Part shown: positions 1-64,000 of the stretch, piece after piece
How positions within the stretch are numbered: the first letter of the stretch is position 1
How the letters are laid out: each line of letters starts with the position of its first letter
NCBI GenBank assembly: GCA_039679385.1
Contig: JBDKVB010000053.1
Location: forward strand, 1 to 64,000
Length of the DNA stretch: 64,000 bases
Direction of reading: 5' to 3'
Origin: Armatimonadia bacterium
Lineage (GTDB): Bacteria; Armatimonadota; Zipacnadia; Zipacnadales; JABUFB01
The notes under the pieces: model-generated
Database searches by the model: none
Seen by the model: only the letters and a program-made list of their open reading frames with translations
Told to the model about the DNA's origin: nothing
Position numbers and translations under genes: made by a program

Positions 1-13
1 CGGAGGGCTGCAG

Positions 14-952
14 CTAGAGGGTCAGCGGCTCGAGACTGACCTCTGACACCAGGCCCTCGACTTGAGCGAGGGTGGCAAAGCCGGCACCGAAGGTGGCTGC
101 GCAGGCAGTTCCGGCGGCCACGGCCCAACGCACGCAATCCTCCAGAGACCGCCCCTGATGCATGGCGGCAGCAAAACCTGCGACCATCGCGTCGCCACTC
201 CCGACCGCGCTGACCTCCTCAATCTGGGGTGCCCGAGCCCACCCTTCACCGTGGTCGCGTGTGGTGACTAGCGCACCATCGGCGCCGAGCGAGCAGAGGA
301 CCACTCGCACACCGCGGGCCAGGAGGTCGCGAGAGGCCTTCAGGACGCCCTCCGGCACGGACAACTCGTGACCGCAGAGCGTGCTGAGTTCGTCAAGATT
401 CGGCTTGAGAACAGTTGGACCTGCATCGATGGACTGGCGCAGCAGCTCGTCGTGGGCGTCAAGGATCACAGGAACGCGGGCCTCGCGAGCCAGCAGGATG
501 AGCTCACTGTAAAGGTCAAAGGGTACGCCGCGGGGTGCACTGCCGGAGATCACCGCGAGGCTGGACCGCTGCATCAGGGCCTGCCACTTGCGGCCGAGTT
601 GGTCGATCTCCGTGGGCGTCACCAGCGGGCCGACCTCATCGAGACGGGTCCCGGTGCCTCGGACCGTGTCGAGGATGTTGAGGCAGAGGCGTGAGTCCTC
701 GGCAATCCGCACCAGGTCGGGCACGATTCCCTCGCGCCGCAGGTAGGTGGCGATGTACTGCGCCGGAGCCCCACCTGCGAAGCCCGTCAGGATGACCTCG
801 GCGTCGAGGGCCCGGAGTACGCGGGCTACGTTGACGCCCTTGCCCCCGGGCGCCGTGCGGACTCTCCTGGGATGGTGAAAGCCTCCGATCTGGAAGCCCT
901 CGACCTCGAAGGTCTTGTCGATCCCCGTGTTGGCGCACAGAACCGTGATCAC
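14..952 (-). CDS. PfkB-family sugar-phosphate kinase (1-phosphofructokinase / tagatose-6-phosphate kinase type)
   Basis: A 312-residue cytoplasmic kinase of the PfkB (ribokinase) fold, closest in layout to FruK and LacC, which phosphorylate fructose 1-phosphate or tagatose 6-phosphate. The N-terminal glycine signature GGKGVNVAR is near residue 36, and the C-terminal catalytic signature reads VGSGDAMVAG, with the base Asp at about 254 (GSGD in place of the commoner GAGD). The length is normal for the family. The start is GTG at 952, with no strong ribosome-binding site. It lies downstream of, and on the same strand as, the aminotransferase, but the terminator at 1030-1060 separates them, so it is probably transcribed alone. 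Family is certain; the exact sugar substrate cannot be read from sequence. Confidence 0.88.
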   Translation of the reverse strand: MITVLCANTGIDKTFEVEGFQIGGFHHPRRVRTAPGGKGVNVARVLRALDAEVILTGFAGGAPAQYIATYLRREGIVPDLVRIAEDSRLCLNILDTVRGTGTRLDEVGPLVTPTEIDQLGRKWQALMQRSSLAVISGSAPRGVPFDLYSELILLAREARVPVILDAHDELLRQSIDAGPTVLKPNLDELSTLCGHELSVPEGVLKASRDLLARGVRVVLCSLGADGALVTTRDHGEGWARAPQIEEVSAVGSGDAMVAGFAAAMHQGRSLEDCVRWAVAAGTACAATFGAGFATLAQVEGLVSEVSLEPLTL

Positions 953-1029
953 TTGGCGACACCGTCGCTGGCCCTGCGGCTCAGGGCCCGATGATACGTG
1001 CCCGGTCAGGTTCGCTGCACTTCTGAATC

Positions 1030-1060
1030 AAAAAGGGGCCGCTTCGTAGGAAGCGGCCCC
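1030..1060 (-). terminator. Rho-independent terminator of the aminotransferase gene
   Basis: Perfect 11-bp GC-rich stem (1035-1045 with 1050-1060) and a 4-nt loop, followed on the minus strand by five T residues (1034-1030). It starts 14 bases past the aminotransferase stop codon. Confidence 0.9.
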
Positions 1061-1073
1061 TCAGGTGCTCGGA

Positions 1074-2237
1074 CTACTGGCTTGCGAGCCAGTCCTTGAT
1101 GCGTCCCAGGGCCATCTCGATGTTCTCGACGGAGTTGGCGTAGCTGAGACGGAGATACCCGTCACCGTACTTGCCGAAGGAGGTCCCGGCGAGGCAGGCC
1201 ACGCCCGCTTCGTCGAGGAGCTTGGTCTCGAGTTCCTTGGAGCCGAACCCGGTGCCGGTGATGTTCGGGAAGACGTAGAAGGCACCCTTGGGTCGGAGGC
1301 AACTGATGCCGGGGATGGCATTCAGGCCGTCAACGATGACGTCGCGGCGGCGCTTGAACTCCGCAACCATCTTCTCGGACTCGTCGAAGGGCCCCTTGAG
1401 CGCTGCAATCCCGGCCCGCTGGGTGAAAGCGGAGACGCAGGAGGTGCAGTTGGTCTGCAGCTTGGCGAGCTGCTCCGCCAGGGCCACCGGGGTTGCGCCC
1501 CAGCCGAGACGCCAGCCGGTCATGGCGAACATCTTGGAGAAGCAGTCCAGAAGGATGGTGCGCTCCTGCATGCCGGGCAGTGCGGCGATGCTGTGGTGAG
1601 TGCCCTCGTAGAGGACGCGCTCGTAGGGCTCGTCGCTCATGATCCACAGGTCGTTGTCGATGGCGAGCTGGGCAATGCGCTCCAGGTCGGACATCTCAAG
1701 CACGCCGCCGGTGGGGTTCTGCGGCGAGTTGATGATGATCATGCTCGTCTTCGGGGTGATCAGGGAAGCCAGTTCATCGACGTCGAAGCGGAAGTCGTTC
1801 TTCTCGCGCAGCGGGCACGGCACCGGGGTCGCGCCCACGAAGTTGATCATGGACTCGTAGATGGGGAAGCCGGGGTTCGGGTAGATGACCTCGTCGCCCT
1901 CATCGACGCAGGCGGTGATTCCCCAGTAGATGATCGGCTTCGCGCCGAAGACGACGGTGATGTTCTCGGCCTTGTAGTTGGTGCCGCGGCCACGGTTCAG
2001 GTGCCAGGCGACGGTCTCGCGGAACTCCGGGTCGCCGGCGCTGGGTCCGTAGTGGGTGAAGCCGGAGTTGAGAGCGTCGCAGGCGGCGTCAATGATGTGC
2101 TTGGGGGTGTCGAAGTCCGGCTCGCCGATCTCGAGGTGGACGACGTGCTTGCCCTGTGCCTCGAGTTGCTTGGCCCTTGCCAGTACGGAGAAGGCGGTCT
2201 CTGTTCCCAGACGCTGCATGCGCTTTGCGATCTTCAT
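1074..2237 (-). CDS. Class I/II PLP-dependent aminotransferase (aspartate aminotransferase-like)
   Basis: A 387-residue fold-type I aminotransferase. Visible motifs are SPQNPTGG (171-178, cofactor-binding Asn), SDEPY (201-205, Asp and Tyr contacting the PLP ring) and FSKMFAMTGWRLGW with the Schiff-base Lys at about 235. These match the aspartate / LL-diaminopimelate / aromatic aminotransferase group that moves amino groups between amino acids and 2-oxo acids in the cytoplasm. The start is ATG with GGGAGG about 8 bases upstream. The gene has its own terminator and a roughly 450-base leader containing several hairpins. Family is certain; substrate is not. Confidence 0.9.
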   Translation of the reverse strand: MKIAKRMQRLGTETAFSVLARAKQLEAQGKHVVHLEIGEPDFDTPKHIIDAACDALNSGFTHYGPSAGDPEFRETVAWHLNRGRGTNYKAENITVVFGAKPIIYWGITACVDEGDEVIYPNPGFPIYESMINFVGATPVPCPLREKNDFRFDVDELASLITPKTSMIIINSPQNPTGGVLEMSDLERIAQLAIDNDLWIMSDEPYERVLYEGTHHSIAALPGMQERTILLDCFSKMFAMTGWRLGWGATPVALAEQLAKLQTNCTSCVSAFTQRAGIAALKGPFDESEKMVAEFKRRRDVIVDGLNAIPGISCLRPKGAFYVFPNITGTGFGSKELETKLLDEAGVACLAGTSFGKYGDGYLRLSYANSVENIEMALGRIKDWLASQ

Positions 2238-2686
2238 TTTGTAGTGTCCTCCCAGGGGATATGGTTTGACTCAGGTAGAGAAAGGGGCTCTGCCACAGCG
2301 GTCAGGTCGTTCGGCCTCGGCTGTGGCGTTGACTTGCGCTCACCACCGGCGCCCTTCTGGAAGGCCGGTCCGTGGCATCCACGGTAGGGCCAGGCGCCTC
2401 CTACACACGGTCCGCCCGGGCCGTTAGTGCCCGGGCCGCGTAGAGCCACCCTGGGTAACTCCTGTAACAAAATGGCACACACGTCGTGGATGCATGAGCT
2501 TGGTCCCTGCAGCCTCCAGCAGGTATGAAACACGCGACTGACGCCGCTGGGCGGTATCGGTCGCGTGGAAGGCTGCAATTCTGTGTCGAGATTGGGTGCG
2601 CCCTTAGAGTACCACGATAGGACGAAAGAGGCAAGCCCCGGCCCGGCTTTGGGTGTGCTGCAGCAGCGTCCGACAGGCGGCAGCGC
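2238..2686 (-). promoter_or_regulatory. Long structured leader/intergenic region upstream of the aminotransferase
   Basis: 449 bases without a convincing gene. On the minus strand, reading toward the aminotransferase, there are three perfect-armed hairpins: an 8-bp self-complementary stem at 2414-2421/2429-2436, a 6-bp stem at 2370-2384, and an 8-bp stem at 2292-2299/2320-2327 enclosing a smaller inner stem. Just upstream of the first hairpin the minus strand reads AGGGTGGCTCTACGCGG, which recalls a T-box antiterminator core but is not an exact match. No U-tract follows the hairpins, so any control would probably act on translation. No promoter could be assigned with confidence. Confidence 0.35.
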
Positions 2687-4654
2687 TCACTTCGGCGGCG
2701 CCAGCTCGACCTCTAGGTCATCCACCCAGAGGCACAGCTCGCCGCCCTCCGGGCTGGCTGTCACATCTACCTCCAGTACGATCTCCAGAGGCGGGCAATC
2801 CTGAACATGGTTGCCGTCTCCCTGCGAGATGGGCTGTGGCGGCGTCGCCTCCAGGTCCCAGGCGATCTGCTTCCAGCCGCTCCACGTCATTGCCCCGGCC
2901 GGAGCGTAGAAGCACTCGCCGCCGGCGTCCCGTACTCGGAGCCGGTAGGCTCTGCCGCTTCCGTCGCCGTACAGCCAGAACCGAACCGCCTGCACCGGCC
3001 GTCCGTAGGGCATCTTCAGGCTGAAGAGCTTGATCATGTACTGCGACGGGGGAGAGGGCGGAAGCTTCACGGTCAGTTTCGCGGCCGACTTGCCCAGGTG
3101 GGCCTGCTCGGTGGATAGCTCGGAGACGCCCTGCACCGGCATGCCCGCCTGGTTCGTCTCGGGCACGGGGTAGACGAGGCTCCAGGGGTTGGCCCGCTCG
3201 AAGTCATAGCAGAGCAGCTCGCGGCCCTTCGCGGTGATGGACCTGGCATTGGGCTCCACTGCCGCCAGGCCCTCCAGACCGCCTCGGATCTCGAGGCCGA
3301 TGTCCGGCCCACCATAGCCCTTGGCGAAGGCTGTGCTACGAGCGGCCGACCCCGCGACAGGACGACGGGGCGTCCCCGCGTACTGCACCTTCTGTACCGA
3401 GGAACTGCGGTCGTTGCCCGTCTCCTGTTGGTAGGCGGCAAAGGCCTCCGGCTCGAACGCCTTGCCCGCGACGCTGAACCGGCCGGGGAAGTAGACATTC
3501 CGGTCGGCGACGTAGCTGCCCTCGGAAGAGACCGTCGTGCGGTCGGCAGAGAGGATTGAGTTGACTACGAAGGCCTTCCCCGCAGGGGCGACAGTGAGGG
3601 CGGTGCTGCCACCCTCGAGAGCGCAATGCTCCATGACGAGTGCGGAGTCGCGACCGACGGAGAGCCCGACCTCGTCGCCCTGAGACTGCACCGTGACGTT
3701 CCGCAGGTTGGTGAGACTAGCGCTCAGCGGATGGCTTTGAGCCTGGGGGAAGTCGGCCAGCGGTCCACCCCGGGTGAGAGCGATGTTGACGGGGCTGCCG
3801 CTCACTCGGCAGTCGGTGAAGGAGTGAACACCGCCCTCGATCAGGATGCCGCGGTAGACGTTATTCTCGATGGTGACGTCTGCGTAGTGCGTCCGGCAGA
3901 GGTTGACGTCGGCGATCCCGTGCCAGAAGTTGTGTGCGAGGTAGGCGCCCCTCACGTAGCACTCGCAGTTCTCGTGAGCGCTGAAGCCCTCGTCGCCATT
4001 CCAGACGCCCCGGATGTTCTCGAACCATACGGGAGCGCTGCCGGAGTGGATGTTGAACCCGTCGTTCCAGAAGTGCTCGCAGGTCAGGTTGCGGACCACG
4101 ATGAACCCCGGCCCAGCTACTGCGAAGCCGCAGTCCCGGGTGGCGGTCAGCTCCAGATCGTAGTCCTGGACTGACTTCCCCGGCGCCGGGCGGAAGTAGA
4201 AGAGACCCTTGTCCCAGAACCACTGCTCGGGCTGCAGCTTATCTACCGCGCTTGCCTTCGAGTAGCGCACCTCGGGGCCATAGACGAACTTCACCTCGGA
4301 CGCCTGAGGCAGCACGAAGGCGTCGCCTCTTGCTTCCCAGCCGGTCTTGGGTGCGGGATCTGCGCCACAGAGGGTGGCTCCGTTCCCCTCGATGACCAGC
4401 GGCTGACCGGGCAGGCCACCGACCGTCACCCGCAGGCACTCACGATAGGGATGGTCCATCTTGGCGAGCGAGAGCGTGTCTCCAGGGCGCAGGGAACGTA
4501 GTGCCCGGCCAATTGTGTTGAAGGGAAGGGTTGTGCCGTCGGCCTGGTCGTTACCGTTGACGCCGTCGACGTAGATCGTTGCCGACCAGACGCCGGTGCT
4601 CAGTAGCCAGAGGAGTCCGGCAACAGGGAGCCACAGGGCTCTTTGGGGCTTCAT
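2687..4654 (-). CDS. Secreted right-handed parallel beta-helix protein
   Basis: A 655-residue protein with a clear Sec signal peptide (hydrophobic residues 9-24, ending near WSA). The mature start, TIYVDGVNGNDQADGT followed by a phrase on short repeated turns, is typical of DUF1565/pectate-lyase-like beta-helix proteins. The middle has repeated short Asn-rich strands (for example FIVVRNLTCEHF and DVTIENNVYRGILIEGG) that form beta-helix coils. The last 180 residues look like a separate beta-sandwich, possibly carbohydrate-binding (QAVRFWLYGDGSG, LWVDDLEV). Such proteins are usually polysaccharide lyases, hydrolases or glycan-binding surface proteins. No catalytic residue can be assigned, so the activity is unknown. 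It is monocistronic and divergent from the LOG-like gene. Confidence 0.8.
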   Translation of the reverse strand: MKPQRALWLPVAGLLWLLSTGVWSATIYVDGVNGNDQADGTTLPFNTIGRALRSLRPGDTLSLAKMDHPYRECLRVTVGGLPGQPLVIEGNGATLCGADPAPKTGWEARGDAFVLPQASEVKFVYGPEVRYSKASAVDKLQPEQWFWDKGLFYFRPAPGKSVQDYDLELTATRDCGFAVAGPGFIVVRNLTCEHFWNDGFNIHSGSAPVWFENIRGVWNGDEGFSAHENCECYVRGAYLAHNFWHGIADVNLCRTHYADVTIENNVYRGILIEGGVHSFTDCRVSGSPVNIALTRGGPLADFPQAQSHPLSASLTNLRNVTVQSQGDEVGLSVGRDSALVMEHCALEGGSTALTVAPAGKAFVVNSILSADRTTVSSEGSYVADRNVYFPGRFSVAGKAFEPEAFAAYQQETGNDRSSSVQKVQYAGTPRRPVAGSAARSTAFAKGYGGPDIGLEIRGGLEGLAAVEPNARSITAKGRELLCYDFERANPWSLVYPVPETNQAGMPVQGVSELSTEQAHLGKSAAKLTVKLPPSPPSQYMIKLFSLKMPYGRPVQAVRFWLYGDGSGRAYRLRVRDAGGECFYAPAGAMTWSGWKQIAWDLEATPPQPISQGDGNHVQDCPPLEIVLEVDVTASPEGGELCLWVDDLEVELAPPK

Positions 4655-4767
4655 CGTGGGTCACCGCCTGCGGGTTGGGCTCATCCTGAGTGATGGAAGC
4701 AGGTCCTTCCCTGCCGGAGGACCAATTCCTGCCTGCAAGCCTGTGTACTGGTGTCCTTGTTCGAGGT

Positions 4768-4776
4768 TGGTATAAT
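4768..4776 (+). promoter_or_regulatory. Extended -10 promoter of the LOG-like gene
   Basis: TGG directly followed by a perfect TATAAT hexamer (4771-4776) forms an extended -10 element. No good -35 is needed or seen. Transcription would start near 4783, about 23 bases before the ribosome-binding site. Confidence 0.7.
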
Positions 4777-4805
4777 ACGGTCGGGTTCGCCCTGAGTATC
4801 GTGTT

Positions 4806-4822
4806 GGAGGTGTTGTGTCATC
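4806..4822 (+). promoter_or_regulatory. Ribosome-binding site that points to an ATC start codon
   Basis: A strong GGAGGTG (4806-4812) lies 7-9 bases before an in-frame ATC at 4820. The first canonical start in frame, GTG at 4832, is about 21 bases away, too far for this site. ATC-AAG-CGC-AAA-GTG-GGT would give a family-typical N-terminus with the reading IKRKVGVVGSAGG. Confidence 0.45.
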
Positions 4823-4831
4823 AAGCGCAAA

Positions 4832-5407
4832 GTGGGTGTAGTGGGCTCCGCTGGTGGCGAGATCTCTGCTGAGGCACTGGCACTCGCGACCGAGTTGGGC
4901 CGTGAGATCGCTCGCAGGGACTGCATTGTCATCACAGGAGCCTGTCCGGGATTGCCCCATGCGGCTGTGCTCGGGGCCAAGGAGCTTGGAGCATTGGCCA
5001 TTGGCATATCGCCTGCGCTCTGTCTCGAGCAGCATCGCACGGTGTATGCCTCGCCCTACGAGGAGTATGACGCCATCATCTACACCGGCAGTGGCCTGAT
5101 GGGTCGTGAGGTGGACGTGGTGCGCAGCGCCGACATCATTGTGATCGTCGGTGGGCGCTCCGGCACCCTGGGCGAGTTCTCCATCGCCTACGATGACGGC
5201 AATGTCATCGGCGTCCTGCGGGGGACGGGTGGCATCGCCGACCACATGCATGAGATCATCCCCCTGATCCGCAAGAACACGGGAAGTCAGATCTTCTACT
5301 CGGACGATCCGAAGGAGTTGCTGGACCTCTGCTTCGCTTGCCATGACCAATGGATCGCCGAGGGCCGGGGTTACGCGATCAACGAGTTCCGCAGAGACTG
5401 GAAGTAG
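4832..5407 (+). CDS. LOG/SLOG-family nucleotide-binding protein (TIGR00725-like)
   Basis: A small Rossmann-type protein of 191 residues from GTG 4832, or 195 from the possible ATC at 4820. It opens with VGVVGSAGGE and carries the family signature GGRSGTLGEF at about 107-116, equivalent to PGGxGTxxE of LOG (lysine decarboxylase-like) proteins. Members include cytokinin-type phosphoribohydrolases and many uncharacterised proteins that bind nucleotides or cofactors such as molybdopterin. No catalytic assignment is possible here. It has its own extended -10 promoter and is followed 33 bases later by the metallo-hydrolase gene, with which it is probably co-transcribed. The start codon is uncertain. 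Confidence 0.8.
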   Translation: MGVVGSAGGEISAEALALATELGREIARRDCIVITGACPGLPHAAVLGAKELGALAIGISPALCLEQHRTVYASPYEEYDAIIYTGSGLMGREVDVVRSADIIVIVGGRSGTLGEFSIAYDDGNVIGVLRGTGGIADHMHEIIPLIRKNTGSQIFYSDDPKELLDLCFACHDQWIAEGRGYAINEFRRDWK

Positions 5408-5440
5408 CCGATAGCCTGCCGCACTGGAGATGCTAATCGC

Positions 5441-6946
5441 ATGCGCCTTCGCTTTCTGGGTGCCGCACGGACGGTGACAGGTTCACAGTACCTGCTGCAG
5501 TTGCCGAGCTTCTCGGCGCTGGTTGACTGCGGTATGTATCAGGGCCATGACGCAGTGCTGGCCGAGAACGCTCGTCGGTTCTCCTTCGATCCCGCAAAGC
5601 TTGACTTCGTGCTGCTGACCCATGCGCACATCGACCACTGCGGGCTTCTGCCGAGGCTGTGGAAGCTGGGATTCCGGGGCCGCATCTACTGCACCTCGGC
5701 CACCCGGGACCTGTGCGAAGTGATGCTCGCAGACAGCGCGAAGATTCAGGAAGAAGACGCGGTCTGGGAGATGCGCAAGTGGCGCAGAGGGCAGCAGGCG
5801 ACGCCACCACCGGCACCACTGTACACGGTGGAGGATGCTGCGGCGGTCATGGAGCACTTCGTGCCCGTCGAGTACGACGCCGATGTGAAGGTGAACAACG
5901 ATCTCTCCTGCCGCTGGGTCGATGCGGGGCACATTCTCGGTGCTGCCTCGCTGGAGGTGTGGGTGAGTCAGGACGGCGTGCGCCGCAAGATCGCCTTCTC
6001 CGGAGATCTGGGCACACCCGGACGACCAATCCTGCGCGATCCGACCTTCATCGACAGCGCGGATTTCGTAGTCATCGAGTCTACCTATGGCAACCGCGCG
6101 CATCCGCCCGAGGAGGAAGTTCAGCGCAAGCTGACGGACGCTATCACCCGCACCGTGCGCGCCGGCGGCCATGTCATCGTTCCTGCCTTTGCCGTTGGAC
6201 GTACCCAGGATCTCTTGTACCGTCTCGATAGGCTGCTGGAAGCGGGCAAGATTCCGAAGGTTCCCGTGTTCGTCGATAGCCCCCTGGCCAGCCGGGCGAC
6301 GAAGGTCTTTGAGCGGCATCATGAGTGCTATGATGCCGATGCCCTGCGCATGCTGGCCTCAGGGGACAACCCGATCCGATTCCCGTTGCTGCGGTTCACG
6401 GAGTCCGTCGCCGAGTCGCAGGCACTGAACGAGCTCAAGAGTCCTGCCATCATCATCTCGGCCAGCGGGATGTGCAATGCGGGCCGTGTGCGGCACCATC
6501 TGCACCACCACATCGAGCACGGCAACGACACGGTGCTCTTCGTCGGCTTCCAGGCTCAGGGCACGCTCGGGCGCTTCATCGTCGAAGGCGCTCAGATGGT
6601 GAAGCTGTTCGGGCGCACGCACCGAGTTCGAGCACGCATCGTGTCTATTCGCGGACTGTCGGCGCATGCCGATCAGAAGGAACTGATGAACTGGTCGCGA
6701 CACTTCAACGGTACGCGCACCTTTTTCGTGACGCATGGGGAGGAGGAAGCGGCGCTGAGCTTCGCGAAGTTACTGAGCGCGGAGCCCAACCGGAAGGTAT
6801 GTGTGCCCACTCTCGGGGAGGAAGTGAACCTCCTCGACGAGGCTGCGCTGGACCGGGCACGAGAGCTGACCGCAGCGGAACTGGCCCGGTTTGTGCCGCC
6901 TGCTGAAAAGCCGCGCCAGCCGACGGTCGAGCCGGAGGAGGTCTGA
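5441..6946 (+). CDS. MBL-fold/beta-CASP RNA metallo-hydrolase (CPSF73/YSH1-like)
   Basis: A 501-residue metallo-beta-lactamase protein with a beta-CASP insertion, the architecture of bacterial CPSF73-like nucleases such as TTHA0252. The zinc motif HAHIDH is at 61-66; further metal ligands fall in GHILGAASLEV (His) and FSGDLGTPGRPIL (Asp). The beta-CASP part contains FVDSPLASRAT and IIISASGMCNAGRVRHHL, and the closing metal histidine sits in RGLSAHADQKEL. The expected activity is endo- or exonucleolytic cleavage of RNA in the cytoplasm. It is distinct from the RNase J gene at 56.4 kb, so the window encodes two beta-CASP enzymes. It starts at ATG 5441. Confidence 0.88.
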   Translation: MRLRFLGAARTVTGSQYLLQLPSFSALVDCGMYQGHDAVLAENARRFSFDPAKLDFVLLTHAHIDHCGLLPRLWKLGFRGRIYCTSATRDLCEVMLADSAKIQEEDAVWEMRKWRRGQQATPPPAPLYTVEDAAAVMEHFVPVEYDADVKVNNDLSCRWVDAGHILGAASLEVWVSQDGVRRKIAFSGDLGTPGRPILRDPTFIDSADFVVIESTYGNRAHPPEEEVQRKLTDAITRTVRAGGHVIVPAFAVGRTQDLLYRLDRLLEAGKIPKVPVFVDSPLASRATKVFERHHECYDADALRMLASGDNPIRFPLLRFTESVAESQALNELKSPAIIISASGMCNAGRVRHHLHHHIEHGNDTVLFVGFQAQGTLGRFIVEGAQMVKLFGRTHRVRARIVSIRGLSAHADQKELMNWSRHFNGTRTFFVTHGEEEAALSFAKLLSAEPNRKVCVPTLGEEVNLLDEAALDRARELTAAELARFVPPAEKPRQPTVEPEEV

Positions 6947-7016
6947 CGCCGGACTCGTGCACTATCGCTGTAGACGTGGCACTTTCCCGCCGACCCTACT
7001 TCCGACGGTGGATCGC

Positions 7017-7976
7017 GTGAAGAAGCTTATCGTCCAGATCCCGTGTCTCAACGAAGAGCAGGCAATCGGCGCTGCCATCGCCGCGATTCCTCGTCAGGTT
7101 CCGGGCTTCGATACCGTTGAGGTTCTGGTTGTCGATGACGGCAGCACAGACCGGACGGTCGAGGTCGCTCGCCAGGCAGGCGCCGATCACATCGTCCAAC
7201 TCCCGCGTCACCAGGGCCTGGCTGCGGCGTTCCTTGCCGGACTCGAGGCCTCGGTGCGAGCCGGTGCGGATGCCATCGTCCACACTGACGCCGACAACCA
7301 GTATGACGCGAAGTGCATCCCGGATCTGGTGCGTCCGATCTGTGAGGGGACTGCCGACCTGGTGGTCGGGGTTCGGCCGATTGACCAGATCCCCGAGTTC
7401 TCGTGGCTCAAGAAGCGTCTGCAGCGTCTTGGAAGCTGGGTAGTGCGCAAGTGCTCGGCCACGGAGGTGGCCGATGTAACCAGCGGCTTCCGTGCCTACA
7501 GCCGCGATGCCGCCCTGCGTCTGACGGTGGTCTCGGAGTTCACCTACACACACGAGACGCTGATCCAGGCCGGCCGGTCAGGGATGGCCGTGACGCAAAT
7601 CCCGGTGCGCGTGAACGCCGGCACACGACCCTCGCGGCTATTCCGCAGCATCCCGGAGTACCTGCGGCGGTCGCTGGTGACGATTCTGCGCGTCTATGCC
7701 ATCTACCAGCCTTTCCGGCTTTTCGCAGGCATTGGAGGGGTTCTGGCCCTTACCGGTCTGCTGTTGTGCGCGCGCTATGCCTGGTTCGTGAGCCTCGGGG
7801 AGGGTAGAGGCCACGTTCAGTCGGTGATCGTGGCCGGCATGCTTGTCACCCTGGGCTTCCAGAGCGCCGTTCTCGGGCTGCTGGCAGAGCTCATCGGCGT
7901 GAACCGCAAGCTCGTCCAGGAAGCTCTGTATCGCGTTCGAAAAATGGAGATGAAGGGGGCGTCCCGGGAGGAGTAG
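7017..7976 (+). CDS. Family 2 glycosyltransferase, dolichyl-phosphate mannosyltransferase-like, membrane-anchored
   Basis: A 319-residue GT2 enzyme beginning KKLIVQIPCLNEEQAI. The nucleotide-sugar Asp lies in VLVVDDGSTDRT, the DxD-like metal site in AIVHTDADNQYD, and an acceptor-site segment in DVTSGFRAYSRDA. Two membrane helices near the C-terminus (about 235-260 and 275-300) would hold it at the inner membrane, as in DPMS/polyprenyl-phosphate glycosyltransferases that charge a lipid carrier. I chose GTG 7017 because it gives the family N-terminus; the frame is open upstream to 6891 but that part overlaps the preceding gene and looks like noise. No clear ribosome-binding site is seen. The next gene makes polyprenyl diphosphates, which fits a lipid-carrier substrate. 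Confidence 0.82.
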   Translation: MKKLIVQIPCLNEEQAIGAAIAAIPRQVPGFDTVEVLVVDDGSTDRTVEVARQAGADHIVQLPRHQGLAAAFLAGLEASVRAGADAIVHTDADNQYDAKCIPDLVRPICEGTADLVVGVRPIDQIPEFSWLKKRLQRLGSWVVRKCSATEVADVTSGFRAYSRDAALRLTVVSEFTYTHETLIQAGRSGMAVTQIPVRVNAGTRPSRLFRSIPEYLRRSLVTILRVYAIYQPFRLFAGIGGVLALTGLLLCARYAWFVSLGEGRGHVQSVIVAGMLVTLGFQSAVLGLLAELIGVNRKLVQEALYRVRKMEMKGASREE

Positions 7977-8048
7977 ACAGGCCGCACGTCGGCCGCTATC
8001 CTGAGGGTCCGCCATCATCTTCTTGCCACTGGGAGGTCCTGCGCCCCT

Positions 8049-9128
8049 ATGGGTCTTGCTGCTGATTTCATGGCCGCGCTGAAGGAACGCACTGGCTGGG
8101 TGGACGAGCTGCTGCTCGCACCCGAGGGCTTCGAGCGCGTCCGTCCCGAGCACCTGCGGCGATTGGTCGCCGCGTACCTGGAGCGAGGCGGAAAGCGCCT
8201 GCGCCCTGCGGTTCTGCTGTTCTGCTGTGGAGCCGTCGGTGGCGATGAGAAGAGTGTTCTTCCCGCAGCGGCGGCGCTGGAGCTCTTCCACACCTGGACG
8301 CTGGTGCATGACGATATCATTGACCACGATGACCTGCGCCGGGGCGGCCCGACCGGCCATGTTCTGGGTGCTCAACTGGCCGCTGCAGACTGGGGTCTAG
8401 GCCGCCCGCAGGCTGAGGACTACGGCGCGAGTCTCGCCATCCTCGCCGGGGATGTCCAGCACGGCATGTGCGTGGACATGTTCCTGCGCTGCACGGACAC
8501 GCCTGCGGACCTGCTGCTCAAGCTCGTGTCCGACCTGGAGCTGAAGGTGGTGTCGGGGCTGGTCGAGGGTGAGACCCTGGACGTGCAACTCGAACAGCGC
8601 CCCATCCCGGAGGTCGAGCTCAGCGAAGTCCTGCGAATGCTGTACCTGAAGACGGGCGTGCTATATGAGTTCGCGGGCAAGGCAGGGGCGATGCTGGGGC
8701 TGAAGACCACCGACGAAGACCACCCCCTTGTGGAGGCGGCCCGGACCTTCTGTGCAAGCTGCGGCACAGCCTTCCAACTGCAGGACGATGTCCTGGGTGT
8801 GACCGGCGACGAGAAGAAGCTGGGCAAGCCGGTCGGCAGTGACATCCTGGAGGGCAAGCGAACGCCGGTGCTGCTGACGGCCTTCGAGCGTGCCGACGCG
8901 AAGCAGCGTCAGGCCCTGCTGCAGGTCGTCGGTCACGCAACGTCCACTCCGGAGCAGGTGGCCGACACCACACGTCTCATCGTCGAGCTCGGGGCTGTCG
9001 AGGCCGTTGCCGACATGGCCCGAGATCACATCGACCGCGCCTACCAGAGCCTGAGGCTGCTGCCGGAGACACCGTACCGGCACTGGCTGGAAGGCTGGGC
9101 GAACTTCATGGTTGACCGCGAGTTCTGA
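8049..9128 (+). CDS. Polyprenyl (geranylgeranyl/longer-chain) diphosphate synthase
   Basis: A 359-residue trans-prenyltransferase. The first Asp-rich motif is DDIIDHDDLRRGGPTGH, the second is FQLQDDVLGVTGDEKKLGK followed by GSDILEGKRT. These bind the magnesium-diphosphates of the allylic substrate and isopentenyl diphosphate. The enzyme makes C15-C50 isoprenoid chains for quinones, carrier lipids or carotenoids. The first motif has the DDxxD spacing of bacterial enzymes; chain length cannot be read without a structure model. It is on the plus strand between the glycosyltransferase and the MTA/SAH deaminase, with short gaps, and may be part of one transcript. Confidence 0.9.
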   Translation: MGLAADFMAALKERTGWVDELLLAPEGFERVRPEHLRRLVAAYLERGGKRLRPAVLLFCCGAVGGDEKSVLPAAAALELFHTWTLVHDDIIDHDDLRRGGPTGHVLGAQLAAADWGLGRPQAEDYGASLAILAGDVQHGMCVDMFLRCTDTPADLLLKLVSDLELKVVSGLVEGETLDVQLEQRPIPEVELSEVLRMLYLKTGVLYEFAGKAGAMLGLKTTDEDHPLVEAARTFCASCGTAFQLQDDVLGVTGDEKKLGKPVGSDILEGKRTPVLLTAFERADAKQRQALLQVVGHATSTPEQVADTTRLIVELGAVEAVADMARDHIDRAYQSLRLLPETPYRHWLEGWANFMVDREF

Positions 9129-9181
9129 TCACGCATCCTTCGTCTGTCCACAAACCGTCTGCCCGAGAGGTCAAGCGACCG

Positions 9182-10480
9182 ATGTCCGTCACCCGCCTTG
9201 AGCACGCGACCTTGCTGCCGATGACACCCGGCTCCTCACCCATCACCGACGGTACACTCCAGTGGACAGACAGCACGCTCACCTACGTGGGGCCCGATTC
9301 AACGGCGCCCGCGGAGCCGGCTGACGAGGTGATCGACGGCAGCGGCTGCGTGGCCCTTCCGGGGCTGATCAACTCCCACACCCATTTGGCGATGACGCTT
9401 TTCCGCGGCTTCGCGGACGACATGCCGCTGAAGCCGTGGCTGGAGGAGAAGATCTGGCCGACGGAGGCCAAGCTGGTAGCTGAGGATGTGTACTGGGGAA
9501 CACGGCTAGGGGTACTGGAGTTGCTGCGTGGTGGCTGCACCTGCTTCAACGACATGTACCACTACTACCCGGAGGCCACGCAGGCCGCCGTCGACGGTGG
9601 CATCCGGGCCTGCCCGTCCGGCGTGTTGCTGGGCTTCCTCAGGGACGATGGCGACGTGGTCGCGAAGGCCGTTGACTTCGCCAGGGCCATACGAGCCGAG
9701 CACGGTGCGACGGTCCACCCGATGCTGGGGCCGCACGCGCCCTACACCTGCCCTAAGGAACTCCTGCAGGCAGTTGCGCAGGCCGCCGGCGAGAATGACC
9801 TCCCGGTGCACATCCATGTGGCCGAGACACAGCACGAGGTGCAGGAGTCGCTGGCCGCCACCGGGGCCACGCCGATCCAGTACCTCGAGCGGATCGGGCT
9901 GCTGGAGTGCCGAACCGTGGCTGCCCACTGCGTTTGGCTTGATGACCGGGATATTGACCTTGTGGTGGAGCGTCAGGTTGGCGTGGCGCACTGCCCGGCG
10001 AGTAATATGAAGCTGGCCAGCGGGTTCGCCAGGGCGCCGGAACTGCTCGCGGCGGGAGCCGTAGTCGGTCTGGGCACAGACGGCGCGGCCTCGAACAACA
10101 AGCTTGACCTGTTCAATGAGATGTACCTGGCCGCGACCGTCCACAAGGTCCGCGGAGGCGACCCCACGCTGGTGAAGGCCGGCGATGCGCTGACGATGGC
10201 GACCCGGAACGGTGCTCGCGCGCTCGCGATTGATGACCTGGTGGGGACTCTTGAGGCGGGGAAGCGGGCCGACCTGTGCCTGGTGGATCTGAGCAGCCCG
10301 CGCCTTCAGCCGGTGCACAACGTGGCTTCGCACATGGTCTATGCGGCTGAGGCCTCGGACGTGAGGATGACCGTCGTCAACGGTCGCATCGTCATGCGGG
10401 ATGGGCAGTTCCCGGGCCAGGATGCCTGCGAAGTCTACGAGCAGTGTCGCGAACGAGCCCGCCGGCTTTGCGGCAACTGA
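9182..10480 (+). CDS. mtaD: 5-methylthioadenosine / S-adenosylhomocysteine deaminase
   Basis: A 432-residue amidohydrolase. The metal-binding HxH is in GLINSHTHLAMT; the family segment FRGFADDMPLKPWLEEKIWP follows. Further ligands are in LPVHIHVAETQHE, AAHCVWLDD and GLGTDGAASNNKLDLF (catalytic Asp). This pattern is characteristic of the MTA/SAH deaminase group (MtaD/DadD), which deaminates MTA, SAH or 5'-deoxyadenosine and so clears products of methylation, polyamine and radical SAM reactions. Length matches the family. It is convergent with the gene at 10518, only 37 bases away. Exact substrate preference is uncertain. Confidence 0.88.
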   Translation: MSVTRLEHATLLPMTPGSSPITDGTLQWTDSTLTYVGPDSTAPAEPADEVIDGSGCVALPGLINSHTHLAMTLFRGFADDMPLKPWLEEKIWPTEAKLVAEDVYWGTRLGVLELLRGGCTCFNDMYHYYPEATQAAVDGGIRACPSGVLLGFLRDDGDVVAKAVDFARAIRAEHGATVHPMLGPHAPYTCPKELLQAVAQAAGENDLPVHIHVAETQHEVQESLAATGATPIQYLERIGLLECRTVAAHCVWLDDRDIDLVVERQVGVAHCPASNMKLASGFARAPELLAAGAVVGLGTDGAASNNKLDLFNEMYLAATVHKVRGGDPTLVKAGDALTMATRNGARALAIDDLVGTLEAGKRADLCLVDLSSPRLQPVHNVASHMVYAAEASDVRMTVVNGRIVMRDGQFPGQDACEVYEQCRERARRLCGN

Positions 10481-10517
10481 CCGCCGGGCCCTCTGTCGAT
10501 CTCTGCAGTTCCCCTGT

Positions 10518-11489
10518 TCAGGCGCCGGGTTTTCCGGCGACCCTCACGTTTTTGCCCAGTTCCCGGAGTAGGGCCTCGGCCGTCGCCATGTCCCGCACCT
10601 GCGTCAGCAGTGCGACGTAGTTGGACTGGCGCATGACGTAAGTCCGCCCCAGACGCTGGTCGCGGACCGAGAAGGCGGCATCACCCAGGGCGCCGACTGC
10701 CGTGGGTGCCCCGGCCGTTGCTGTGAAGGCCTGCAGGGCAGCGTACACCCTTGCGGCAGCGGCCTGATCCGCCGTTTCGAAGAGGGCCAGTTGCATGCTG
10801 ACCTCAAGGCTGCGGTCTGGGAGCCGGCGTCCGTAACTGGCCAGCAGCGCATTGCTAAGGGACGCCTGCCCCAAGACGTTTCGGCGCTGGAACTTCATGG
10901 ACTCCATTACCAGGTCGCGCGTTGGCAGGAGCTTGAAACTGGAAGGTGGGGAAGGGGCTGCGGGCAGCTTCGCCGTGATCGCCTGGGCCAGCTCCAGCAC
11001 AGCCGGTCGTGCGGTGTCCTTGAGTGTGGCGGGAACGATTCGCAGGTAGACGGTCCCGCGCCAGAGGTGCAACTGGTTCGCACGCCAGAACACTGAGAGA
11101 CTGGTCTGGCCCGGAAGAGGGATGATGTCGGGCGTCAGGTTCGGGTCACGATCCTGGGAGAAGGCACCGAAGGCGTCGAGAGGCGTGTCGTAGCAGTAGA
11201 AGTCGGCCGCCAGGGTGGTCCCGGTGCGCTTGTCCGTGAAGACCGAAGCAACCGCCCACTGGAAGTTGTAGGCGAAGTGCCGGTCGGCCTCGCCGTCGAT
11301 GTACTCCCCGAGGTTCTGCTGGGTGTAAGTCGGAAGGTCGGGCTTTAGCGTAAAGGAGACCAACTCGGCCGCGGCCTGGCGCAGAAGTGCGTTCGCCGCC
11401 GCAGGAGTGGGCCAGTCCTGTGCCCATGCGTGACCGGCGACAAGCAGGCACAAACACAGGCCTGCCAGGTTTGCCTGGAGTAGCCTCAT
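10518..11489 (-). CDS. Secreted protein of unknown function (DUF6599-like)
   Basis: A 323-residue protein with a signal peptide (residues 1-23, ending GHAWA|QDW). The mature part contains LGEYIDGEADRHFAYNFQWA and a repeated pattern of beta-strands and amphipathic helices like DUF6599-type proteins, which are found in secreted or periplasmic contexts of many soil and sediment bacteria. The family link is from memory of the YIxGxAxxxxxY pattern and should be treated as tentative. The start is ATG with GAGGAG about 10 bases upstream. It lies 49 bases after the SLH-like gene on the same strand and is probably its operon partner. Confidence 0.65.
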   Translation of the reverse strand: MRLLQANLAGLCLCLLVAGHAWAQDWPTPAAANALLRQAAAELVSFTLKPDLPTYTQQNLGEYIDGEADRHFAYNFQWAVASVFTDKRTGTTLAADFYCYDTPLDAFGAFSQDRDPNLTPDIIPLPGQTSLSVFWRANQLHLWRGTVYLRIVPATLKDTARPAVLELAQAITAKLPAAPSPPSSFKLLPTRDLVMESMKFQRRNVLGQASLSNALLASYGRRLPDRSLEVSMQLALFETADQAAAARVYAALQAFTATAGAPTAVGALGDAAFSVRDQRLGRTYVMRQSNYVALLTQVRDMATAEALLRELGKNVRVAGKPGA

Positions 11490-11538
11490 CCCGACTCATC
11501 TCCTCGACCCGTCACGAGCTTACGATGCTCCGCAGTTG

Positions 11539-12177
11539 CTAGGGCTCGTCGATATGCTGCTGCGGCAGGTGCTGCTCAGACCACACCAGCAGCCGTGACA
11601 TAGCCAGGCAGACCTGCCACCTGGGCATGGGCTTGTCGAGATGCATCTTGCCGTCCGGGTACCCGATCATCAGGTCCTCGGCCCGGAGCACCTCAGCGGC
11701 CTGGGTGTAGAGGTATTCCATATCGCTCATCGGGTGGCGCAGGTATCCTTCGCCCTTGACCGCGCGGAAGAGGTTAGTGAACATCCACGCAAACTGCGCC
11801 CGCGTCAGCGGCTTGTCCCCACAGAAACGCGTATCCGGCGGGCCGGGGTAGATTCCGCTGGCCACCAGGACGCGGGTCGCGTCCTCGGCCCAGTGTTGCC
11901 AGGGCACGTCGGGTGGCCGGCGCTCCTCGACCGGTAGCGGAAGGTGGAAGAACCACACGAGCCGGCTCACCACTGCAGCCCACTCGTAGCGGGTGCAGGT
12001 CTGTTCGGGCCGGACGTTGAAGTCCTCATAGCCGACGATGAGCCGGCGCACCATCTCGTTCGTCATTGCCTCAGTGTACAGCGGCCGCCAGGCCGGTTCC
12101 GGCCAGTCGGGGTCCTGTGCCTGGCAAACCACCGGCACAAGGAGCAGAAGCACAAGTAGCGTCGCCCAGACGCGCAT
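11539..12177 (-). CDS. Secreted SLH-domain-like protein
   Basis: A 212-residue protein with a signal peptide (residues 1-20). The mature chain has two segments resembling S-layer homology repeats: TCTRYEWAAVVSRLVWFF with ATRVLVASGIYPGPPDTRF, and LTRAQFAWMFTNLFRAV with AEVLRAEDLMIGYPDGKM followed by MPRWQVCLAMSRLLVW. SLH repeats bind pyruvylated cell-wall or outer-membrane-associated polymers. The copies here are degenerate. The gene is transcribed from a good minus-strand promoter at 12225-12253 and followed by the DUF6599-like gene. Confidence 0.65.
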   Translation of the reverse strand: MRVWATLLVLLLLVPVVCQAQDPDWPEPAWRPLYTEAMTNEMVRRLIVGYEDFNVRPEQTCTRYEWAAVVSRLVWFFHLPLPVEERRPPDVPWQHWAEDATRVLVASGIYPGPPDTRFCGDKPLTRAQFAWMFTNLFRAVKGEGYLRHPMSDMEYLYTQAAEVLRAEDLMIGYPDGKMHLDKPMPRWQVCLAMSRLLVWSEQHLPQQHIDEP

Positions 12178-12224
12178 GAGTGTGCCCTCCCAGGTTGCGA
12201 TGATAGCTGCGACATGCGTACTGG

Positions 12225-12253
12225 ATTATAATGCCCCGCGGCGCGGCATGCAA
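12225..12253 (-). promoter_or_regulatory. Sigma-70-type promoter of the SLH-like gene
   Basis: On the minus strand, TTGCAT (12253-12248), a 17-base spacer, then a perfect TATAAT (12230-12225). It is followed by a short leader with GGGAGGG just before the ATG at 12177. Confidence 0.72.
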
Positions 12254-12345
12254 ACCTATTTGTGTACATTCACGGGCGAAGCACTACACGAATCGCCCCG
12301 GTCTTGAGCCAAGGTTGCGCCTCGCGGTCGGTGATGAAGTCGCCC

Positions 12346-13449
12346 TCATCTGGCGCGAAGGACCAGATAGAGCCCCCAGCCGCCGAAGATCACGTTCTGA
12401 GCCCAGGCGGCAACGGCGGGCGGCAGGTCACCGACAAGCCCGAAGGCGAGACCCCACGAACGGACGCCATTGTAGAGGAACACGATCAGGATCGACAGGA
12501 CGATCCCCACGAAGCTGCCCAGGTGTGCGTAGCGCATCCCCAGGGGAGCGGCCACCAGCACAAAGATCAGGCACGCCAGCGGAATCGAGTACTTGAACTG
12601 CATGCGCACCTTGAGCCGCTGGGCGTCAATGCCTCCGGTTTCGAGGACCACGGACGCCTGCTCCAGTTCACGAGCGCTCATCTCGAACTCGCTGCGTTGG
12701 TCGAGGTAGTAGTCCTGCAGCGCCGCCCAGAGGCTGACCTCCTGCGTCGCGAACCGCCGGGGCTTGCCGACGGGCGCGCCGTCGGGTCCGAAGCTCAGGA
12801 CCACGCCCTCGCAGAGGACCCAGCTCTTGCCCCGCAGCTCGGCCCACTTGGCCGCCGTCAGCGTCCGGAGCTGACCGTCCTCTGCGTTGGACATCACCAA
12901 CACGTCGTCGAGTCGGTTCGTCTTCTCGTCCATGTGTCCGACGTAGAAGATGCGGCCGTCCTTGTCGCGGAAGGCCTGGTCGTTTCGCGGGCGCAGGACC
13001 GGCTGAGAGTTGGTCATCTGCAGGAAGGCGCGTGTCGAGCGCTGATTGGCACCGGGGACGACGTACTCCTCGATGCAGAAGGAGGCAACTGAGCCCAGAA
13101 CGCCCACTGCGATGAAGGGCACCCACAGGCGTCGCAGGCTCGTGCCACTGGCTCGCACAGCAGTGGCCTCACCGTTGCGAGTGATGGCCGTCGAGACCAT
13201 AGCCACACCGACGAGAACGCCAACGGGCAGTGACCAGGAGACTGCTCGAGGCAAGCTGTAGAGGAGGTACTGGGCAATCAGGGAAACAGGCACTGTGGAG
13301 CCGACAAGCGCCTGCCCAAGGTCAATGGCGGCCTCGCTCATCAAGATGACGACGAAGACGCTCAGGCCGAGGAGCACCGGGAGCACCAGGAGCCGAAGAA
13401 GGTAGCGGTCGACGATGCGCATAGGAGATAGGACGCGATACGGCGTCAT
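12346..13449 (-). CDS. LptF/LptG-family lipopolysaccharide export permease
   Basis: A 367-residue inner-membrane protein with the YjgP/YjgQ layout: membrane helices at about 15-37, 58-80 and 98-118, a roughly 150-residue periplasmic beta-jellyroll domain, and three C-terminal helices at about 278-362. In the LptB2FG complex these proteins extract lipopolysaccharide or lipid-linked glycans from the inner membrane and feed the LptC-A-D bridge. Hallmark segments include SWSLPVGVLVGVAM and the N-terminal VDRYLLRLLVLPVLLGL. I chose ATG 13449, which has GAAAGGG upstream. It is the last gene of an AcpS-LptF arrangement. Presence of this gene supports an outer membrane. No partner permease is in view. 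Confidence 0.85.
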   Translation of the reverse strand: MTPYRVLSPMRIVDRYLLRLLVLPVLLGLSVFVVILMSEAAIDLGQALVGSTVPVSLIAQYLLYSLPRAVSWSLPVGVLVGVAMVSTAITRNGEATAVRASGTSLRRLWVPFIAVGVLGSVASFCIEEYVVPGANQRSTRAFLQMTNSQPVLRPRNDQAFRDKDGRIFYVGHMDEKTNRLDDVLVMSNAEDGQLRTLTAAKWAELRGKSWVLCEGVVLSFGPDGAPVGKPRRFATQEVSLWAALQDYYLDQRSEFEMSARELEQASVVLETGGIDAQRLKVRMQFKYSIPLACLIFVLVAAPLGMRYAHLGSFVGIVLSILIVFLYNGVRSWGLAFGLVGDLPPAVAAWAQNVIFGGWGLYLVLRAR

Positions 13450-13515
13450 CGGGCCCTTTCTGCCCGCAGGCTTCCGACCCGCGCCATTGAGAAGAGACCA
13501 GTCCGCACTCAGCCG

Positions 13516-13911
13516 CTAATCGTGGCGCGGATACGGGCCCTCCAGGACGACGAAGGCGATAGCCTGGTCGCGCTCATGGGACAGGGATATGTGTATTTTC
13601 TGAACCCCGAGGGACTTCGCCCACTCCAGCGCGTCCCCTACGAGCTCGACGGAAGGGCGGCCGCCGAACTCGTTGACCACGTGGATATCCAGGAACTTGA
13701 CGCCGCAGGCCCAGCCGGTTCCCAGGGCCTTCATCGTCGCTTCCTTGGCAGCGAACCGCGCGGCGAGACGCTCAGCCGTCCCGGCCTTCTTGGTCGCCCT
13801 TGCCTGCTCCTCCGGTGTAAAGACACGGTCGAGGAAGCGCCCGCCGTACTTCTCGGCCATGCGCTGCATCCTCTGTACTGAACAGATATCAGTGCCGACG
13901 CCGACGATCAT
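13516..13911 (-). CDS. acpS: Holo-[acyl-carrier-protein] synthase
   Basis: A 131-residue AcpS-type phosphopantetheinyl transferase that moves the 4'-phosphopantetheine arm of CoA onto the acyl carrier protein of fatty-acid synthesis. The two magnesium-binding motifs are VGTDICSV (Asp at 8) and RFAAKEATMKALG (Glu near 58). I chose the ATG at 13911, giving MIVGVGTDIC, the usual N-terminus; a longer frame upstream lacks family similarity. It sits 66 bases before LptF and 68 after the L,D-transpeptidase, all minus, so envelope functions are grouped. Confidence 0.92.
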   Translation of the reverse strand: MIVGVGTDICSVQRMQRMAEKYGGRFLDRVFTPEEQARATKKAGTAERLAARFAAKEATMKALGTGWACGVKFLDIHVVNEFGGRPSVELVGDALEWAKSLGVQKIHISLSHERDQAIAFVVLEGPYPRHD

Positions 13912-13979
13912 GCCGGGCTTCCTCCGTGACTGGTTGCGGCCGCATCCGGGTTGCACTTCGGCCCCGGCACCCGCGAAGA

Positions 13980-15047
13980 CTACTCGTGGATGCTCACTCT
14001 GGTGCCGACCGGGATGACTTCGTACAGCTCAAGAGCGTGCTTGTTGAGCAGTCGCACACATCCGCCCGAGATTCGCTGGCCGATGGACGAAGGCTGGTTG
14101 GTGCCGTGAATGCCAATGATACGACTGGTTGCATGCCCCCGGGCGGTCGTGCCCAGCCAGCGAGCGCCCAGAGGGTTGCGAGGACTGCCGCCGGGAATGT
14201 ACTCGCCCCAGTAGGCGCGCCAGCCCGGCCAGGCCGCCTTGTTCTGAATCTCGAATTCGCCGACGGGTGTGTTGTTACCCGCGCCGGTGCAGGCCTGGTA
14301 ATGCTTGACGAGAGTGCCCGCATAGCAGATCTGCAGCCAACGATCGGAGCGATCGATCTCGATGTGCAGCGCACGCACAGGCATCAGCACACGGATCGAG
14401 GTCGTTCCCTTCTGGAGCACGTAGATACCGGTCTTCGTCTCGCGCTCGAGAGACATATTGAAGGCTTTCGCTGCGCTGAGCAGCGGGATGCAGAACTCCT
14501 TGCCGTCCACGTAGGGCGGAGCCGGTAGGTCAACCGGGCTATAGTTGCGCTCTGCACGGGTCTGACCGGGCGTGAAGACGGTGATCCCGTCTGTGCTGAA
14601 GATGGTCGCCTTGCCGGCGCCGTCCCACTGCATCTCGTCGCCTACCCAGGGCACGAGTTTCCGCAGGGGCACACAGGCACGGCCGTCCTTGATCGTCCCC
14701 TCGGCGCTGATGCGCAGGCTCTTGCGGGCAGCCTGGAGGCGCTGGTAGAGGTCGTTGGCGGCCAGGTTTGGGTTGTTCAGATGACTTTCGAAGACGGGCA
14801 CTCCCTGCTCGGAGGCAGTGCGTTTTTGGGTACTGCGGGCGCTGACAGGCACATACGCCCAGGGATGGCCCGGGTCGCCATCACTCGTTGCCCCGGGGGG
14901 CCGCAAGCCCAGGAAGGTGTCGGGGCGTGCAGTGATGGCGATGTCTGAGCCGTAGAGACAGACGTACAGGACGCCTGCGACGGCAAGAAACCGGAGCAGG
15001 TTCCGTTGTGAGGCGTGCCTTGCTGCGACAGCCGAGGTGTCCGGCAT
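13980..15047 (-). CDS. L,D-transpeptidase (YkuD) with copper-amine-oxidase-like N-terminal domain
   Basis: A 355-residue envelope enzyme. Residues 18-36 form a membrane anchor or uncleaved signal. Residues of about 105-215 look like the copper amine oxidase N-terminal-like domain found fused to many wall enzymes (VPLRKLVPWVGDEMQW, FCIPLLSAAKAFNM). The C-terminal YkuD domain carries IGIHGTNQPSSIGQ and SGGCVRLLN, with the catalytic Cys at about 330. These enzymes make 3-3 cross-links in peptidoglycan or attach proteins to it. The start is ATG with GGAGGGCGGGAG just upstream. It is first in a minus-strand row with acpS and the LptF-like gene. Confidence 0.88.
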   Translation of the reverse strand: MPDTSAVAARHASQRNLLRFLAVAGVLYVCLYGSDIAITARPDTFLGLRPPGATSDGDPGHPWAYVPVSARSTQKRTASEQGVPVFESHLNNPNLAANDLYQRLQAARKSLRISAEGTIKDGRACVPLRKLVPWVGDEMQWDGAGKATIFSTDGITVFTPGQTRAERNYSPVDLPAPPYVDGKEFCIPLLSAAKAFNMSLERETKTGIYVLQKGTTSIRVLMPVRALHIEIDRSDRWLQICYAGTLVKHYQACTGAGNNTPVGEFEIQNKAAWPGWRAYWGEYIPGGSPRNPLGARWLGTTARGHATSRIIGIHGTNQPSSIGQRISGGCVRLLNKHALELYEVIPVGTRVSIHE

Positions 15048-15165
15048 TTGCTCCCGCCCTCCGTCGCTGCATCCTCAGCGGTGTCCCTCCGCATGCGGCA
15101 AGGAGTCGGTTCGCCCTTCGGGGACCCTATCCCTGCCCCGCGGTGGGGGACACCGACGTCCTAAG

Positions 15166-15195
15166 GAAACGCCGCCGGGCATCACCCGACGGCGT
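15166..15195 (-). terminator. Rho-independent terminator of the sugar isomerase gene at 15228
   Basis: An 11-bp stem (15169-15179 with 15185-15195, one GU pair) and a 5-base loop, followed on the minus strand by a short TTTCC tract. It begins 33 bases after the stop codon of the isomerase gene. Confidence 0.7.
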
Positions 15196-15227
15196 CAGTA
15201 GATCGCTCTGGTCAGGCCAAGGCCTCG

Positions 15228-16106
15228 CTACTTGCGTAGGTTGGCGATCATGGCCTGGATCTTCTCGAAGCAGATGCGGCTGGCCTCCTCGCCGCCGGCT
15301 GAGAAGGCTGCGCCACCGGGCCGGTTCATGGTCGCCTCGTCGAGTTGGCTCGTCGGGCGCCAGTGGGTCTCCAGGCTGCAGGCGCCCTCGTACCCCATGT
15401 CGATGAGTGCCTGGAACTGGGCGGGATAGTCGATGTAGCCGCCGTCGCCGACCGGGACGCAGCGGGCACCGGCCTCGTTGGTGGGGTCCTTCACGGCGTC
15501 CTTGATATGCATGTGGATCATGTAGGGTCTCATGCGATCGAAGGCGTTGGGGAAGGGAAGCTCGCCGTCCTCGGCGTAGACTTCGTTAGCAGCATCCCAG
15601 ATTGCGCGTACGCGATCGCTGGCGAGGTCCTTGTACATCTGCTCGGCCTCTGCCGCCGTGGCGATGTGGGTGGAAGCCTCGTTCTCAATGCCGATGTAGA
15701 CGTCCTCGGCCTCACAGATGCGGATGGGTTCTGCGTAGGCATCGAGCAACTGCTGCCAGACGTCCTTCGCCGGGCCGGTTCGCCAGAAGGTGAAGCCGCG
15801 GATGATCTTGCAGTCGAAAGTGTGCGCCAGCTCGATGCAGTTGCGCAGGATGCCCAGGTGCTCCTGGTAGTGCTCGGCGTTGCCGAGGTCGCATTTCAGG
15901 AAGGGCGAGGCGATGCAGGGAACCTGGAAACCGGCCGCCGCCATGATGCCCTTCATGCGGGTGATCTGGTCGGCGGTCAGCTTGTGGGCCGGCGTGTCCC
16001 AGATGGACCGGGGCTCGACCATGCCTACGCCGAAGTCACTGCACACGTCGACGACGCGCTGGAAGTCCTGGGATATCTCGTCACTGATCACACTGAGCTT
16101 GAACAT
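15228..16106 (-). CDS. Sugar phosphate isomerase/epimerase (xylose isomerase-like TIM barrel)
   Basis: A 292-residue AP-endonuclease-2/xylose-isomerase-like TIM barrel. It starts FKLSVISDEISQDFQRVVD and has metal-ligand-type segments YIGIENEAST, RAIWDAANEV, IHMHIKDAV and GACSLETHW (Glu/Asp/His/Glu at strand ends). Members interconvert or epimerise sugars, inositols and related polyols. The substrate is unknown. The start is ATG with GAGGAG upstream. A hairpin at 16126-16154 separates it from the lipoprotein gene, and a terminator follows it, so it is probably single. It is related in fold, not closely in sequence, to the isomerase at 19629. Confidence 0.85.
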   Translation of the reverse strand: MFKLSVISDEISQDFQRVVDVCSDFGVGMVEPRSIWDTPAHKLTADQITRMKGIMAAAGFQVPCIASPFLKCDLGNAEHYQEHLGILRNCIELAHTFDCKIIRGFTFWRTGPAKDVWQQLLDAYAEPIRICEAEDVYIGIENEASTHIATAAEAEQMYKDLASDRVRAIWDAANEVYAEDGELPFPNAFDRMRPYMIHMHIKDAVKDPTNEAGARCVPVGDGGYIDYPAQFQALIDMGYEGACSLETHWRPTSQLDEATMNRPGGAAFSAGGEEASRICFEKIQAMIANLRK

Positions 16107-16125
16107 GCCTGGCTCCTCGAACCTA

Positions 16126-16154
16126 CGAGCCGCTCCTTGTGGGGGAGCGGCTCG
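16126..16154 (-). terminator. Strong stem-loop after the zinc-ribbon lipoprotein gene
   Basis: A perfect 11-bp GC-rich stem (16126-16136 with 16144-16154) and a 7-base loop, between the stop at 16220 and the next start at 16106. No T-run follows on the minus strand, so it may end transcription weakly or protect the mRNA 3' end. Confidence 0.45.
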
Positions 16155-16219
16155 GTGATCATGCTTCTACGCTGTGCCCCATAGAGACGAAGGGCTGGTA
16201 AACTGTCTGCGTATCGTGG

Positions 16220-17326
16220 CTACTCCCCGCTCGCGCCGGCATCGCCGCCGCCACCTCCGCCAGCTCCTCCTGCATCGGACGGGGATGGTGCAGCTCCGCT
16301 GGAGGAGTCGGGAGGTGCAGCTCCCTCGCCGGCCATCGGCTGCGGTGCGCCAGGCGTGGTCCCTGGAGGAGCGCCACCGGGTGCGCCGCTCGGTGCACCA
16401 CCGGAAGGTCCGCCGGGACCAGGTGCCGCCGCCGCTCCGCCGCCCTGGGGACCCTTCGCTGCCACTTCATCGCGGGCCGCCTGGTTGCGGTGGACCCAGC
16501 AGTACACCTTGCCCTTGCCATCCGGCTTGCGTGTTGTCTTGTTCGGGCAGCGCCAGCCCGTGAAGGCGGTGTAGGCCTCACATTGCAGACCAGTGCCTGA
16601 ACCGGTGAAGACGACCGGGGCCTTGGCGCGGGTCGGCCAGTTGCCGAAGGGAACGTCGAAGTCCCAGCGGGTCTTGCAGCGCGGGCAGCGCTGTCCCTGA
16701 CGGCTGTCCATCGGAACCGTCAGACCGCACCGGGAGCAGGAATGGCGGAGAGCCTTCCAGGCCCGTCCACAAGTGGGACACCGTGGGCCTCCCGCGGCAG
16801 TCCCGGCGACGACGTCGCTGCAGTACGGGCAACGGAGCACAAGGCCCGTCGGGAAGGAGTCCTTTGCGCCGCAGTTGGGGCATTCGACGACCTTCTGGCC
16901 GTTCTCGGTCGGCCATCGCAGGAGGCTGCGCGGCATGGGGGCATGACACCACATGCAGCGCGGGGTGTAGCCGTACGGGACGTCGAACTCGGAGCCGTTC
17001 TCCAGGACCAAGTGGTCGACGGTGCGGACCGCGGCGTCGTTGTCGGGCTGCATCTCGTAGGCCCACTGCGCGTAGCCAACCGCGAAGGGCATCTCATACT
17101 CGCTGCCGTAGCTGCCCGGGTCAGCGTACCGGGCCTTGCGCATGTGGAAATGGGCTTCCTCCAGATCGAACTGGACGGCCGCGTCCTGTGCGGACGCTGT
17201 GGGCCAACCAGGATCCGGCGGCGGTGGAGGTGGCGTCTGGGCCACTTCCTCCTCCTTGCACCCCACGAGCAAGAGCATCGGTATGAGCAGTGCGATGGCT
17301 AGAGCGATGACGGGTGCTCTCATCAA
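16220..17326 (-). CDS. Lipoprotein with six CxxC pairs (zinc ribbons) and a DUF5763-like Cys/His knuckle
   Basis: A 368-residue predicted lipoprotein: hydrophobic residues 7-20, lipobox LLVGC with the lipidated Cys at 23, then a Pro tract. An alpha-helical region (45-110, possibly TPR-like) precedes six CxxC pairs at 124/127, 149/152, 166/169, 183/186, 197/200 and 214/217, enough for three zinc ribbons. C249, C260, C276 and H279 (YCWVH) resemble the DUF5763 knuckle. The last 75 residues are Gly/Pro/Ala-rich and disordered. Export of so many zinc ribbons is unusual; a structural or protein-binding role is likely, but the function is unknown. The start has GGAGG upstream. The neighbouring lipoprotein at 17492 shares the lipobox, low-complexity and zinc-ribbon features. 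Confidence 0.78.
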   Translation of the reverse strand: MMRAPVIALAIALLIPMLLLVGCKEEEVAQTPPPPPPDPGWPTASAQDAAVQFDLEEAHFHMRKARYADPGSYGSEYEMPFAVGYAQWAYEMQPDNDAAVRTVDHLVLENGSEFDVPYGYTPRCMWCHAPMPRSLLRWPTENGQKVVECPNCGAKDSFPTGLVLRCPYCSDVVAGTAAGGPRCPTCGRAWKALRHSCSRCGLTVPMDSRQGQRCPRCKTRWDFDVPFGNWPTRAKAPVVFTGSGTGLQCEAYTAFTGWRCPNKTTRKPDGKGKVYCWVHRNQAARDEVAAKGPQGGGAAAAPGPGGPSGGAPSGAPGGAPPGTTPGAPQPMAGEGAAPPDSSSGAAPSPSDAGGAGGGGGGDAGASGE

Positions 17327-17491
17327 TGGCCTCCGGGGTGTGGCAGCAGGCAGCTTGTGCCCTTATCTACTGTGTCGGTGAGGCAGCCTGCCAGACCTTC
17401 GAAACCGCCGGGAACTCCTTCCACATCTCGCACGCACTCCCAAGACTCGGCGGACGTTTCGCCGTGTGGGCAGGGCTTACCTGCCGTTGAG

Positions 17492-19168
17492 CTAGTTGCG
17501 TCGGTCGGTCCCAGGGACAGCGGCGTTGTGCAGCCGCATCTCGTGAGCCTCAAGTTCCATCTGGTGCAGCTCGGGGATCCGCTCGATGACGGGCGTGACC
17601 CTCTTCCAGGACTGGTACGCGGCCATGTCGGCCTGCGTCGGGATGCTGCCTGCGAAGATGTTCTCGCTGAGCTTCTGAATCCGCTGGGCGTTGCGCATCC
17701 CCTGCTGTACTCGAGCGTAGGTCGGCGAGTTCCACCCTCGCTTGAGGACGTACTTGCCGTCTCCTGTGCGCCCAGTGACCGGGTCATACAGGGCATAGCT
17801 CTGATATTGGCGGTCGGCGTAGCGACTGCCGGGGAAGCGGTACGGCTCGACAACATCGGTGCCCGGCAGGTCTGCCTGAACGCCCTTACCGCACTCGGGA
17901 CACCGCCACATGGCGTGGGTGCGCGTGAGCTTGTGGCCACAGGACGGGCACTTGTAGGCAGGAAGGTTGGTGGAGACACGTGCGAGATAGCTCCAGTTGC
18001 GGGAGCGCTCCCAGCACCAGTTGTGTCCCCAGACCACATAGTCATCGAAGATCTCGACGATCAGGCGGCTGCGCTTGGTCTCATCACGCTGGATGGTGGC
18101 GGGGTCGTAGTTGGGGTTTCCGAAGGCCAGTTGCACGCAGTTCGCAACGTGCTCGACCGTCGGCCAGATGATGCGGCCCATCTTGGTCTGGTCGACATCG
18201 TGCATCAGCAGGCCGTACTTGCAGATGGAGCGCAAGGTCGCGAGAGCGGTGCGTGCCTTGGCGACGTTAGCGCCAACTTCCTCGAGGCCTGCATAGTCCT
18301 TCTGCTCAAGCATCTTGCGCAGCGCCCAGTGCCACAGGTAGCCTTCCCAGTCGCTGCGGGTCTGCGCCGCCCAGGTGAGCTGCACGAGCGGGAAGTCGGC
18401 GTACTTGCCCATGACGTCCTTCTCGAGCAGGTTCTTGGCCATGAAGTACCAATACTCATGGAAGAACTTCTGGCCGTTGAGGTCAACGCCACGGGTCTTC
18501 TGGCAGACCTTCTTGATGGTGATGGCCAGCGCAACAGGCGGCATGGAGGCGGGAGCAGCGGCCTTGGCGGCAGGGGCACCCTCGCCACCAGGTCCGGCAG
18601 GTGCGCCACCTTCAGCGCCGGGTCCGCCGGGGCCACCGGCCTGCGCATAGCGGTAGTCTGTGGCGTGGAAGGGGTCGCGAATCGAAGCAGAGGGCGATCC
18701 CGCAGGCGATGCAGCAGGACCACCAGGACCACCAGCGGGACCGGCAGGTGCGCCGGCCGGTGCGCCCTTGCCAGAAGCCTTGGCAGGTTCCTCGCCAGGC
18801 GGCGGAGGAGGAACGTTGCGGGTCAGCATGCCTCGCAGGATGACTACGGCCTCGTCTACGAGGGCCTGCTGTTCTGCAGTCGGTGCCGGGGCGGCCGCGA
18901 TCTGTGTGGGCGCGGTCGGTGCAGGACCAGCGGCAGCACCACGAGCTTCGCCGCCGGGGCCACCTGCTCCCGGCCCTTCGCTGGAAGGCCCGGCCCCAGG
19001 TGCGCCCTCTCCGCCGGAAGGTCCTTCTCCGGCGGCTGCCACGGCGTTCTCGCCCTCCGTGGCCGCTTCCTCACCCTTCTTGCCGCATCCGCCGACTACC
19101 GCCACCAGCAGAAGTGCGATGATCAGGGCTGTGATCCATGTCTGGCTGGCTTGCGCTTTGATGCGCAT
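17492..19168 (-). CDS. Large lipoprotein with Gly/Pro/Ala-rich linker and C-terminal zinc ribbon
   Basis: A 558-residue predicted lipoprotein from ATG 19168, which has GGGAGG 8 bases upstream (the frame is open further up but lacks a signal). A hydrophobic segment is followed by VVGGC, lipidated Cys at about 28. Residues of about 30-210 are extremely rich in Gly, Pro and Ala, a flexible spacer. The folded part (about 215-558) is Trp- and Tyr-rich and unknown to me; it contains YKCPSCGHKL and WRCPECGKGV, a four-Cys zinc ribbon. It is 165 bases upstream of the other zinc-ribbon lipoprotein on the same strand. Both could be parts of one surface complex; this is inference. Confidence 0.78.
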   Translation of the reverse strand: MRIKAQASQTWITALIIALLLVAVVGGCGKKGEEAATEGENAVAAAGEGPSGGEGAPGAGPSSEGPGAGGPGGEARGAAAGPAPTAPTQIAAAPAPTAEQQALVDEAVVILRGMLTRNVPPPPPGEEPAKASGKGAPAGAPAGPAGGPGGPAASPAGSPSASIRDPFHATDYRYAQAGGPGGPGAEGGAPAGPGGEGAPAAKAAAPASMPPVALAITIKKVCQKTRGVDLNGQKFFHEYWYFMAKNLLEKDVMGKYADFPLVQLTWAAQTRSDWEGYLWHWALRKMLEQKDYAGLEEVGANVAKARTALATLRSICKYGLLMHDVDQTKMGRIIWPTVEHVANCVQLAFGNPNYDPATIQRDETKRSRLIVEIFDDYVVWGHNWCWERSRNWSYLARVSTNLPAYKCPSCGHKLTRTHAMWRCPECGKGVQADLPGTDVVEPYRFPGSRYADRQYQSYALYDPVTGRTGDGKYVLKRGWNSPTYARVQQGMRNAQRIQKLSENIFAGSIPTQADMAAYQSWKRVTPVIERIPELHQMELEAHEMRLHNAAVPGTDRRN

Positions 19169-19319
19169 GCTGCGGTCCTCCCTGGAAAGCGGGCTCACTG
19201 CAGGGCGTAAGGACAAAGACCTGTCAACCACACCTCTTGCCGAACGGACGGCACACAGGTACTCCGCCGGCAGTGCCGACGAAGTAGTCGTGCTCTAGGC
19301 CCCCATCCTCCCCTTGTCC

Positions 19320-19349
19320 ATCTTAGCACAATCCTGCGCTGTGACGCAA
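19320..19349 (-). promoter_or_regulatory. Candidate promoter of the large lipoprotein gene
   Basis: On the minus strand, TTGCGT (19349-19344), an 18-base spacer ending in TGC, then TAAGAT (19325-19320), an extended -10 form. It leaves a leader of about 145 bases. Confidence 0.45.
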
Positions 19350-19527
19350 TCAATAGTCACTTTCCGCGCCACCACGCCCCACACCTTCTTGCCTGATAGC
19401 TTTTCTGCAAAAACTTGCTCACCCGCAAGAGGGCACCCTCCGGTAGTTCGCCTCCCACCTCCGCGAGACCTTGTGCCTCTTTGAGCAGGGCACTCACAGT
19501 CGTGAATCCCCACTTCGTTGCGGGTTG

Positions 19528-19536
19528 TGCTACAAT
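19528..19536 (+). promoter_or_regulatory. Extended -10 promoter of the sugar isomerase gene at 19629
   Basis: TGC followed by TACAAT (19531-19536) matches an extended -10 element. No clear -35. The leader would be about 85 bases. Confidence 0.5.
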
Positions 19537-19628
19537 CCTGGCGACGTCCAAAACCGCGGTCGGCTCGCCGAGACCGCGGGACGCACACCGACAGCAGGCA
19601 TGGCCTGCGAGGGAGGAGTTCCTCACCC

Positions 19629-20474
19629 ATGAAACTCGGCGTCTATTCCATCGTTTTGCCCGACTACCGTCGCAAGGATGCCGCCAAGCTCGCCAGTGAG
19701 ATCGGCTACACCGGCATTGAGTGGACAATCGGCTACCCAGACAAGGTCTTCGGTGACGGGTCCGAGTGGCACGTTAGCCTCACGAACCTCGAAGAGGACG
19801 CACCGCGAGCCAAGGAGGCCGCCGACGAGTACGGCCTTGAGATCCCTTCGCTGGGCTGCAGCTCCGCGACTGATGATTGGGACAAGATCAAGCGCCTGAT
19901 GAAGGCTGCCCAGGTGATGGACTCGCCCAACCTCCGCGTCGGGTCGGCCTGGTTCAAGCCCGAGCTCAACTACAACGAGCTCTTCGACAAGGTTGTGGAG
20001 GACTACCAGACTATCCAGAAGATGGCCGAGGACTACGGCGTCCGGGCGCTGATTGAGATCCATCACAACAGCATTTGTGAGAGCGCTGCAGCGACTCTGC
20101 GCGTAGTGGAGAACTTCGACCCACGGTACGTCGGATGCATCTTCGATCCGGGCAACATGATCTACTCGGGTCGCGAGAACTGGCGGATGGGCATCCAGAT
20201 GCTGGCCCCGTGGATCGCGCACGTCCATGCCAAGAACGTTGGCTGGTTCTACTCCGAGGACAAGGGCTGGTCCGTGAAGGACATGTCCCTCGAACACGGG
20301 CAGGCCGACTTCAAGATGGTCTTCCAGGCACTCAAGGACGTGGGCTATGAGGGCTACGTGGACCTCGAGGACTTCCGTGGCGGCTACTGCGTGAAGCCGA
20401 CCGGAACCACCACCGAGGAGAAGCTGCGAGAGTCCTACGAGTACCAGAAGCGGGTGCTGTCGGAACTGGCCTAG
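19629..20474 (+). CDS. Sugar phosphate isomerase/epimerase (xylose isomerase-like TIM barrel)
   Basis: A 281-residue TIM barrel of the IolE/hydroxypyruvate-isomerase-like group. It starts MKLGVYSIVLPDYRRKDAAK. Metal-site segments are ALIEIHHNSICES (Glu/His), YVGCIFDPGNM (Asp), HVHAKNVGW (His) and GYVDLEDFRGG (Glu). The reaction is probably isomerisation or epimerisation of a sugar or polyol; the substrate is unknown. I chose ATG 19629, preceded by GGGAGGAG about 10 bases upstream. The gene is alone between its promoter and the bidirectional terminator at 20549. Confidence 0.85.
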   Translation: MKLGVYSIVLPDYRRKDAAKLASEIGYTGIEWTIGYPDKVFGDGSEWHVSLTNLEEDAPRAKEAADEYGLEIPSLGCSSATDDWDKIKRLMKAAQVMDSPNLRVGSAWFKPELNYNELFDKVVEDYQTIQKMAEDYGVRALIEIHHNSICESAAATLRVVENFDPRYVGCIFDPGNMIYSGRENWRMGIQMLAPWIAHVHAKNVGWFYSEDKGWSVKDMSLEHGQADFKMVFQALKDVGYEGYVDLEDFRGGYCVKPTGTTTEEKLRESYEYQKRVLSELA

Positions 20475-20548
20475 TCAGGCGGGAAAACGGGGGAGAGGTC
20501 CGGCGTCGCCGGTCTGTACCCCAGGAGAGCACAACCGAGAGAAACAGA

Positions 20549-20584
20549 GGGGCCGTCCTGCAGCAGACTGCGAGGACGGCCCCC
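20549..20584. terminator. Bidirectional terminator between convergent genes
   Basis: A perfect 11-bp GC-rich stem (20549-20559 with 20573-20583) and a 13-base loop. It lies 75 bases after the plus isomerase stop and 33 bases after the minus small-protein stop. Flanking runs are weak (CCCTTCG on plus; CTCTGTTTC on minus). Confidence 0.65.
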
Positions 20585-20616
20585 TTCGTAAGGCGGTATA
20601 GGTGCCAGGGGTGCAG

Positions 20617-20910
20617 CTAGCGGACCGCTGCACTCGGCGCCTGGCTTTGGACAGGCGCACGGTTACGGATCTCCTGGAGCTCGGGCTCCTCTTCATGGAG
20701 CGCCGGCGTGTCGTTGCTGGCTTCTCCGGCAGAGGCCGCATCGCCGGGAGCAGCTCCGTCCTCGTTCTCGAGGAGAGCGGCTCGTTGGTCGAAGGAGTAG
20801 ACCGTGACGACCGCTGCGATCGCCAGGGCGAAAATCGCGGCTACCATCGCCGGGCTGACCCCTCCACCTCGAAGCGCGGAGAGGCCCGTGGGTTTGTGGC
20901 CCTCTTGCAT
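20617..20910 (-). CDS. Small single-pass membrane protein, unknown function
   Basis: A 97-residue protein with one hydrophobic helix (about 19-41: SPAMVAAIFALAIAAVVTVYSF) and an acidic, Ala/Glu-rich tail. The short basic N-terminus suggests N-in, C-out topology. It begins 71 bases after the stop of the secreted protein at 20982 on the same strand, so it is probably co-transcribed with it, and ends just before the shared terminator. The upstream ribosome-binding site is weak. I recognise no family. Confidence 0.55.
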   Translation of the reverse strand: MQEGHKPTGLSALRGGGVSPAMVAAIFALAIAAVVTVYSFDQRAALLENEDGAAPGDAASAGEASNDTPALHEEEPELQEIRNRAPVQSQAPSAAVR

Positions 20911-20981
20911 GAGCGCTTTCAGACCTTTCGGCCGTGCGCGGGCAACGGCGAGTAAGGGACTGCGGTTGACGGTGTGGCCGG

Positions 20982-22229
20982 CTACTCCCAGCTATGCAGC
21001 AGTCCGCTTGTGATCGCCGCGACCTGCGTCGCAACGGTCCTCAGGTCGATCTGACACACACGCTTGCCACCCCAGGAGCCCAGCCGTGCCTCGCCGGAAA
21101 GGGCCAGCTTGCCGCGCTCAGCCTGGCTCACACCGGCGTCCATTCCGAGACCGGCACGAAAGCTCTGTGCCAGTCCTCGGTACTGCCCGAGAGCGGTCGG
21201 CATACTGACCTTGGAGAAGTCCAGGCCGAGGGCAAGACGAAGGATGCCCTCACGCAGCTTCCCATCGGCGGCCAGAGGTCCCAGTTGCAGTGACGGAGCC
21301 GCTGCCTGACCACCGGCCTTGGCGGGCTCTGCCGGTGCCTGGGGCTGCTCGGCCTCAACGGGCTTGACTTCGAAGTCCGCCAGCATCACGAGGGGCATCG
21401 GCATGCCGAAGCCCATGTCGGCGGCCATCTCGATCCTGATGCCGCCCTTGGAGCGGGTCACAAGCGAGCGCTCGCGGTCCAGTTCGCGCTCGATCTTGTC
21501 GGCCGCGATTCTCCCGCTCTGGACCTTGACCGTCCCCTGCATAAGCGGGTTCGGCATCTCGAAGGCCGGGAGCGCGGCACCAATCGTCGTCGCCAGTCCT
21601 GCGGCCTTGTCATCGAGCTTGGTGATGCGGTTGGTCGTCTTCACGGTCGCCTTGCCGACCATGGGAAGCTCGCGCGTCTCGTCCTGTGCCCACTCGTCGC
21701 CGACCTTCACGGCCTTGTCCGGGAACCGCGGCGTGAAGGCGAGCATGGCGATCAGGTCCAGCGGGATGCCGCCGGTGGCCAGGACATCTGTTCCTGGGTT
21801 CGGCGCCGCCGCCGCTGTGCCGTTCGGGTTGGAGCGCAGGACCTCGAGGATCTCTCCGGACGGAGTGATCTTGATGGACACAGGAGCGACGGGCTTGGGC
21901 TGCCGTGGCTGTCCAGCGAACTCGGCCTTGAGTTCGGAGAAGGAGACCCGCAGCGTCCAGTTGCCCGTCTCCTTGTCGACTGCCGTCACTTCGGCATCGA
22001 CCTTGCCCGAAGCCTGGCCCTTGATGCCCATTGACATGCCGTTGACCTGCAAGTCGGCCAGCTTGCCGACGGCAGTGCACTGGAGCTTCTCGCCGAGTTT
22101 CGGCGTGTACTTGATGACCTGAGCAGCAGCTACCTGCGGAGCTGTCGGTGCCTCCTGGGCGCAGGCAACACCGAGCAAGAACAGCCCAAGGAGCATGACT
22201 GCAACCGTGATGACTGAGGATTGACGCAT
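20982..22229 (-). CDS. Secreted protein of unknown function (DUF6263-like)
   Basis: A 415-residue protein from ATG 22229, preceded by AGGAGG at a good distance. The signal peptide covers residues 1-24 (VACA|QEAP). The mature chain starts with VIKYTPKLGEKLQCTAVGKL and alternating strands like DUF6263-type proteins, followed by a long beta-rich region (residues 60-280), an Ala/Pro linker and a helical C-terminus. No catalytic motif is visible. It is expressed from the extended -10 promoter at 22319-22346 and probably with the small membrane protein behind it. The family link is tentative. Confidence 0.68.
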   Translation of the reverse strand: MRQSSVITVAVMLLGLFLLGVACAQEAPTAPQVAAAQVIKYTPKLGEKLQCTAVGKLADLQVNGMSMGIKGQASGKVDAEVTAVDKETGNWTLRVSFSELKAEFAGQPRQPKPVAPVSIKITPSGEILEVLRSNPNGTAAAAPNPGTDVLATGGIPLDLIAMLAFTPRFPDKAVKVGDEWAQDETRELPMVGKATVKTTNRITKLDDKAAGLATTIGAALPAFEMPNPLMQGTVKVQSGRIAADKIERELDRERSLVTRSKGGIRIEMAADMGFGMPMPLVMLADFEVKPVEAEQPQAPAEPAKAGGQAAAPSLQLGPLAADGKLREGILRLALGLDFSKVSMPTALGQYRGLAQSFRAGLGMDAGVSQAERGKLALSGEARLGSWGGKRVCQIDLRTVATQVAAITSGLLHSWE

Positions 22230-22318
22230 TGGAGCAACCTCCTGGAATCCGACCTCGTTGGGAAGGCTTTGCCTCGTGCACCTTTGCAGGCCACGGGCCT
22301 TGCCCAATCCCTTTGCGG

Positions 22319-22346
22319 AGTATAGCATATGGCGGTGCTACCGCAA
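22319..22346 (-). promoter_or_regulatory. Sigma-70-type extended -10 promoter of the DUF6263-like gene
   Basis: On the minus strand, TTGCGG (22346-22341), a 16-base spacer ending in TGC, then TATACT (22324-22319). Confidence 0.68.
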
Positions 22347-22387
22347 GACACGTGGCTCAGACCTTACCTCAAGACAGGGAGCCGAGG

Positions 22388-23038
22388 ATGACCGTACAGG
22401 AAGCCATCAGCCAGCGACGCAGCATCCGCCGCTATCTTCCCGACCCCGTGCCCGACGACCACCTGCGCATCATTCTGGACGCCGCCCGGCTGGCACCCTC
22501 AGGCTGCAACACTCAGCCCTGGCGCTTCATTGTGGTCCGCGACCCGCAGCTTCGCGAGCGGATTGCCGGAGAAGCCATGGACCTCAAACAGAATCAGGAG
22601 ATCTGCCGGCAGGCTCCGGTGGTCATCGCGTGCCTGGCCATCGTCGACGCCCATTGTGATATCCCCGAGCGCACGATCGAGTTGTCTACGGTTGACCCGA
22701 CGGCTGCTGCACCGACCATCGCCAAGCGAACCGGCCGCCTGCTCAAGAGCCGTTTCGATGCCATGCCCGAGCCGGAACGGGCTGCCTACATGGCCCTGAA
22801 TACGACCATCGCCCTGACGCACCTCATCCTGCAAGCCACGGAGCTGGGATATGGCACTTGCTGGATGAAGGCCTTTGACGAACCCGCGGCACGGAGGGTT
22901 CTTGGTGTGCCGGAGGGAGCGCGGATCGTGGCCTTCACGTCCCTGGGACGTCCGGCGGAAGCGCCTGTTCCGAGACCTCGTTTGCCTCTGGCCGACATCG
23001 TCTACTCCGAACACTGGGGCGAGCCCACTAACCTCTGA
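22388..23038 (+). CDS. Nitroreductase-family flavoprotein
   Basis: A 216-residue FMN-dependent oxidoreductase. The N-terminal QEAISQRRSIRRYLPDPV and LAPSGCNTQPWRFIVV contact the FMN phosphate and ring; the C-terminal ELGYGTCWMKAF and GVPEGARIVAFTSLGRP are typical for the family. Members reduce nitro groups, quinones or flavins using NAD(P)H, usually as homodimers. The ATG at 22388 gives the usual N-terminus. The stop overlaps the start of the HsdS-like gene (the shared A of TGA and ATG at 23038), so translation is coupled. The physiological substrate is unknown. Confidence 0.88.
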   Translation: MTVQEAISQRRSIRRYLPDPVPDDHLRIILDAARLAPSGCNTQPWRFIVVRDPQLRERIAGEAMDLKQNQEICRQAPVVIACLAIVDAHCDIPERTIELSTVDPTAAAPTIAKRTGRLLKSRFDAMPEPERAAYMALNTTIALTHLILQATELGYGTCWMKAFDEPAARRVLGVPEGARIVAFTSLGRPAEAPVPRPRLPLADIVYSEHWGEPTNL

Positions 23039-23832
23039 TGCTGGTCACACACCGGCCGCAATCAGATCCGAAGCTGCGAGGTCGCCTTGATCCGGACTTC
23101 TGGCACCCGGATTACGAGCGTGTGCTCGACGAGTGCGTCCTGCCCCTCGTGTCCCTTGGCGAGTTCCTGACGCTGATAACCTATGGGCCGATTGTCACCG
23201 GTCGTGAGCCCTCCGCTTCGGCGGGTGGCCAGCTCGATCTTGGCTTTGGTGGCGCCGAAGACATCCCCGTAGTCGACCAGGGGCAGGTGGGCGACTGCGG
23301 CGTCGATCTGCGTGGCGCTCGAAGGGTACCTGAGGGAAGCCCCTGGGATCACCCTCGCGCACGGCTTCAGTGCGGTGACATCGTGTTTCCGCGCTCGGGT
23401 GTCGGCTCAGTCGCGCGTAACCGCGTAGCCGTATTCCTCCAACGCGGACCGGCCCTCGTGGGTTCCTTCGTTGATCGCCTGCAGTTGACCGGAATCGATC
23501 CTGTTTACGTTCTGCTGTGCTTGCGCTCCGAGTTGGTGTGGTCTCAGATCCACCGCATTACCAATGGTGTGGGCACCCCCAACATCAGCTTCGACGAGAT
23601 CAGGTCTCTGCGGATCCCCTGGCTGCCTGAGGGACCTGGCGGGACCGTCGGGACGCCGACGACCCAGCAGGACTTCCGTCAGGCCTTCCTGCAGCAGGTT
23701 CACCCGCTGCACCTTCGGTATCTGGAGGGCGATGTCGAGGCGCAGACGCAGGCCTCCGAGGCCCTGAGTTCGGTCCTACGTGCTCTCAACTCGCTCGTCT
23801 TCGGTCGTCGTGACAGGAAGATGGCAGACTGA
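23038..23832 (+). CDS. Orphan HsdS-like protein with a single target-recognition domain
   Basis: A 264-residue protein that looks like half of a type I restriction-modification specificity subunit. DPDFWHPDYERVLD and VSLGEFLTLITYGP resemble the start of a target-recognition domain; CGDIVFPRSGVGSVARNRVAV and ITNGVGTPNISFDEIRSLRIP match its conserved core (GDIL.SR.G and G...NIS...L..I.IP). The C-terminal helices (about 215-255) match the central conserved region. Normal HsdS has two such domains and pairs with HsdM; no methylase or HsdR is nearby. It is translationally coupled to the nitroreductase. It may bind DNA alone, serve a distant methylase, or be a remnant; the intact frame argues against decay. 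Confidence 0.7.
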   Translation: MLVTHRPQSDPKLRGRLDPDFWHPDYERVLDECVLPLVSLGEFLTLITYGPIVTGREPSASAGGQLDLGFGGAEDIPVVDQGQVGDCGVDLRGARRVPEGSPWDHPRARLQCGDIVFPRSGVGSVARNRVAVFLQRGPALVGSFVDRLQLTGIDPVYVLLCLRSELVWSQIHRITNGVGTPNISFDEIRSLRIPWLPEGPGGTVGTPTTQQDFRQAFLQQVHPLHLRYLEGDVEAQTQASEALSSVLRALNSLVFGRRDRKMAD

Positions 23833-23864
23833 GTGCGAACTCCGCAGTGGCTATCTGGAACCCA

Positions 23865-23889
23865 CGGGTTCGACAACCCGTTGTACAAT
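23865..23889 (+). promoter_or_regulatory. Palindrome and TACAAT box upstream of the DUF4349 gene
   Basis: A perfect 6-bp inverted repeat (23865-23870 with 23875-23880, 4-base loop) directly precedes TACAAT at 23884-23889. This could be a promoter with an operator. No -35 at normal spacing is seen. The hairpin could also be the weak end of the HsdS-like transcript. Confidence 0.35.
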
Positions 23890-23983
23890 AGTGGAGAAGT
23901 CGCGAGGTCGTACAGGTGCAGGGAAGCGAGCCGCCGGCGACGTGAAGTGTGCTCCGCTATCTCACGTGTACAGGTGATACGCC

Positions 23984-24907
23984 ATGAAGCCTCTGCGTGT
24001 TCTTCTGTTCGTCCTTGCGGGTCTTGTCTGCCTGACCTTCCTGGCCATGGTTGTGGTGGGTCTGGCTGGTCGGGCGCGTGAGAAGGGCCGGCCGGGTGGG
24101 CCCAGGGCGGAGGTTGCTGTAGCGCCGTCGGCTCCAGGGATTGAGGCCGACCAGGCTGCGTCCGGCGGCGAAGCGCCCTCCGGTGGTGAGGTGCGAGCCC
24201 CTCTGGCCTCCGCCATCGCTCATGCGGCCACTGAGCGCAAGATGATCCGGACGGCGGAAGTGCAAGTTGAGGTGGAGGACGCCGAGAAGACGCTGCAGGA
24301 GTGCGAGAACATCGCTCGGCAGTACGCAGGCTTCGTGGGTAACACCTCTGTCTCGCGCCACAGCGACGGAGGCAAGGCCGGCAGTGCCACGATTCGGGTC
24401 CCGGTGGCGCGCTATGATGAGGCGCTTGCGAAGGTTCGAGGCCTGGGCAAGATCGAGAGCACCTCGAGCCATGTTCAGGATGTGACGGCGGAGTTTGTCG
24501 ACCTCCAGGCCCGGTTCAAGAACGCGCAGCGCGAAGAGCAGGAGATCACCAAGCTCTTCGATCGCGGCGGCAAGCTGGCCGACATCATCCAGATCGAGAC
24601 GAAGCTGTCGTCGGTGCGCGAGCGAATCGAGCAGATGCAGGGCCAGATGCGGGTCCTGTCCGATCAGATCGACCTGTGCACCATCACAGTCAGCTTCTAC
24701 GAGAAGGGCGAGGCGGCTGTCGCCGCCACAGGCAAGTTCAACCTCGGGTACCACCTGCGCAGTGCTGTCCGAGCCCTCATTCTGATCCTGCGCGCGCTCC
24801 TGACGGCCCTGGTATACGTGATCGTGGTGGGCTGGATCATCTGGCTGCCAACGCTGATCCTTGTGGTGCGTGCGCAGCGGCGGAGTGGTCGTCAGAACGT
24901 GTCCTGA
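23984..24907 (+). CDS. DUF4349 membrane protein with coiled coil
   Basis: A 307-residue protein. An N-terminal membrane helix (about 7-28) is followed by a Pro/Gly/Ala linker, then the DUF4349 domain beginning KMIRTAEVQVEVEDAEKT, with GFVGNTSVS and GSATIRVPVARYDEALAKV. A heptad-rich coiled coil covers about 165-240, and two hydrophobic segments near 260-298 would re-enter the membrane. DUF4349 proteins are envelope-located and of unknown function. The start is ATG, 151 bases after the HsdS-like gene. Confidence 0.82.
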   Translation: MKPLRVLLFVLAGLVCLTFLAMVVVGLAGRAREKGRPGGPRAEVAVAPSAPGIEADQAASGGEAPSGGEVRAPLASAIAHAATERKMIRTAEVQVEVEDAEKTLQECENIARQYAGFVGNTSVSRHSDGGKAGSATIRVPVARYDEALAKVRGLGKIESTSSHVQDVTAEFVDLQARFKNAQREEQEITKLFDRGGKLADIIQIETKLSSVRERIEQMQGQMRVLSDQIDLCTITVSFYEKGEAAVAATGKFNLGYHLRSAVRALILILRALLTALVYVIVVGWIIWLPTLILVVRAQRRSGRQNVS

Positions 24908-24992
24908 TAGGCCTGGGACCGAGGCCCCACTGGGTGCTTCAGACACCCTGTCCTGGCTCAGATGCGTACACTTCTCAGGAGGTGGGCGCGGT

Positions 24993-25021
24993 TTGACTTG
25001 CACCTGTCTATCCCGTATACT
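24993..25021 (+). promoter_or_regulatory. Near-consensus sigma-70-type promoter of recJ
   Basis: TTGACT (24993-24998), exactly 17 bases, then TATACT (25016-25021). Transcription would start near 25028, only about 9 bases before AGGAGG. Confidence 0.82.
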
Positions 25022-25053
25022 GCGCCAAACAGTGATAGGAGGCCGATTCGCAC

Positions 25054-26784
25054 TTGGCGATGGCCAGCAGTTCACCCATTTGGGAGGTACGGCCGCGCGA
25101 TTTCGACTTCGAGGCACGTATGGCCCGCGCCCTGGGGATCCACCCGGCGGTCGCCAGTGTTTTGCGTGGCCGCGGGATCACCACCGTCGATGCCGCTCGT
25201 GACTTCCTCAACCCCAGTCTGGACAAGCTCCTCGACCCCTTTGGCCTCCCCGACATGACCGCAGCCGTAGACCGTCTCGCCCAGGCGATTGAAAAGCGCG
25301 AGACACTGATGGTCCATGGCGACTATGACATGGACGGCGTCACTGCGTCGGCCCTGATGGTGCGGTTTCTGTCGAAGCTGGGCGTTGATGTCCACTACTT
25401 CATCCCTCACCGACAGATCGACCAGTATGGCCTGAGCGTGAATGCCGTACGTCAGGCAGCGCGGCTCGGGGTCACACTGGTTGTTGCGGTTGACTGTGGA
25501 GTAACGGCCACAGAGCCGGTCGCAGAGGCCCGACGGCTCAACATGGACGTGATCGTCCTCGATCACCACGAGCCCGGCGACTCTCTCCCCGACGCCAATG
25601 CCGTCGTCGACCCCAAGCGAGCGGATGCGACCTACCCGGAACGCGAACTGGCGAGCGTGGGCCTGGCCTTCAAGACCGCCTCCGCTGTGTGCCTGCGCCT
25701 GAACATTCCCCAAGAGTCCCTGCAGCGGGCCTTCCTCGATCTCGTGTCCCTGGGGACCGTCGCTGATGTGGTGCCGCTGCTGGGCGAGAACCGTATCATG
25801 ACCCACTACGGCCTCGCCTCGCTGCCCAAGACTCGCAAGGTGGGCCTGCAGGCGCTTCTGCGGCTCTGCAACCTCAACGGGCAGGTCCGCTCCTCCGACG
25901 TGGCCTTCCGCCTTGGTCCCCGGATGAATGCCGTCGGGCGCATGGGGGACGCGACGGATGCGCTGGAGCTTCTGCTCACGGATGACGAGGAGGAAGCCAC
26001 GCGTCTCGCGCTGGAGCTTGAGCGTGCCAACCAGGAGCGTCAGCGCGAGCAGGAGAACACCTATCGCGACGCTCTGAGGCTGATCGACGAGCAGGTAGAC
26101 CTCGACAACGACCGCGTCGTGGTGCTGTCCTCCTCCGACTGGCATATCGGTGTGGTTGGCATTGTGGCCTCGAAGATTCTGGAGCGCCATGGCAGGCCGA
26201 CCATTCTGCTGGTCGAGCAGGGAGACGAAGCCCGCGGTTCGGCACGCAGCATCCAGCAGTTCGACATCGCCTCTGCGCTGGACCAATGCCGTGACACGCT
26301 GCTGCGCTACGGCGGACATGCCCTCGCAGCGGGTCTGACCCTGCGTACCGAGGACCTGCAGGAGTTCCGCACACGCCTGAACCAGATTGCTGCCGAGTTG
26401 CTTGACCTGGACCAGATTTGCCCGCGGATTCACATCGACGCCGAGTTGCTGCTGGACGAGATTGACGAGGAGTTGCTGGCGGGCCTTCGGTCGCTTGAGC
26501 CCTACGGCCAGTCAAACCCGGACCCGCTGTTCATTACACGGGGCGTGGACGTGCTCGACGCCCGGGCTGTCGGACGTGACGAGAACCACCTCAAGCTGTT
26601 CGTGTCCCAGGGCGAGCGTCCGGTGGACTGCATCGGCTTCGGCATGGGTCCTGAGCTGCAGCACCTGCAGCGCGGGGCTCTGCTGGATATCTGCCACACG
26701 CCGGAGATCAATGAGTACAACGGTACGCGCGGCCTGCAACTGAGGCTGGAGGCCATTCGCCCAGCCCGAGCCGACGGGGCCTAG
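25054..26784 (+). CDS. recJ: Single-stranded-DNA-specific 5'-3' exonuclease RecJ
   Basis: A 576-residue DHH-family nuclease used in recombination and mismatch or base-excision repair. The metal motifs are HGDYDMDGVTA (Asp 90, 92, 94), VAVDCGVT and VLDHHEPGD (DHH at 170-172); the DHHA1 motif is YGGHALAAGLTL. C-terminal residues of about 465-570 form the OB-like domain. Length is close to the Firmicutes and E. coli enzymes. AGGAGG (25037-25042) is best placed for the TTG at 25054; the ATG at 25060 is a less well spaced alternative. Confidence 0.92.
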   Translation: MAMASSSPIWEVRPRDFDFEARMARALGIHPAVASVLRGRGITTVDAARDFLNPSLDKLLDPFGLPDMTAAVDRLAQAIEKRETLMVHGDYDMDGVTASALMVRFLSKLGVDVHYFIPHRQIDQYGLSVNAVRQAARLGVTLVVAVDCGVTATEPVAEARRLNMDVIVLDHHEPGDSLPDANAVVDPKRADATYPERELASVGLAFKTASAVCLRLNIPQESLQRAFLDLVSLGTVADVVPLLGENRIMTHYGLASLPKTRKVGLQALLRLCNLNGQVRSSDVAFRLGPRMNAVGRMGDATDALELLLTDDEEEATRLALELERANQERQREQENTYRDALRLIDEQVDLDNDRVVVLSSSDWHIGVVGIVASKILERHGRPTILLVEQGDEARGSARSIQQFDIASALDQCRDTLLRYGGHALAAGLTLRTEDLQEFRTRLNQIAAELLDLDQICPRIHIDAELLLDEIDEELLAGLRSLEPYGQSNPDPLFITRGVDVLDARAVGRDENHLKLFVSQGERPVDCIGFGMGPELQHLQRGALLDICHTPEINEYNGTRGLQLRLEAIRPARADGA

Positions 26785-26876
26785 ATACTCCTGCGGTCTG
26801 CGTCGGCCGGGGAACGTCGACGCGCCGCTCCAGTGCTCCGCCTCGGCGCAAGACTCGAGCCTTTGGAGCCGCGAGA

Positions 26877-27896
26877 TTGGCCAGCGAGATCAGTCAGGCT
26901 GTGTTGCTGGTGGGTGGTGAGGGCACGCGGTTGCGTCCCCTCACGTACCGTCGTCCCAAAGCGCTTGTCCCACTGCTCAACGAGCCCCTTCTGTCCTACG
27001 AGTTCCGCCTTCTGGCCCGCTACGGAATCGCCGACGTCATTCTCGCCGTCGGCTACCGCGCTGATTCGCTTCGAGACTCGCTCGGTGACGGATCTCGTTG
27101 GGGTGTGCGGTTGACCTACGTGGAGGATCCACAGCCCCTCGGTACCGCCGGCGGCATCAGGAACGTGGGCGAGCTCCTGCGGGGCGATTTCGTCGCCATG
27201 AACGGCGACCTGGTCTACGATGTTGACCTCGGTGCCGTGCTGAAGGCTCATGCAGACTTCGGCGCCACGGTCACCTATTGCCTGCGTCGGGTTGCCGATG
27301 TGAGCCGGTACGGGCTGATTCGCTGCGACGACGACGGGCGGGTGCAGGCCTTCCTGGAGAAGCGGGCCGTGGATGAAACGGGGCGCAACACGGTCAATAG
27401 CGGACTGTACGTGATGAGTCCCGAGGTCCTTGACTTCATCCCCGTGGCGACCACCTACTCCAACGAACTGGAGTTGTTCCCGGGGCTGCTGGCGGCGGGG
27501 CGTCCGCTCCTGGGGCATGTTCCCGCGCACCAGGGATACTGGGCCGATGTCGGTACTCTGGACTCCTATCTAGAGACCTCGTGCGACCTGCTGGGCGGAG
27601 CCGTGCCCTGGATGACTGCGACGATCGCTGACGATGCGGTTGTGGACGCTTCCGCCAGGCTCGTGGGGCCGGTGCACCTCGGTCCCGGTGTGCATGTCGG
27701 ACCCGATGCGGTGATCGGCCCTGACGTTACACTCGGCCCCAACTGCACGGTCGGCGCCGGAGCCAGTATCTGCCGCAGCCTCCTGTGGGAGCAGGTGACC
27801 GTGGGGGCAGGTGCCAATCTGCAGAACGTCGTAATAGCCGACAACGTCACACTTCCCGCGCATGCCAACCACAACGGCGGAGTGATCTGCCCATGA
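26877..27896 (+). CDS. NDP-sugar pyrophosphorylase (mannose-1-phosphate guanylyltransferase-like)
   Basis: A 339-residue nucleotidyltransferase with a C-terminal left-handed beta-helix. The N-terminal signature is LVGGEGTRLRPLTYRRPKAL, the metal Asp is in FVAMNGDLVYDVD, and the sugar-binding region in VNSGLYVMSPEVLDF. Residues of about 245-330 are hexapeptide repeats. It activates hexose 1-phosphates for glycan synthesis; GDP-mannose or glucose derivatives are both possible. The start is TTG at 26877 with TTGGAG 8 bases before. Its stop overlaps the next ATG by 4 bases (ATGA), so it is coupled to the aminotransferase gene, an unexpected partner. Confidence 0.83.
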   Translation: MASEISQAVLLVGGEGTRLRPLTYRRPKALVPLLNEPLLSYEFRLLARYGIADVILAVGYRADSLRDSLGDGSRWGVRLTYVEDPQPLGTAGGIRNVGELLRGDFVAMNGDLVYDVDLGAVLKAHADFGATVTYCLRRVADVSRYGLIRCDDDGRVQAFLEKRAVDETGRNTVNSGLYVMSPEVLDFIPVATTYSNELELFPGLLAAGRPLLGHVPAHQGYWADVGTLDSYLETSCDLLGGAVPWMTATIADDAVVDASARLVGPVHLGPGVHVGPDAVIGPDVTLGPNCTVGAGASICRSLLWEQVTVGAGANLQNVVIADNVTLPAHANHNGGVICP

Positions 27897-29032
27897 ATAG
27901 CGATGCCCTCCTGATGATTCCGGGGCCGACGAACCTCCCGATTGAGGTTCAGCGAGCCATCGGGAGCCCGTCGATGTACCATCGCGGACCCGAGTTCGCC
28001 GAACTGCTGCACCGGTGCAACCACGGTCTGAAGACCGTGTTTCAGACCGAGAAAGACGTCCTGATCCTCGCTTGCTCAGGAACCGGCGGCGATGAGGCGG
28101 CCATCGCCAATCTCGTTAGCCCCGACGACCGAGTCTTGGCCATCAACAGCGGCAAGTTCGGCAAGCGTATGGGCGACATCGCTGCGACCTACGGGGCGCT
28201 GGTGACCTGGTTGGAGGTGCCTGCCGGGAAGGCCGCTGAGCCGCAGCAAGTCGCCGAGATGCTGGCCCATCGGCCCTTCAGGGCTCTGCTTTTCGTCCAG
28301 AACGAGACCTCGACCGGCGTCTGCCAGAACGTGGCCTCGCTGGCGAGGATTGCCCAGGACTACCGCTGCCTGACGATCGTCGACTGTGTGAGCGGCATGG
28401 GCGGGATTCCGGTCAAGACGGATGCCTGGGGACTGGATGCGGTGGTGGCGGGCTCACAGAAGGCCTTCATGCTTCCGCCCGGGCTGGCCTTCGTGTCCTT
28501 GTCGGAGCATGCCTGGCAGGTCGCGGAGCATTGCCGCACGCCGAGGTACTACTTCGATCTGCGCAAGGCTCGGGCGTCGCTGGCCAAGGACCAGACCCCG
28601 TACACGCCGGCGGTCAACCTGATGCAGGGCCTTGGCGCCGCCCTCGACCTGATGCTATCAGAGGGCATGGAAGCTGTCTATGCACGCCACGCACGGGCAG
28701 GGCGTGCCGCACGAGCGGCCATGACCGCCCTCAACCTGGCGCTGTTCGCCGACCCCGCCTACGCAAGCAGTGTTGTGACCTCGGTCACCTCGCCGGCGGG
28801 TCTGGATTCGGGTCAGCTAGTCAAGGGCGTGCAGGCAGGCTACAACATCGTCATCTCCGGCGGTCAGGACGAGCTCAAGGGCAAGATCTTCCGCCTTGGC
28901 CACATGGGGACTGTGCAGCCGGAGGATGTCCTGCGGACGGTCCAGGCCGTGGGTGAGGTGCTCGTGAAGCTGGGACATTCCTGCGACCCGGCAGCGGGAG
29001 TCCAGGCGGCCCAGGACGTCTTCAGCAGCTAG
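27893..29032 (+). CDS. Class V aminotransferase (serine-pyruvate / phosphoserine aminotransferase type)
   Basis: A 379-residue PLP enzyme. It begins LLMIPGPTNLPIEVQRA, the class V hallmark. CSGTGGDEAAIAN contacts the cofactor phosphate, VDCVSGMGGIPV holds the Asp that pairs with the pyridine nitrogen, and GSQKAFMLPPGL contains the Schiff-base Lys. This group includes alanine-glyoxylate and serine-pyruvate transaminases and the SerC substitutes that pair with SerA in several archaea and bacteria. Being 32 bases upstream of serA, its likely job is 3-phosphohydroxypyruvate to phosphoserine. The start ATG 27893 overlaps the preceding stop by 4 bases. Confidence 0.88.
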   Translation: MNSDALLMIPGPTNLPIEVQRAIGSPSMYHRGPEFAELLHRCNHGLKTVFQTEKDVLILACSGTGGDEAAIANLVSPDDRVLAINSGKFGKRMGDIAATYGALVTWLEVPAGKAAEPQQVAEMLAHRPFRALLFVQNETSTGVCQNVASLARIAQDYRCLTIVDCVSGMGGIPVKTDAWGLDAVVAGSQKAFMLPPGLAFVSLSEHAWQVAEHCRTPRYYFDLRKARASLAKDQTPYTPAVNLMQGLGAALDLMLSEGMEAVYARHARAGRAARAAMTALNLALFADPAYASSVVTSVTSPAGLDSGQLVKGVQAGYNIVISGGQDELKGKIFRLGHMGTVQPEDVLRTVQAVGEVLVKLGHSCDPAAGVQAAQDVFSS

Positions 29033-29064
29033 CTGCCCATCTTTGGAGGCACACTCCGTCTCAG

Positions 29065-30660
29065 GTGATGGTCATGCCTCGCATTCTTGCATGTGACAGG
29101 GTGTCGGTGGCCGGGATTGAGCTTCTGCGCAAGAGCGCGGAGGTGGTCGAACTCGGGGCTCCGTCGGAGGATGAGTTGATCGCGGCGCTGGCGGGCTGCG
29201 ACGGGCTCATCGTGCGCAGCGCGACGAAGGTGACGGCCCGGGTCCTGGAGCACGCTCCCGGGTTGCGGGTGATCGCCCGTGCCGGAGTGGGCGTGGATAA
29301 CATCGACGTCGAAGCGGCTACGCGGCACGGCGTTCTGGTCCTCAACAGCCCTGGTGGGAACATTATCGCCGCCGCCGAGCACACCATCGCCCTTCTTCTC
29401 GCAGCAGCTCGCAACATCGCTCCGGCGGATGCTTCGATGAAGGCCGGCGAGTTCGATCGTAAGCGGTTTGTCGGACGCCAGGTCGCAGGGAAGACCCTCG
29501 GTATCGTTGGCCTCGGCAAAATCGGGGGCGAGGTCGCGCGACGGGCCAAGGGCCTCGGTATGGAGCTCCTGGTCCATGACCCCTACGCCTCCCCCGAGTT
29601 GGTGGACGGTTTCGGCGCACGGCTGGGAGGCCTTGAAGAGCTGCTGCGGACCTCCGACTTCGTCACCGTGCACACCCCGCTGACGGAGGAGACGCGTGGT
29701 CTGATCGGAGCCGAGGAACTGGCGCTCCTGAAGCCCAACGCCATCGTGGTGAACTGTGCGCGGGGTGGGATCATCGACGAGGCGGCCCTGATTGATGCTC
29801 TCCGGTCTGGACGCCTTGCTGGAGCGGCGCTGGACGTCTTTGAGGGCGAGCCGAAGGCCAACCCGGAGCTGGTCGGGTTGCCAAACGTGGTGGCAACACC
29901 TCACCTGGGCGCCTCAACCACCGAGGCACAGGAAGCGGTTGCGATCGACGCGGCTGAGCAGATCGTCGAGGTCCTGGCTGGACGGCCGCCGCGGACGCCG
30001 GTGAACGTTCCGGCGCTGTCGCCTGAGCTTCTGACGCAGGTCAGGCCGATGCTGGTCCTTGCCGCACGCCTGGGGCGTCTGGCAGGTGTGCTGACTACCC
30101 GAGCGCCGCGGGAGTTCTCCCTGGTTGCCTCCTCGACCACACCCGATCAGGGCATGCCGCTGATTGCGAGTTGGGCCGTTAGTCGGCTGCTCGAAGGCAA
30201 GACGGACGGCGGTCTGAATGAGGTCAGCGCTCTGCTCATCGCCCGCGAACGGGGTATCCGCGTCTCCTACGCTGTGAGTGGGGATGACCGAGGCTACTCG
30301 CGGTCGCTGGAGGTCCAGGTCCACTTCGCCGAGGACGCCTATCGCCTGTTCGGAGCGGTCATCGAGGGCTCGCAGCCGCGGATTCTGGGCATCAACGGTT
30401 TCAGTGTTGACCTGGCGCCCGAAGGCGAGTACATGTTCCTGTGGAAGCAGAACCCTCGGGTGCCGGGGTTCATCGGCGCGATCGGGTCCTTGCTGGGCGA
30501 GGCGGGCATTGGGATCGCCAGCATCGAGGTGGGACGCGAGGAGATCGAGGGCCTTGGTCTTCTGGCAGTGCGTCTCCACGACCCGGTGCCGGCGGAGGTT
30601 CGCCGGGCAGTGCTCGCCCTGGACGGCGTCACGCGACTAGAGGTTGTCACTTTCAGCTAG
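29065..30660 (+). CDS. serA: D-3-phosphoglycerate dehydrogenase (long form with ACT domain)
   Basis: A 531-residue enzyme, the first of the phosphorylated serine pathway, oxidising 3-phosphoglycerate with NAD+. The Rossmann signature GIVGLGKIGGEVARR is near 145, and catalytic residues are in NCARGGIIDEAAL (Arg), the Glu that follows, and PHLGASTTEAQ (His). After the catalytic core comes an allosteric substrate-binding domain (about 315-450) and a C-terminal ACT domain (about 455-531: GFIGAIGSLLGEAGIGIAS) for serine feedback. Three closely spaced starts exist (GTG 29065, ATG 29068, ATG 29074); I keep the first, nearest to GGAGG at 29045. Confidence 0.93.
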   Translation: MMVMPRILACDRVSVAGIELLRKSAEVVELGAPSEDELIAALAGCDGLIVRSATKVTARVLEHAPGLRVIARAGVGVDNIDVEAATRHGVLVLNSPGGNIIAAAEHTIALLLAAARNIAPADASMKAGEFDRKRFVGRQVAGKTLGIVGLGKIGGEVARRAKGLGMELLVHDPYASPELVDGFGARLGGLEELLRTSDFVTVHTPLTEETRGLIGAEELALLKPNAIVVNCARGGIIDEAALIDALRSGRLAGAALDVFEGEPKANPELVGLPNVVATPHLGASTTEAQEAVAIDAAEQIVEVLAGRPPRTPVNVPALSPELLTQVRPMLVLAARLGRLAGVLTTRAPREFSLVASSTTPDQGMPLIASWAVSRLLEGKTDGGLNEVSALLIARERGIRVSYAVSGDDRGYSRSLEVQVHFAEDAYRLFGAVIEGSQPRILGINGFSVDLAPEGEYMFLWKQNPRVPGFIGAIGSLLGEAGIGIASIEVGREEIEGLGLLAVRLHDPVPAEVRRAVLALDGVTRLEVVTFS

Positions 30661-30747
30661 ATCGGGCAGAATAGCTGCTTTGAACAGACAGAGGGGGGAC
30701 CGCCTGCCCGCGGTTCCGCCACGACAGAGATGGGGCCACTGCAAGCT

Positions 30748-31512
30748 ATGCGGATACTCCTGACCAACGATGACGGCATTCGTGCTCCCGGTCTGCGGGC
30801 GCTTGCACAGGCACTCGAGCCGCTTGGCGAGTTGCTCATCCTGGCACCAGAGCGCGAGCAGAGTTGCGCCGGGCACGCCATCACCCTACACAAGCCCTTG
30901 CGTATGGTACCGGCCCGGGTGGAAGGGGTGTCGGCGGCCGCTTTTGCCGTGAGCGGCACACCTGCGGACTGCGTGGTCCTGGCCCGAGACAACGAACCGG
31001 CTCCGCCCGACGTTGTGGTGTCGGGGATCAACGCGGGCGCCAACATGGGGGAGGAGGTCTTCTACTCCGGCACCGTCGCTGCGGCGATGGAGGCCTGTCT
31101 GCAGGGCCTGCGGAGTATCGCCGTCTCCGTCACCGCCTATCATGACTGCGATTACCGGGCTGCTGCGGCCTTCGTCAAGGCGTTGATCCCGCGGTACATC
31201 GAGACCGACCTGCCTTCGGGCATGTTCCTGAATGTGAACGTTCCGAACCTGCCGCCGGAGGGGATCAAGGGAGTCCACGCTACCCGCCTCGGCCGGCGGG
31301 CCTATGCCAACGTGGTCCAGCGACGTGAAGACCCACGGGGCCGACCCTACTACTGGCTGAGCGGCGAGGTGACCGAGGTGGACAGCGGGACAGATACCGA
31401 CATCGGCACCTGCCGAGGGGACATGATCTCGGTCACGCCGGTCTGCTTCGACATGACCGATCATCCGACGATTGAGACGGTTGCCGGGCTGCTGACCGGG
31501 ATGCCCTCCTAA
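30748..31512 (+). CDS. surE: 5'-/3'-nucleotidase SurE
   Basis: A 254-residue survival-protein-E phosphatase that removes phosphate from nucleoside monophosphates and short polyphosphate in the cytoplasm. The N-terminus MRILLTNDDGIRAPGL holds the metal Asp pair at 8-9; further signatures are LAPEREQSCAGHAITLHKPL, AVSGTPADCV and VSGINAGANMGEEVFYSGTV (Asn ligand). I chose ATG 30748 because it gives the family start; an in-frame ATG at 30730 is possible. Neither has a strong ribosome-binding site. Confidence 0.92.
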   Translation: MRILLTNDDGIRAPGLRALAQALEPLGELLILAPEREQSCAGHAITLHKPLRMVPARVEGVSAAAFAVSGTPADCVVLARDNEPAPPDVVVSGINAGANMGEEVFYSGTVAAAMEACLQGLRSIAVSVTAYHDCDYRAAAAFVKALIPRYIETDLPSGMFLNVNVPNLPPEGIKGVHATRLGRRAYANVVQRREDPRGRPYYWLSGEVTEVDSGTDTDIGTCRGDMISVTPVCFDMTDHPTIETVAGLLTGMPS

Positions 31513-31591
31513 GGCTTGGGCGGGCCTGGGCCTGCGGCAGATCGGCTTGCGACGCACCTTGGTAGTCATGTCGGACCCAGGGGGTGGCGCG

Positions 31592-32497
31592 ATGGGTGAA
31601 CCGGCCTATCTGGCGCTAGTGGAGTCGGGTGAGCTGGCGGAGCGCGTTGAGGCTCTCCGAGGCCTGATGGCGCCCTGCCGACTGTGCCCGCGGCGGTGTC
31701 ACGTGGACAGGATCGCCGGGGAGATGGGTTTCTGCCGAGCGGGACCGGAACCGATGATCTCAAGCTACGGTCCGCACTTCGGCGAGGAAGCGCCCCTGGT
31801 TGGGGTCGGGGGCTCGGGAACCATCTTCCTGACCCACTGCAACCTGGGCTGTGCCTTCTGCCAGAACTACGACATCAGCCGCGAAGGGCTGGGACACACG
31901 GTGTCCATCGCCGAGCTGGCCGAGATCATGCTCCAGCTTCAGGAGCGCGGCTGCCATAACGTGAACCTTGTCACTCCGACGCACTATGTGCCGGTCCTGG
32001 TGGAGGCCCTTGGGCTTGCAGCTCAGAACGGGCTGCGGCTGCCGGTGGTATACAACTGCGGAGGCTACGAGAGCCTGGAGGCCCTCCAGCTTCTGGACGG
32101 AATCCTTGACATCTACATGCCGGACGCCAAGTATGCGGACCCGGCGGTGAGCGCCGAGCTCTCGGGAGCTGCCGACTATCCCCAGCGGGCGCGAGTGGCT
32201 ATTGGGGAGATGTACCGGCAGGTCGGTCCACTGCAGCTTGATGAGCGTGGGATCGCCGTACGGGGACTGCTCGTCAGGCATCTGGTCCTTCCTGAGGGGC
32301 TGGCCGGGACGGCGCGAATCATGCAGTTTCTTGCCGGTCTGGACCGCGAGATGTATGTGAACGTGATGGCCCAGTATCACCCCTGCTATCGGGCACACGA
32401 ACACCCACGGATTGCCCGGCGGATCACGGCAGAGGAGTACGAGGCCGCCGTGCGTGCAGCCCGTGAGGCCGGTTTGCACCGCCTTGACAAGCTCTGA
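31592..32497 (+). CDS. Radical SAM protein, PflA-like activating enzyme family
   Basis: A 301-residue radical SAM protein. The cluster motif is THCNLGCAFCQN (Cys 83, 87, 90). An N-terminal four-Cys region (CRLCPRRCHVDR ... GFCRAG; Cys 29, 32, 36, 48) may bind a second metal or cluster. The family is annotated as pyruvate-formate-lyase-activating-like, but the target is generally unknown and no glycyl-radical enzyme is nearby. I chose ATG 31592, which has AGGGGGTGG at good spacing; earlier in-frame starts lack one. It follows surE by 79 bases on the same strand. Confidence 0.85.
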   Translation: MGEPAYLALVESGELAERVEALRGLMAPCRLCPRRCHVDRIAGEMGFCRAGPEPMISSYGPHFGEEAPLVGVGGSGTIFLTHCNLGCAFCQNYDISREGLGHTVSIAELAEIMLQLQERGCHNVNLVTPTHYVPVLVEALGLAAQNGLRLPVVYNCGGYESLEALQLLDGILDIYMPDAKYADPAVSAELSGAADYPQRARVAIGEMYRQVGPLQLDERGIAVRGLLVRHLVLPEGLAGTARIMQFLAGLDREMYVNVMAQYHPCYRAHEHPRIARRITAEEYEAAVRAAREAGLHRLDKL

Positions 32498-32605
32498 CCG
32501 TTCCGGCGGCCTGCGAGCAACCCGCTGCGCAGGCTCTGGGACGACCAAACGTGACGTCGGACCCACGACACGGATGTGAGCGCTACCTTCCGGGAGGGCT
32601 TACCC

Positions 32606-33133
32606 ATGGCCGGATTCCTTCGTGATCTCAAGCGCCTCAGCGACGATCTCCTGTCGCGAGGTCGCAAGGGCGTAGACGCCGTCGCCGAGACGATCGACCA
32701 ACAGGCGGAGATCCGACGGCTGGCGACGCAGATCCGCGCACTGAACCAGGAGCGCGAGGAGCGCGTCAGCGCGATCGGCAAGAAGGTCTACTCGCTGTAT
32801 ACCCGTGACCGCGTGGCGAACCAGGACATCCTCGCTGACTGCAAGCGCATCGATGAGGTTACCGAGGGGATCTCCCGGCTCCGCAGCCAGATCGAGTCGG
32901 TCCGGCACGGTGGGGCAGAGGCAACGCTGGTCGTCGAGATCAAGGACGACACGCCACTCGAGGGCCCGGCACAGGCTGAAGCCGAAGCGACCGTGGTCGA
33001 GGTGGACACGGCGGCTGAAGCTGAGGAGACTGCGGCCGCCCCTGAGGAACCCGCGGGTGCACAGGACGCGCCGGCGGAACCTGCCGCCGAGAGCCCTGCG
33101 CAGGACAAGGACGCCGAAGCACCTGCCTGTTAG
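32606..33133 (+). CDS. Coiled-coil protein with acidic Ala/Glu-rich tail
   Basis: A 175-residue soluble protein. Residues 10-105 are strongly helical with heptads ([21 protein letters not shown] ... [19 protein letters not shown]), so a dimeric coiled coil is likely. The last 60 residues are acidic and low-complexity, ending in a Cys. The ATG at 32606 has GGGAGGG just upstream, which decides the start over an in-frame codon at 32576. No family is recognised; the shape recalls small scaffold or phasin-like proteins, but this is speculation. Confidence 0.65.
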
Positions 33134-33164
33134 GGTCGCAACCCAATCGGTTGACGGTAGTTAC

Positions 33165-33188
33165 CGTGGCCCCCTCTCCGGGGCCACG
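33165..33188 (+). terminator. GC-rich hairpin between the coiled-coil gene and pyrG
   Basis: A perfect 9-bp stem (33165-33173 with 33180-33188) and a 6-base loop, 32 bases after one stop and 53 before the next start. No T-run follows, so it could end transcription weakly or act in the pyrG leader. Confidence 0.45.
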
Positions 33189-33240
33189 TGGTGGGCTGCA
33201 AAGGCAACTGACGCACGACAAACACAGAGGGCTGACTTGC

Positions 33241-34860
33241 ATGACCAAGTACGTATTCGTTACCGGTGGGGTCGTCTCGGGGATCGGCAAGGGCATCACA
33301 ACTGCGTCGCTGGGGCGCTTGCTCAAGAACCGTGGCTTCCGTGTTGCTATGATGAAGATGGACCCGTACATCAATGTCGATGCCGGCCTCATGAACCCCT
33401 TCCAGCACGGTGAGGTCTTCGTCACCGACGACGGCGCAGAGACCGACCTCGACCTCGGCCACTACGAACGCTTTGTCGACGAGCCGCTCAGCCGGGTCTC
33501 GAACGTGACCACGGGCCAGGTCTACGACACCGTCATCCGCCAGGAACGCGAAGGCGGCTACTACCTGGGCCACACCGTGCAGATGATCCCGCACATCACC
33601 GACGAGATCAAAGCACGGATCCGCCAGTGCGCCAAGAAGCACGAGGCCGACATCTGTATCGTCGAGATCGGCGGCACGGTCGGTGACATCGAAGGCCAGC
33701 CCTTCCTCGAGGCCATTCGCCAGATGCGTCGCGACGAGGGCCCTGAGAATGTGTGCTACGTCCATGTGACGCTGGTCCCCTTCATGGGCACCGTCGGGGA
33801 ACTCAAGACCAAGCCGACGCAGCACAGTGTCCGTGAGCTCCGCAGCGTGGGCATCTCACCGGATATCATCGTGGTGCGTGCTACCACCAAGCTCGACAGT
33901 GCGGCCCGCGAGAAACTCGCGCTCTTCTGTGATGTGCCGGTCGCCAACATCATCGAGTCGATAGACTTCCCGGGGAGTCTGTACGAGATCCCGCTGCTGA
34001 TGGAAGCGCAGGGCATTGCCGACCTGGTGACCGACGAGCTTGGGCTCGAAAGCCGCAAGGCGGACCTCGCCGAGTGGCAGGGGATGATCGACCACGTCAA
34101 CAAGCCCTCCGACCGAGTGACGGTGGCGATGGTCGGCAAGTACATGGACCTGCGTGATGCCTACCTGTCCGTTACGGAATCCATTCGCCACGGTGGTATC
34201 GCCAACGACTGCGCCGTCGAGATCAAGTATGTGGACTCCGAGAAAAACATCGAGGCGGACGGGCCGGAGGCACACCTCTCCGATGTAGACGGCATCATCG
34301 TTCCCGGCGGCTTCGGCGACCGCGGGATCGAGGGCAAGATCGCGGCCATCGGCTATGCCCGGCGCAACCAGATCCCGTACCTGGGGCTCTGCCTGGGGCT
34401 GCAGACCGCTGTCATCGAGTTCGCACGGAACGTCTGCGGGCTTGAGGGTGCGCACAGTCGGGAGTTCGACAGCGAGACGCCGCACCCGGTCATCATCTAC
34501 CTCAAGGAGCAGGAGTACATCACGGAACTGGGCGGCACGATGCGTCTGGGGGCCTACCCCTGCAAGATCAAGCCGGGGACGCTGGCGAACCGCCTGTATG
34601 ACTCCCTGGACATCTCCGAGCGCCATCGGCATCGCCTGGAAGTCAACAACGCCTACCGCGAGCGGCTGGAGCAGTGTGGGATGGTCTTCTCGGGCACTTC
34701 CCCGGAGGGTGACCTGGTCGAAATGGTGGAGATCCCCGACCACCCGTTCTTCATCGCCTCGCAGTTCCACCCGGAGTTCAAGTCGCGGCCGAATCGCGCA
34801 CACCCCTTGTTCCGGGGTGTCGTCGAGGCGGCCCTGCGACGCAAGAACAGCCGGGCGTAA
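33241..34860 (+). CDS. pyrG: CTP synthase (glutamine-hydrolysing)
   Basis: A 539-residue enzyme making CTP from UTP, ATP and glutamine, the last step of pyrimidine nucleotide synthesis. The synthase domain starts [17 protein letters not shown] (P-loop) with [20 protein letters not shown]. The class I glutamine amidotransferase domain covers about 290-535: [10 protein letters not shown], the nucleophile Cys in YLGLCLGLQ, and the His/Glu pair near [10 protein letters not shown]. Length is normal. I chose ATG 33241, the family start; the open frame upstream overlaps the intergenic hairpin. Confidence 0.96.
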
Positions 34861-34885
34861 GACTCAACTGGTTGCTGCGAGTCTC

Positions 34886-34919
34886 GGGCGACAGAGTCGG
34901 ACACGCGGCTCTGTCGCCC
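34886..34919 (+). terminator. Terminator of pyrG
   Basis: A perfect 11-bp stem (34886-34896 with 34909-34919) and a 12-base loop, 26 bases after the pyrG stop, followed by CTCCTGTTTG. Confidence 0.72.
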
Positions 34920-35074
34920 CTCCTGTTTGTGAGGGCCAGGGTGTCCGCCGCCTCCCCCTGGGGGCGTCCTTCAGACCCTTCTCCTTGGTCGTTCTGTCGT
35001 GTATAGTAACTGCCGCCGCATCCCCGGGGCAGCGGGTGTCTCCTCCGCTCACTTTGGTCAGCCGGTGATCTCCT

Positions 35075-37450
35075 TTGTCTTTGCTTGATGAACTAAACCC
35101 ACAGCAGCGCGAGGCCGCTGAGGCCGTGGAAGGTCCTGTACTCATCTTCGCGGGTGCAGGGAGCGGAAAAACGCGTGCGCTCACCTACCGTATTGCGCAC
35201 ATGGTCCGCGACTGCAAGATTCCACCGGGGACGATCCTCGCCGTCACCTTCACCAACAAGGCTGCCGGGGAGATGAAGGAGCGCATCCGGAAGCTGATCG
35301 GGTCCAGTGCCCGCGGCATCTGGGCCGGCACCTTCCACTCGACTTGTGCCCGCATCCTCCGCGAAAACGGCGCGGCAATCGGCATCCCTGAGAACTACGT
35401 CATCTACGATGAGGCGGACCAGCGGGCTGTCGTCAAGCAGGTCCTTGCGGTCCTGGACATCGACTCCAAGCAGTACAAGCCCGTCGACATCCTCTACGCC
35501 ATCAGTGCTGCCAAGAATGAGCTGATGGGACCACAGCAGTACTCCCGCACGAGCAAGGGCCCCTTCGACGATGTCGTGCGCCGGGTCTATGGCCGCTACC
35601 AGGCCCTGCTGCGGGACAACAACGCACTGGACTTCGACGACCTTCTGATGCGGACGGTGCAACTGCTCCAGGACCACCCCAAGGTGCTTGAGAAGTACCA
35701 GGAGCGGTTCCACTACATCCTCGTAGATGAGTACCAGGACATCAACATCGCGCAGTATAAGTTCGTGAATCTCCTGGCTGCCCGGCGGCAGAACATCTGC
35801 GTGGTCGGCGACGACGATCAGGCGATCTACGGCTGGCGCGGGGCCAATGTAGGGCTGATCCTGGCCTTCGAGAAGGACTACCCCACGGCCCGAACTGTGA
35901 AGCTGGAGCAGAACTACCGCTCGACGCAGAAGATCCTCGAGTGCGCCTACGAGGTCATCAAGCACAACAAGGGCCGCCAGGCGAAGAAGCTGTGGACCAC
36001 CAACCGACCGGGCGACAACCTCCTCCTTTACCAGGCGGTCAGTGCGGAGGAAGAGGCGGAGTGGGTTGCGGAGGCCATCAAGACCCAGGTCTCCTGTGGG
36101 CTTGCACAGCCAGGCGACTACGCGATCCTGTATCGCACCAACGCCATGTCCCGGGTCTTCGAAGAAGCCTTCATGCGGCTGCAGATCCCCTATGAGATCG
36201 TCGGCGGCATCCGCTTCTACGAACGCGCGGTCATCAAGGACTTCATCGCCTACCTGCGAGCGGTCTACAACCCGGCAGATGCCGTGGCGATGCAACGCAT
36301 CATCAACGTTCCCACCCGGGGGATCGGCGACAAGACCGTCGCCGCCATCCACATCATGGCGGACAACAATAGCTGCTCCATGTACGAGGCGGTGCGCTAC
36401 TGTGCCGTTGATGTGAACCTCTCGGACCGTGCGCGCCATGCCGTAGCGGGGTTCTATGACCTGATGGAGAGCCTGCAACGCAAGGCGGCGACGCTGCCGC
36501 TGACCGACCTCTGCCGCGCAGTGGCGGAGGACAGCGGCTACCTGCGATCGCTGGAGGAGTCCGGGAATGCCGACGACGCGGCCAAGGCTGAGAACGTGCG
36601 CGAGTTCGTGTCCCTGGCCCAGCGTTTCCAGGAGACAGCGGACGACCCCACTCTCGGGCGGTTCCTCGAGCATCTCGCGCTGATCTCCGACCTTGATCAG
36701 GCGCAGGACTTCGGCAGCAAGGTCGCACTGATGACCCTGCATGCCGCCAAGGGCCTTGAATTCCCGATTGTGTTCATGGTCGGCATGGAGGAAGGCATCT
36801 TTCCGCACCAGCGCAGCATGGGTAACGAGCACGAGCTGGAGGAAGAGCGGCGTGTGTGCTATGTGGGGATCACCCGCGCGCAGCAGGTGCTCTACATGAC
36901 CCACGCCTTCCGGCGGACGATCTATGGTCAGCCCCAGTACCAGAAGGCGTCGCGGTTCCTCGACGACCTGCCGGAAGACCTTGTCGACCGTCAGGCACAG
37001 CTTACGGACCAGATGCAGGCGTCGCTGCTGGGAGATGAGGAGGAACTGGGCGAGAAGGACTACGGCGGCCACAAGATCGACCTGACGGATATCATGTCAC
37101 GCATCAGGCGCAATGGTGAGAAGGCCAAGCAGCGGACAGAGGACGAAGCCAAGAAGGCGAAGGAGCGCTCTCGTCCTGTACCTCCGGCGAAGGGGGCGGA
37201 GACAGAGTCTGTGGTGCAGGAGGAGAAACCGCGACGCAAGAGGAATAACACGTCCCCAACGCCGCAAGCGGAACAGACAGGCCCCGTGGTGGAGTTCCAG
37301 CCGGGCGATCATGTGCAACACCCCAGCTTTGGTGGTGGCACCGTCGTGGCCGTATCGGGCAAGGGGAAAGAGGCGATCGTCACCGTCGCCTTCCCCCGAC
37401 AAGGCGTCAAGCAGTTGATGGTTGCGTATGCGCCCATCCAGAAAGTCTGA
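35075..37450 (+). CDS. pcrA: ATP-dependent 3'-5' DNA helicase PcrA/UvrD
   Basis: A 791-residue superfamily 1 helicase used in repair and replication-fork clearing. Motif Q is LNPQQREAAEAVEGP, Walker A is FAGAGSGKTRALTYR, motif II is VDEYQDINIAQ, motif III is GDDDQAIYGWRGA, and motifs V and VI are VALMTLHAAKGLEFP and EEERRVCYVGITRA. The C-terminal 75 residues form a Tudor-like domain (HVQHPSFGGGTVVAVSGKG), which in PcrA/UvrD contacts RNA polymerase. A basic, disordered linker precedes it. The start is TTG at 35075, giving SLLDELNPQQRE, the usual N-terminus; the ribosome-binding site is poor. Confidence 0.95.
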   Translation: MSLLDELNPQQREAAEAVEGPVLIFAGAGSGKTRALTYRIAHMVRDCKIPPGTILAVTFTNKAAGEMKERIRKLIGSSARGIWAGTFHSTCARILRENGAAIGIPENYVIYDEADQRAVVKQVLAVLDIDSKQYKPVDILYAISAAKNELMGPQQYSRTSKGPFDDVVRRVYGRYQALLRDNNALDFDDLLMRTVQLLQDHPKVLEKYQERFHYILVDEYQDINIAQYKFVNLLAARRQNICVVGDDDQAIYGWRGANVGLILAFEKDYPTARTVKLEQNYRSTQKILECAYEVIKHNKGRQAKKLWTTNRPGDNLLLYQAVSAEEEAEWVAEAIKTQVSCGLAQPGDYAILYRTNAMSRVFEEAFMRLQIPYEIVGGIRFYERAVIKDFIAYLRAVYNPADAVAMQRIINVPTRGIGDKTVAAIHIMADNNSCSMYEAVRYCAVDVNLSDRARHAVAGFYDLMESLQRKAATLPLTDLCRAVAEDSGYLRSLEESGNADDAAKAENVREFVSLAQRFQETADDPTLGRFLEHLALISDLDQAQDFGSKVALMTLHAAKGLEFPIVFMVGMEEGIFPHQRSMGNEHELEEERRVCYVGITRAQQVLYMTHAFRRTIYGQPQYQKASRFLDDLPEDLVDRQAQLTDQMQASLLGDEEELGEKDYGGHKIDLTDIMSRIRRNGEKAKQRTEDEAKKAKERSRPVPPAKGAETESVVQEEKPRRKRNNTSPTPQAEQTGPVVEFQPGDHVQHPSFGGGTVVAVSGKGKEAIVTVAFPRQGVKQLMVAYAPIQKV

Positions 37451-37491
37451 ACACCGGGCAGAGGACGTTGCCTGCCGTCCGAAGGATGCAG

Positions 37492-39435
37492 ATGAAACCC
37501 AAGGAACCTCGCGGTTCGCGCGGTGTGACGCCGCGTGCTCTCATCTTCGGTTGCCTGCTCTTGCCCCTGAACGCCTACTGGGTCACCCAGATGGAGACGA
37601 CCCGGTATCAGGGGCATCCGACCACCGTCTCACTGCTCTACAACGCAGTCTTTACCCTTCTCCTCCTCGTGGTTCTCAGCGCGGCACTCCAGCGGATCTC
37701 CCCGCGGTTGGCCTTCCACCGCAATGAGCTGCTGGTCATCTACTGCATGCAGTGCATTGGCTCGGTCCTCACCGGGCACGACCTGGCGCAGGTCGTTACG
37801 CCCCAGATCATCATGCCCTACTGGCTGGCGACGCCTGAGAACAAGTGGGAAGACCTCTTCTTCCAGTACATCCCCAAGCATCTGACCATCAGCGATCCGA
37901 AGATTTGGCGCCCTGCCTTCGACGGCGGTACGACCTTCTACACGAAGGAGCGGATCCTGGCGTGGCTGGGTCCGGCCGGCAACTGGGCCACCTTCCTGGC
38001 GGTTCTGTCGCTGATGATGCTGGCGATGAACACGCTGCTGCGCAAGCGCTGGATCGACCGGGAGAAGCTGACCTACCCGATCACCCACATGCCGCTCGAG
38101 CTCACGCGACCCGGCGCGCCGCTCCTGCGCAACAAGCTGATGTGGATCGGCTTCGCTCTGGCGGCCACCGTTGATATCGTCAATGGCTTGCACGAGCTAT
38201 ACCCCAGCATGCCGCTGATCAAGGTGCGCGTGGTCCACTACGACGCCTACATGTCCACGCTTTTTCGCGGCTATCCCTGGGGCGCACTGGGCGGCACGCG
38301 GATCTCCTTCTACCCCTTCGCCATCGGTATGGGGATGCTGCTGCCGCTCGATCTTGCCTTCTCCTGTTGGTTCTTCTACCTTTTCTGGAAGTGCCAGTCG
38401 CTGCTCTCTGCGCTGGTGGGCCTGAACCGGATTCCCGGCTTCCCCTATGTCCCCGAGCAGTCCTCGGCGGCCTATCTGGGTCTGTGCGCCTTCTCCCTGT
38501 GGATGGCTCGCGACCAACTGGGTGAGATCTGGCACGGGCTGATGAAGGGCGGCCACTATCGCGATGAGGGCGAGCCGACGAGCTACAACACAGCCCTGTG
38601 GGTTCTCCTCGGCGGCACCGTCTACCTGACTATCTTCGCGGCACGGATGGGCATGTGGATCTGGCTGGCGGCGTTGGTGTTCATCATCTACTTCATGATA
38701 TCACTGACGGTGACGCGCGTCCGGGCTGAGCTCGGACCGCCGGCGCATGACCTCCACGGTGGTGGGCCTGATCTGATCCTGACGAATCTGTTTGGTACTG
38801 CCCCGGGCATTCTTGACGCCAAGCAGCTCACGAACCTGTCCATGTGTTTCTGGTTCAACCGCGCGTACCGGGCGCATCCCATGCCAATCCAGCTCGAGGC
38901 CTTCAAGATCGCAGAGGCGGCGGGCATACCCCTGCGGGGCATGGCCGTGGCCCTGGCACTGGCGGTTGTAGTTGGCTCCTACTCCGCCTTCTGGGCGCAG
39001 ATCCACCAGTACTACACCTACGGGATCGCCGCCAAGATGCATGAGGTTGCCCAGATCTTCGGGCGCGAGCCCTTTCAACGGCTGCAGTCGTGGCTGGTGA
39101 CGCCCTTCCCAACACGCTGGCCTCGCATCGGGGCTTACGGGACGGGCTTTATGTTCACGCTGATCCTGATGTTCCTACGCGTGAACTTCGTGTGGTGGCC
39201 CTTCCATCCGGTGGGGTACGCCATCTCGTCGAGTTGGTCGATGAACTGCCTGTGGCTGCCGATCCTGATCGCCTGGGTCATCAAGGCCACCATACTGCGC
39301 TACGGTGGCTACAAGATGTTCCAGGGCGCGATCCCTATTGCGCTGGGGCTGGTTCTGGGCGAGTTCGTGGTGGGGAGCATCTGGACCCTGATTGGGATCA
39401 TCCTGCAGATCAATACCTACGCCTTCTGGGTGTAG
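37492..39435 (+). CDS. Polytopic membrane protein of the DUF6785 (OPT-like) family
   Basis: A 647-residue integral membrane protein with roughly 12-14 hydrophobic helices. Features are the start ALIFGCLLLPLNAYWVTQME, HRNELLVIYCMQCIGSVLTGHDL, a conserved RKRWIDREKLTYPITHMPLE loop and the end GEFVVGSIWTLIGIILQINT. This layout matches DUF6785/DUF6784 proteins known from Planctomycetes- and Armatimonadota-type genomes and distantly related to oligopeptide transporters. The cargo is unknown. I chose ATG 37492, placed about 7 bases after GAAGGA; the open frame begins 24 bases earlier. Confidence 0.75.
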   Translation: MKPKEPRGSRGVTPRALIFGCLLLPLNAYWVTQMETTRYQGHPTTVSLLYNAVFTLLLLVVLSAALQRISPRLAFHRNELLVIYCMQCIGSVLTGHDLAQVVTPQIIMPYWLATPENKWEDLFFQYIPKHLTISDPKIWRPAFDGGTTFYTKERILAWLGPAGNWATFLAVLSLMMLAMNTLLRKRWIDREKLTYPITHMPLELTRPGAPLLRNKLMWIGFALAATVDIVNGLHELYPSMPLIKVRVVHYDAYMSTLFRGYPWGALGGTRISFYPFAIGMGMLLPLDLAFSCWFFYLFWKCQSLLSALVGLNRIPGFPYVPEQSSAAYLGLCAFSLWMARDQLGEIWHGLMKGGHYRDEGEPTSYNTALWVLLGGTVYLTIFAARMGMWIWLAALVFIIYFMISLTVTRVRAELGPPAHDLHGGGPDLILTNLFGTAPGILDAKQLTNLSMCFWFNRAYRAHPMPIQLEAFKIAEAAGIPLRGMAVALALAVVVGSYSAFWAQIHQYYTYGIAAKMHEVAQIFGREPFQRLQSWLVTPFPTRWPRIGAYGTGFMFTLILMFLRVNFVWWPFHPVGYAISSSWSMNCLWLPILIAWVIKATILRYGGYKMFQGAIPIALGLVLGEFVVGSIWTLIGIILQINTYAFWV

Positions 39436-39483
39436 GTTGGTTGGGTTGGATCGAGATTCTGGGGTGCTATGCGGAACAACTGC

Positions 39484-39510
39484 TTGACAGTGAGCGTCTA
39501 CTACTATAAT
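39484..39510 (+). promoter_or_regulatory. Promoter with perfect -35 and -10 hexamers for the lipoprotein gene
   Basis: TTGACA (39484-39489) and TATAAT (39505-39510), both perfect consensus, separated by 15 bases, shorter than the optimal 17. Short spacing often marks promoters that need an activator or DNA twist to open. Confidence 0.75.
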
Positions 39511-39519
39511 CTGTAGTAG
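39498..39519. promoter_or_regulatory. Palindromic operator straddling the -10 box
   Basis: A perfect 7-bp inverted repeat, CTACTAC (39498-39504) and GTAGTAG (39513-39519), with the TATAAT hexamer exactly between. A dimeric repressor bound here would block RNA polymerase. The arms recall the TACxAC/GTxGTA half-sites of BlaI/MecI/CopY-type repressors, but spacing differs and I am not sure of the family. Confidence 0.6.
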
Positions 39520-39557
39520 CAACTCGGGTGGTCTTCGCACCAAGGGAGGCAACAGCC

Positions 39558-40205
39558 ATGTTCCGCAGACAACGTCAAGCAGATTGCACACCAGGGCGTC
39601 TCCTTCTCGGGCTGGGGGTCTGTGTGGTCATCGCGGTGATCCTGGCGGGCTGTGGGGGGGACGATGAGTACTACTACCCGCCCTATGACGAGTTCCCGCA
39701 CTACAAGCGACTGACGATCCTTCTGAACGTCTCCGACGCGTCGGCTCGCGCTCTGGGTGGCGTGACAGTCTGGGTAGACGGGATCGCGCAGGCGGAGCTG
39801 ACCTCCTGGGACTACGTGACCCTTGGCAACGGGTACCCGATCGATTGGCAGGGGTTCCAGACGAACTGGGTCAAGGCCGGTTTCACGGTGGCCCTGTATG
39901 ACTACAATGACCGCGTCAAGGTAGAGGTCGTCGTGTCGAAGGCCGGCTACTACTCGCAGTCCACGAGTTTTTGGATCGACGACTCGCTGACAAACGATGT
40001 GCGCGCACGAGAGACTTTTGTGATGGAGCCGAATCTGGGGCCGGCCTCGGCGGGAGTTAAAAAGCCGCGACCGAAGGCACAGCCCGGTGAGGTCATCAGC
40101 TTTGGGAAGGGCGCCAGTTCGGCCCATGTGGACAAGGCGATGTACCAACTCTCCGCAGCAACCGAGGCCGTACTGGTGCGACGCGAGCCGCTCGTGATTG
40201 GCTAG
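39558..40205 (+). CDS. Lipoprotein of unknown function
   Basis: A 215-residue predicted lipoprotein. Residues 14-31 are hydrophobic and end in the lipobox ILAGC; the mature end starts GGDDEYYYPPYDEF. The folded part (about 50-160) looks like a carboxypeptidase-regulatory-like beta-sandwich (LTILLNVSDASARALGGVTVWVDG, VVVSKAGYYSQSTSFWIDD). The ATG at 39558 is preceded by GGGAGG. Its strong, palindrome-covered promoter and a strong terminator make it a tightly regulated single-gene unit. Confidence 0.72.
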   Translation: MFRRQRQADCTPGRLLLGLGVCVVIAVILAGCGGDDEYYYPPYDEFPHYKRLTILLNVSDASARALGGVTVWVDGIAQAELTSWDYVTLGNGYPIDWQGFQTNWVKAGFTVALYDYNDRVKVEVVVSKAGYYSQSTSFWIDDSLTNDVRARETFVMEPNLGPASAGVKKPRPKAQPGEVISFGKGASSAHVDKAMYQLSAATEAVLVRREPLVIG

Positions 40206-40236
40206 AGGGTCCGGCAAGAGCAAAGCAGTGTATCAG

Positions 40237-40281
40237 GGCGGAGGCAGCCTCAAGGAAGGCGGCCTCCGCCTTTCGCTTTTT
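40237..40281 (+). terminator. Rho-independent terminator of the lipoprotein gene
   Basis: A perfect 9-bp GC-rich stem (40237-40245 with 40262-40270) and a 16-base loop, followed by TTTCGCTTTTT. Confidence 0.9.
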
Positions 40282-40500
40282 GGGGAAGGAGTCTGCGGGG
40301 CGTCTGTGGAATACCCTGTCTGCAGGACCGTGGGTCTCGGGGAGCGCCACGTGGTTTGGGCGAGACCGAGGGCCTGGCCTGACGGCACGTCGGCTGGTTG
40401 GCCGACGGCTGGAGCAGGCGTTGCAGATTTGCGGGGCCGACGGCGGGCTAGGAGCAGCGACGGACCCCGGCCGTCAGGTCTTCGAGGAGATGAGTGTGGG

Positions 40501-40617
40501 ATGAAGGACAGAGATCGCAGGGCTCCGGCAAAGCCGGCAAAGAAGACGCAGAAAGAGCTCAAGGAGCGACGTCAGAAGAAGCACGAGAAGGAGAAGCCCT
40601 CGACCGGGGTCGTGTAG
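40501..40617 (+). CDS. Small, very basic Lys/Arg-rich protein
   Basis: A possible 38-residue protein, about half Lys, Arg or Glu, with a helical core (PAKKTQKELKERRQKKHEKE). The ATG at 40501 follows AGGAG at about 11 bases. Short basic helical proteins of this kind are found in many GC-rich genomes and may bind RNA or ribosomes. It is 15 bases before the kinase gene, which supports co-transcription. The 295 bases before it hold only the lipoprotein terminator. Without homologues it remains uncertain. Confidence 0.45.
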   Translation: MKDRDRRAPAKPAKKTQKELKERRQKKHEKEKPSTGVV

Positions 40618-40632
40618 GGCTACGGTACTTTC

Positions 40633-41604
40633 ATGCGATACGTACTCGGACTTGACGGTGGCGGCACGAAGTGCGATGCCGTCCTGATGGATGAAGAGGG
40701 AAGGGTGGTAGGCTGGGGACGGGGAGGTTCGACGCACGGTCTGTATGTCGGTGAAGAGGCCGCCTACCGGTCGGTGCATGACGCCGTCCTGGGGGCGGTC
40801 GCCGACTTCAAGCCCCAGATCGACCGAGTCGCCGGGGCAGCGCGCTGGGCGGCCATGGAGGAATGGCTGGATCAGTCGGTGCCCCGTGAGCACTTCGTGC
40901 CGGTCTCCGAGGTCACCATGGGTTTGGCCATGGCGCTTGCGACCCATGGCGTCCTGGTGCTTTCGGGAACCGGCAGTTTCGTGAATGCTCGCTCGGCCGA
41001 CGGCCGATCAGTGCATGAGGGCGGACAGGGGCCGATCATTGCCGACGAGGGCAGCGCCCATCACATCGGCATCCTGGGCATCCGGGCCGCCTTTCGCTCA
41101 CATTGGTCTGAAGCGCGGCACACCTCCCTGGCCGAGGCGATCCCGCGGGCCTACGGTGTCGAGAAGCTGCGGGACGTGTTCAACCTGCTGTACGTGGATC
41201 GGATTGGGCGAGCGCAGATCGCGGCGGCCGCCAAGACGGTCGACGAAGAGGCCATGAAGGGCGATCGTGTCGCGATCCGGGTCCTTGAGCAGGCCGCGGA
41301 CGAGCTCGGCGAGCTCCTCGTAGAGGTCATCCGTGGCATCGGCTTCGAGGATACCGACGAGTATCTGGTAGCGACGGGAAGTGTGGCCCAGGGCTCCAGC
41401 ATCTTCTGGAATCGCCTCTGCCGCATCGCCCACGAAGTGGCTCCACGACTACGCCCGGTTCAGCCCAAGATCAAGCCGGTGATGGGTGCCTGCCTCCTGG
41501 CCCTGCGTGACCTTGGGGTCGAGTGGACACCTGAGCTGCCGGCGCGGATTGAGCAAACGCAGACGGGCGTTCCCCGTCACCGAGCGCAGGATTCCGGCGG
41601 TTAG
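40633..41604 (+). CDS. BadF/BadG/BcrA/BcrD-type sugar kinase (N-acetylglucosamine kinase-like)
   Basis: A 323-residue ASKHA-fold ATPase. Phosphate-1 motif is LGLDGGGTKCDAVLMD, the adenosine/phosphate-2 region contains VLVLSGTGSFVNAR and GPIIADEGSAHHIG, and VATGSVAQGSSIF is the C-terminal glycine motif. In sugar operons this family phosphorylates GlcNAc, MurNAc or related amino sugars. Two SIS-domain genes follow directly, which supports a sugar-phosphate role rather than benzoyl-CoA reductase activation. Confidence 0.82.
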   Translation: MRYVLGLDGGGTKCDAVLMDEEGRVVGWGRGGSTHGLYVGEEAAYRSVHDAVLGAVADFKPQIDRVAGAARWAAMEEWLDQSVPREHFVPVSEVTMGLAMALATHGVLVLSGTGSFVNARSADGRSVHEGGQGPIIADEGSAHHIGILGIRAAFRSHWSEARHTSLAEAIPRAYGVEKLRDVFNLLYVDRIGRAQIAAAAKTVDEEAMKGDRVAIRVLEQAADELGELLVEVIRGIGFEDTDEYLVATGSVAQGSSIFWNRLCRIAHEVAPRLRPVQPKIKPVMGACLLALRDLGVEWTPELPARIEQTQTGVPRHRAQDSGG

Positions 41605-41664
41605 TCCCGGGGTCCTGCGTCGCGAGATAGTGCAGACAGAAACCCCAAACCCAAGGAGCGGGCC

Positions 41665-42411
41665 ATGCTTGCCCTCAAGCTTCTCAATAGCTTCCGTGAG
41701 CAGTTCGACAAGCTCGAAAAAGAGCAACTCGATCGTATCGACCAGGCCGCCGAGGTTGTTGCCAACTCGGTGATGAACGGCGGCGCCTGGCACGTCCATG
41801 ATACCGGACACATCATCGACCGCGAGCTCATCCATCGTGGCGGCGGCCTCATGTTCATCCGGCCCTTCTCGTGGCAGTTCTCGGTCAACGATCCGCTTCC
41901 GAAGTGCCGACGCGAGCGCCCACCAGTCGACCCCGATTACAACGTGGCGATGGAGACCGTTCGCCTGGCGGTGGCGGCCTCGGGTATCCGCAAGGGCGAC
42001 GTCATCACCATCGGCTCCGTGAGCGGCCGGTCACTGCCGCAGATCGAGCTGGCCCTGGAGTGCAAGCGCATCGGCTGCACGGTGATCGTGATCTCCTCGG
42101 AGAACTACTCCTCGCAGGTCGAGTCCCGCCACCCGTCGGGGAAGCGCCTGTATGAGTGCGCCGACATTTTCATCGACAACCAGGCCCCGCTGGGCGACGG
42201 CCACATGGAAGTGGAAGGCTACGACGTGCCGGTGTTCCCGCTGTCGGGGATCAACGCAGCCATGATCATGTGGATGGTCGTGGCGGGCGTCATTGAGAAG
42301 ATGACCGCCGCCGGCAAGCAGCCGCAGGTCTGGAAGAGCGCCAACATCGATGGCGGCGGCGACCGCAACAGCCACCTCGACCGCGAAGTCGTCGACGTGA
42401 TCGGTTACTGA
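41665..42411 (+). CDS. SIS-domain sugar-phosphate binding protein (UPF0309-like), copy 1
   Basis: A 248-residue protein with one sugar isomerase (SIS) domain, shaped like UPF0309. HVHDTGHIIDRELIHRGGG, ITIGSVSGRSLPQIEL (phosphate-binding serines), VIVISSENYSSQVESRHPSGKRL and KSANIDGGGDRNSHLDRE are the conserved blocks. The phosphate-binding Ser pattern is retained, so it can bind a sugar phosphate, as an isomerase, etherase or sensor. It is followed 54 bases later by a clear paralogue. The precise reaction is unknown. Confidence 0.78.
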   Translation: MLALKLLNSFREQFDKLEKEQLDRIDQAAEVVANSVMNGGAWHVHDTGHIIDRELIHRGGGLMFIRPFSWQFSVNDPLPKCRRERPPVDPDYNVAMETVRLAVAASGIRKGDVITIGSVSGRSLPQIELALECKRIGCTVIVISSENYSSQVESRHPSGKRLYECADIFIDNQAPLGDGHMEVEGYDVPVFPLSGINAAMIMWMVVAGVIEKMTAAGKQPQVWKSANIDGGGDRNSHLDREVVDVIGY

Positions 42412-42465
42412 TTCCCGCTCGGGCCGCCAGGACGAAGCACTCGAGCCCAGGTGACGAGATACCCC

Positions 42466-43203
42466 ATGGCAATTGATCGCTACATCGAAGCCGTACAAGG
42501 TGGGCTGCGGCAGCTTGCCGAGACTCAGCAGGAGCCGATGCGAGAGGCTGCCGAGGTCATCACGGAGGCCATCGTCGATCGTCGGCAGGTCTTCTCTTTT
42601 GGCGCCTCGCACTCGTTCATCCTTACGGAAGAGATGGTCTACCGCACCGGCGGCCTGATGCTGGTGAACCCCATCTACCCGCAGGGGATGAACCTGATGG
42701 TGCGTCCGCTGACGATGACTTCGCAGATCGAGCGTCTTCCAGACTACGGGGCGCTGCTGCTGCGCAACTCGCCGGTGAAGGCGAAGGACGTGCTGATCCT
42801 GTCTTCGACCTCCGGGCGCAATCATGTGATCCTGGACATGGCCCTCGCGGCCCGCGAGATGGGAGTGACGACGATCGGCATCACCGCCCTGGACTACTCG
42901 CGGGAGGTCGCGAGTCGGCACCCGAGCGGCAAGCGGCTGTTCGAGCTGGTGGACGTGGTGATCGACACCTGCAGCCCCAAGGGGGACGCTGCCGTCGAGT
43001 TCGAGGGTTTCGCTCAGAAGTCGGGACCCCTGTCGACGGTCCTGGGCTGCACGGTGGTGAATGCCCTGATCTGCCAGGTGATCCAGAATCTGCTGGATCG
43101 TGGGGAGACGCCGCCGGTGTTCATCAGCGCCAACCTCGACGGCGGGGACGAGCACAACGCCCGGCTGCTGGAAGAGAATCGCGACCGGATCCACTACTTG
43201 TGA
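42466..43203 (+). CDS. SIS-domain sugar-phosphate binding protein (UPF0309-like), copy 2
   Basis: A 245-residue paralogue of the gene before it, sharing the blocks FSFGASHSFILTEEMVYRTGG, ILSSTSGRNHVILDMAL, SREVASRHPSGKRLFE and ISANLDGGDEHNARLLEE. The SSTSGRN loop is the canonical SIS phosphate site, so this copy looks the more standard of the two. Start at ATG 42466; a GTG at 42451 in frame is an alternative. The pair may form a hetero-oligomer, since SIS proteins pack as dimers with shared active sites. Confidence 0.8.
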   Translation: MAIDRYIEAVQGGLRQLAETQQEPMREAAEVITEAIVDRRQVFSFGASHSFILTEEMVYRTGGLMLVNPIYPQGMNLMVRPLTMTSQIERLPDYGALLLRNSPVKAKDVLILSSTSGRNHVILDMALAAREMGVTTIGITALDYSREVASRHPSGKRLFELVDVVIDTCSPKGDAAVEFEGFAQKSGPLSTVLGCTVVNALICQVIQNLLDRGETPPVFISANLDGGDEHNARLLEENRDRIHYL

Positions 43204-43307
43204 GCGCCCTGTGGGGCGTGTAGACTATCCCAAGATCGGAACAGGGCCGGCGGCTGCCGTCGTCGCCACACCGGCTTTCCCTCGTACGCTCAGAAGGAGA
43301 CCCTGAT

Positions 43308-44534
43308 ATGTCCTACAACCTCAAAGACGCCTACAGACTGCTGTGTGACCAGCTCGCCGACCGCAAGGTCGATGTGGAGGCTGTGAAGGCATGCCTCAAG
43401 GCCCAGGTGATCGAGACGCCGAGTTGGGCCTACGCTGACGGCGGGACGCGGTTCAAGGTCTTCAAGCAGGCCGGAGCTGCCGTCTCCATCCAGGAGAAGC
43501 TGCAGGATGCCGCCGAAGTGCACAAGCTCACCGGCGTATGCCCGCGGGTGGCCGTGCATGTGCTATGGGACTTCGTCGATGCTGATCCGCTGGAGGCCAA
43601 GGCCTACGCCGAGTCCCTGGGCGTCAAGATCGGTGCGATCAACCCGACGCTGTTCGAGCAGGACGAGTACAAGCTGGGGTCGGCCTGCCACCCGTGCCCG
43701 AAGGTGCGGCAGAAGACCATCCAGCACATGCTCGACTCCGTGGAGATCGGCAAGCAGGTCGGGTCCGACTTCCTGAGCCTGTGGTTCGGCGACGGGACCA
43801 ACTACCCCGGCATGGACGACTTCCTGGAGCGCAAGCACCGGATGGAGGAGGCCCTGCAGACCGTGTACAAGGCGATGCCCGCGAACATGGTCATGGGCAT
43901 CGAGTACAAGATGTTCGAGCCCGCCTTCTACCACACGGATATCGCCGACTGGGGAATGGCCTGCAAGTTCGGCGAGAAGTGCGGACCGAACGCCAAGGTG
44001 CTCGTGGACCTGGGGCACCACGCCCGGGCCACCAACATCGAGCACATCGTCGCCTTCCTGATCGATGAGGGACGCCTCGCAGGCTTCCACTTCAACAACG
44101 CCCGCTACGCGGACGACGACCTGACCTTCGGGTCGGTCAATCCCTACGAGGGCTTCCTGATCTACAACGAGCTGGTGAAGGCCGAGGCGAAGGACCCCAA
44201 CCTGCACATCGCCTACATGATCGACCAGAGCCATAACGTGAAGCCCAAGATCGAGGCCATGATCCAGACGGTCGAGAGCATCCAGTTCACCTACGCCAAG
44301 GCCCTCTGCATCGACCGCAAGGCCCTTGCCGAGGCTCAGCGGAATGGCGACATCGTCGGGGCAGAGAACGTCATGCAGCAGGCCTTCTTCCTGGACGTGC
44401 GGCCGCTGGTGCATGTCGTCCGCGAGGAGATGGGTGTGCCGACCGAGCCGCTCAAGGCCTACCGCGAGAGCGGGTACCAGCAGAAGATCGAGAGCGAACG
44501 CGGCATTCGCAGTGGTGGTGGCGGTCTGGGGTAG
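43308..44534 (+). CDS. rhaI: L-rhamnose isomerase, RhaI type
   Basis: A 408-residue TIM-barrel isomerase of the RhaI/L-rhamnose isomerase type, which converts aldoses such as L-rhamnose to ketoses. Metal-site segments are VMGIEYKMFEPAFYHTD (Glu), KVLVDLGHHA (Asp/His), AGFHFNNARYADDDL (His, Asp) and IAYMIDQSHNVKPKIEA (Asp/His), typical of the Pseudomonas stutzeri-like enzymes. AAGGAG lies upstream of ATG 43308. It is the last gene of the kinase-SIS-SIS operon. Related enzymes act on several rare sugars, so rhamnose is probable, not proven. Confidence 0.85.
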   Translation: MSYNLKDAYRLLCDQLADRKVDVEAVKACLKAQVIETPSWAYADGGTRFKVFKQAGAAVSIQEKLQDAAEVHKLTGVCPRVAVHVLWDFVDADPLEAKAYAESLGVKIGAINPTLFEQDEYKLGSACHPCPKVRQKTIQHMLDSVEIGKQVGSDFLSLWFGDGTNYPGMDDFLERKHRMEEALQTVYKAMPANMVMGIEYKMFEPAFYHTDIADWGMACKFGEKCGPNAKVLVDLGHHARATNIEHIVAFLIDEGRLAGFHFNNARYADDDLTFGSVNPYEGFLIYNELVKAEAKDPNLHIAYMIDQSHNVKPKIEAMIQTVESIQFTYAKALCIDRKALAEAQRNGDIVGAENVMQQAFFLDVRPLVHVVREEMGVPTEPLKAYRESGYQQKIESERGIRSGGGGLG

Positions 44535-44583
44535 CAGGCGTCCCGTCACGGGCAACCGAATCCCGAGAGCACAGAGAACCAGA

Positions 44584-44616
44584 AGGGCGGCAGGCCATGA
44601 CCTGCCGCCCTCTTTG
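44584..44616 (+). terminator. Terminator of the kinase-SIS-SIS-isomerase operon
   Basis: A perfect 11-bp GC-rich stem (44584-44594 with 44601-44611), a 6-base loop and CTTTGC. It sits between convergent operons; the other strand has no T-run. Confidence 0.8.
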
Positions 44617-44638
44617 CTGCCTCCGAAGGGGTCCTATG

Positions 44639-47600
44639 TTACTGGGCCGAAGGTGCGCCGGCGGTCCAGCAGGGGACCCTGACCTCGTCGCCGGGGCCAT
44701 AGTCGTAGATGACGAACCGTACCAGGCCATCGCCGTCGCGGTCGCTGAAGGCCTCGGCCAGCTTCGCCTTCTCTGTCGCCTCGACGAGCACGCACTTCGT
44801 GCTCCCGGTCACGTCCTTGAGCCGGTACAGGGCGCTGCCGTCTTCGTTCGCGAGGGTCTTCCCGGCATAGTACTGCCAGGGCGCCATCCGCAGGCTGATG
44901 GCACTGGTGACCGCTCCGTCGTCGACCCCGGCAACGCTTCCCTCTCCAATCCTCGGGTCCAGGCCCAGCTTGATCTCAACGAGCGGACCGTCAGCGCGCG
45001 CTGCCTTCACCAGGTAAGAGGCATCGCTGCCGTCGTCGTTGCGCAGACGCACCTGGCGTCCGACGAGGGCTTCCGGTGCGGGGGCAAGCCCGGCGAACCT
45101 CACCCGCAGCGTCGAGTGGCCCCAGTCGCAGCTCTCGATCTTCCCGGTGCACTCGCCTGTGGCTTGCCGCAGCGCCATGCCCGCCTTGCGCAGGAAGGTG
45201 CCGCCCAGAAGGACTGCGGTCTCGGGCTTCCCGTTGCGCTCGCGCCAGAAGGCGTAGAGGGCATCCGTCTCGAGCCCGTCCTCAGTCCGACACAGGCCTC
45301 CGCCGGTGCGCTGGAACACAAAGGTGTCCGTGAAGCCCGTGCCTTCGACACGTATCGCCAGGGGCTCGAAGCCGTCAACGGGCGTTCCGGTCACCCGAAC
45401 CGGCACAACACGTCCGAGACGGCTTTGCTTCTCGTAGGGCTCCAGGACGGAGAGGAACTGGCTCGCGAGAGGAGCCTTGCCCTGCTGCTGCCAGACCGCC
45501 CAGGTGATCTCGTAGTTGGACTTGCCGCCGGGTGCCTTGCCTTTCGCCGTGGCGAGCTTCCCGCCCGAGGGCGACACACAGGTTAGTCGCAGGCCCAGGT
45601 CTGTCTGGTCGCGGAGAGCATAGTCGAGACTCCAGGGGCCGGTCGGCGTTCCTCGCGCCACATCGTACAGGAAGGCGAAGCAGGACAGGTCCGGGTGGAC
45701 CTTGCGGATCTCGGTGTCGTCCCCGTACTTGCTGTCGGGGCCGGCCAGAGTCCCCGTGGCCTGCGGCGTCATCGAGACGCCCTGGAGTGTTGCCTCCCCA
45801 TCCGGTCCGTGGAAGCTCCAGTACTGCGTCTCGCCGCCGAAGACGCGCTCCAGGGTCACGCCGTAGCAGTCGCGGTCGTCGATGTCCACCAGGGCAATCA
45901 GTCGCTCGCGCTTGGGGCGCGGTGTTGCCTCGCCCATGAGCTGGGATTCGGCGATGGCCACACGAGCCGGTGCGGAATCGGCGAAGCTGGTGAGCTTGCC
46001 GCGACCGAAGTCCCGGGTGCTGTACTTGTCCACGTGGGTGACGTAGTGGGTGCCCCAGTTGGTCTCCCACGAACCGGCGTAGGTCCAGCCGACGGGGTAG
46101 CCCAGTTCCGGCAGCAGCTTTCGTTGCATCGCTTCGAAGCCCATCGTCAGCATGTCCGGGTGCGCGTGCTGCAGCGTCCGGCCGTACCGCATCCAGAGGG
46201 CACGCTGGCGGTCACCTGTGCCTGACCGGAGGATCGCGTGGCCGAAGCCGTCGAGGATATCGCTGGTCTGCTGAACCTGCCATCCGCGTTCCTTGCCGAC
46301 CTTCTCTACTTCCGCTCTGAGGGCTGGGTCCTGTACCTGCGAAGGCACCTCGCCCTTGGGGCCCCACAGGGCCTGGGCGAACTTGGGGTCGCGAGTGAGG
46401 CTGAAGATCTCGGCGAAGCTCCCGGGCACCAGCGGATAGCCCTGTTGCGGCGCCGGGATGCTGGGTCTGCCTGCACCGCCGGTGTCGCCTGCGCTGGGAT
46501 AGGTGCGACCGATCAGGCTGTCATCGAGCGGGAAGTCGTAGAGCCGGCGGAACTTGGGATCGCGCGCCAGGGACACGAAGCGCGGTGCCTTGTACAGGTC
46601 CGGGTACACCTGTGCGACCCGGTCGAGCAACAGGATCAGCCGGGTCATGTCACCGATCTGGATGCCGTTGTAGCCCTCCGACTCATGCCCGGCGCCATCC
46701 TTGAAGTACTCGTTGGTGAGGGCATAGCGTATCCCGTTGGTGTTCAGGAGCCAGTCGATCAAGTCCAGACCCCGAGGTGTGCCCATGCCGAGCGCCACGG
46801 TCGCGAGAGTGGTTTCCTGCATCGGCCAGTTGCGGGAGACGGCGTTGTCCAGACAGGCCTGTGCCGTCACCCGATGAACGCCGGCCTCGATGAAGCGGCG
46901 GAAGTCCTCAAGGGATTTGATCTCGGGGTGATAGTGCGTCTGGCAGAACCGCACCAGTTCCGCGTCACCGTCGAGCAAGTCGAAGATGAGGTCCCAGGCC
47001 TGCGCAGCCTCTTCCATCCGCGGCGTGTCCCAGTTGGGCTGGATGTAGAGGAAGGAGCCTGAGAGCCCCTTCATGCGCACGGTCTCCGGCGCCCCCACGG
47101 GCCCTCGGAGGATCGCGTCACGCACCGCCATCTTGCGGTGGTTGAGGTTAAGCGCCATGTCGAGCTGGCTCTCGGCGAAGCGGAACAGCGCAATCGCGGC
47201 CTTGTGGGCGTAGCGCTTGTCGCCGGTTGTGACGGCGGCCTGAGCACAGTCGACCACGGCGGGTGTGAAGGTGCGCATGTAGGCTTCCCACTCGTGGTAG
47301 TAAGCCACGAAGGGATAGCGCCAGGGGACGCCGGTAGGGGAGATGACCGGGCTCACCGGCTCGCACCCGAAGCCGTCGTCGGGGAAATCGCCGGAGTGCA
47401 TGTCGCCCTTCTGGAAGTCGTTGGAGGGGAACCAGTTGCCACAGCTCGGGCAGCCGACCTTCCAGGGGTGGTTCTTGGCGTCAAAGATCCAGGGGTAGAA
47501 CCCACTGCGCCCCTCGTAGATCTTGGTGCCGCAGACGGGGCAGCCCTTCCCGCGCGGGGCCTCACCGGAACTCAGAACCATGAGGCACGTGCGAGGCACA

Positions 47601-48130
47601 CAGGGCCCCGGGATGACGTTGAACACCTCGTCATCGCTCATCGCCAGCCAGGCGGATGCTCGTCCCGAGGCAGGCGCCTTCGAGTCCCGGAGACGCTGCA
47701 TTTGGGCTTCGGTGTGCAGCGTGCGACGCTGCTTCAGCTCGCTGTAGCCAGCATCACCCACGGGCCACAGGCGCGGGAGTTTGATGCCCTCCCAGTCACG
47801 CGTCTCGTAGACCGAACTCCAGGGAAGCACCGACACCGGGAGGTCGAGCTGCCCTCCTGCACCCTCGAAGTGCAGTGTCAGTTCCCCGGGCTTGAGCGCG
47901 CGGAAGTAGAACCTCTGCACGGTGTCCTTGGGCCAGCGGTCGAACAGATCCAGCTCAGCGGGAACGACGACCTTCAGTTCGCCGGACTGTGGCGGCTGCT
48001 CCAGCGCGACTCGGAAAGTCTGCCCCGGAAACACCCATAGCGGACGGTCGAGGACCTTTAGCGCGGCCCGGCACGGCAGAACACAGATGACAAGCAACGC
48101 CAGCGACAGGCAAACAGGCCAATCGCGCAT
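44639..48130 (-). CDS. Very large secreted heparinase II/III-like polysaccharide lyase
   Basis: A 1163-residue secreted protein (signal peptide 1-22). After an N-terminal beta-domain, a two-pair zinc-binding insert (Cys 197, 200, 227, 230: GCPVCG ... GCPSCGNWFPSNDF) precedes an (alpha/alpha) toroid with FFKDGAGHESEGYNGIQIGDM-type active-site histidine and tyrosine, then a heparinase II/III beta-sandwich (GHAILRSGTGDRQRALWMRYG, LQHAHPDMLTMGFEA) and a beta-rich C-terminus. Members cleave uronic-acid-containing glycans by beta-elimination; the glycan here is unknown. ATG 48130 has GGGAG upstream; a longer in-frame reading begins outside the signal peptide. Confidence 0.82.
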   Translation of the reverse strand: MRDWPVCLSLALLVICVLPCRAALKVLDRPLWVFPGQTFRVALEQPPQSGELKVVVPAELDLFDRWPKDTVQRFYFRALKPGELTLHFEGAGGQLDLPVSVLPWSSVYETRDWEGIKLPRLWPVGDAGYSELKQRRTLHTEAQMQRLRDSKAPASGRASAWLAMSDDEVFNVIPGPCVPRTCLMVLSSGEAPRGKGCPVCGTKIYEGRSGFYPWIFDAKNHPWKVGCPSCGNWFPSNDFQKGDMHSGDFPDDGFGCEPVSPVISPTGVPWRYPFVAYYHEWEAYMRTFTPAVVDCAQAAVTTGDKRYAHKAAIALFRFAESQLDMALNLNHRKMAVRDAILRGPVGAPETVRMKGLSGSFLYIQPNWDTPRMEEAAQAWDLIFDLLDGDAELVRFCQTHYHPEIKSLEDFRRFIEAGVHRVTAQACLDNAVSRNWPMQETTLATVALGMGTPRGLDLIDWLLNTNGIRYALTNEYFKDGAGHESEGYNGIQIGDMTRLILLLDRVAQVYPDLYKAPRFVSLARDPKFRRLYDFPLDDSLIGRTYPSAGDTGGAGRPSIPAPQQGYPLVPGSFAEIFSLTRDPKFAQALWGPKGEVPSQVQDPALRAEVEKVGKERGWQVQQTSDILDGFGHAILRSGTGDRQRALWMRYGRTLQHAHPDMLTMGFEAMQRKLLPELGYPVGWTYAGSWETNWGTHYVTHVDKYSTRDFGRGKLTSFADSAPARVAIAESQLMGEATPRPKRERLIALVDIDDRDCYGVTLERVFGGETQYWSFHGPDGEATLQGVSMTPQATGTLAGPDSKYGDDTEIRKVHPDLSCFAFLYDVARGTPTGPWSLDYALRDQTDLGLRLTCVSPSGGKLATAKGKAPGGKSNYEITWAVWQQQGKAPLASQFLSVLEPYEKQSRLGRVVPVRVTGTPVDGFEPLAIRVEGTGFTDTFVFQRTGGGLCRTEDGLETDALYAFWRERNGKPETAVLLGGTFLRKAGMALRQATGECTGKIESCDWGHSTLRVRFAGLAPAPEALVGRQVRLRNDDGSDASYLVKAARADGPLVEIKLGLDPRIGEGSVAGVDDGAVTSAISLRMAPWQYYAGKTLANEDGSALYRLKDVTGSTKCVLVEATEKAKLAEAFSDRDGDGLVRFVIYDYGPGDEVRVPCWTAGAPSAQ

Positions 48131-48197
48131 GGTCGCAGCTCCCTTCTTGTGGGCCATCCTCCTGGACACGGAGGGCGACAGTGCCACGAGCCGAAGG

Positions 48198-51100
48198 CTA
48201 CCGGCTCACCCTCATGTAAGCGTCCCTGGTAAGGCCGGAGGCGAGCTCTTCGACGTGTATCCGCCACAGGCCGGGCACATCGTTGGGGGCGAGCCTGGCG
48301 GTCACCTGCACCTGACCGTCCTTCGCCCCGTAGTAACCGCTGAATTCCGCTGCCCTGCCGTGCGGGTCGAGGATGTCGAGTCTGACCGGCACCACGGCGT
48401 CGAGGGGCTTGCCGTCCTCGCCGAGAACCGCTGCCTTGAAGGTGACCTCGTCGCCGGGCTTGGCCTCTGCAGGTGCCTCGACGCTGACTGCCGACAGCGC
48501 CTGCGAGGTGACCATGTACACGCGGCCCTCACAAGGACCGAAGTCAGCGGCGATGGTCAGGTTCCCCTCTGCGAGGCGCGCCGTGATTTCGCGTCGGGCC
48601 AGCAGGTCGTACACATGGCCGCCCCGAGCCAGGGTCAGCGTGCTCGAAGTCGGCAGACCGTTCTCCATCACGAGACCGTGGTGGCCCACGTAGTCGCCGA
48701 ACTCACGCAGGTCGTTCACTGCGAACAGGTAGTCCGTCGCGCCGTACTGCCGGACGCGAGTGATGACGTCCGGGGCCGAGGAATCGGCATGGCGGCTGTA
48801 GCGTGCGTCGAGAGCCTTGCGCAGATCGGCGGCCGCTTGCAGGTTGAGGCCACGACCCTTGTCGGCCTCCTTCGGGCGGTCGTGACGCGGCAGCAGGAGG
48901 TCGGGCTTCAGCGCCGGGCACAGGTTCTCGTCGCCGAGGAGGAGGCCGCCGCGAGCCTGGAAGGCCTTGATCTTGTCGACCACTGAGCGGGTCAGGACAT
49001 CGCAGTCCACTGCCACGAGGACCTTGTAGCCGTCCAGGCCTTCCTTCTGCACGGTCTCGTCGTAGACGATCTTCGGTTGCAGTTGGGCGTACATGAGGAT
49101 CAGGTAGGCGTCACCGGCCCAGCCGCCATTCCAGCCATAGGTGCCACGCTGGGCGAAGTTCTGGGAGGCGAAGCTCTCCAGGAAGGCGACATCGCTGGGG
49201 CGATCGGGGACCTGCATCAGCGCCGGACCGAGGGGCTCGACGACCGACCTAACCAGCCGCCGCAGCTCGTTCTTGGTCTCTGGATGGGTGTAGCAGTACG
49301 AGCTGGTGCTGCCCTCGACCGGCACCAGGGACTGCCACCCGTGGTACATGATGCCCTGGATTGGTCGTGCCATCTTGGTCCAGAAGGCCTCGCGCAGGTG
49401 CATCGGCGCGATCGTGATGAACCGGGCGTCCGGGATCTCGCGCTCCCAGGAGGCCTGGTAACGTCCCTGGGCATCCACTCGTCCCGTCCCCGTCGGCCTC
49501 GTGTCCTGGTCGTTGAAGGTGGCGGTCTGCGCCTGTGCCTGCTCGCCCGGTTCCGGTGCGGTCTGCGCGCGGTACCAGATGATCTGGGTCATCTTCATGA
49601 CCTGCTGGTCGGGCCGCGAGGCGCCCTGGGCCATGCAGAACAGCTCGTCGGTGCACAGACCGATGCGGATCGGGTCGGGATAGGAGTACGTCCAGTGGGA
49701 CAGCACATCGACGTTGCCGCCGCTCCCGTAGACGGACTGGACCCTCACGGCGGGGTCGTGGAAGGTCCACAGGTCCTTGCGGCCGGTCGACTTGAGCCCG
49801 GCATCAACGGCCGTGTGCAGGTCGTTCCATCCGTCTCCCTGCTTCCACAGCCACTTGTAGTAGACGTAGAGCGGGTAGTCGTCGGGGATGACGCGGTCCG
49901 CCGGGAAGTCCTTGAGGTCGGTGTACTTGACGCCCCAGCGGTTGCCCGCCTCCGCCGGGATGTCATACCCGGCGAACTTGCGGAAGGCCTCGCGGTCGCT
50001 CTCATGGAAGCAGGGAGCGGAGTCGCTGCGGACCTCAGTGTGGATGAGCGCCGTCGTCAGGTCGGGATGGCTGCCGTAGGTCTGAGCCATCGAGGCGCCG
50101 ACGTTGTAGCAGAAGTCGCGGACCTGGGGCAGGCTAGCGCATACATCGGGACGGTCCAGGGCTTTGCCGGTTCGGTCAACGCGCTGCACCTCGGTCTTGC
50201 TACGCGCCCAGCTCCCCGGCGAAAGACTCGCCACAGCGCCGACGCCTGCAGCAAGGGCTCGGTCGAGATCGGCGTAGACCCTTGCGCGGTCCTCGGGCTT
50301 GCCGGAGACAATCGGCTTGCCTGCCTCCCAGACGGCCGCGAGGTCGATGGGAACACCGATGGCATGGGTGAAGCCGATATCCTTGAGGCGGTCGACCTCG
50401 CCCAGGCCTGCGCCCCACATGACGACGGGCATCGTGTGCGGCATCGGGCGAGGCACAAGGGTAAGGGTGAACTCGTCGCGGCTGTGCAGTGGCGTGTCTC
50501 CGGGGACGTCCACCTCGGCTGCAAGCTTGTAGGTGTCCGGTCGCAGCGACGTGTCCAGAGCGTAGGACACCGTCTGCACGGCACCGGGTGCGATCTCGGC
50601 CAGTGTCATCTTCTGCGGCGCGAAGTTGCCCAGCGTCAGCGTGACCGAAGCGTCCTTCACCGGCAGGCGCTGCAGGTTCTTCACCGCGAAGGCCAGGTCG
50701 GCACCCGGCTCCATCCTCACGAAGGTCTTCCGCAGGGAGGTTAGGGAAAGGGCCAGCGGACGGAACTCCAGCACACCGTCGCAGAGGCGCACCTGGTCGA
50801 GGATGCCGGGGAAGCCGTGGAAGTAGCTACCGATACGGTCGCCGAGGACCAGGTCCTTCTTGCCGGGCGCGATGCCCTTGCGACCGGGGAGGTAGGTGCT
50901 GCCGGCTGCGCCGCCATCGACATAGAAGCAGCCTGTCCCGTTGCCGTCATAGGTGAAGGCGATATGCCGCCACTGGTCCGGCGGGAACTTGACGGGGAGA
51001 GAGGCGCAGGTCCCCGTGTCGGTGCCGAAGCCCAGACGCATGATGATGGTCCGAGACCCGGCCCCGTCATCCGGCCCGAGGGTGAGCTGGTAGTCCGTGT

Positions 51101-51518
51101 TGTCGACGTACTTCTTGTCGAGCAGGAAGGCCTCGGGATAGCCCTTGATCTCGGCCTTGGGCTTGACCCAGAGCTCGACAGAGAAGGCCCCGGTGGGGCA
51201 GAGCGCCGGGTTGTTACGGGCCGAGGCGTAGTGAGGCTTGTCTTCAACCGGCCAACCGCAGAAGGACTCGAGGCCGCCGCCGAGGAGCCCTCCGGGAACG
51301 AACTGAGCGCCGCGCAAGGTCAGGTCATTGCCCTTACCGGACATGTCCTTGCCCGGTGTATCGCCGTCGAACTGCCACAGAGCGCGGACATGCTTGCCGG
51401 TCGCATCGTCCCCGGTGTAGGCTTGTCGGAAGGGCTCGGAGAGCTCTTGGGCGGTGAGGGGAAGCGAAAGCAGAAGGCAGCCTGCAAGGGCGAGAACTGG
51501 GGTCACAAGGGGATGCAT
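48198..51518 (-). CDS. Giant secreted LamG / TIM-barrel glycoside-hydrolase-like protein
   Basis: A 1106-residue protein with a signal peptide (1-24). Residues of about 45-250 form a LamG/concanavalin-like lectin domain (VRALWQFDGDTPG, AFSVELWVKPKAEI, RHIAFTYDGNGTG, GILDQVRLCDG). A central region of about 360-820 resembles a (beta/alpha)8 glycosidase such as the GH42-like group (IGVPIDLAAVWE, TALIHTEVRSD, ISYHGWQSLV-like segment MYHGWQSLVPVEG). About 820-930 looks like a beta-galactosidase trimerisation/GATase-like domain (YKVLVAVDCDVLTRSVVDKI), and an Ig-like domain ends the chain. GGAGG precedes ATG 51518. The catalytic acids were not identified. It is 67 bases upstream of the heparinase-like gene, forming a secreted two-gene locus. 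Confidence 0.75.
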   Translation of the reverse strand: MHPLVTPVLALAGCLLLSLPLTAQELSEPFRQAYTGDDATGKHVRALWQFDGDTPGKDMSGKGNDLTLRGAQFVPGGLLGGGLESFCGWPVEDKPHYASARNNPALCPTGAFSVELWVKPKAEIKGYPEAFLLDKKYVDNTDYQLTLGPDDGAGSRTIIMRLGFGTDTGTCASLPVKFPPDQWRHIAFTYDGNGTGCFYVDGGAAGSTYLPGRKGIAPGKKDLVLGDRIGSYFHGFPGILDQVRLCDGVLEFRPLALSLTSLRKTFVRMEPGADLAFAVKNLQRLPVKDASVTLTLGNFAPQKMTLAEIAPGAVQTVSYALDTSLRPDTYKLAAEVDVPGDTPLHSRDEFTLTLVPRPMPHTMPVVMWGAGLGEVDRLKDIGFTHAIGVPIDLAAVWEAGKPIVSGKPEDRARVYADLDRALAAGVGAVASLSPGSWARSKTEVQRVDRTGKALDRPDVCASLPQVRDFCYNVGASMAQTYGSHPDLTTALIHTEVRSDSAPCFHESDREAFRKFAGYDIPAEAGNRWGVKYTDLKDFPADRVIPDDYPLYVYYKWLWKQGDGWNDLHTAVDAGLKSTGRKDLWTFHDPAVRVQSVYGSGGNVDVLSHWTYSYPDPIRIGLCTDELFCMAQGASRPDQQVMKMTQIIWYRAQTAPEPGEQAQAQTATFNDQDTRPTGTGRVDAQGRYQASWEREIPDARFITIAPMHLREAFWTKMARPIQGIMYHGWQSLVPVEGSTSSYCYTHPETKNELRRLVRSVVEPLGPALMQVPDRPSDVAFLESFASQNFAQRGTYGWNGGWAGDAYLILMYAQLQPKIVYDETVQKEGLDGYKVLVAVDCDVLTRSVVDKIKAFQARGGLLLGDENLCPALKPDLLLPRHDRPKEADKGRGLNLQAAADLRKALDARYSRHADSSAPDVITRVRQYGATDYLFAVNDLREFGDYVGHHGLVMENGLPTSSTLTLARGGHVYDLLARREITARLAEGNLTIAADFGPCEGRVYMVTSQALSAVSVEAPAEAKPGDEVTFKAAVLGEDGKPLDAVVPVRLDILDPHGRAAEFSGYYGAKDGQVQVTARLAPNDVPGLWRIHVEELASGLTRDAYMRVSR

Positions 51519-51591
51519 CACGACACCTCCGTCTGTAGGCAGGCCGTCAGACCTGCTCAGGTACCGGGCAGGGGGTCCTTCTCCGTCGCGC

Positions 51592-51621
51592 TTTACACGA
51601 CCTCTGCGGCTGTGGTATCAT
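51592..51621 (+). promoter_or_regulatory. Promoter of the rpsO-pnp region
   Basis: TTTACA (51592-51597), an 18-base spacer ending in TGG, then TATCAT (51616-51621), an extended -10 promoter. It leaves a 140-base leader before rpsO. Confidence 0.7.
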
Positions 51622-51727
51622 GCAGCCATCGACACAGGTCCTCTCACTGGGCTTCCCGACCTTCCGGCGAGTTGCTCGGTCAGAGGCGCGATGATATGAC
51701 GTCGCTGTGTCGGCAGTCGCAGGGACT

Positions 51728-51764
51728 ACCACCCCCCAGGCGGCTGTAAAGGAAGCGAGGTGGT
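51728..51764 (+). promoter_or_regulatory. rpsO: Hairpin sequestering the rpsO ribosome-binding site
   Basis: ACCACC (51728-51733) can pair with GGTGGT (51759-51764), which includes most of the GAGGTGG ribosome-binding site just before ATG 51768. S15 represses its own translation in several bacteria through such leaders, so this is a good candidate operator; the RNA-binding details were not tested. Confidence 0.5.
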
Positions 51765-51767
51765 TGC

Positions 51768-52037
51768 ATGTCGTTGGCCAAGGACGATAAGGCCGCGATC
51801 ATTGAGAAGTACAGGGCGCACGAGTCGGACACGGGGTCGGCGGAGGTGCAGATTGCTCTCCTCACCGGGCGCATCGAGTACCTCACCAAGCACCTGCAGG
51901 AACACCGCAAAGACCACCACTCCCGCCGTGGGCTGCTCAAGATGGTCGGGCAGCGCAGAAGGCTCCTCAACTATCTGCGCAACACCAACATCGAGAAGTA
52001 CCGGGCGCTCATCGCCGATCTCGGCATCCGCCGCTAA
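51768..52037 (+). CDS. rpsO: 30S ribosomal protein S15
   Basis: An 89-residue primary rRNA-binding protein of the small subunit, binding the central domain of 16S rRNA. The conserved blocks are [36 protein letters not shown] and [12 protein letters not shown]. It starts at ATG 51768 behind GAGGTGG. It precedes pnp, the order common in many bacteria. The leader holds its own likely autoregulatory hairpin. Confidence 0.97.
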
Positions 52038-52050
52038 GTGTTGAAACAAG

Positions 52051-52079
52051 TCGCGGAGGCGATCTTTTCGCCTCCGCGA
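52051..52079 (+). terminator. Stem-loop after rpsO
   Basis: A perfect 12-bp stem (52051-52062 with 52068-52079) and a 5-base loop, 13 bases after the rpsO stop. No T-run follows; it may act as a partial terminator or mRNA end. A second hairpin (52090-52097/52106-52113, 8 bp) follows. Confidence 0.7.
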
Positions 52080-52134
52080 TATGTTACGTCTGCAGGCCTT
52101 TGCTTGCCTGCAGGCATCTACCAAGGGTCAGGAA

Positions 52135-52330
52135 GGGCGAGGGAGACGACGGGGAATCAGGGAAAGCAGGGGTTGAGTTGAGACACCCTCACGGGTGCAG
52201 CAGGCCCAAAGCAGACGGGTCTTTGCCTCGGCGGCACGCGCACTCCTCACGGGTACGTCAGCGAGACTGCTCCGCATGCGCAGCGCTCCTACCCCCTGTT
52301 TTCCCTGCTTCCTCGCACCGTCTCTCGCCC
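52135..52330 (+). promoter_or_regulatory. pnp: Long imperfect stem in the pnp leader
   Basis: Bases 52135-52172 can pair with 52293-52330 in a roughly 33-bp stem: GGGCGA/TCGCCC, GAGACG/CGTCTC, and a 15-bp run of 52158-52172 with 52293-52307 with one GU pair. A 120-base loop includes a small hairpin at 52184-52197. It ends 17 bases before AGGAGG of pnp. In E. coli and Streptomyces pnp leaders a double-stranded stem is cut by RNase III and limits PNPase levels; this stem is in the matching place. Confidence 0.7.
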
Positions 52331-52356
52331 GCTCCGACCAGTCCCAGGAGGACAGA

Positions 52357-54621
52357 ATGGTCCATAAGGTAAGCTGTGATTTTGCTGGACGAGAGCTGAC
52401 TTTTGAGGTCGGCAAGCTCGCACTACAATCCGACGCCGCTGTTGTGGTCACCTACGGGGACACCGTAGTCCTCGCCACCGCGAACGTGACCGATGAGCCG
52501 ATTCAGGCCAACTTCGTGCCGCTGCGGGTCGACTTCGAAGAGAAGATGTACGCCGTGGGTCGCATCCCGGGCGGCTTCTTCAAGCGTGAGGGCAGGCCCT
52601 CCGACGAAACCGTCATCATGGGTCGGTCCATCGACCGCCCGATTCGCCCGCTGCTCCCCGACGGTCTGCGCAACGACGTCCAAGTGGTCATCAACCCCCT
52701 GTCGGTTGAGTCGGACTCCTCGGTCAGTCTCGTTGCCATGATCGCCGGTAGCGCCGCGATGCACATCTCGCGGGTCCCCTTCGACGGCCCCTTCGGAGCC
52801 GCGCAGATCGGCCGCGTGGATGGCGAACTCGCTGTGAACCCAACCTTCGAGGCCCTGCGCGAGGGCAAGCTGAACGTGCTTGCCGCCTGCACCCGCGACG
52901 GGATTGTTGAGCTCGAAATGGAAGGCGACCAGGTCTCCGAGGCCACCCTGCGCGAGGCCCTCGAGATGGCCCACGCGGCCTCGCAGCCGGTCATCGACGC
53001 CATCGAAGAGCTCCGTCAGGTCTGCGGCAAGCCCAAGGCTGACTTCCCGCTGTGGGCGCCGGACCCGGCTATCGTCGACCTCGTCACCTCGCAGTTCGCC
53101 GACCGTGTCCGTGCCTGCCTCGACGCTCCGGACAAGGCGAGCCGCAATGCGGACACGGCAGCGGTCGTCAAGGACGTCGTCGCTGCACTGCCCGAGGAAC
53201 TGGCGGGCAAGGAGTTCGACGTCGAGTATACCGTCGAGAAGCTGCAGAAGAAGCGGCTTCAGGAGATGGTCCTGGACGAGGGGCGCCGCGTCGACGGTCG
53301 CACCTTCAACCAGGTACGGCCGATCACCTGCGAAGTTGGCTTCCTGCCTCGTGTGCACGGCTCCGGCCTGTTCACCCGTGGCGACACGCAGGTCATGACG
53401 GCGACGACCCTCGGCGCCTTCCGCGACCAGAAGCTCGTGCGCTCCCTCGACGAAGAGGAGTACACCCACTTCATCCACCACTACAACTTCCCGCCCTTCT
53501 GCACCGGCGAGGTCCGCGGTATGCGGTCCCCTGGTCGGCGCGAGGTCGGCCACGGCGCTCTTGCCGGGAAGTCCGTTGAGTACGTCATCCCTGAGGATGC
53601 GGACTTCCCCTACACCGTGCGTCTGGTCTCCGAGGTCATGGGCGGCGACGCCTCGACCTCCATGGCCAGCGTCTGCGCGTCCTGTCTGTCGCTGATGGAC
53701 GCCGGCGTGCCGATTAAGGCCCCGGTGGCCGGGATCTCCATCGGCCTGGTCCTGCGAGATTCCGAGAACTACCGGGTCTTCGCAGACATGCAGGCCATCG
53801 AGGACTTCCTCGGCCACATGGACTTCAAGGTGGCAGGCACCCGCGAGGGCGTCAACGCGATCCAGGTAGACACCAAGCTCACCCACCTGCCGCTGCAGGT
53901 CTGCTTCGATGCTCTCGACCTGGCCCGCGAGGCCCGGTTGGGCATCCTGGACATCATGGCGGAGACCATCCCGTATCCGCGCACCGAGCTTTCGCCCTAT
54001 GCGCCGCGCATGTACTCGGTGACCATCCCGACCGACAAGATCGGTATGGTGATTGGCCCTGGCGGCAAGAACGTGCGCAAGATCCAGGACGAGAACGAGG
54101 TCCAGATCGACATCGACGATACCGGCACCGTGTTCATCTTCGGTATGGATGGCGAGAAGGCCAATGCCGCACGTCAGATCATTGCCGACATGACCCGCGA
54201 GATCGCCGTTGGCGAAGTGTTCAAGGGTCGTGTGACCGGCACGACGGCCTTCGGTGCCTTCGTTGAGCTCATGCCCGGTCGCGAGGCGCTGGTGCACATC
54301 TCGCACCTGGCCTGGGAACACATCGCAAAGACCGAGGACATCGCCAAGGTCGGCGATACCATGGAAGTCAAGGTCATCGAGGTCGACGACGAGGGCAAGA
54401 TCCGCGCCAGCCGCAAGGAACTGCTTCCCCGACCGGCCGGCATCCCTGAGAGCAGTGGCGGCGGCAGCCGACCTCGTGGCGGTGGCGGCCCCTCCCGTGG
54501 TGGACGTGGCGGGTCCCACAGCGGCGGTTCGCGTGGCGGAAGCCCCCATGCTGGCGGAGAGGGCGGCGAGTTCGATGCCGGACGCGGCAAGTCCTACTTC
54601 CGCGAGAAGAAGCGCGACTAG
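52357..54621 (+). CDS. pnp: Polyribonucleotide nucleotidyltransferase (PNPase)
   Basis: A 754-residue 3'-5' phosphorolytic exoribonuclease, a core enzyme of RNA decay. Two RNase PH-like domains (about 8-220 and 310-540) flank a helical linker; the active domain has [28 protein letters not shown] domain (about 553-610: [14 protein letters not shown]) and an S1 domain (about 620-690: [15 protein letters not shown]) bind RNA. After S1 comes an unusual 55-residue Gly/Arg/Ser-rich tail ([15 protein letters not shown]). ATG 52357 follows AGGAGG and gives the usual N-terminus; the longer frame upstream overlaps the leader stem. Confidence 0.96.
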
Positions 54622-54635
54622 CTGGTAGCTACTAA

Positions 54636-54676
54636 GCCGGGGGTCTGACTGAGAACATCAGGCAGGCCCCCTTTTG
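54636..54676 (+). terminator. Terminator of pnp
   Basis: Five G (54639-54643) and five C (54667-54671) close an interrupted stem with CTGA/TCAG pairs inside, followed by TTTT (54672-54675). Confidence 0.68.
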
Positions 54677-54808
54677 CCCACACAAAGGCGGGCAGGGATC
54701 AGCGGCGGTACGGGGAAATACCGGGGGGTGCAGAACGGGGTCGGCGAGCGGTGATACACTGAATGGTCGCGCGCGCAGTCTGATCGTGTGCGCATCTCGG
54801 AGGACGTC

Positions 54809-55699
54809 ATGCCCAGACTCGGTTACCTGCTTACCGCGATGGTGACCCCCTTTGATAGTGACCTGAAGGTCGACTACGACCGATTGGCCGCATTGTCCTG
54901 CAGGCTTGTCGACGAAGGCTCTGACGGGCTGGTAGTTGGAGGAACGACAGGCGAGTCACCGACCCTGTCGAAGGACGAAAAGCTGCAGATGTGCCGCGTG
55001 GTGCGGGAGGCAGTTGGCAGCGACGTGATCGTCGCTGCGGGGACAGGCGGGAACGATACCGCTGCCTCCATCGAGCTTACACGTGCTGCTACGGAACTGG
55101 GTATCCTCGACGCCGTAATGCTGGTGGGACCGTACTACAACAAGCCTCCGCAGGAGGGCTTCTACCAGCACTTCAAGGCCTGCGCTGCAGCTACCGACCT
55201 GCCTGTGATCCTGTACAACGTGCCGGGGCGCACGGGCAAGAACATCGAGGCGGCTACGGTCCTGCGGCTGGCGCACGAGGTTCCGAATATCGTTGCGGTC
55301 AAGGAAGCCTCGGGCGATCTGGTGCAGGTGAGCCGTATCTGTGCCGGAGCACCTGACGGCTTCGACGTCTACTCCGGTGCCGATGAGTTTACGCTTCCCA
55401 TGCTGGCGGTCGGCTCGGTCGGCGTCATCAGCGTGGTCTCGCATCTGGTCGGCCCGGATATGGCCAGGATGCTCCAGGCCTTCCACACGAAGGACACGGA
55501 GACGGCCTGGCGACTGCACCACAGGCTGCTGGACATGTTCGAGGCCTGCTTCCTGCCGTCGGGGAACCCCGCCTGTGTAAAGTACGGGCTGGAGGTTCTG
55601 GGCTTCCCTGTTGGCGGCTGCAGGCTGCCGATTGTCCCGCCCAGCGAAAAGGACAGCGCTCGGATCAAACAAGTCTGCGAAGACCTCGGGCTCCTCTGA
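54809..55699 (+). CDS. dapA: 4-hydroxy-tetrahydrodipicolinate synthase
   Basis: A 296-residue class I aldolase of lysine and diaminopimelate synthesis, condensing pyruvate with aspartate semialdehyde. GLVVGGTTGESPTLSKDEK holds the conserved Thr pair, LVGPYYNKPPQEGFYQHF the catalytic Tyr, LYNVPGRTGKNI the Arg, and IVAVKEASGD the Schiff-base Lys. GGAGG (54799-54803) selects ATG 54809. It is in the block with pnp and rnj, as in Firmicutes and Actinobacteria. DapA-like proteins can also be other aldolases, but this one keeps the lysine-pathway residues. Confidence 0.9.
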   Translation: MPRLGYLLTAMVTPFDSDLKVDYDRLAALSCRLVDEGSDGLVVGGTTGESPTLSKDEKLQMCRVVREAVGSDVIVAAGTGGNDTAASIELTRAATELGILDAVMLVGPYYNKPPQEGFYQHFKACAAATDLPVILYNVPGRTGKNIEAATVLRLAHEVPNIVAVKEASGDLVQVSRICAGAPDGFDVYSGADEFTLPMLAVGSVGVISVVSHLVGPDMARMLQAFHTKDTETAWRLHHRLLDMFEACFLPSGNPACVKYGLEVLGFPVGGCRLPIVPPSEKDSARIKQVCEDLGLL

Positions 55700-55752
55700 A
55701 GGATAGCCCACCCAGGCCGTCGCCTGCGTAGTCGACGGCCGACGACGGGGCC

Positions 55753-56334
55753 ATGAACCGACAGTCTTGTGCCAACCTGCTGGCTGAGATTGCACAGGAG
55801 GTGCAGTCCTGCGCGAAGTGTCCTCTCGCGCAGGGCCGTACCCTTGCGGTTCCCGGTGAGGGGCCACTGGACGCTCGAATCATGCTGATTGGCGAGGGCC
55901 CCGGGTTCCAGGAGGATCAGCAGGGCCGGCCCTTTGTGGGGCCTGCCGGTGAGTTGCTCAATCGGCTGCTGGGACTTGCCGGGTTGCGTCGCGAGCAGGT
56001 GTTCATCACCAACATCGTGAAGTGTCGGCCACCGAACAACCGGGAGCCCCTGCCGGAGGAGGTGGCCCAGTGCCGCGACTTCCTCAACGGTCAGATTGCG
56101 CTCGTCAACCCGAAAGTCATCTGCACCCTGGGCCGTCCTGCCATGCACACTTTGGTCGATGCGACCGCCTCGATCACCCGCGAGCACGGCAAGCCCCGGA
56201 GGGTTGACGGGATCCTCTGCGTGCCCCTGTACCATCCTGCCGCCGCGCTGCACCGGCAGGATCTAGGACCTCAGTTGGAAGCCGACATGCTGAAGCTGAA
56301 AACGATTCTTGAGCAAGCGCTGGGCCAGGCCTGA
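55753..56334 (+). CDS. Family 4 (iron-sulfur) uracil-DNA glycosylase
   Basis: A 193-residue UDG of family 4, which removes uracil from DNA. The 4Fe-4S ligands are Cys 20, 23, 91 and 107, with typical spacing. Motif 1 is GEGPGFQEDQQGRPFVGPAG and motif 2 contains PLYHPAAALH (active-site His). Family 4 enzymes are common in thermophilic and Terrabacteria-type lineages. It is 53 bases after dapA and probably co-transcribed with dapA and rnj. Confidence 0.92.
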   Translation: MNRQSCANLLAEIAQEVQSCAKCPLAQGRTLAVPGEGPLDARIMLIGEGPGFQEDQQGRPFVGPAGELLNRLLGLAGLRREQVFITNIVKCRPPNNREPLPEEVAQCRDFLNGQIALVNPKVICTLGRPAMHTLVDATASITREHGKPRRVDGILCVPLYHPAAALHRQDLGPQLEADMLKLKTILEQALGQA

Positions 56335-56391
56335 CGGATCAGGCCCCGGGCTGGTGGATACTGGACCAAGGCCCGGCGTATCACCTCTGCT

Positions 56392-58125
56392 GTGAATACC
56401 ACTATGAGTAACCTACCAGATGCACCGTCGTCGTTGCGCGTCATTCCCTTGGGCGGAGTTGGGGTGATGGGCAAGAACATGATGGTCCTCGAACAGCGCG
56501 GCGAGCTACTGATCGTCGACTGCGGCCTCATGTTCCCCAACGAGGATACCCCCGGGGTAGACCTTGTGATTCCCGACCTGACCTATGTGCTCGACAACGC
56601 CGAGCGAGTTGCCGGGGTCGTGCTGACCCACGGGCATGAAGACCACATCGGCGGCCTGCCCTTCCTGCTGGAGCAGATGCCTGCCCTGGTGTGGGGGACT
56701 CCGCTGACGCTGGGCCTGCTGGAGAACCGGCTCTCTGAGTTCGAGCCGTCAGCCGGCACTGAACTGATTCCCGTCTCGGCCGGCGACACCGTGCAGGTCG
56801 GGAGCTTCACGGTCGACTTCTTCCGGGTCAACCACTCGGTGCGCGACGGCGTTGGTCTGGGCATCCACACCGACCAGGGCCTCGTGGTCCACACCGGTGA
56901 CTTCAAGTTCGACCAGACCCCGGTCGACGGGATACACACCGACTTCCAGGCACTGGCACAGTTCGGCCTCGAGGAGCCCCTGGCGCTGTTGTCCGACTGC
57001 ACCAACGTGGAGAGACCGGGCTTCGCCGGTTCGGAGTTGGAGGTGGGGCAGAGGTTCGAGGAACTATTCGCCCAGGCCAAAGGTCGTATCATCGTTACCT
57101 GCTTTGCTTCGCACATCGCCCGGATCGAGCAGGTCTTCAAGTACTCAGAGAAGGTTGGCCGCAAGGTCGCCATCGCTGGGCGCAGCATGGTGCGGAATGC
57201 TCGCGTGGCTCGCGAACTGGGGTATCTGTCGGTGCCCGAGGGCACCGAGGTGCCGCTGGAGGTCGCCTCGGAGATGCCACCCGAGCAGGTAACGATTATC
57301 GCTGCCGGTAGCCAGGGCGAACCCTTCTCGGCTCTTGCGCGCATGGCGGTTGGCGAGCATCGTTGGATTGAGGCCGGCGAGGGCGACACGGTCATCATCT
57401 CGGCCAGCGCGATTCCCGGCAACGAGAGCATGATCCTGCGCAACATCGACAACCTGTTCCGCAATGGCGCGCACGTGATCTACGGTCGCGACGAAGGGGT
57501 TCACGTCTCCGGTCACGGCAACCGCGAGGAACTGCGGCTGATGCTGAGCCTGACGCACCCGCAGTATGCTGTGCCGATCCACGGCGACTACCGTCATCTG
57601 GTGCTGTACAAGGACCTCGCCGAGGAAATGGGCATACCCGAGGAACGCGTGCTCATCATGGAACTGGGGATGGCCTACGAGTTCAAGAACGGCCAGGTGC
57701 GACAGGTCAGCGGTATCCCCAGTGGCGCAGTCAACGTCGATGGTCTCGGCGTGGGCGATGTCGGCGATGTGGTGATCTCCGATCGACAGGCCCTTGCCGA
57801 GGAGGGCATAGTGCTGCCCGTGCTGGCTCTCGATGCCACGACCCATGAGATCGTGGGCGGGCCGGACATCTACTCGCGCGGCTTCGTGTACATGAATGAG
57901 TCGGAGGACCTCATCGCCGACCTCAAGGAGACCGTGCTGTCGATCTATGACAAGCAGGCCGCCGAGGGCCCGATTGACCCCGAGCGGCTGTACGACAGAC
58001 TACGCTCAGGCATTGGAAAGCGCGTCGACCAGCTCACCGGAAGGCGCCCGATGGTCGTCCCGGTCATCCTCCCGATCGGTGAGGAGGCGCCGCGGGAGAT
58101 GGACAGCGACGCCTTCCTGCCATGA
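56392..58125 (+). CDS. rnj: Ribonuclease J
   Basis: A 577-residue MBL/beta-CASP RNase with 5'-3' exonuclease and endonuclease activity, central to mRNA turnover. The metal site is LTHGHEDHIGG (His 80, 82, 85; Asp 84). FVDFFRVNHSVRDGVGLGI and VHTGDFKFDQTPVDG supply further ligands; VIISASAIPGNESMI and HVSGHGNREELRLMLSL are beta-CASP motifs, and PIHGDYRHL a closing His. C-terminal residues of about 460-555 form the small J-type domain. The start is GTG at 56392. Confidence 0.94.
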   Translation: MNTTMSNLPDAPSSLRVIPLGGVGVMGKNMMVLEQRGELLIVDCGLMFPNEDTPGVDLVIPDLTYVLDNAERVAGVVLTHGHEDHIGGLPFLLEQMPALVWGTPLTLGLLENRLSEFEPSAGTELIPVSAGDTVQVGSFTVDFFRVNHSVRDGVGLGIHTDQGLVVHTGDFKFDQTPVDGIHTDFQALAQFGLEEPLALLSDCTNVERPGFAGSELEVGQRFEELFAQAKGRIIVTCFASHIARIEQVFKYSEKVGRKVAIAGRSMVRNARVARELGYLSVPEGTEVPLEVASEMPPEQVTIIAAGSQGEPFSALARMAVGEHRWIEAGEGDTVIISASAIPGNESMILRNIDNLFRNGAHVIYGRDEGVHVSGHGNREELRLMLSLTHPQYAVPIHGDYRHLVLYKDLAEEMGIPEERVLIMELGMAYEFKNGQVRQVSGIPSGAVNVDGLGVGDVGDVVISDRQALAEEGIVLPVLALDATTHEIVGGPDIYSRGFVYMNESEDLIADLKETVLSIYDKQAAEGPIDPERLYDRLRSGIGKRVDQLTGRRPMVVPVILPIGEEAPREMDSDAFLP

Positions 58126-58181
58126 CCTGCCCGGTGCGAAGCTAACCCAGAGACACCCTTCGACACAGGGGGAAAGCCGAT

Positions 58182-59099
58182 ATGGTTCGAAAGGCATCAC
58201 ACCTGCGCACCATCGCAGTCCTGATCGGGACCACCATCACCTGCCTGCTGCTGACGCTCCTCGCAGGCTGTGGCGGTGGTGGCGACGGACAGGTACCCAC
58301 AGAACTGACCATCAGCCCGGATACCTTCACAGCCCGAGTGGGTGACCTTGTGCCGATGAAGGCCTATGCAACCTACGAGGGCGGGGCTGTTCGCGAGGTG
58401 ACGTCCAAAGTCACCTGGGGCAGCGATGTGCAGCAGGTCGCGACAGTAAGCGCCTCGGGGAGCCTGCGGGCACTGGCAGCCGGCAGCACTGCGATCACTG
58501 CTGTCCTGGGCAAGCTCACGAGCAAGGCGGCTGCGGTCACCGTGCAGGACGTGCCAACGCTGCCGACCGCCGCCTATCTGCCCCTCAAGGCGGGCAACCA
58601 GTGGGAGTACACCGGCACCGAGGTCAACCCGCTCAGCGTGAAAGCGTCGGCGGTGACGATCACGCTGACGATGACGGTTTCACAGCAGTTGGTTCGCGAT
58701 GGCGAGGTCTGGTGGCAGGTGCTGGCCAAGACGAGTGACCCGCAGAGCACACCGGTGCGAATGTACCTGCGCCACGATGCCGCCGGGCTGAGGTCGAGCG
58801 AGACGGCTGGTCACCCGGCAGTCAACCTCATGGCTACTCCGCTGCAGGCGGGCAACTCCTGGGTGCATCCCGAGGACTCGCGTCGCTCCTATGTGATCGA
58901 GAGCACCACGGAGACGGTGACCGTGCCCGCCGGCACCTACACGAACTGCGTGAAGGTCGTCGAGACGGACACCGGCTACACACCCGAGAGCCTCATCTCG
59001 GTCTGGTACAAGGATGGTGTGGGCATCGTGCAGGAGCAGGTCTACGCCGGCACGACCCTCGAGAGTGAGCAGAAGCTCGTGCGAATGCACGTCAACTAG
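58182..59099 (+). CDS. Lipoprotein with bacterial Ig-like (Big2) domain
   Basis: A 305-residue predicted lipoprotein: hydrophobic residues 10-27, lipobox LLAGC, then a Gly/Asp spacer. A Big2 domain (about 40-125) shows PTELTISPDTFTARVGD, VTWGSDVQQVATVSASG and LAAGSTAITAVLG. The second half is a beta-rich domain beginning YLPLKAGNQWEYTG, a pattern of uncharacterised secreted proteins. It probably sits on the outer surface of a membrane. ATG at 58182; 56 bases after rnj. Confidence 0.8.
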   Translation: MVRKASHLRTIAVLIGTTITCLLLTLLAGCGGGGDGQVPTELTISPDTFTARVGDLVPMKAYATYEGGAVREVTSKVTWGSDVQQVATVSASGSLRALAAGSTAITAVLGKLTSKAAAVTVQDVPTLPTAAYLPLKAGNQWEYTGTEVNPLSVKASAVTITLTMTVSQQLVRDGEVWWQVLAKTSDPQSTPVRMYLRHDAAGLRSSETAGHPAVNLMATPLQAGNSWVHPEDSRRSYVIESTTETVTVPAGTYTNCVKVVETDTGYTPESLISVWYKDGVGIVQEQVYAGTTLESEQKLVRMHVN

Positions 59100-59126
59100 C
59101 ACTCGGTAGTCTCTATCGCAAAAGCG

Positions 59127-59155
59127 AACGCCGTCCCTGCTCAGGGACGGCGTTT
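59127..59155. terminator. Bidirectional terminator between the Big2 lipoprotein and E1-beta genes
   Basis: A perfect 11-bp stem (59127-59137 with 59144-59154) and a 6-base loop, with T residues on both sides: TTTCC on plus, TTCGCTTTTG on minus. It ends two convergent transcripts. Confidence 0.85.
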
Positions 59156-59186
59156 CCGTGTGTCCATGCAAAGCCCCGAAGGGCCG

Positions 59187-60167
59187 TCAGTACTTCTGCA
59201 CCAGTTCGGCAGCCGCTCGACCGATATCCTCCCAGTCGGGGGTCGCAGCTCGCTCCAGGACCGGACTGGCCGGCACCGGGATGTCCATGGCTGCGATCCG
59301 CGTCGGCGGAGCCTGCAGGTAGTCGAAGCAGGACTCCACGATCCTCGCCACGACCTCGGCAGCGATGCCTCCGGTCATGTGCCCCTCCTCAGCAACCACC
59401 ACGCGACCGGTCTTCTCCACTGAGGCTGCCACCGTGTCGGTGTCCATGGGGGCCAGGGTGCGCAGGTCGATGACCTCAGCGGCGATGTCGTACTTGGCGA
59501 GGGCCTCGGCGGCCTTCAGTGCCTCCTCAGTCATGCGCGAGTAGGCGACGATGGTGACATCCTCCCCGTGACGGACGACCTTCGCCTCTCCCAGAGGCAC
59601 CGTGTAGTCACCCTCCGGGACCTCCCCACGCCGACCGTAGAGGATCTTGCTCTCGATGAACACCACCGGGTCGTCGCAGCGGATCGCGCTCTTGAGCAGG
59701 CCCTTCGCATCTTCGGCAGTGGAAGGCGCCACGACGATCAGTCCGGGCGTTGCCACCAGCCACTTCTCGAGTGACTGCGAGTGCGTCGGTCCGTAGCCCC
59801 TGCCGGCTCCCGCAGGCGTCCGCAGCACCATCGGCACACGGGCCTGCTCGCCGAACTGGTAGCGGAGCTTCGCCGCATGGTTCGCGAGCTGGTCCATGGC
59901 CAGGGTCAGGAAGTCCATGAACATGATCTCGACGACCGGCCGCAGACCCGTGAGGGCGGCGCCGACGGCGACACCCACAAAGCCTCCCTCAGAAATGGGA
60001 GTGTTGCGGACACGGTCGGCGCCGTACTTGTCCGCCATCCCTGCGGTGAGCTTGAAGGCCCCGCCGTAGCCGGCGATGTCCTCGCCCATCAGGATGACGC
60101 GCTCGTCGCGCGCCATCTCCTCCTCAAGGGCCTGGCGGATCGCATGTGAGTAGAAGAGTTCAGCCAT
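59187..60167 (-). CDS. 2-oxo acid dehydrogenase E1 component, beta subunit (PDH/acetoin DH type)
   Basis: A 326-residue transketolase-like beta subunit. AIRQALEEEMARDERVILMGEDIAGYGGAFK, TPISEGGFVGVAVGAALTGLRPV and RTPAGAGRGYGPTHSQSLE are the family blocks; the Glu of GEDIAG contacts the thiamine ring and YDIAAEVIDLRTLAPMD belongs to the C-terminal domain. With the alpha subunit it decarboxylates a 2-oxo acid and passes the acyl group to a lipoyl-E2. No E2 or E3 gene is in the window. It is the last gene of the ketosynthase-E1 operon. Confidence 0.9.
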   Translation of the reverse strand: MAELFYSHAIRQALEEEMARDERVILMGEDIAGYGGAFKLTAGMADKYGADRVRNTPISEGGFVGVAVGAALTGLRPVVEIMFMDFLTLAMDQLANHAAKLRYQFGEQARVPMVLRTPAGAGRGYGPTHSQSLEKWLVATPGLIVVAPSTAEDAKGLLKSAIRCDDPVVFIESKILYGRRGEVPEGDYTVPLGEAKVVRHGEDVTIVAYSRMTEEALKAAEALAKYDIAAEVIDLRTLAPMDTDTVAASVEKTGRVVVAEEGHMTGGIAAEVVARIVESCFDYLQAPPTRIAAMDIPVPASPVLERAATPDWEDIGRAAAELVQKY

Positions 60168-60236
60168 GATGTAGTCTCAGGTTCCTGTCGGCAACGTGGT
60201 CTTCATCAGACGGCAAGGGCACCGCAAGAGCGGACC

Positions 60237-61202
60237 TCAGAAGGTGACAAGCAGATTGTCGGCAACCGTCTGCGGGTCCGGCTCCGGGCTCTCGCGTGCG
60301 AACTGCACGGCAGCCTCAATCTCCTGATAGGCCTCGGCCCGAGCCTGCTCCAGGTCGGTCTCGGTGGCAAGACCCTCCTGCTTGAGACGCTCCGCCATCA
60401 GCAGGAGTGGATCTCGTGCCGCCCAGGCCTGCTCCTCCTCCTCAGGCCGGTACTCGCAGGCATCGCTCTTGGAGTGACCACAAAGACGGTAGGTCATGGC
60501 CTCGATCAGGAAGGCGCCCTCACCGACTCGAGAGCGCTCCGCAGCGTCATGCACGGCCTTGCGCACTGCGAAGTAGTCGTTGCCGTCGACGACGGAGGTG
60601 GTCAGACCATAGCCCTTGGCCCGCTCGGCCACACTGGGCTGCTTGAAGGCCTGGCGTGTCGGCGTGCTCATGGCGTACTGGTTATTCTCGCACAGGTAGA
60701 GGATGGGGAGCTCCCAGGTCGTCCCCATGTTGACGGCCTCGTGGAAGGTGCCCTGACCCGACGCGCCATCCCCGAAGAAGCAGAGCACTACCTTGCCGGT
60801 GTGCAGCAGCTTCTGGCTGAGCGCTGCCCCGGTCGCGATGGGCGTCATGCCACCGGTGATCCCATTGGAGCCCAGGAAGCCGATGGAGAAGTCCGCCATG
60901 TGCTGGCTGCCGCCACGTCCGCCGGAGTAACCGGTGGCTTTGCCGAACAGCTCGGCCATGACACGCCGGGAGTCGGCCCCCTTCGCGAGGAAATGACCGT
61001 GCCCGCGATGGTTGGAGGTCACCAGGTCGTCGGGACGTAGCCCGGCGATGGAACCCATGGCGGAGGCTTCCTGACCCATGCAGAAGTGCGAGGTGCCGGT
61101 GATGACGCCCTGGCCGAAGAGGCCGTCCAGCGCCTCCTCGAAGCTGCGGATCAGGACCATCGTGCGGTAGTGCTTGAGTAGCTCGGATCGGTCGTAGTTC
61201 AC
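60237..61202 (-). CDS. 2-oxo acid dehydrogenase E1 component, alpha subunit (PDH/acetoin DH type)
   Basis: A 321-residue thiamine-diphosphate-dependent alpha subunit. The cofactor motif runs from FFGDGASGQGTFHEA (Gly-Asp-Gly at 144-146) to CENNQYAMSTP (Asn pair at 173-174). RGHGHFLAKG and GYSGGRGGSQHM are typical of the AcoA/PdhA group. The GTG start at 61202 overlaps the stop of the upstream ketosynthase-like gene by 4 bases, which ties it to that pathway. Substrate may be pyruvate, acetoin or a branched 2-oxo acid. Confidence 0.9.
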   Translation of the reverse strand: MNYDRSELLKHYRTMVLIRSFEEALDGLFGQGVITGTSHFCMGQEASAMGSIAGLRPDDLVTSNHRGHGHFLAKGADSRRVMAELFGKATGYSGGRGGSQHMADFSIGFLGSNGITGGMTPIATGAALSQKLLHTGKVVLCFFGDGASGQGTFHEAVNMGTTWELPILYLCENNQYAMSTPTRQAFKQPSVAERAKGYGLTTSVVDGNDYFAVRKAVHDAAERSRVGEGAFLIEAMTYRLCGHSKSDACEYRPEEEEQAWAARDPLLLMAERLKQEGLATETDLEQARAEAYQEIEAAVQFARESPEPDPQTVADNLLVTF

Positions 61203-62170
61203 GAGAAGCTCCGTATCACGACGGCTGCACGCCGTCCGCTGGGAAGGTCGACAGCCTCCACCAGGCGAGGCTGATCAGACTGCTCGCCCAGGGCGGCGGC
61301 TAAGTCAAGGGCAAGCGAGGCACCGAAGGCATAGCCGTAGCTGGCCGACGGTTTCCAGGGGTCTGCAGGCTCAACCCCGGCATCCAGACAGGCTGCCCTC
61401 TTGGCCGTGTCGGCGTCCTCTTGCCCGTAGCCGCCAAGCCCCACACCCGCGAGTTCGGCGTGGACCTGTGCACCACGGTCTGCAGCGTGCTCGGCGCTCT
61501 CCAGGAGGAACAGACACGCACCCTCACCGGGAACCACTCCGGTTGGCAGGCCTCCGGCGCTGTTGAGGGCGGCGAGAAGCGCTTCGCTGAGGACATCCAC
61601 GCCGCCGGCCAGGACCACCTCTGCCCGTCCCCAGCGCACCAGGTCAAGCCCGTAGCGAAGAGCATCCCCGCTGGAGGTTCCGCCGGCGGTCACGGTCGAG
61701 ACCGGCCCCTCAATCTTGTACTCAATCGCGGCCAGGCTCGCGGGTGAGTTGGCGAAGCTGTGGGTGAAGATCATCGGCGACGCGAAGCGCAGGCCCTTGG
61801 CCTGAACCCGCGCCGTGACGTTGTGCATTGAGTCCAGGCAGCCGAAGGCAGTTCCCACGGACAGCCCGAAGCGCGGGTGGTCGAGTTCGCGCCAGCCCAG
61901 ACCGGCATCCTCCAGCGCCAGCGCACAGGAGGCCAGCAGGAACTCGGAGCAGCGGTCGAGGTAGGTCTTCTCGCTTTCGAGGTAGTCCTCGACGACGAAG
62001 TCCAGGCACTCGGCAAGTTGCGGTAGAGCGGGCCAGTTGCCCTGCAGTCGTTGGGGCTCTCGGCAGCCCTGACGGCCCTCCAGGAGACCGGCATGGAAGT
62101 CCTCGCGGCCGATGCCGATGGCGCTGATGGGGCCCAGTCCGGTGATGACCACTGCACGCGGCTTGCTCAT
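61199..62170 (-). CDS. Degenerate beta-ketoacyl synthase (chain-length-factor-like, no active-site Cys)
   Basis: A 323-residue KS-fold protein starting KPRAVVITGLGPISAIG. Compared with the ketosynthase encoded just before it, the nucleophile Cys is replaced by Gly (about 164, TVTAGGTSSGDAL), the HGTGT motif is missing, and the second His is Tyr (SYGYAFGAS). It is also about 80 residues shorter. It therefore cannot condense acyl chains by itself and resembles the KS-beta/chain-length-factor partner of type II polyketide and aryl-polyene systems. It overlaps both flanking genes by 4 bases. Confidence 0.82.
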   Translation of the reverse strand: MSKPRAVVITGLGPISAIGIGREDFHAGLLEGRQGCREPQRLQGNWPALPQLAECLDFVVEDYLESEKTYLDRCSEFLLASCALALEDAGLGWRELDHPRFGLSVGTAFGCLDSMHNVTARVQAKGLRFASPMIFTHSFANSPASLAAIEYKIEGPVSTVTAGGTSSGDALRYGLDLVRWGRAEVVLAGGVDVLSEALLAALNSAGGLPTGVVPGEGACLFLLESAEHAADRGAQVHAELAGVGLGGYGQEDADTAKRAACLDAGVEPADPWKPSASYGYAFGASLALDLAAALGEQSDQPRLVEAVDLPSGRRAAVVIRSFS

Positions 62171-63390
62171 GCCTGGTCACCTCCGATCTCGCCGAGGACA
62201 ACGCAGGCGTTGCTGCCGCCGACCCCTGCGCTGATCGATGCGGCGTAGTGCACCGGCCAGGGGCGCGACTGGTTCACCACGTAATCCAGGTCCATCGCCG
62301 GGTCCGGCACACCGTCGTTCATAGTGGGCGGCACCAGTTGGGTCTCGAGGGCCTTCACCGTGGCGATCGCCTCCACGGCTCCCGCAGCGCCCATCAGGTG
62401 CCCGATGGCGCCCTTGATGGAGCTCACCGGAATCTCCGCGGCATGCTCGCCGAGGACGGTCTTGATCGCGTGCGTCTCCTCAGGATCGTGGTACTCGGTT
62501 CCGGTACCGTGGGCATTGATGTAGTCGAGACGCTCGGGAGCAAGGTCCGCATCTGCCAGCGCCTCGGTCAGCACACGGATCATCCCGTTGCCGCCGGGAT
62601 CGGGGGCAGTGAGATGGTAGGCGTTGTTGTTCTGCCAGCTCCCCAGGACCTCGCAGTAGATGCGCGCGCCACGAGCCTGAGCGTGATCCAGCTCCTCCAG
62701 GACCAGCACTCCGGCGCCCTCACCGAAGAGCGTGCCACTGCGGTTTGCACTGAAGGGGAGGATGTCGTTGGCAGTGATCGTGCGCAGAACGCTCAGGCCG
62801 CCCAGTGGGCTCCGAGCCAGGGCGTCATGCCCTCCGGCGAGCATTACATCGGCCCGACCGTAGCGCACGTAGTCGAAGGCGGTCCCAAGGGCGGCCGCTC
62901 CCGAGGCACAGGCGACCGACAGCACGCTCATGGGCCCGCGCAGACCGAAGAGCCGGCACAGGTGGTTAAGAGCCGTGTCGAAGCTGAACTCCTTGAAGCA
63001 AGCCGCAGACGCCTCACCGGCCAACCAGCTCTCGACGTAGGCATCCCAGGACACCGAGCCGCCGAAGTTGGTGGACAGGATGGCCCCGGCCCGTGATGCC
63101 TCCGACGCGGGAACCTCCCAGGCAGCATCTGTTAGGGCTTCCCGAGCCGCCGTGAGCAGGAACTGAGTCGCGTCATCCGGGGGAGAGGTCAGCCCGAAGG
63201 CACTCGCGTCAAAGGACCAGTCCCAGACCTGCCCGCCCTTCTCATTGCGAAGGCCGGTAGGGTCGAACTTGATGATGCGCGCGAGCGCCCGCCGGTTCGC
63301 GATCAGGCCCTGCCAGAAGGCCTTCACGCCGGTGCCGAAAGGTGTCACGGCTCCAAGCCCCGTGACAACCACACGTCGCAAGGAAATCAC
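62167..63390 (-). CDS. Beta-ketoacyl-ACP synthase, FabF/KAS II type
   Basis: A 407-residue condensing enzyme. The nucleophile is Cys 161 in SVACASGAAALG; the catalytic histidines are in NAHGTGTEYHDPEE (about 296) and KGAIGHLMGAAG (about 331). This intact triad marks a working KS. It would extend ACP-bound acyl chains. The neighbouring gene is a Cys-less paralogue and the next two are E1 subunits, so this is not a normal fab operon; no ACP, FabD, FabG or FabZ is present here. GTG start at 63390. Distinguishing fatty-acid from polyketide use is not possible from sequence alone. Confidence 0.9.
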   Translation of the reverse strand: MISLRRVVVTGLGAVTPFGTGVKAFWQGLIANRRALARIIKFDPTGLRNEKGGQVWDWSFDASAFGLTSPPDDATQFLLTAAREALTDAAWEVPASEASRAGAILSTNFGGSVSWDAYVESWLAGEASAACFKEFSFDTALNHLCRLFGLRGPMSVLSVACASGAAALGTAFDYVRYGRADVMLAGGHDALARSPLGGLSVLRTITANDILPFSANRSGTLFGEGAGVLVLEELDHAQARGARIYCEVLGSWQNNNAYHLTAPDPGGNGMIRVLTEALADADLAPERLDYINAHGTGTEYHDPEETHAIKTVLGEHAAEIPVSSIKGAIGHLMGAAGAVEAIATVKALETQLVPPTMNDGVPDPAMDLDYVVNQSRPWPVHYAASISAGVGGSNACVVLGEIGGDQA

Positions 63391-63487
63391 ACTCTCTGAA
63401 GAAGATGGCGGGCGAGAGTCTGCCGCCGGGGGAGACGTATCAGTGCCTTCTGGCCTGCAGGCCCCTTAAGTGGTGACGAACCAGCAG

Positions 63488-63518
63488 CCCGCTTTGCTCA
63501 CTAACGGGTCAAAGCGGG
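63488..63518 (-). promoter_or_regulatory. Perfect stem-loop upstream of the ketosynthase operon
   Basis: CCCGCTTTG (63488-63496) pairs perfectly with CAAAGCGGG (63510-63518) around a 13-base loop. On the minus strand it lies after the acetyltransferase stop and 98 bases before the KS start. It lacks a T-run, so it may be a weak terminator of the upstream gene or a leader element of the KS operon. Confidence 0.45.
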
Positions 63519-63590
63519 ACCTCTCACCCCGAAAGACACAAACACTCGGTGTCCCATGGGGTTCCGCCTGGTTGGCGGCACGGGCAGAGG

Positions 63591-64000
63591 CTACAGCTTC
63601 AGGTAATAGCGGACATGCGGGGTAGATCGGTCAAAGCCGGCCTTCTCGTACATGGCTCGCGCCGGTGCGTGCCCCTCATCGAGGCCCGTGTTGACGCTTA
63701 CGGAGGCCATTCCCATCTCACGGAGCACTCGCAGCACCTCACGGCACTGGGCGACGCCGATGCCACGGCCCTGAAAGGCCGGATCGACACCGTTGTTGCC
63801 GATCTCTGCGATGCCACGGTCGCGGTAGGGCACGAAGGTGATGAAGCCGGCGATCACAGGGGAGCCGGACGCCGGGGTGATCTCGGTGACAAGCGTCCAC
63901 TTGGAGTACTCGGTGACGAAGTTCTGGACCTGCTGGCGCTTGTTGCCTTCGGGGTCCGGGTTGTGGAGCTGGTAGAGCTCCTCGCCGAGCATCTCGCGCT
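63591..64000 (-). CDS. GNAT-family N-acetyltransferase (partial, runs off the window)
   Basis: The last 133 or more residues of a GNAT acetyltransferase, continuing beyond the window edge. The acetyl-CoA loop is in IGNNGVDPAFQGRGIGVAQC (Q-x-G-x-G/A type); SVSVNTGLDEGHAPARAMYEKAGF is the following helix and strand. The first beta strands expected for the fold are not in the window, so the apparent ATG near 63992 is probably internal. The acceptor substrate is unknown. Confidence 0.8.
   Translation of the reverse strand, partial: REMLGEELYQLHNPDPEGNKRQQVQNFVTEYSKWTLVTEITPASGSPVIAGFITFVPYRDRGIAEIGNNGVDPAFQGRGIGVAQCREVLRVLREMGMASVSVNTGLDEGHAPARAMYEKAGFDRSTPHVRYYLKL

Follow-up and report, generated by a model that had tools for sequence, protein, structure and literature searches.

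The long stem that stands before pnp in the window (the whole 64,000-nt stretch of DNA analysed, part of a 5.6-Mb draft genome) is a real and conserved cis-regulatory RNA element, present in 38 of the 39 genomes of its order for which the leader is assembled, and its covariation is strong enough to warrant a new RNA family. The most likely reading is that this lineage has its own version of pnp leader control. On balance we think it probable that the element, which acts in cis on pnp and places a long stem with a conserved core just before the ribosome site, serves as an RNase III/PNPase feedback leader. It lies in the 319-nt gap between rpsO (ribosomal protein S15; 51768–52037, + strand; TIGR00952, 132 bits, over cut-off) and pnp (polynucleotide phosphorylase, PNPase; 52357–54621, + strand; TIGR03591, 841 bits).

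Direct counting pairs 32 of the 38 positions in the arms 52135–52172 and 52293–52330 (29 Watson–Crick and 3 G–U), close to the 33 or so proposed in a first-pass annotation of this DNA; the 15-bp run that it described is there, joining 52158–52172 with 52293–52307, as are two hairpins upstream. The arms had been judged too long for chance, and indeed, when the intergenic region was dinucleotide-shuffled 500 times, the best ungapped pairing of two 38-nt arms averaged 25.9 pairs and never exceeded 30, none of the 500 reaching 32. The gap as a whole folds at −166.6 kcal/mol (z = −9.1; 0 of 100 shuffles as low). Unlike these ungapped-arm and energy measures, which both single out the window's stem, a strict longest-helix measure does not (22 bp, with 10 of 50 shuffles as long), because an internal loop lies below the core.

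The predicted fold, read 5′ to 3′ on the + strand, begins directly after rpsO with a hairpin whose main stem has 13 bp (52045–52085; a hairpin stands at the same place in G002 and G003), followed by a second of 10 bp (52088–52115). The 5′ strand of the lower stem (52126–52150) pairs with its 3′ strand (52315–52339), so that the stem reaches lower than first described, 52126–52144 joining 52321–52339. Above it, arm matching in relatives defines a conserved core, with a 5′ arm GGGGAATCAGGGAAAGCAGGGG at 52151–52172 and a 3′ arm CCCCTGTTTTCCCTGCTTCCTC at 52293–52314, a fixed mismatch (52157 × 52308) and two fixed G–U pairs (52152–52313 and 52166–52299). Between the arms lies an apical domain with further hairpins (52173–52292), not conserved in sequence and very variable in length among relatives. 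A small hairpin, GTCC-CAGGA-GGAC (52341–52353), holds the Shine–Dalgarno (SD) sequence AGGAGG (52346–52351); within f1, the window's own family, all three genomes that have the leader keep it, and it is weak in the window genome.

We compared 41 genomes of the order, an uncultured group within the Armatimonadota (G000–G040, G000 being the window genome), with relatives from its class and phylum. When folded, the relatives' gaps show the same long stem before pnp, which extends to one sister-family genome (G041); G001 and G012, whose leaders are not assembled, fall outside the 39 counted above, and a pattern match in G012 was discarded, having no second arm and looking like coding sequence. Both arms occur in order about 40–63 nt before the pnp start in members of families f1, f2, f3, f4 and f6 and in G041, and G007, of f5, also carries the stem. 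The core reads approximately GGGGAAnCAGGGAAAGCAGG / CCTGTTTTCCCTGnTTCCTC and contains a single fixed mismatch as well as G·U pairs that are likewise fixed. A covariance model, R1, in whose training alignment the window's 120-nt loop was replaced by a short artificial one, matches 31 genomes of the order and G041; under strict filters it misses seven members with long apical loops (G000, G002, G003, G010, G027, G034 and G036), which were read directly by arm match. Outside the class, R1 matches were not at pnp wherever pnp was located. The arm pattern is found a single time per genome, and that at pnp, if a low-complexity stretch in G037 and isolated chance matches are left aside. In two genomes (G031 and G020) the element precedes pnp even though no rpsO lies within 2.5 kb upstream; since the stem stays with pnp when rpsO is not adjacent, the element belongs to pnp. 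The sole exception in the order is G016, whose stem arms keep 12 of 19 core positions and whose stem has diverged or been replaced. The apical part of that leader stem (L007, G016:C68:32500-32596) matches a palindromic repeat that is dispersed through the G016 genome in many partial copies; perhaps a repeat-derived stem is here a natural replacement of the conserved one.

The first-pass annotation had proposed looking for compensatory changes and for a stem at this place in relatives, and its idea passes on both counts: the stem keeps its place across the order, and covariation there is strong. In an alignment of 35 distinct sequences, where a constant GAAA links the two arms purely for alignment purposes, pairing holds in 82.6% of cells and 20 of 32 pairs change on both sides; the covariation score is 0.330 in the true register against 0.122–0.174 in registers slid by 1–3, and double changes between standard pairs, counted on a protein tree, number 31 against 3–10. 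Sequence is conserved in the core as well: genomes share 77% identity there, compared with 44% for the third codon positions of rpsO and 37% for the lower stem, where sequence is not conserved and pairing is partly kept, tree-counted double changes being present. Within the core, position +6 stays mismatched (25% paired), the foot position, −1, is unpaired in most sequences (22% paired), and positions +1 and +15 are mostly G–U. Only in RNA with the sequence of the pnp strand do such G–U pairs add stability, and in 29 of 36 cases the core forms a stabler duplex in sense than in antisense orientation; together, the fixed G–U pairs and the stabler sense duplex argue for an RNA on the pnp strand.

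The closest parallels are the rpsO–pnp hairpins of E. coli and Streptomyces, which RNase III cuts and in whose hosts PNPase levels rise without RNase III (PMC10126417, PMC5371410, PMC3839596). The window resembles the E. coli locus in gene order, in having a long stem in the gap near the pnp start—the E. coli leader, folded here, forms a comparable one—and in the presence of both RNase III and PNPase. Yet the core shows no sequence similarity to the E. coli leader (at best 9 of 19 mismatches in each arm), and across this order the core keeps its sequence too. The S. coelicolor gap, under RNase III-dependent control, likewise contains a stem with internal-loop features (PMC10126417), the sequence comparison made here having covered the E. 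coli leader; in S. coelicolor RNase III cuts at a 4/4 internal loop, whereas the order's core has a single 1 × 1 mismatch and an unpaired foot position. Another non-coding RNA, SraG/PsrO, is annotated at the same place in the E. coli gap, but on the opposite strand, whereas here the conserved pairs favour the pnp strand. The window yields no Rfam 15 match at gathering score, the best sub-threshold matches lying far below cut-off, and in the collection of papers searched none joins Armatimonadetes, RNase III and pnp. The best reading of these comparisons is an element analogous to the E. coli and Streptomyces leaders and not detectably homologous to them.

The lineage had been characterized as one that uses RNase J, and an RNase J gene (beta-CASP ribonuclease; TIGR00649, 550 bits, over cut-off) does lie downstream of pnp at 56392–58125 (+); the description is incomplete, as RNase III and RNase E/G are encoded too. 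RNase III is found in 60 of the 61 genomes searched, including the window genome (TIGR02191, over cut-off), whose gene for it lies at G000:C143:27113-27739, so that the enzyme needed for a classical, E. coli-like mechanism is present there, and RNase E/G in 25 of 26. In an RNase III/PNPase feedback leader, RNase III would cut the stem in the rpsO–pnp read-through or the pnp transcript, PNPase would strip the freed 5′ strand with its 3′–5′ activity, and the remaining message would be decayed or poorly translated, so that PNPase limits its own synthesis. Whereas cleavage has been demonstrated for the E. coli leader, we infer it for this order's stem, along with the trimming by PNPase and the feedback.

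How loss of the 5′ strand might affect translation is suggested by the related families. In f2, f3, f4 and f6 a hairpin between the stem and the start codon closes the SD. For most f3, f4 and f6 members a different pairing is predicted when the leader is complete: the anti-SD strand joins the strand upstream of the core and so extends the long stem. Cutting off or shuffling the 5′ part closes the ribosome site in f3, f4 and f6 leaders; at most 2 of 60 shuffles leave the SD as open as the native sequence does in 12 of 15 f3, 3 of 6 f4 and 4 of 7 f6 leaders. All families were tested for this switch. It was not seen in the window's family f1 (the predicted chance that the window's SD is free is 0.54 native, 0.63 cut and 0.53 shuffled). 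Nor was it seen in f2, since every form tested leaves the site closed. The switch is thus predicted for part of the order and hypothetical for the rest. Applied to the feedback leader, it would mean that the 5′ strand holds the anti-SD strand in f3, in f4 and in the majority of f6, but not in f1, and that removing the 5′ strand lets the anti-SD close the pnp ribosome site. This three-strand arrangement would offer a concrete way for the removal of a strand to switch translation. More tentatively, and at odds that we put well below even, the element could belong to a distinct class of nuclease-operated RNA switch. The stem's 5′ strand would then be a decoy, holding the anti-SD off the pnp ribosome site until an RNase III cut and PNPase trimming remove it and close that site, and PNPase's own 3′–5′ activity would be the signal sensed; if so, the near-invariant core would be the order's dedicated cleavage or binding signature.

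A simpler function is conceivable, though we hold it to be rather unlikely: the stem may be a static stabiliser or insulator that shields the pnp message against RNase J or RNase E/G acting from the 5′ side, or makes the fates of rpsO and pnp mRNA independent, with no feedback by PNPase. Both of those nucleases are encoded, the very stable stem adjoins the ribosome site, and hairpins also stand directly after rpsO, all as a stabiliser would have it; such a role nevertheless leaves unexplained the conserved core sequence, its fixed mismatch and G–U pairs, and the mutually exclusive anti-SD pairing of f3, f4 and f6. The same core poses a question for the feedback leader, for it keeps sequence beyond what a generic RNase III substrate needs, and another binder is therefore possible. 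Carried further, this consideration would make the stem an operator at which a sequence-specific RNA-binding protein regulates pnp translation, no cleavage being involved; the protein could be PNPase through its KH/S1 domains, S15, or some unknown dsRNA-binding protein. This reading draws on the near-invariant core with its fixed mismatch inside a helix and on the SD hairpin adjoining the core in most families. We regard it as improbable: no candidate binder was identified, the persistence of the element before pnp without an adjacent rpsO weakens the case for S15, and in G016 a long stem persists whose sequence retains little of the core.

Transcription signals bear on a further alternative. 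A consensus scan finds a promoter-like site before rpsO (TTTACA-18-TATCAT, 51592–51621, + strand; 10 of 12 matches, 0.1 expected) and no comparable site for pnp in the window's rpsO–pnp gap, a difference from E. coli, which has a pnp promoter in that gap (PMC10126417). In f6, 7 of 8 leaders carry a TTG-N20-TA-N3-T site, mostly TTGCAA-N17-TACAAT, 106–140 nt before the core (the leaders listed for it being L027, L028, L031 and L113–L116); from its sequence, the TTGCAA...TACAAT site is probably a separate pnp promoter. A terminator scan of the + strand found none. That the region is a transcription terminator or attenuator between the two genes, as hairpins directly after rpsO might suggest, is accordingly very unlikely: no U-tract follows any of the stems on the + strand, the hairpin next to rpsO included, and the conserved core stops 42 nt short of the start codon, with mixed sequence after it. 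Least credible of all is a dispersed palindromic repeat (REP/MITE) or DNA operator lying here by chance, as the long near-palindrome, the repeat-like apical part of the G016 stem and weak R1 matches in G062 and G047 might hint, for the element is single-copy, in one orientation and always before pnp, it keeps its G–U pairs, and its arms are separated by spacers ranging from a few to more than 120 nt, a variability that does not fit a DNA operator. Those two weak matches (G062, L164; G047, L167) proved on close examination to be unrelated near-perfect intergenic hairpins away from pnp; each occurs at several places in its genome, as dispersed repeats unrelated to the element.

Feedback by PNPase through a leader stem is understood from a few model bacteria, and here a stem unrelated in sequence holds the same post throughout an uncultured order, which suggests that controlling pnp through a leader stem is common and is achieved with several different sequences. 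Stems of 32–39 bp, longer than in any of 50 shuffles, also occur in the rpsO–pnp gaps of Ruminococcus and relatives (L086, L090, L098) and of Chloroflexota (L056, L079). They share the architecture and are unrelated in sequence; the order's core was looked for in these Chloroflexota and Bacillota leaders and not found. Within the phylum, a genome of another family (G052, L124) has an rpsO–pnp gap stem 98 nt before pnp with partly core-like arms (CAGGGTTCAGGGCAAGGAG / CTCTTTCCCCTGACCCCTC), on which basis it is possibly a distant relative of the element.

Around the element, an alternative pnp start at an in-frame upstream GTG (52195) was dropped, since its frame would cross the 3′ arm and the start in relatives corresponds to 52357, with a Shine–Dalgarno sequence. 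A search of phages with the pnp DNA gave no match. On the same strand after pnp (54788–58125, +) follow dapA, an uncharacterised open reading frame (55753–56334) that by eye resembles a uracil-DNA glycosylase, and the RNase J gene, so that two exoribonuclease genes stand near each other. Antisense to pnp runs an open frame of 708 codons (52423–54549, − strand), probably an effect of GC-rich codon usage.
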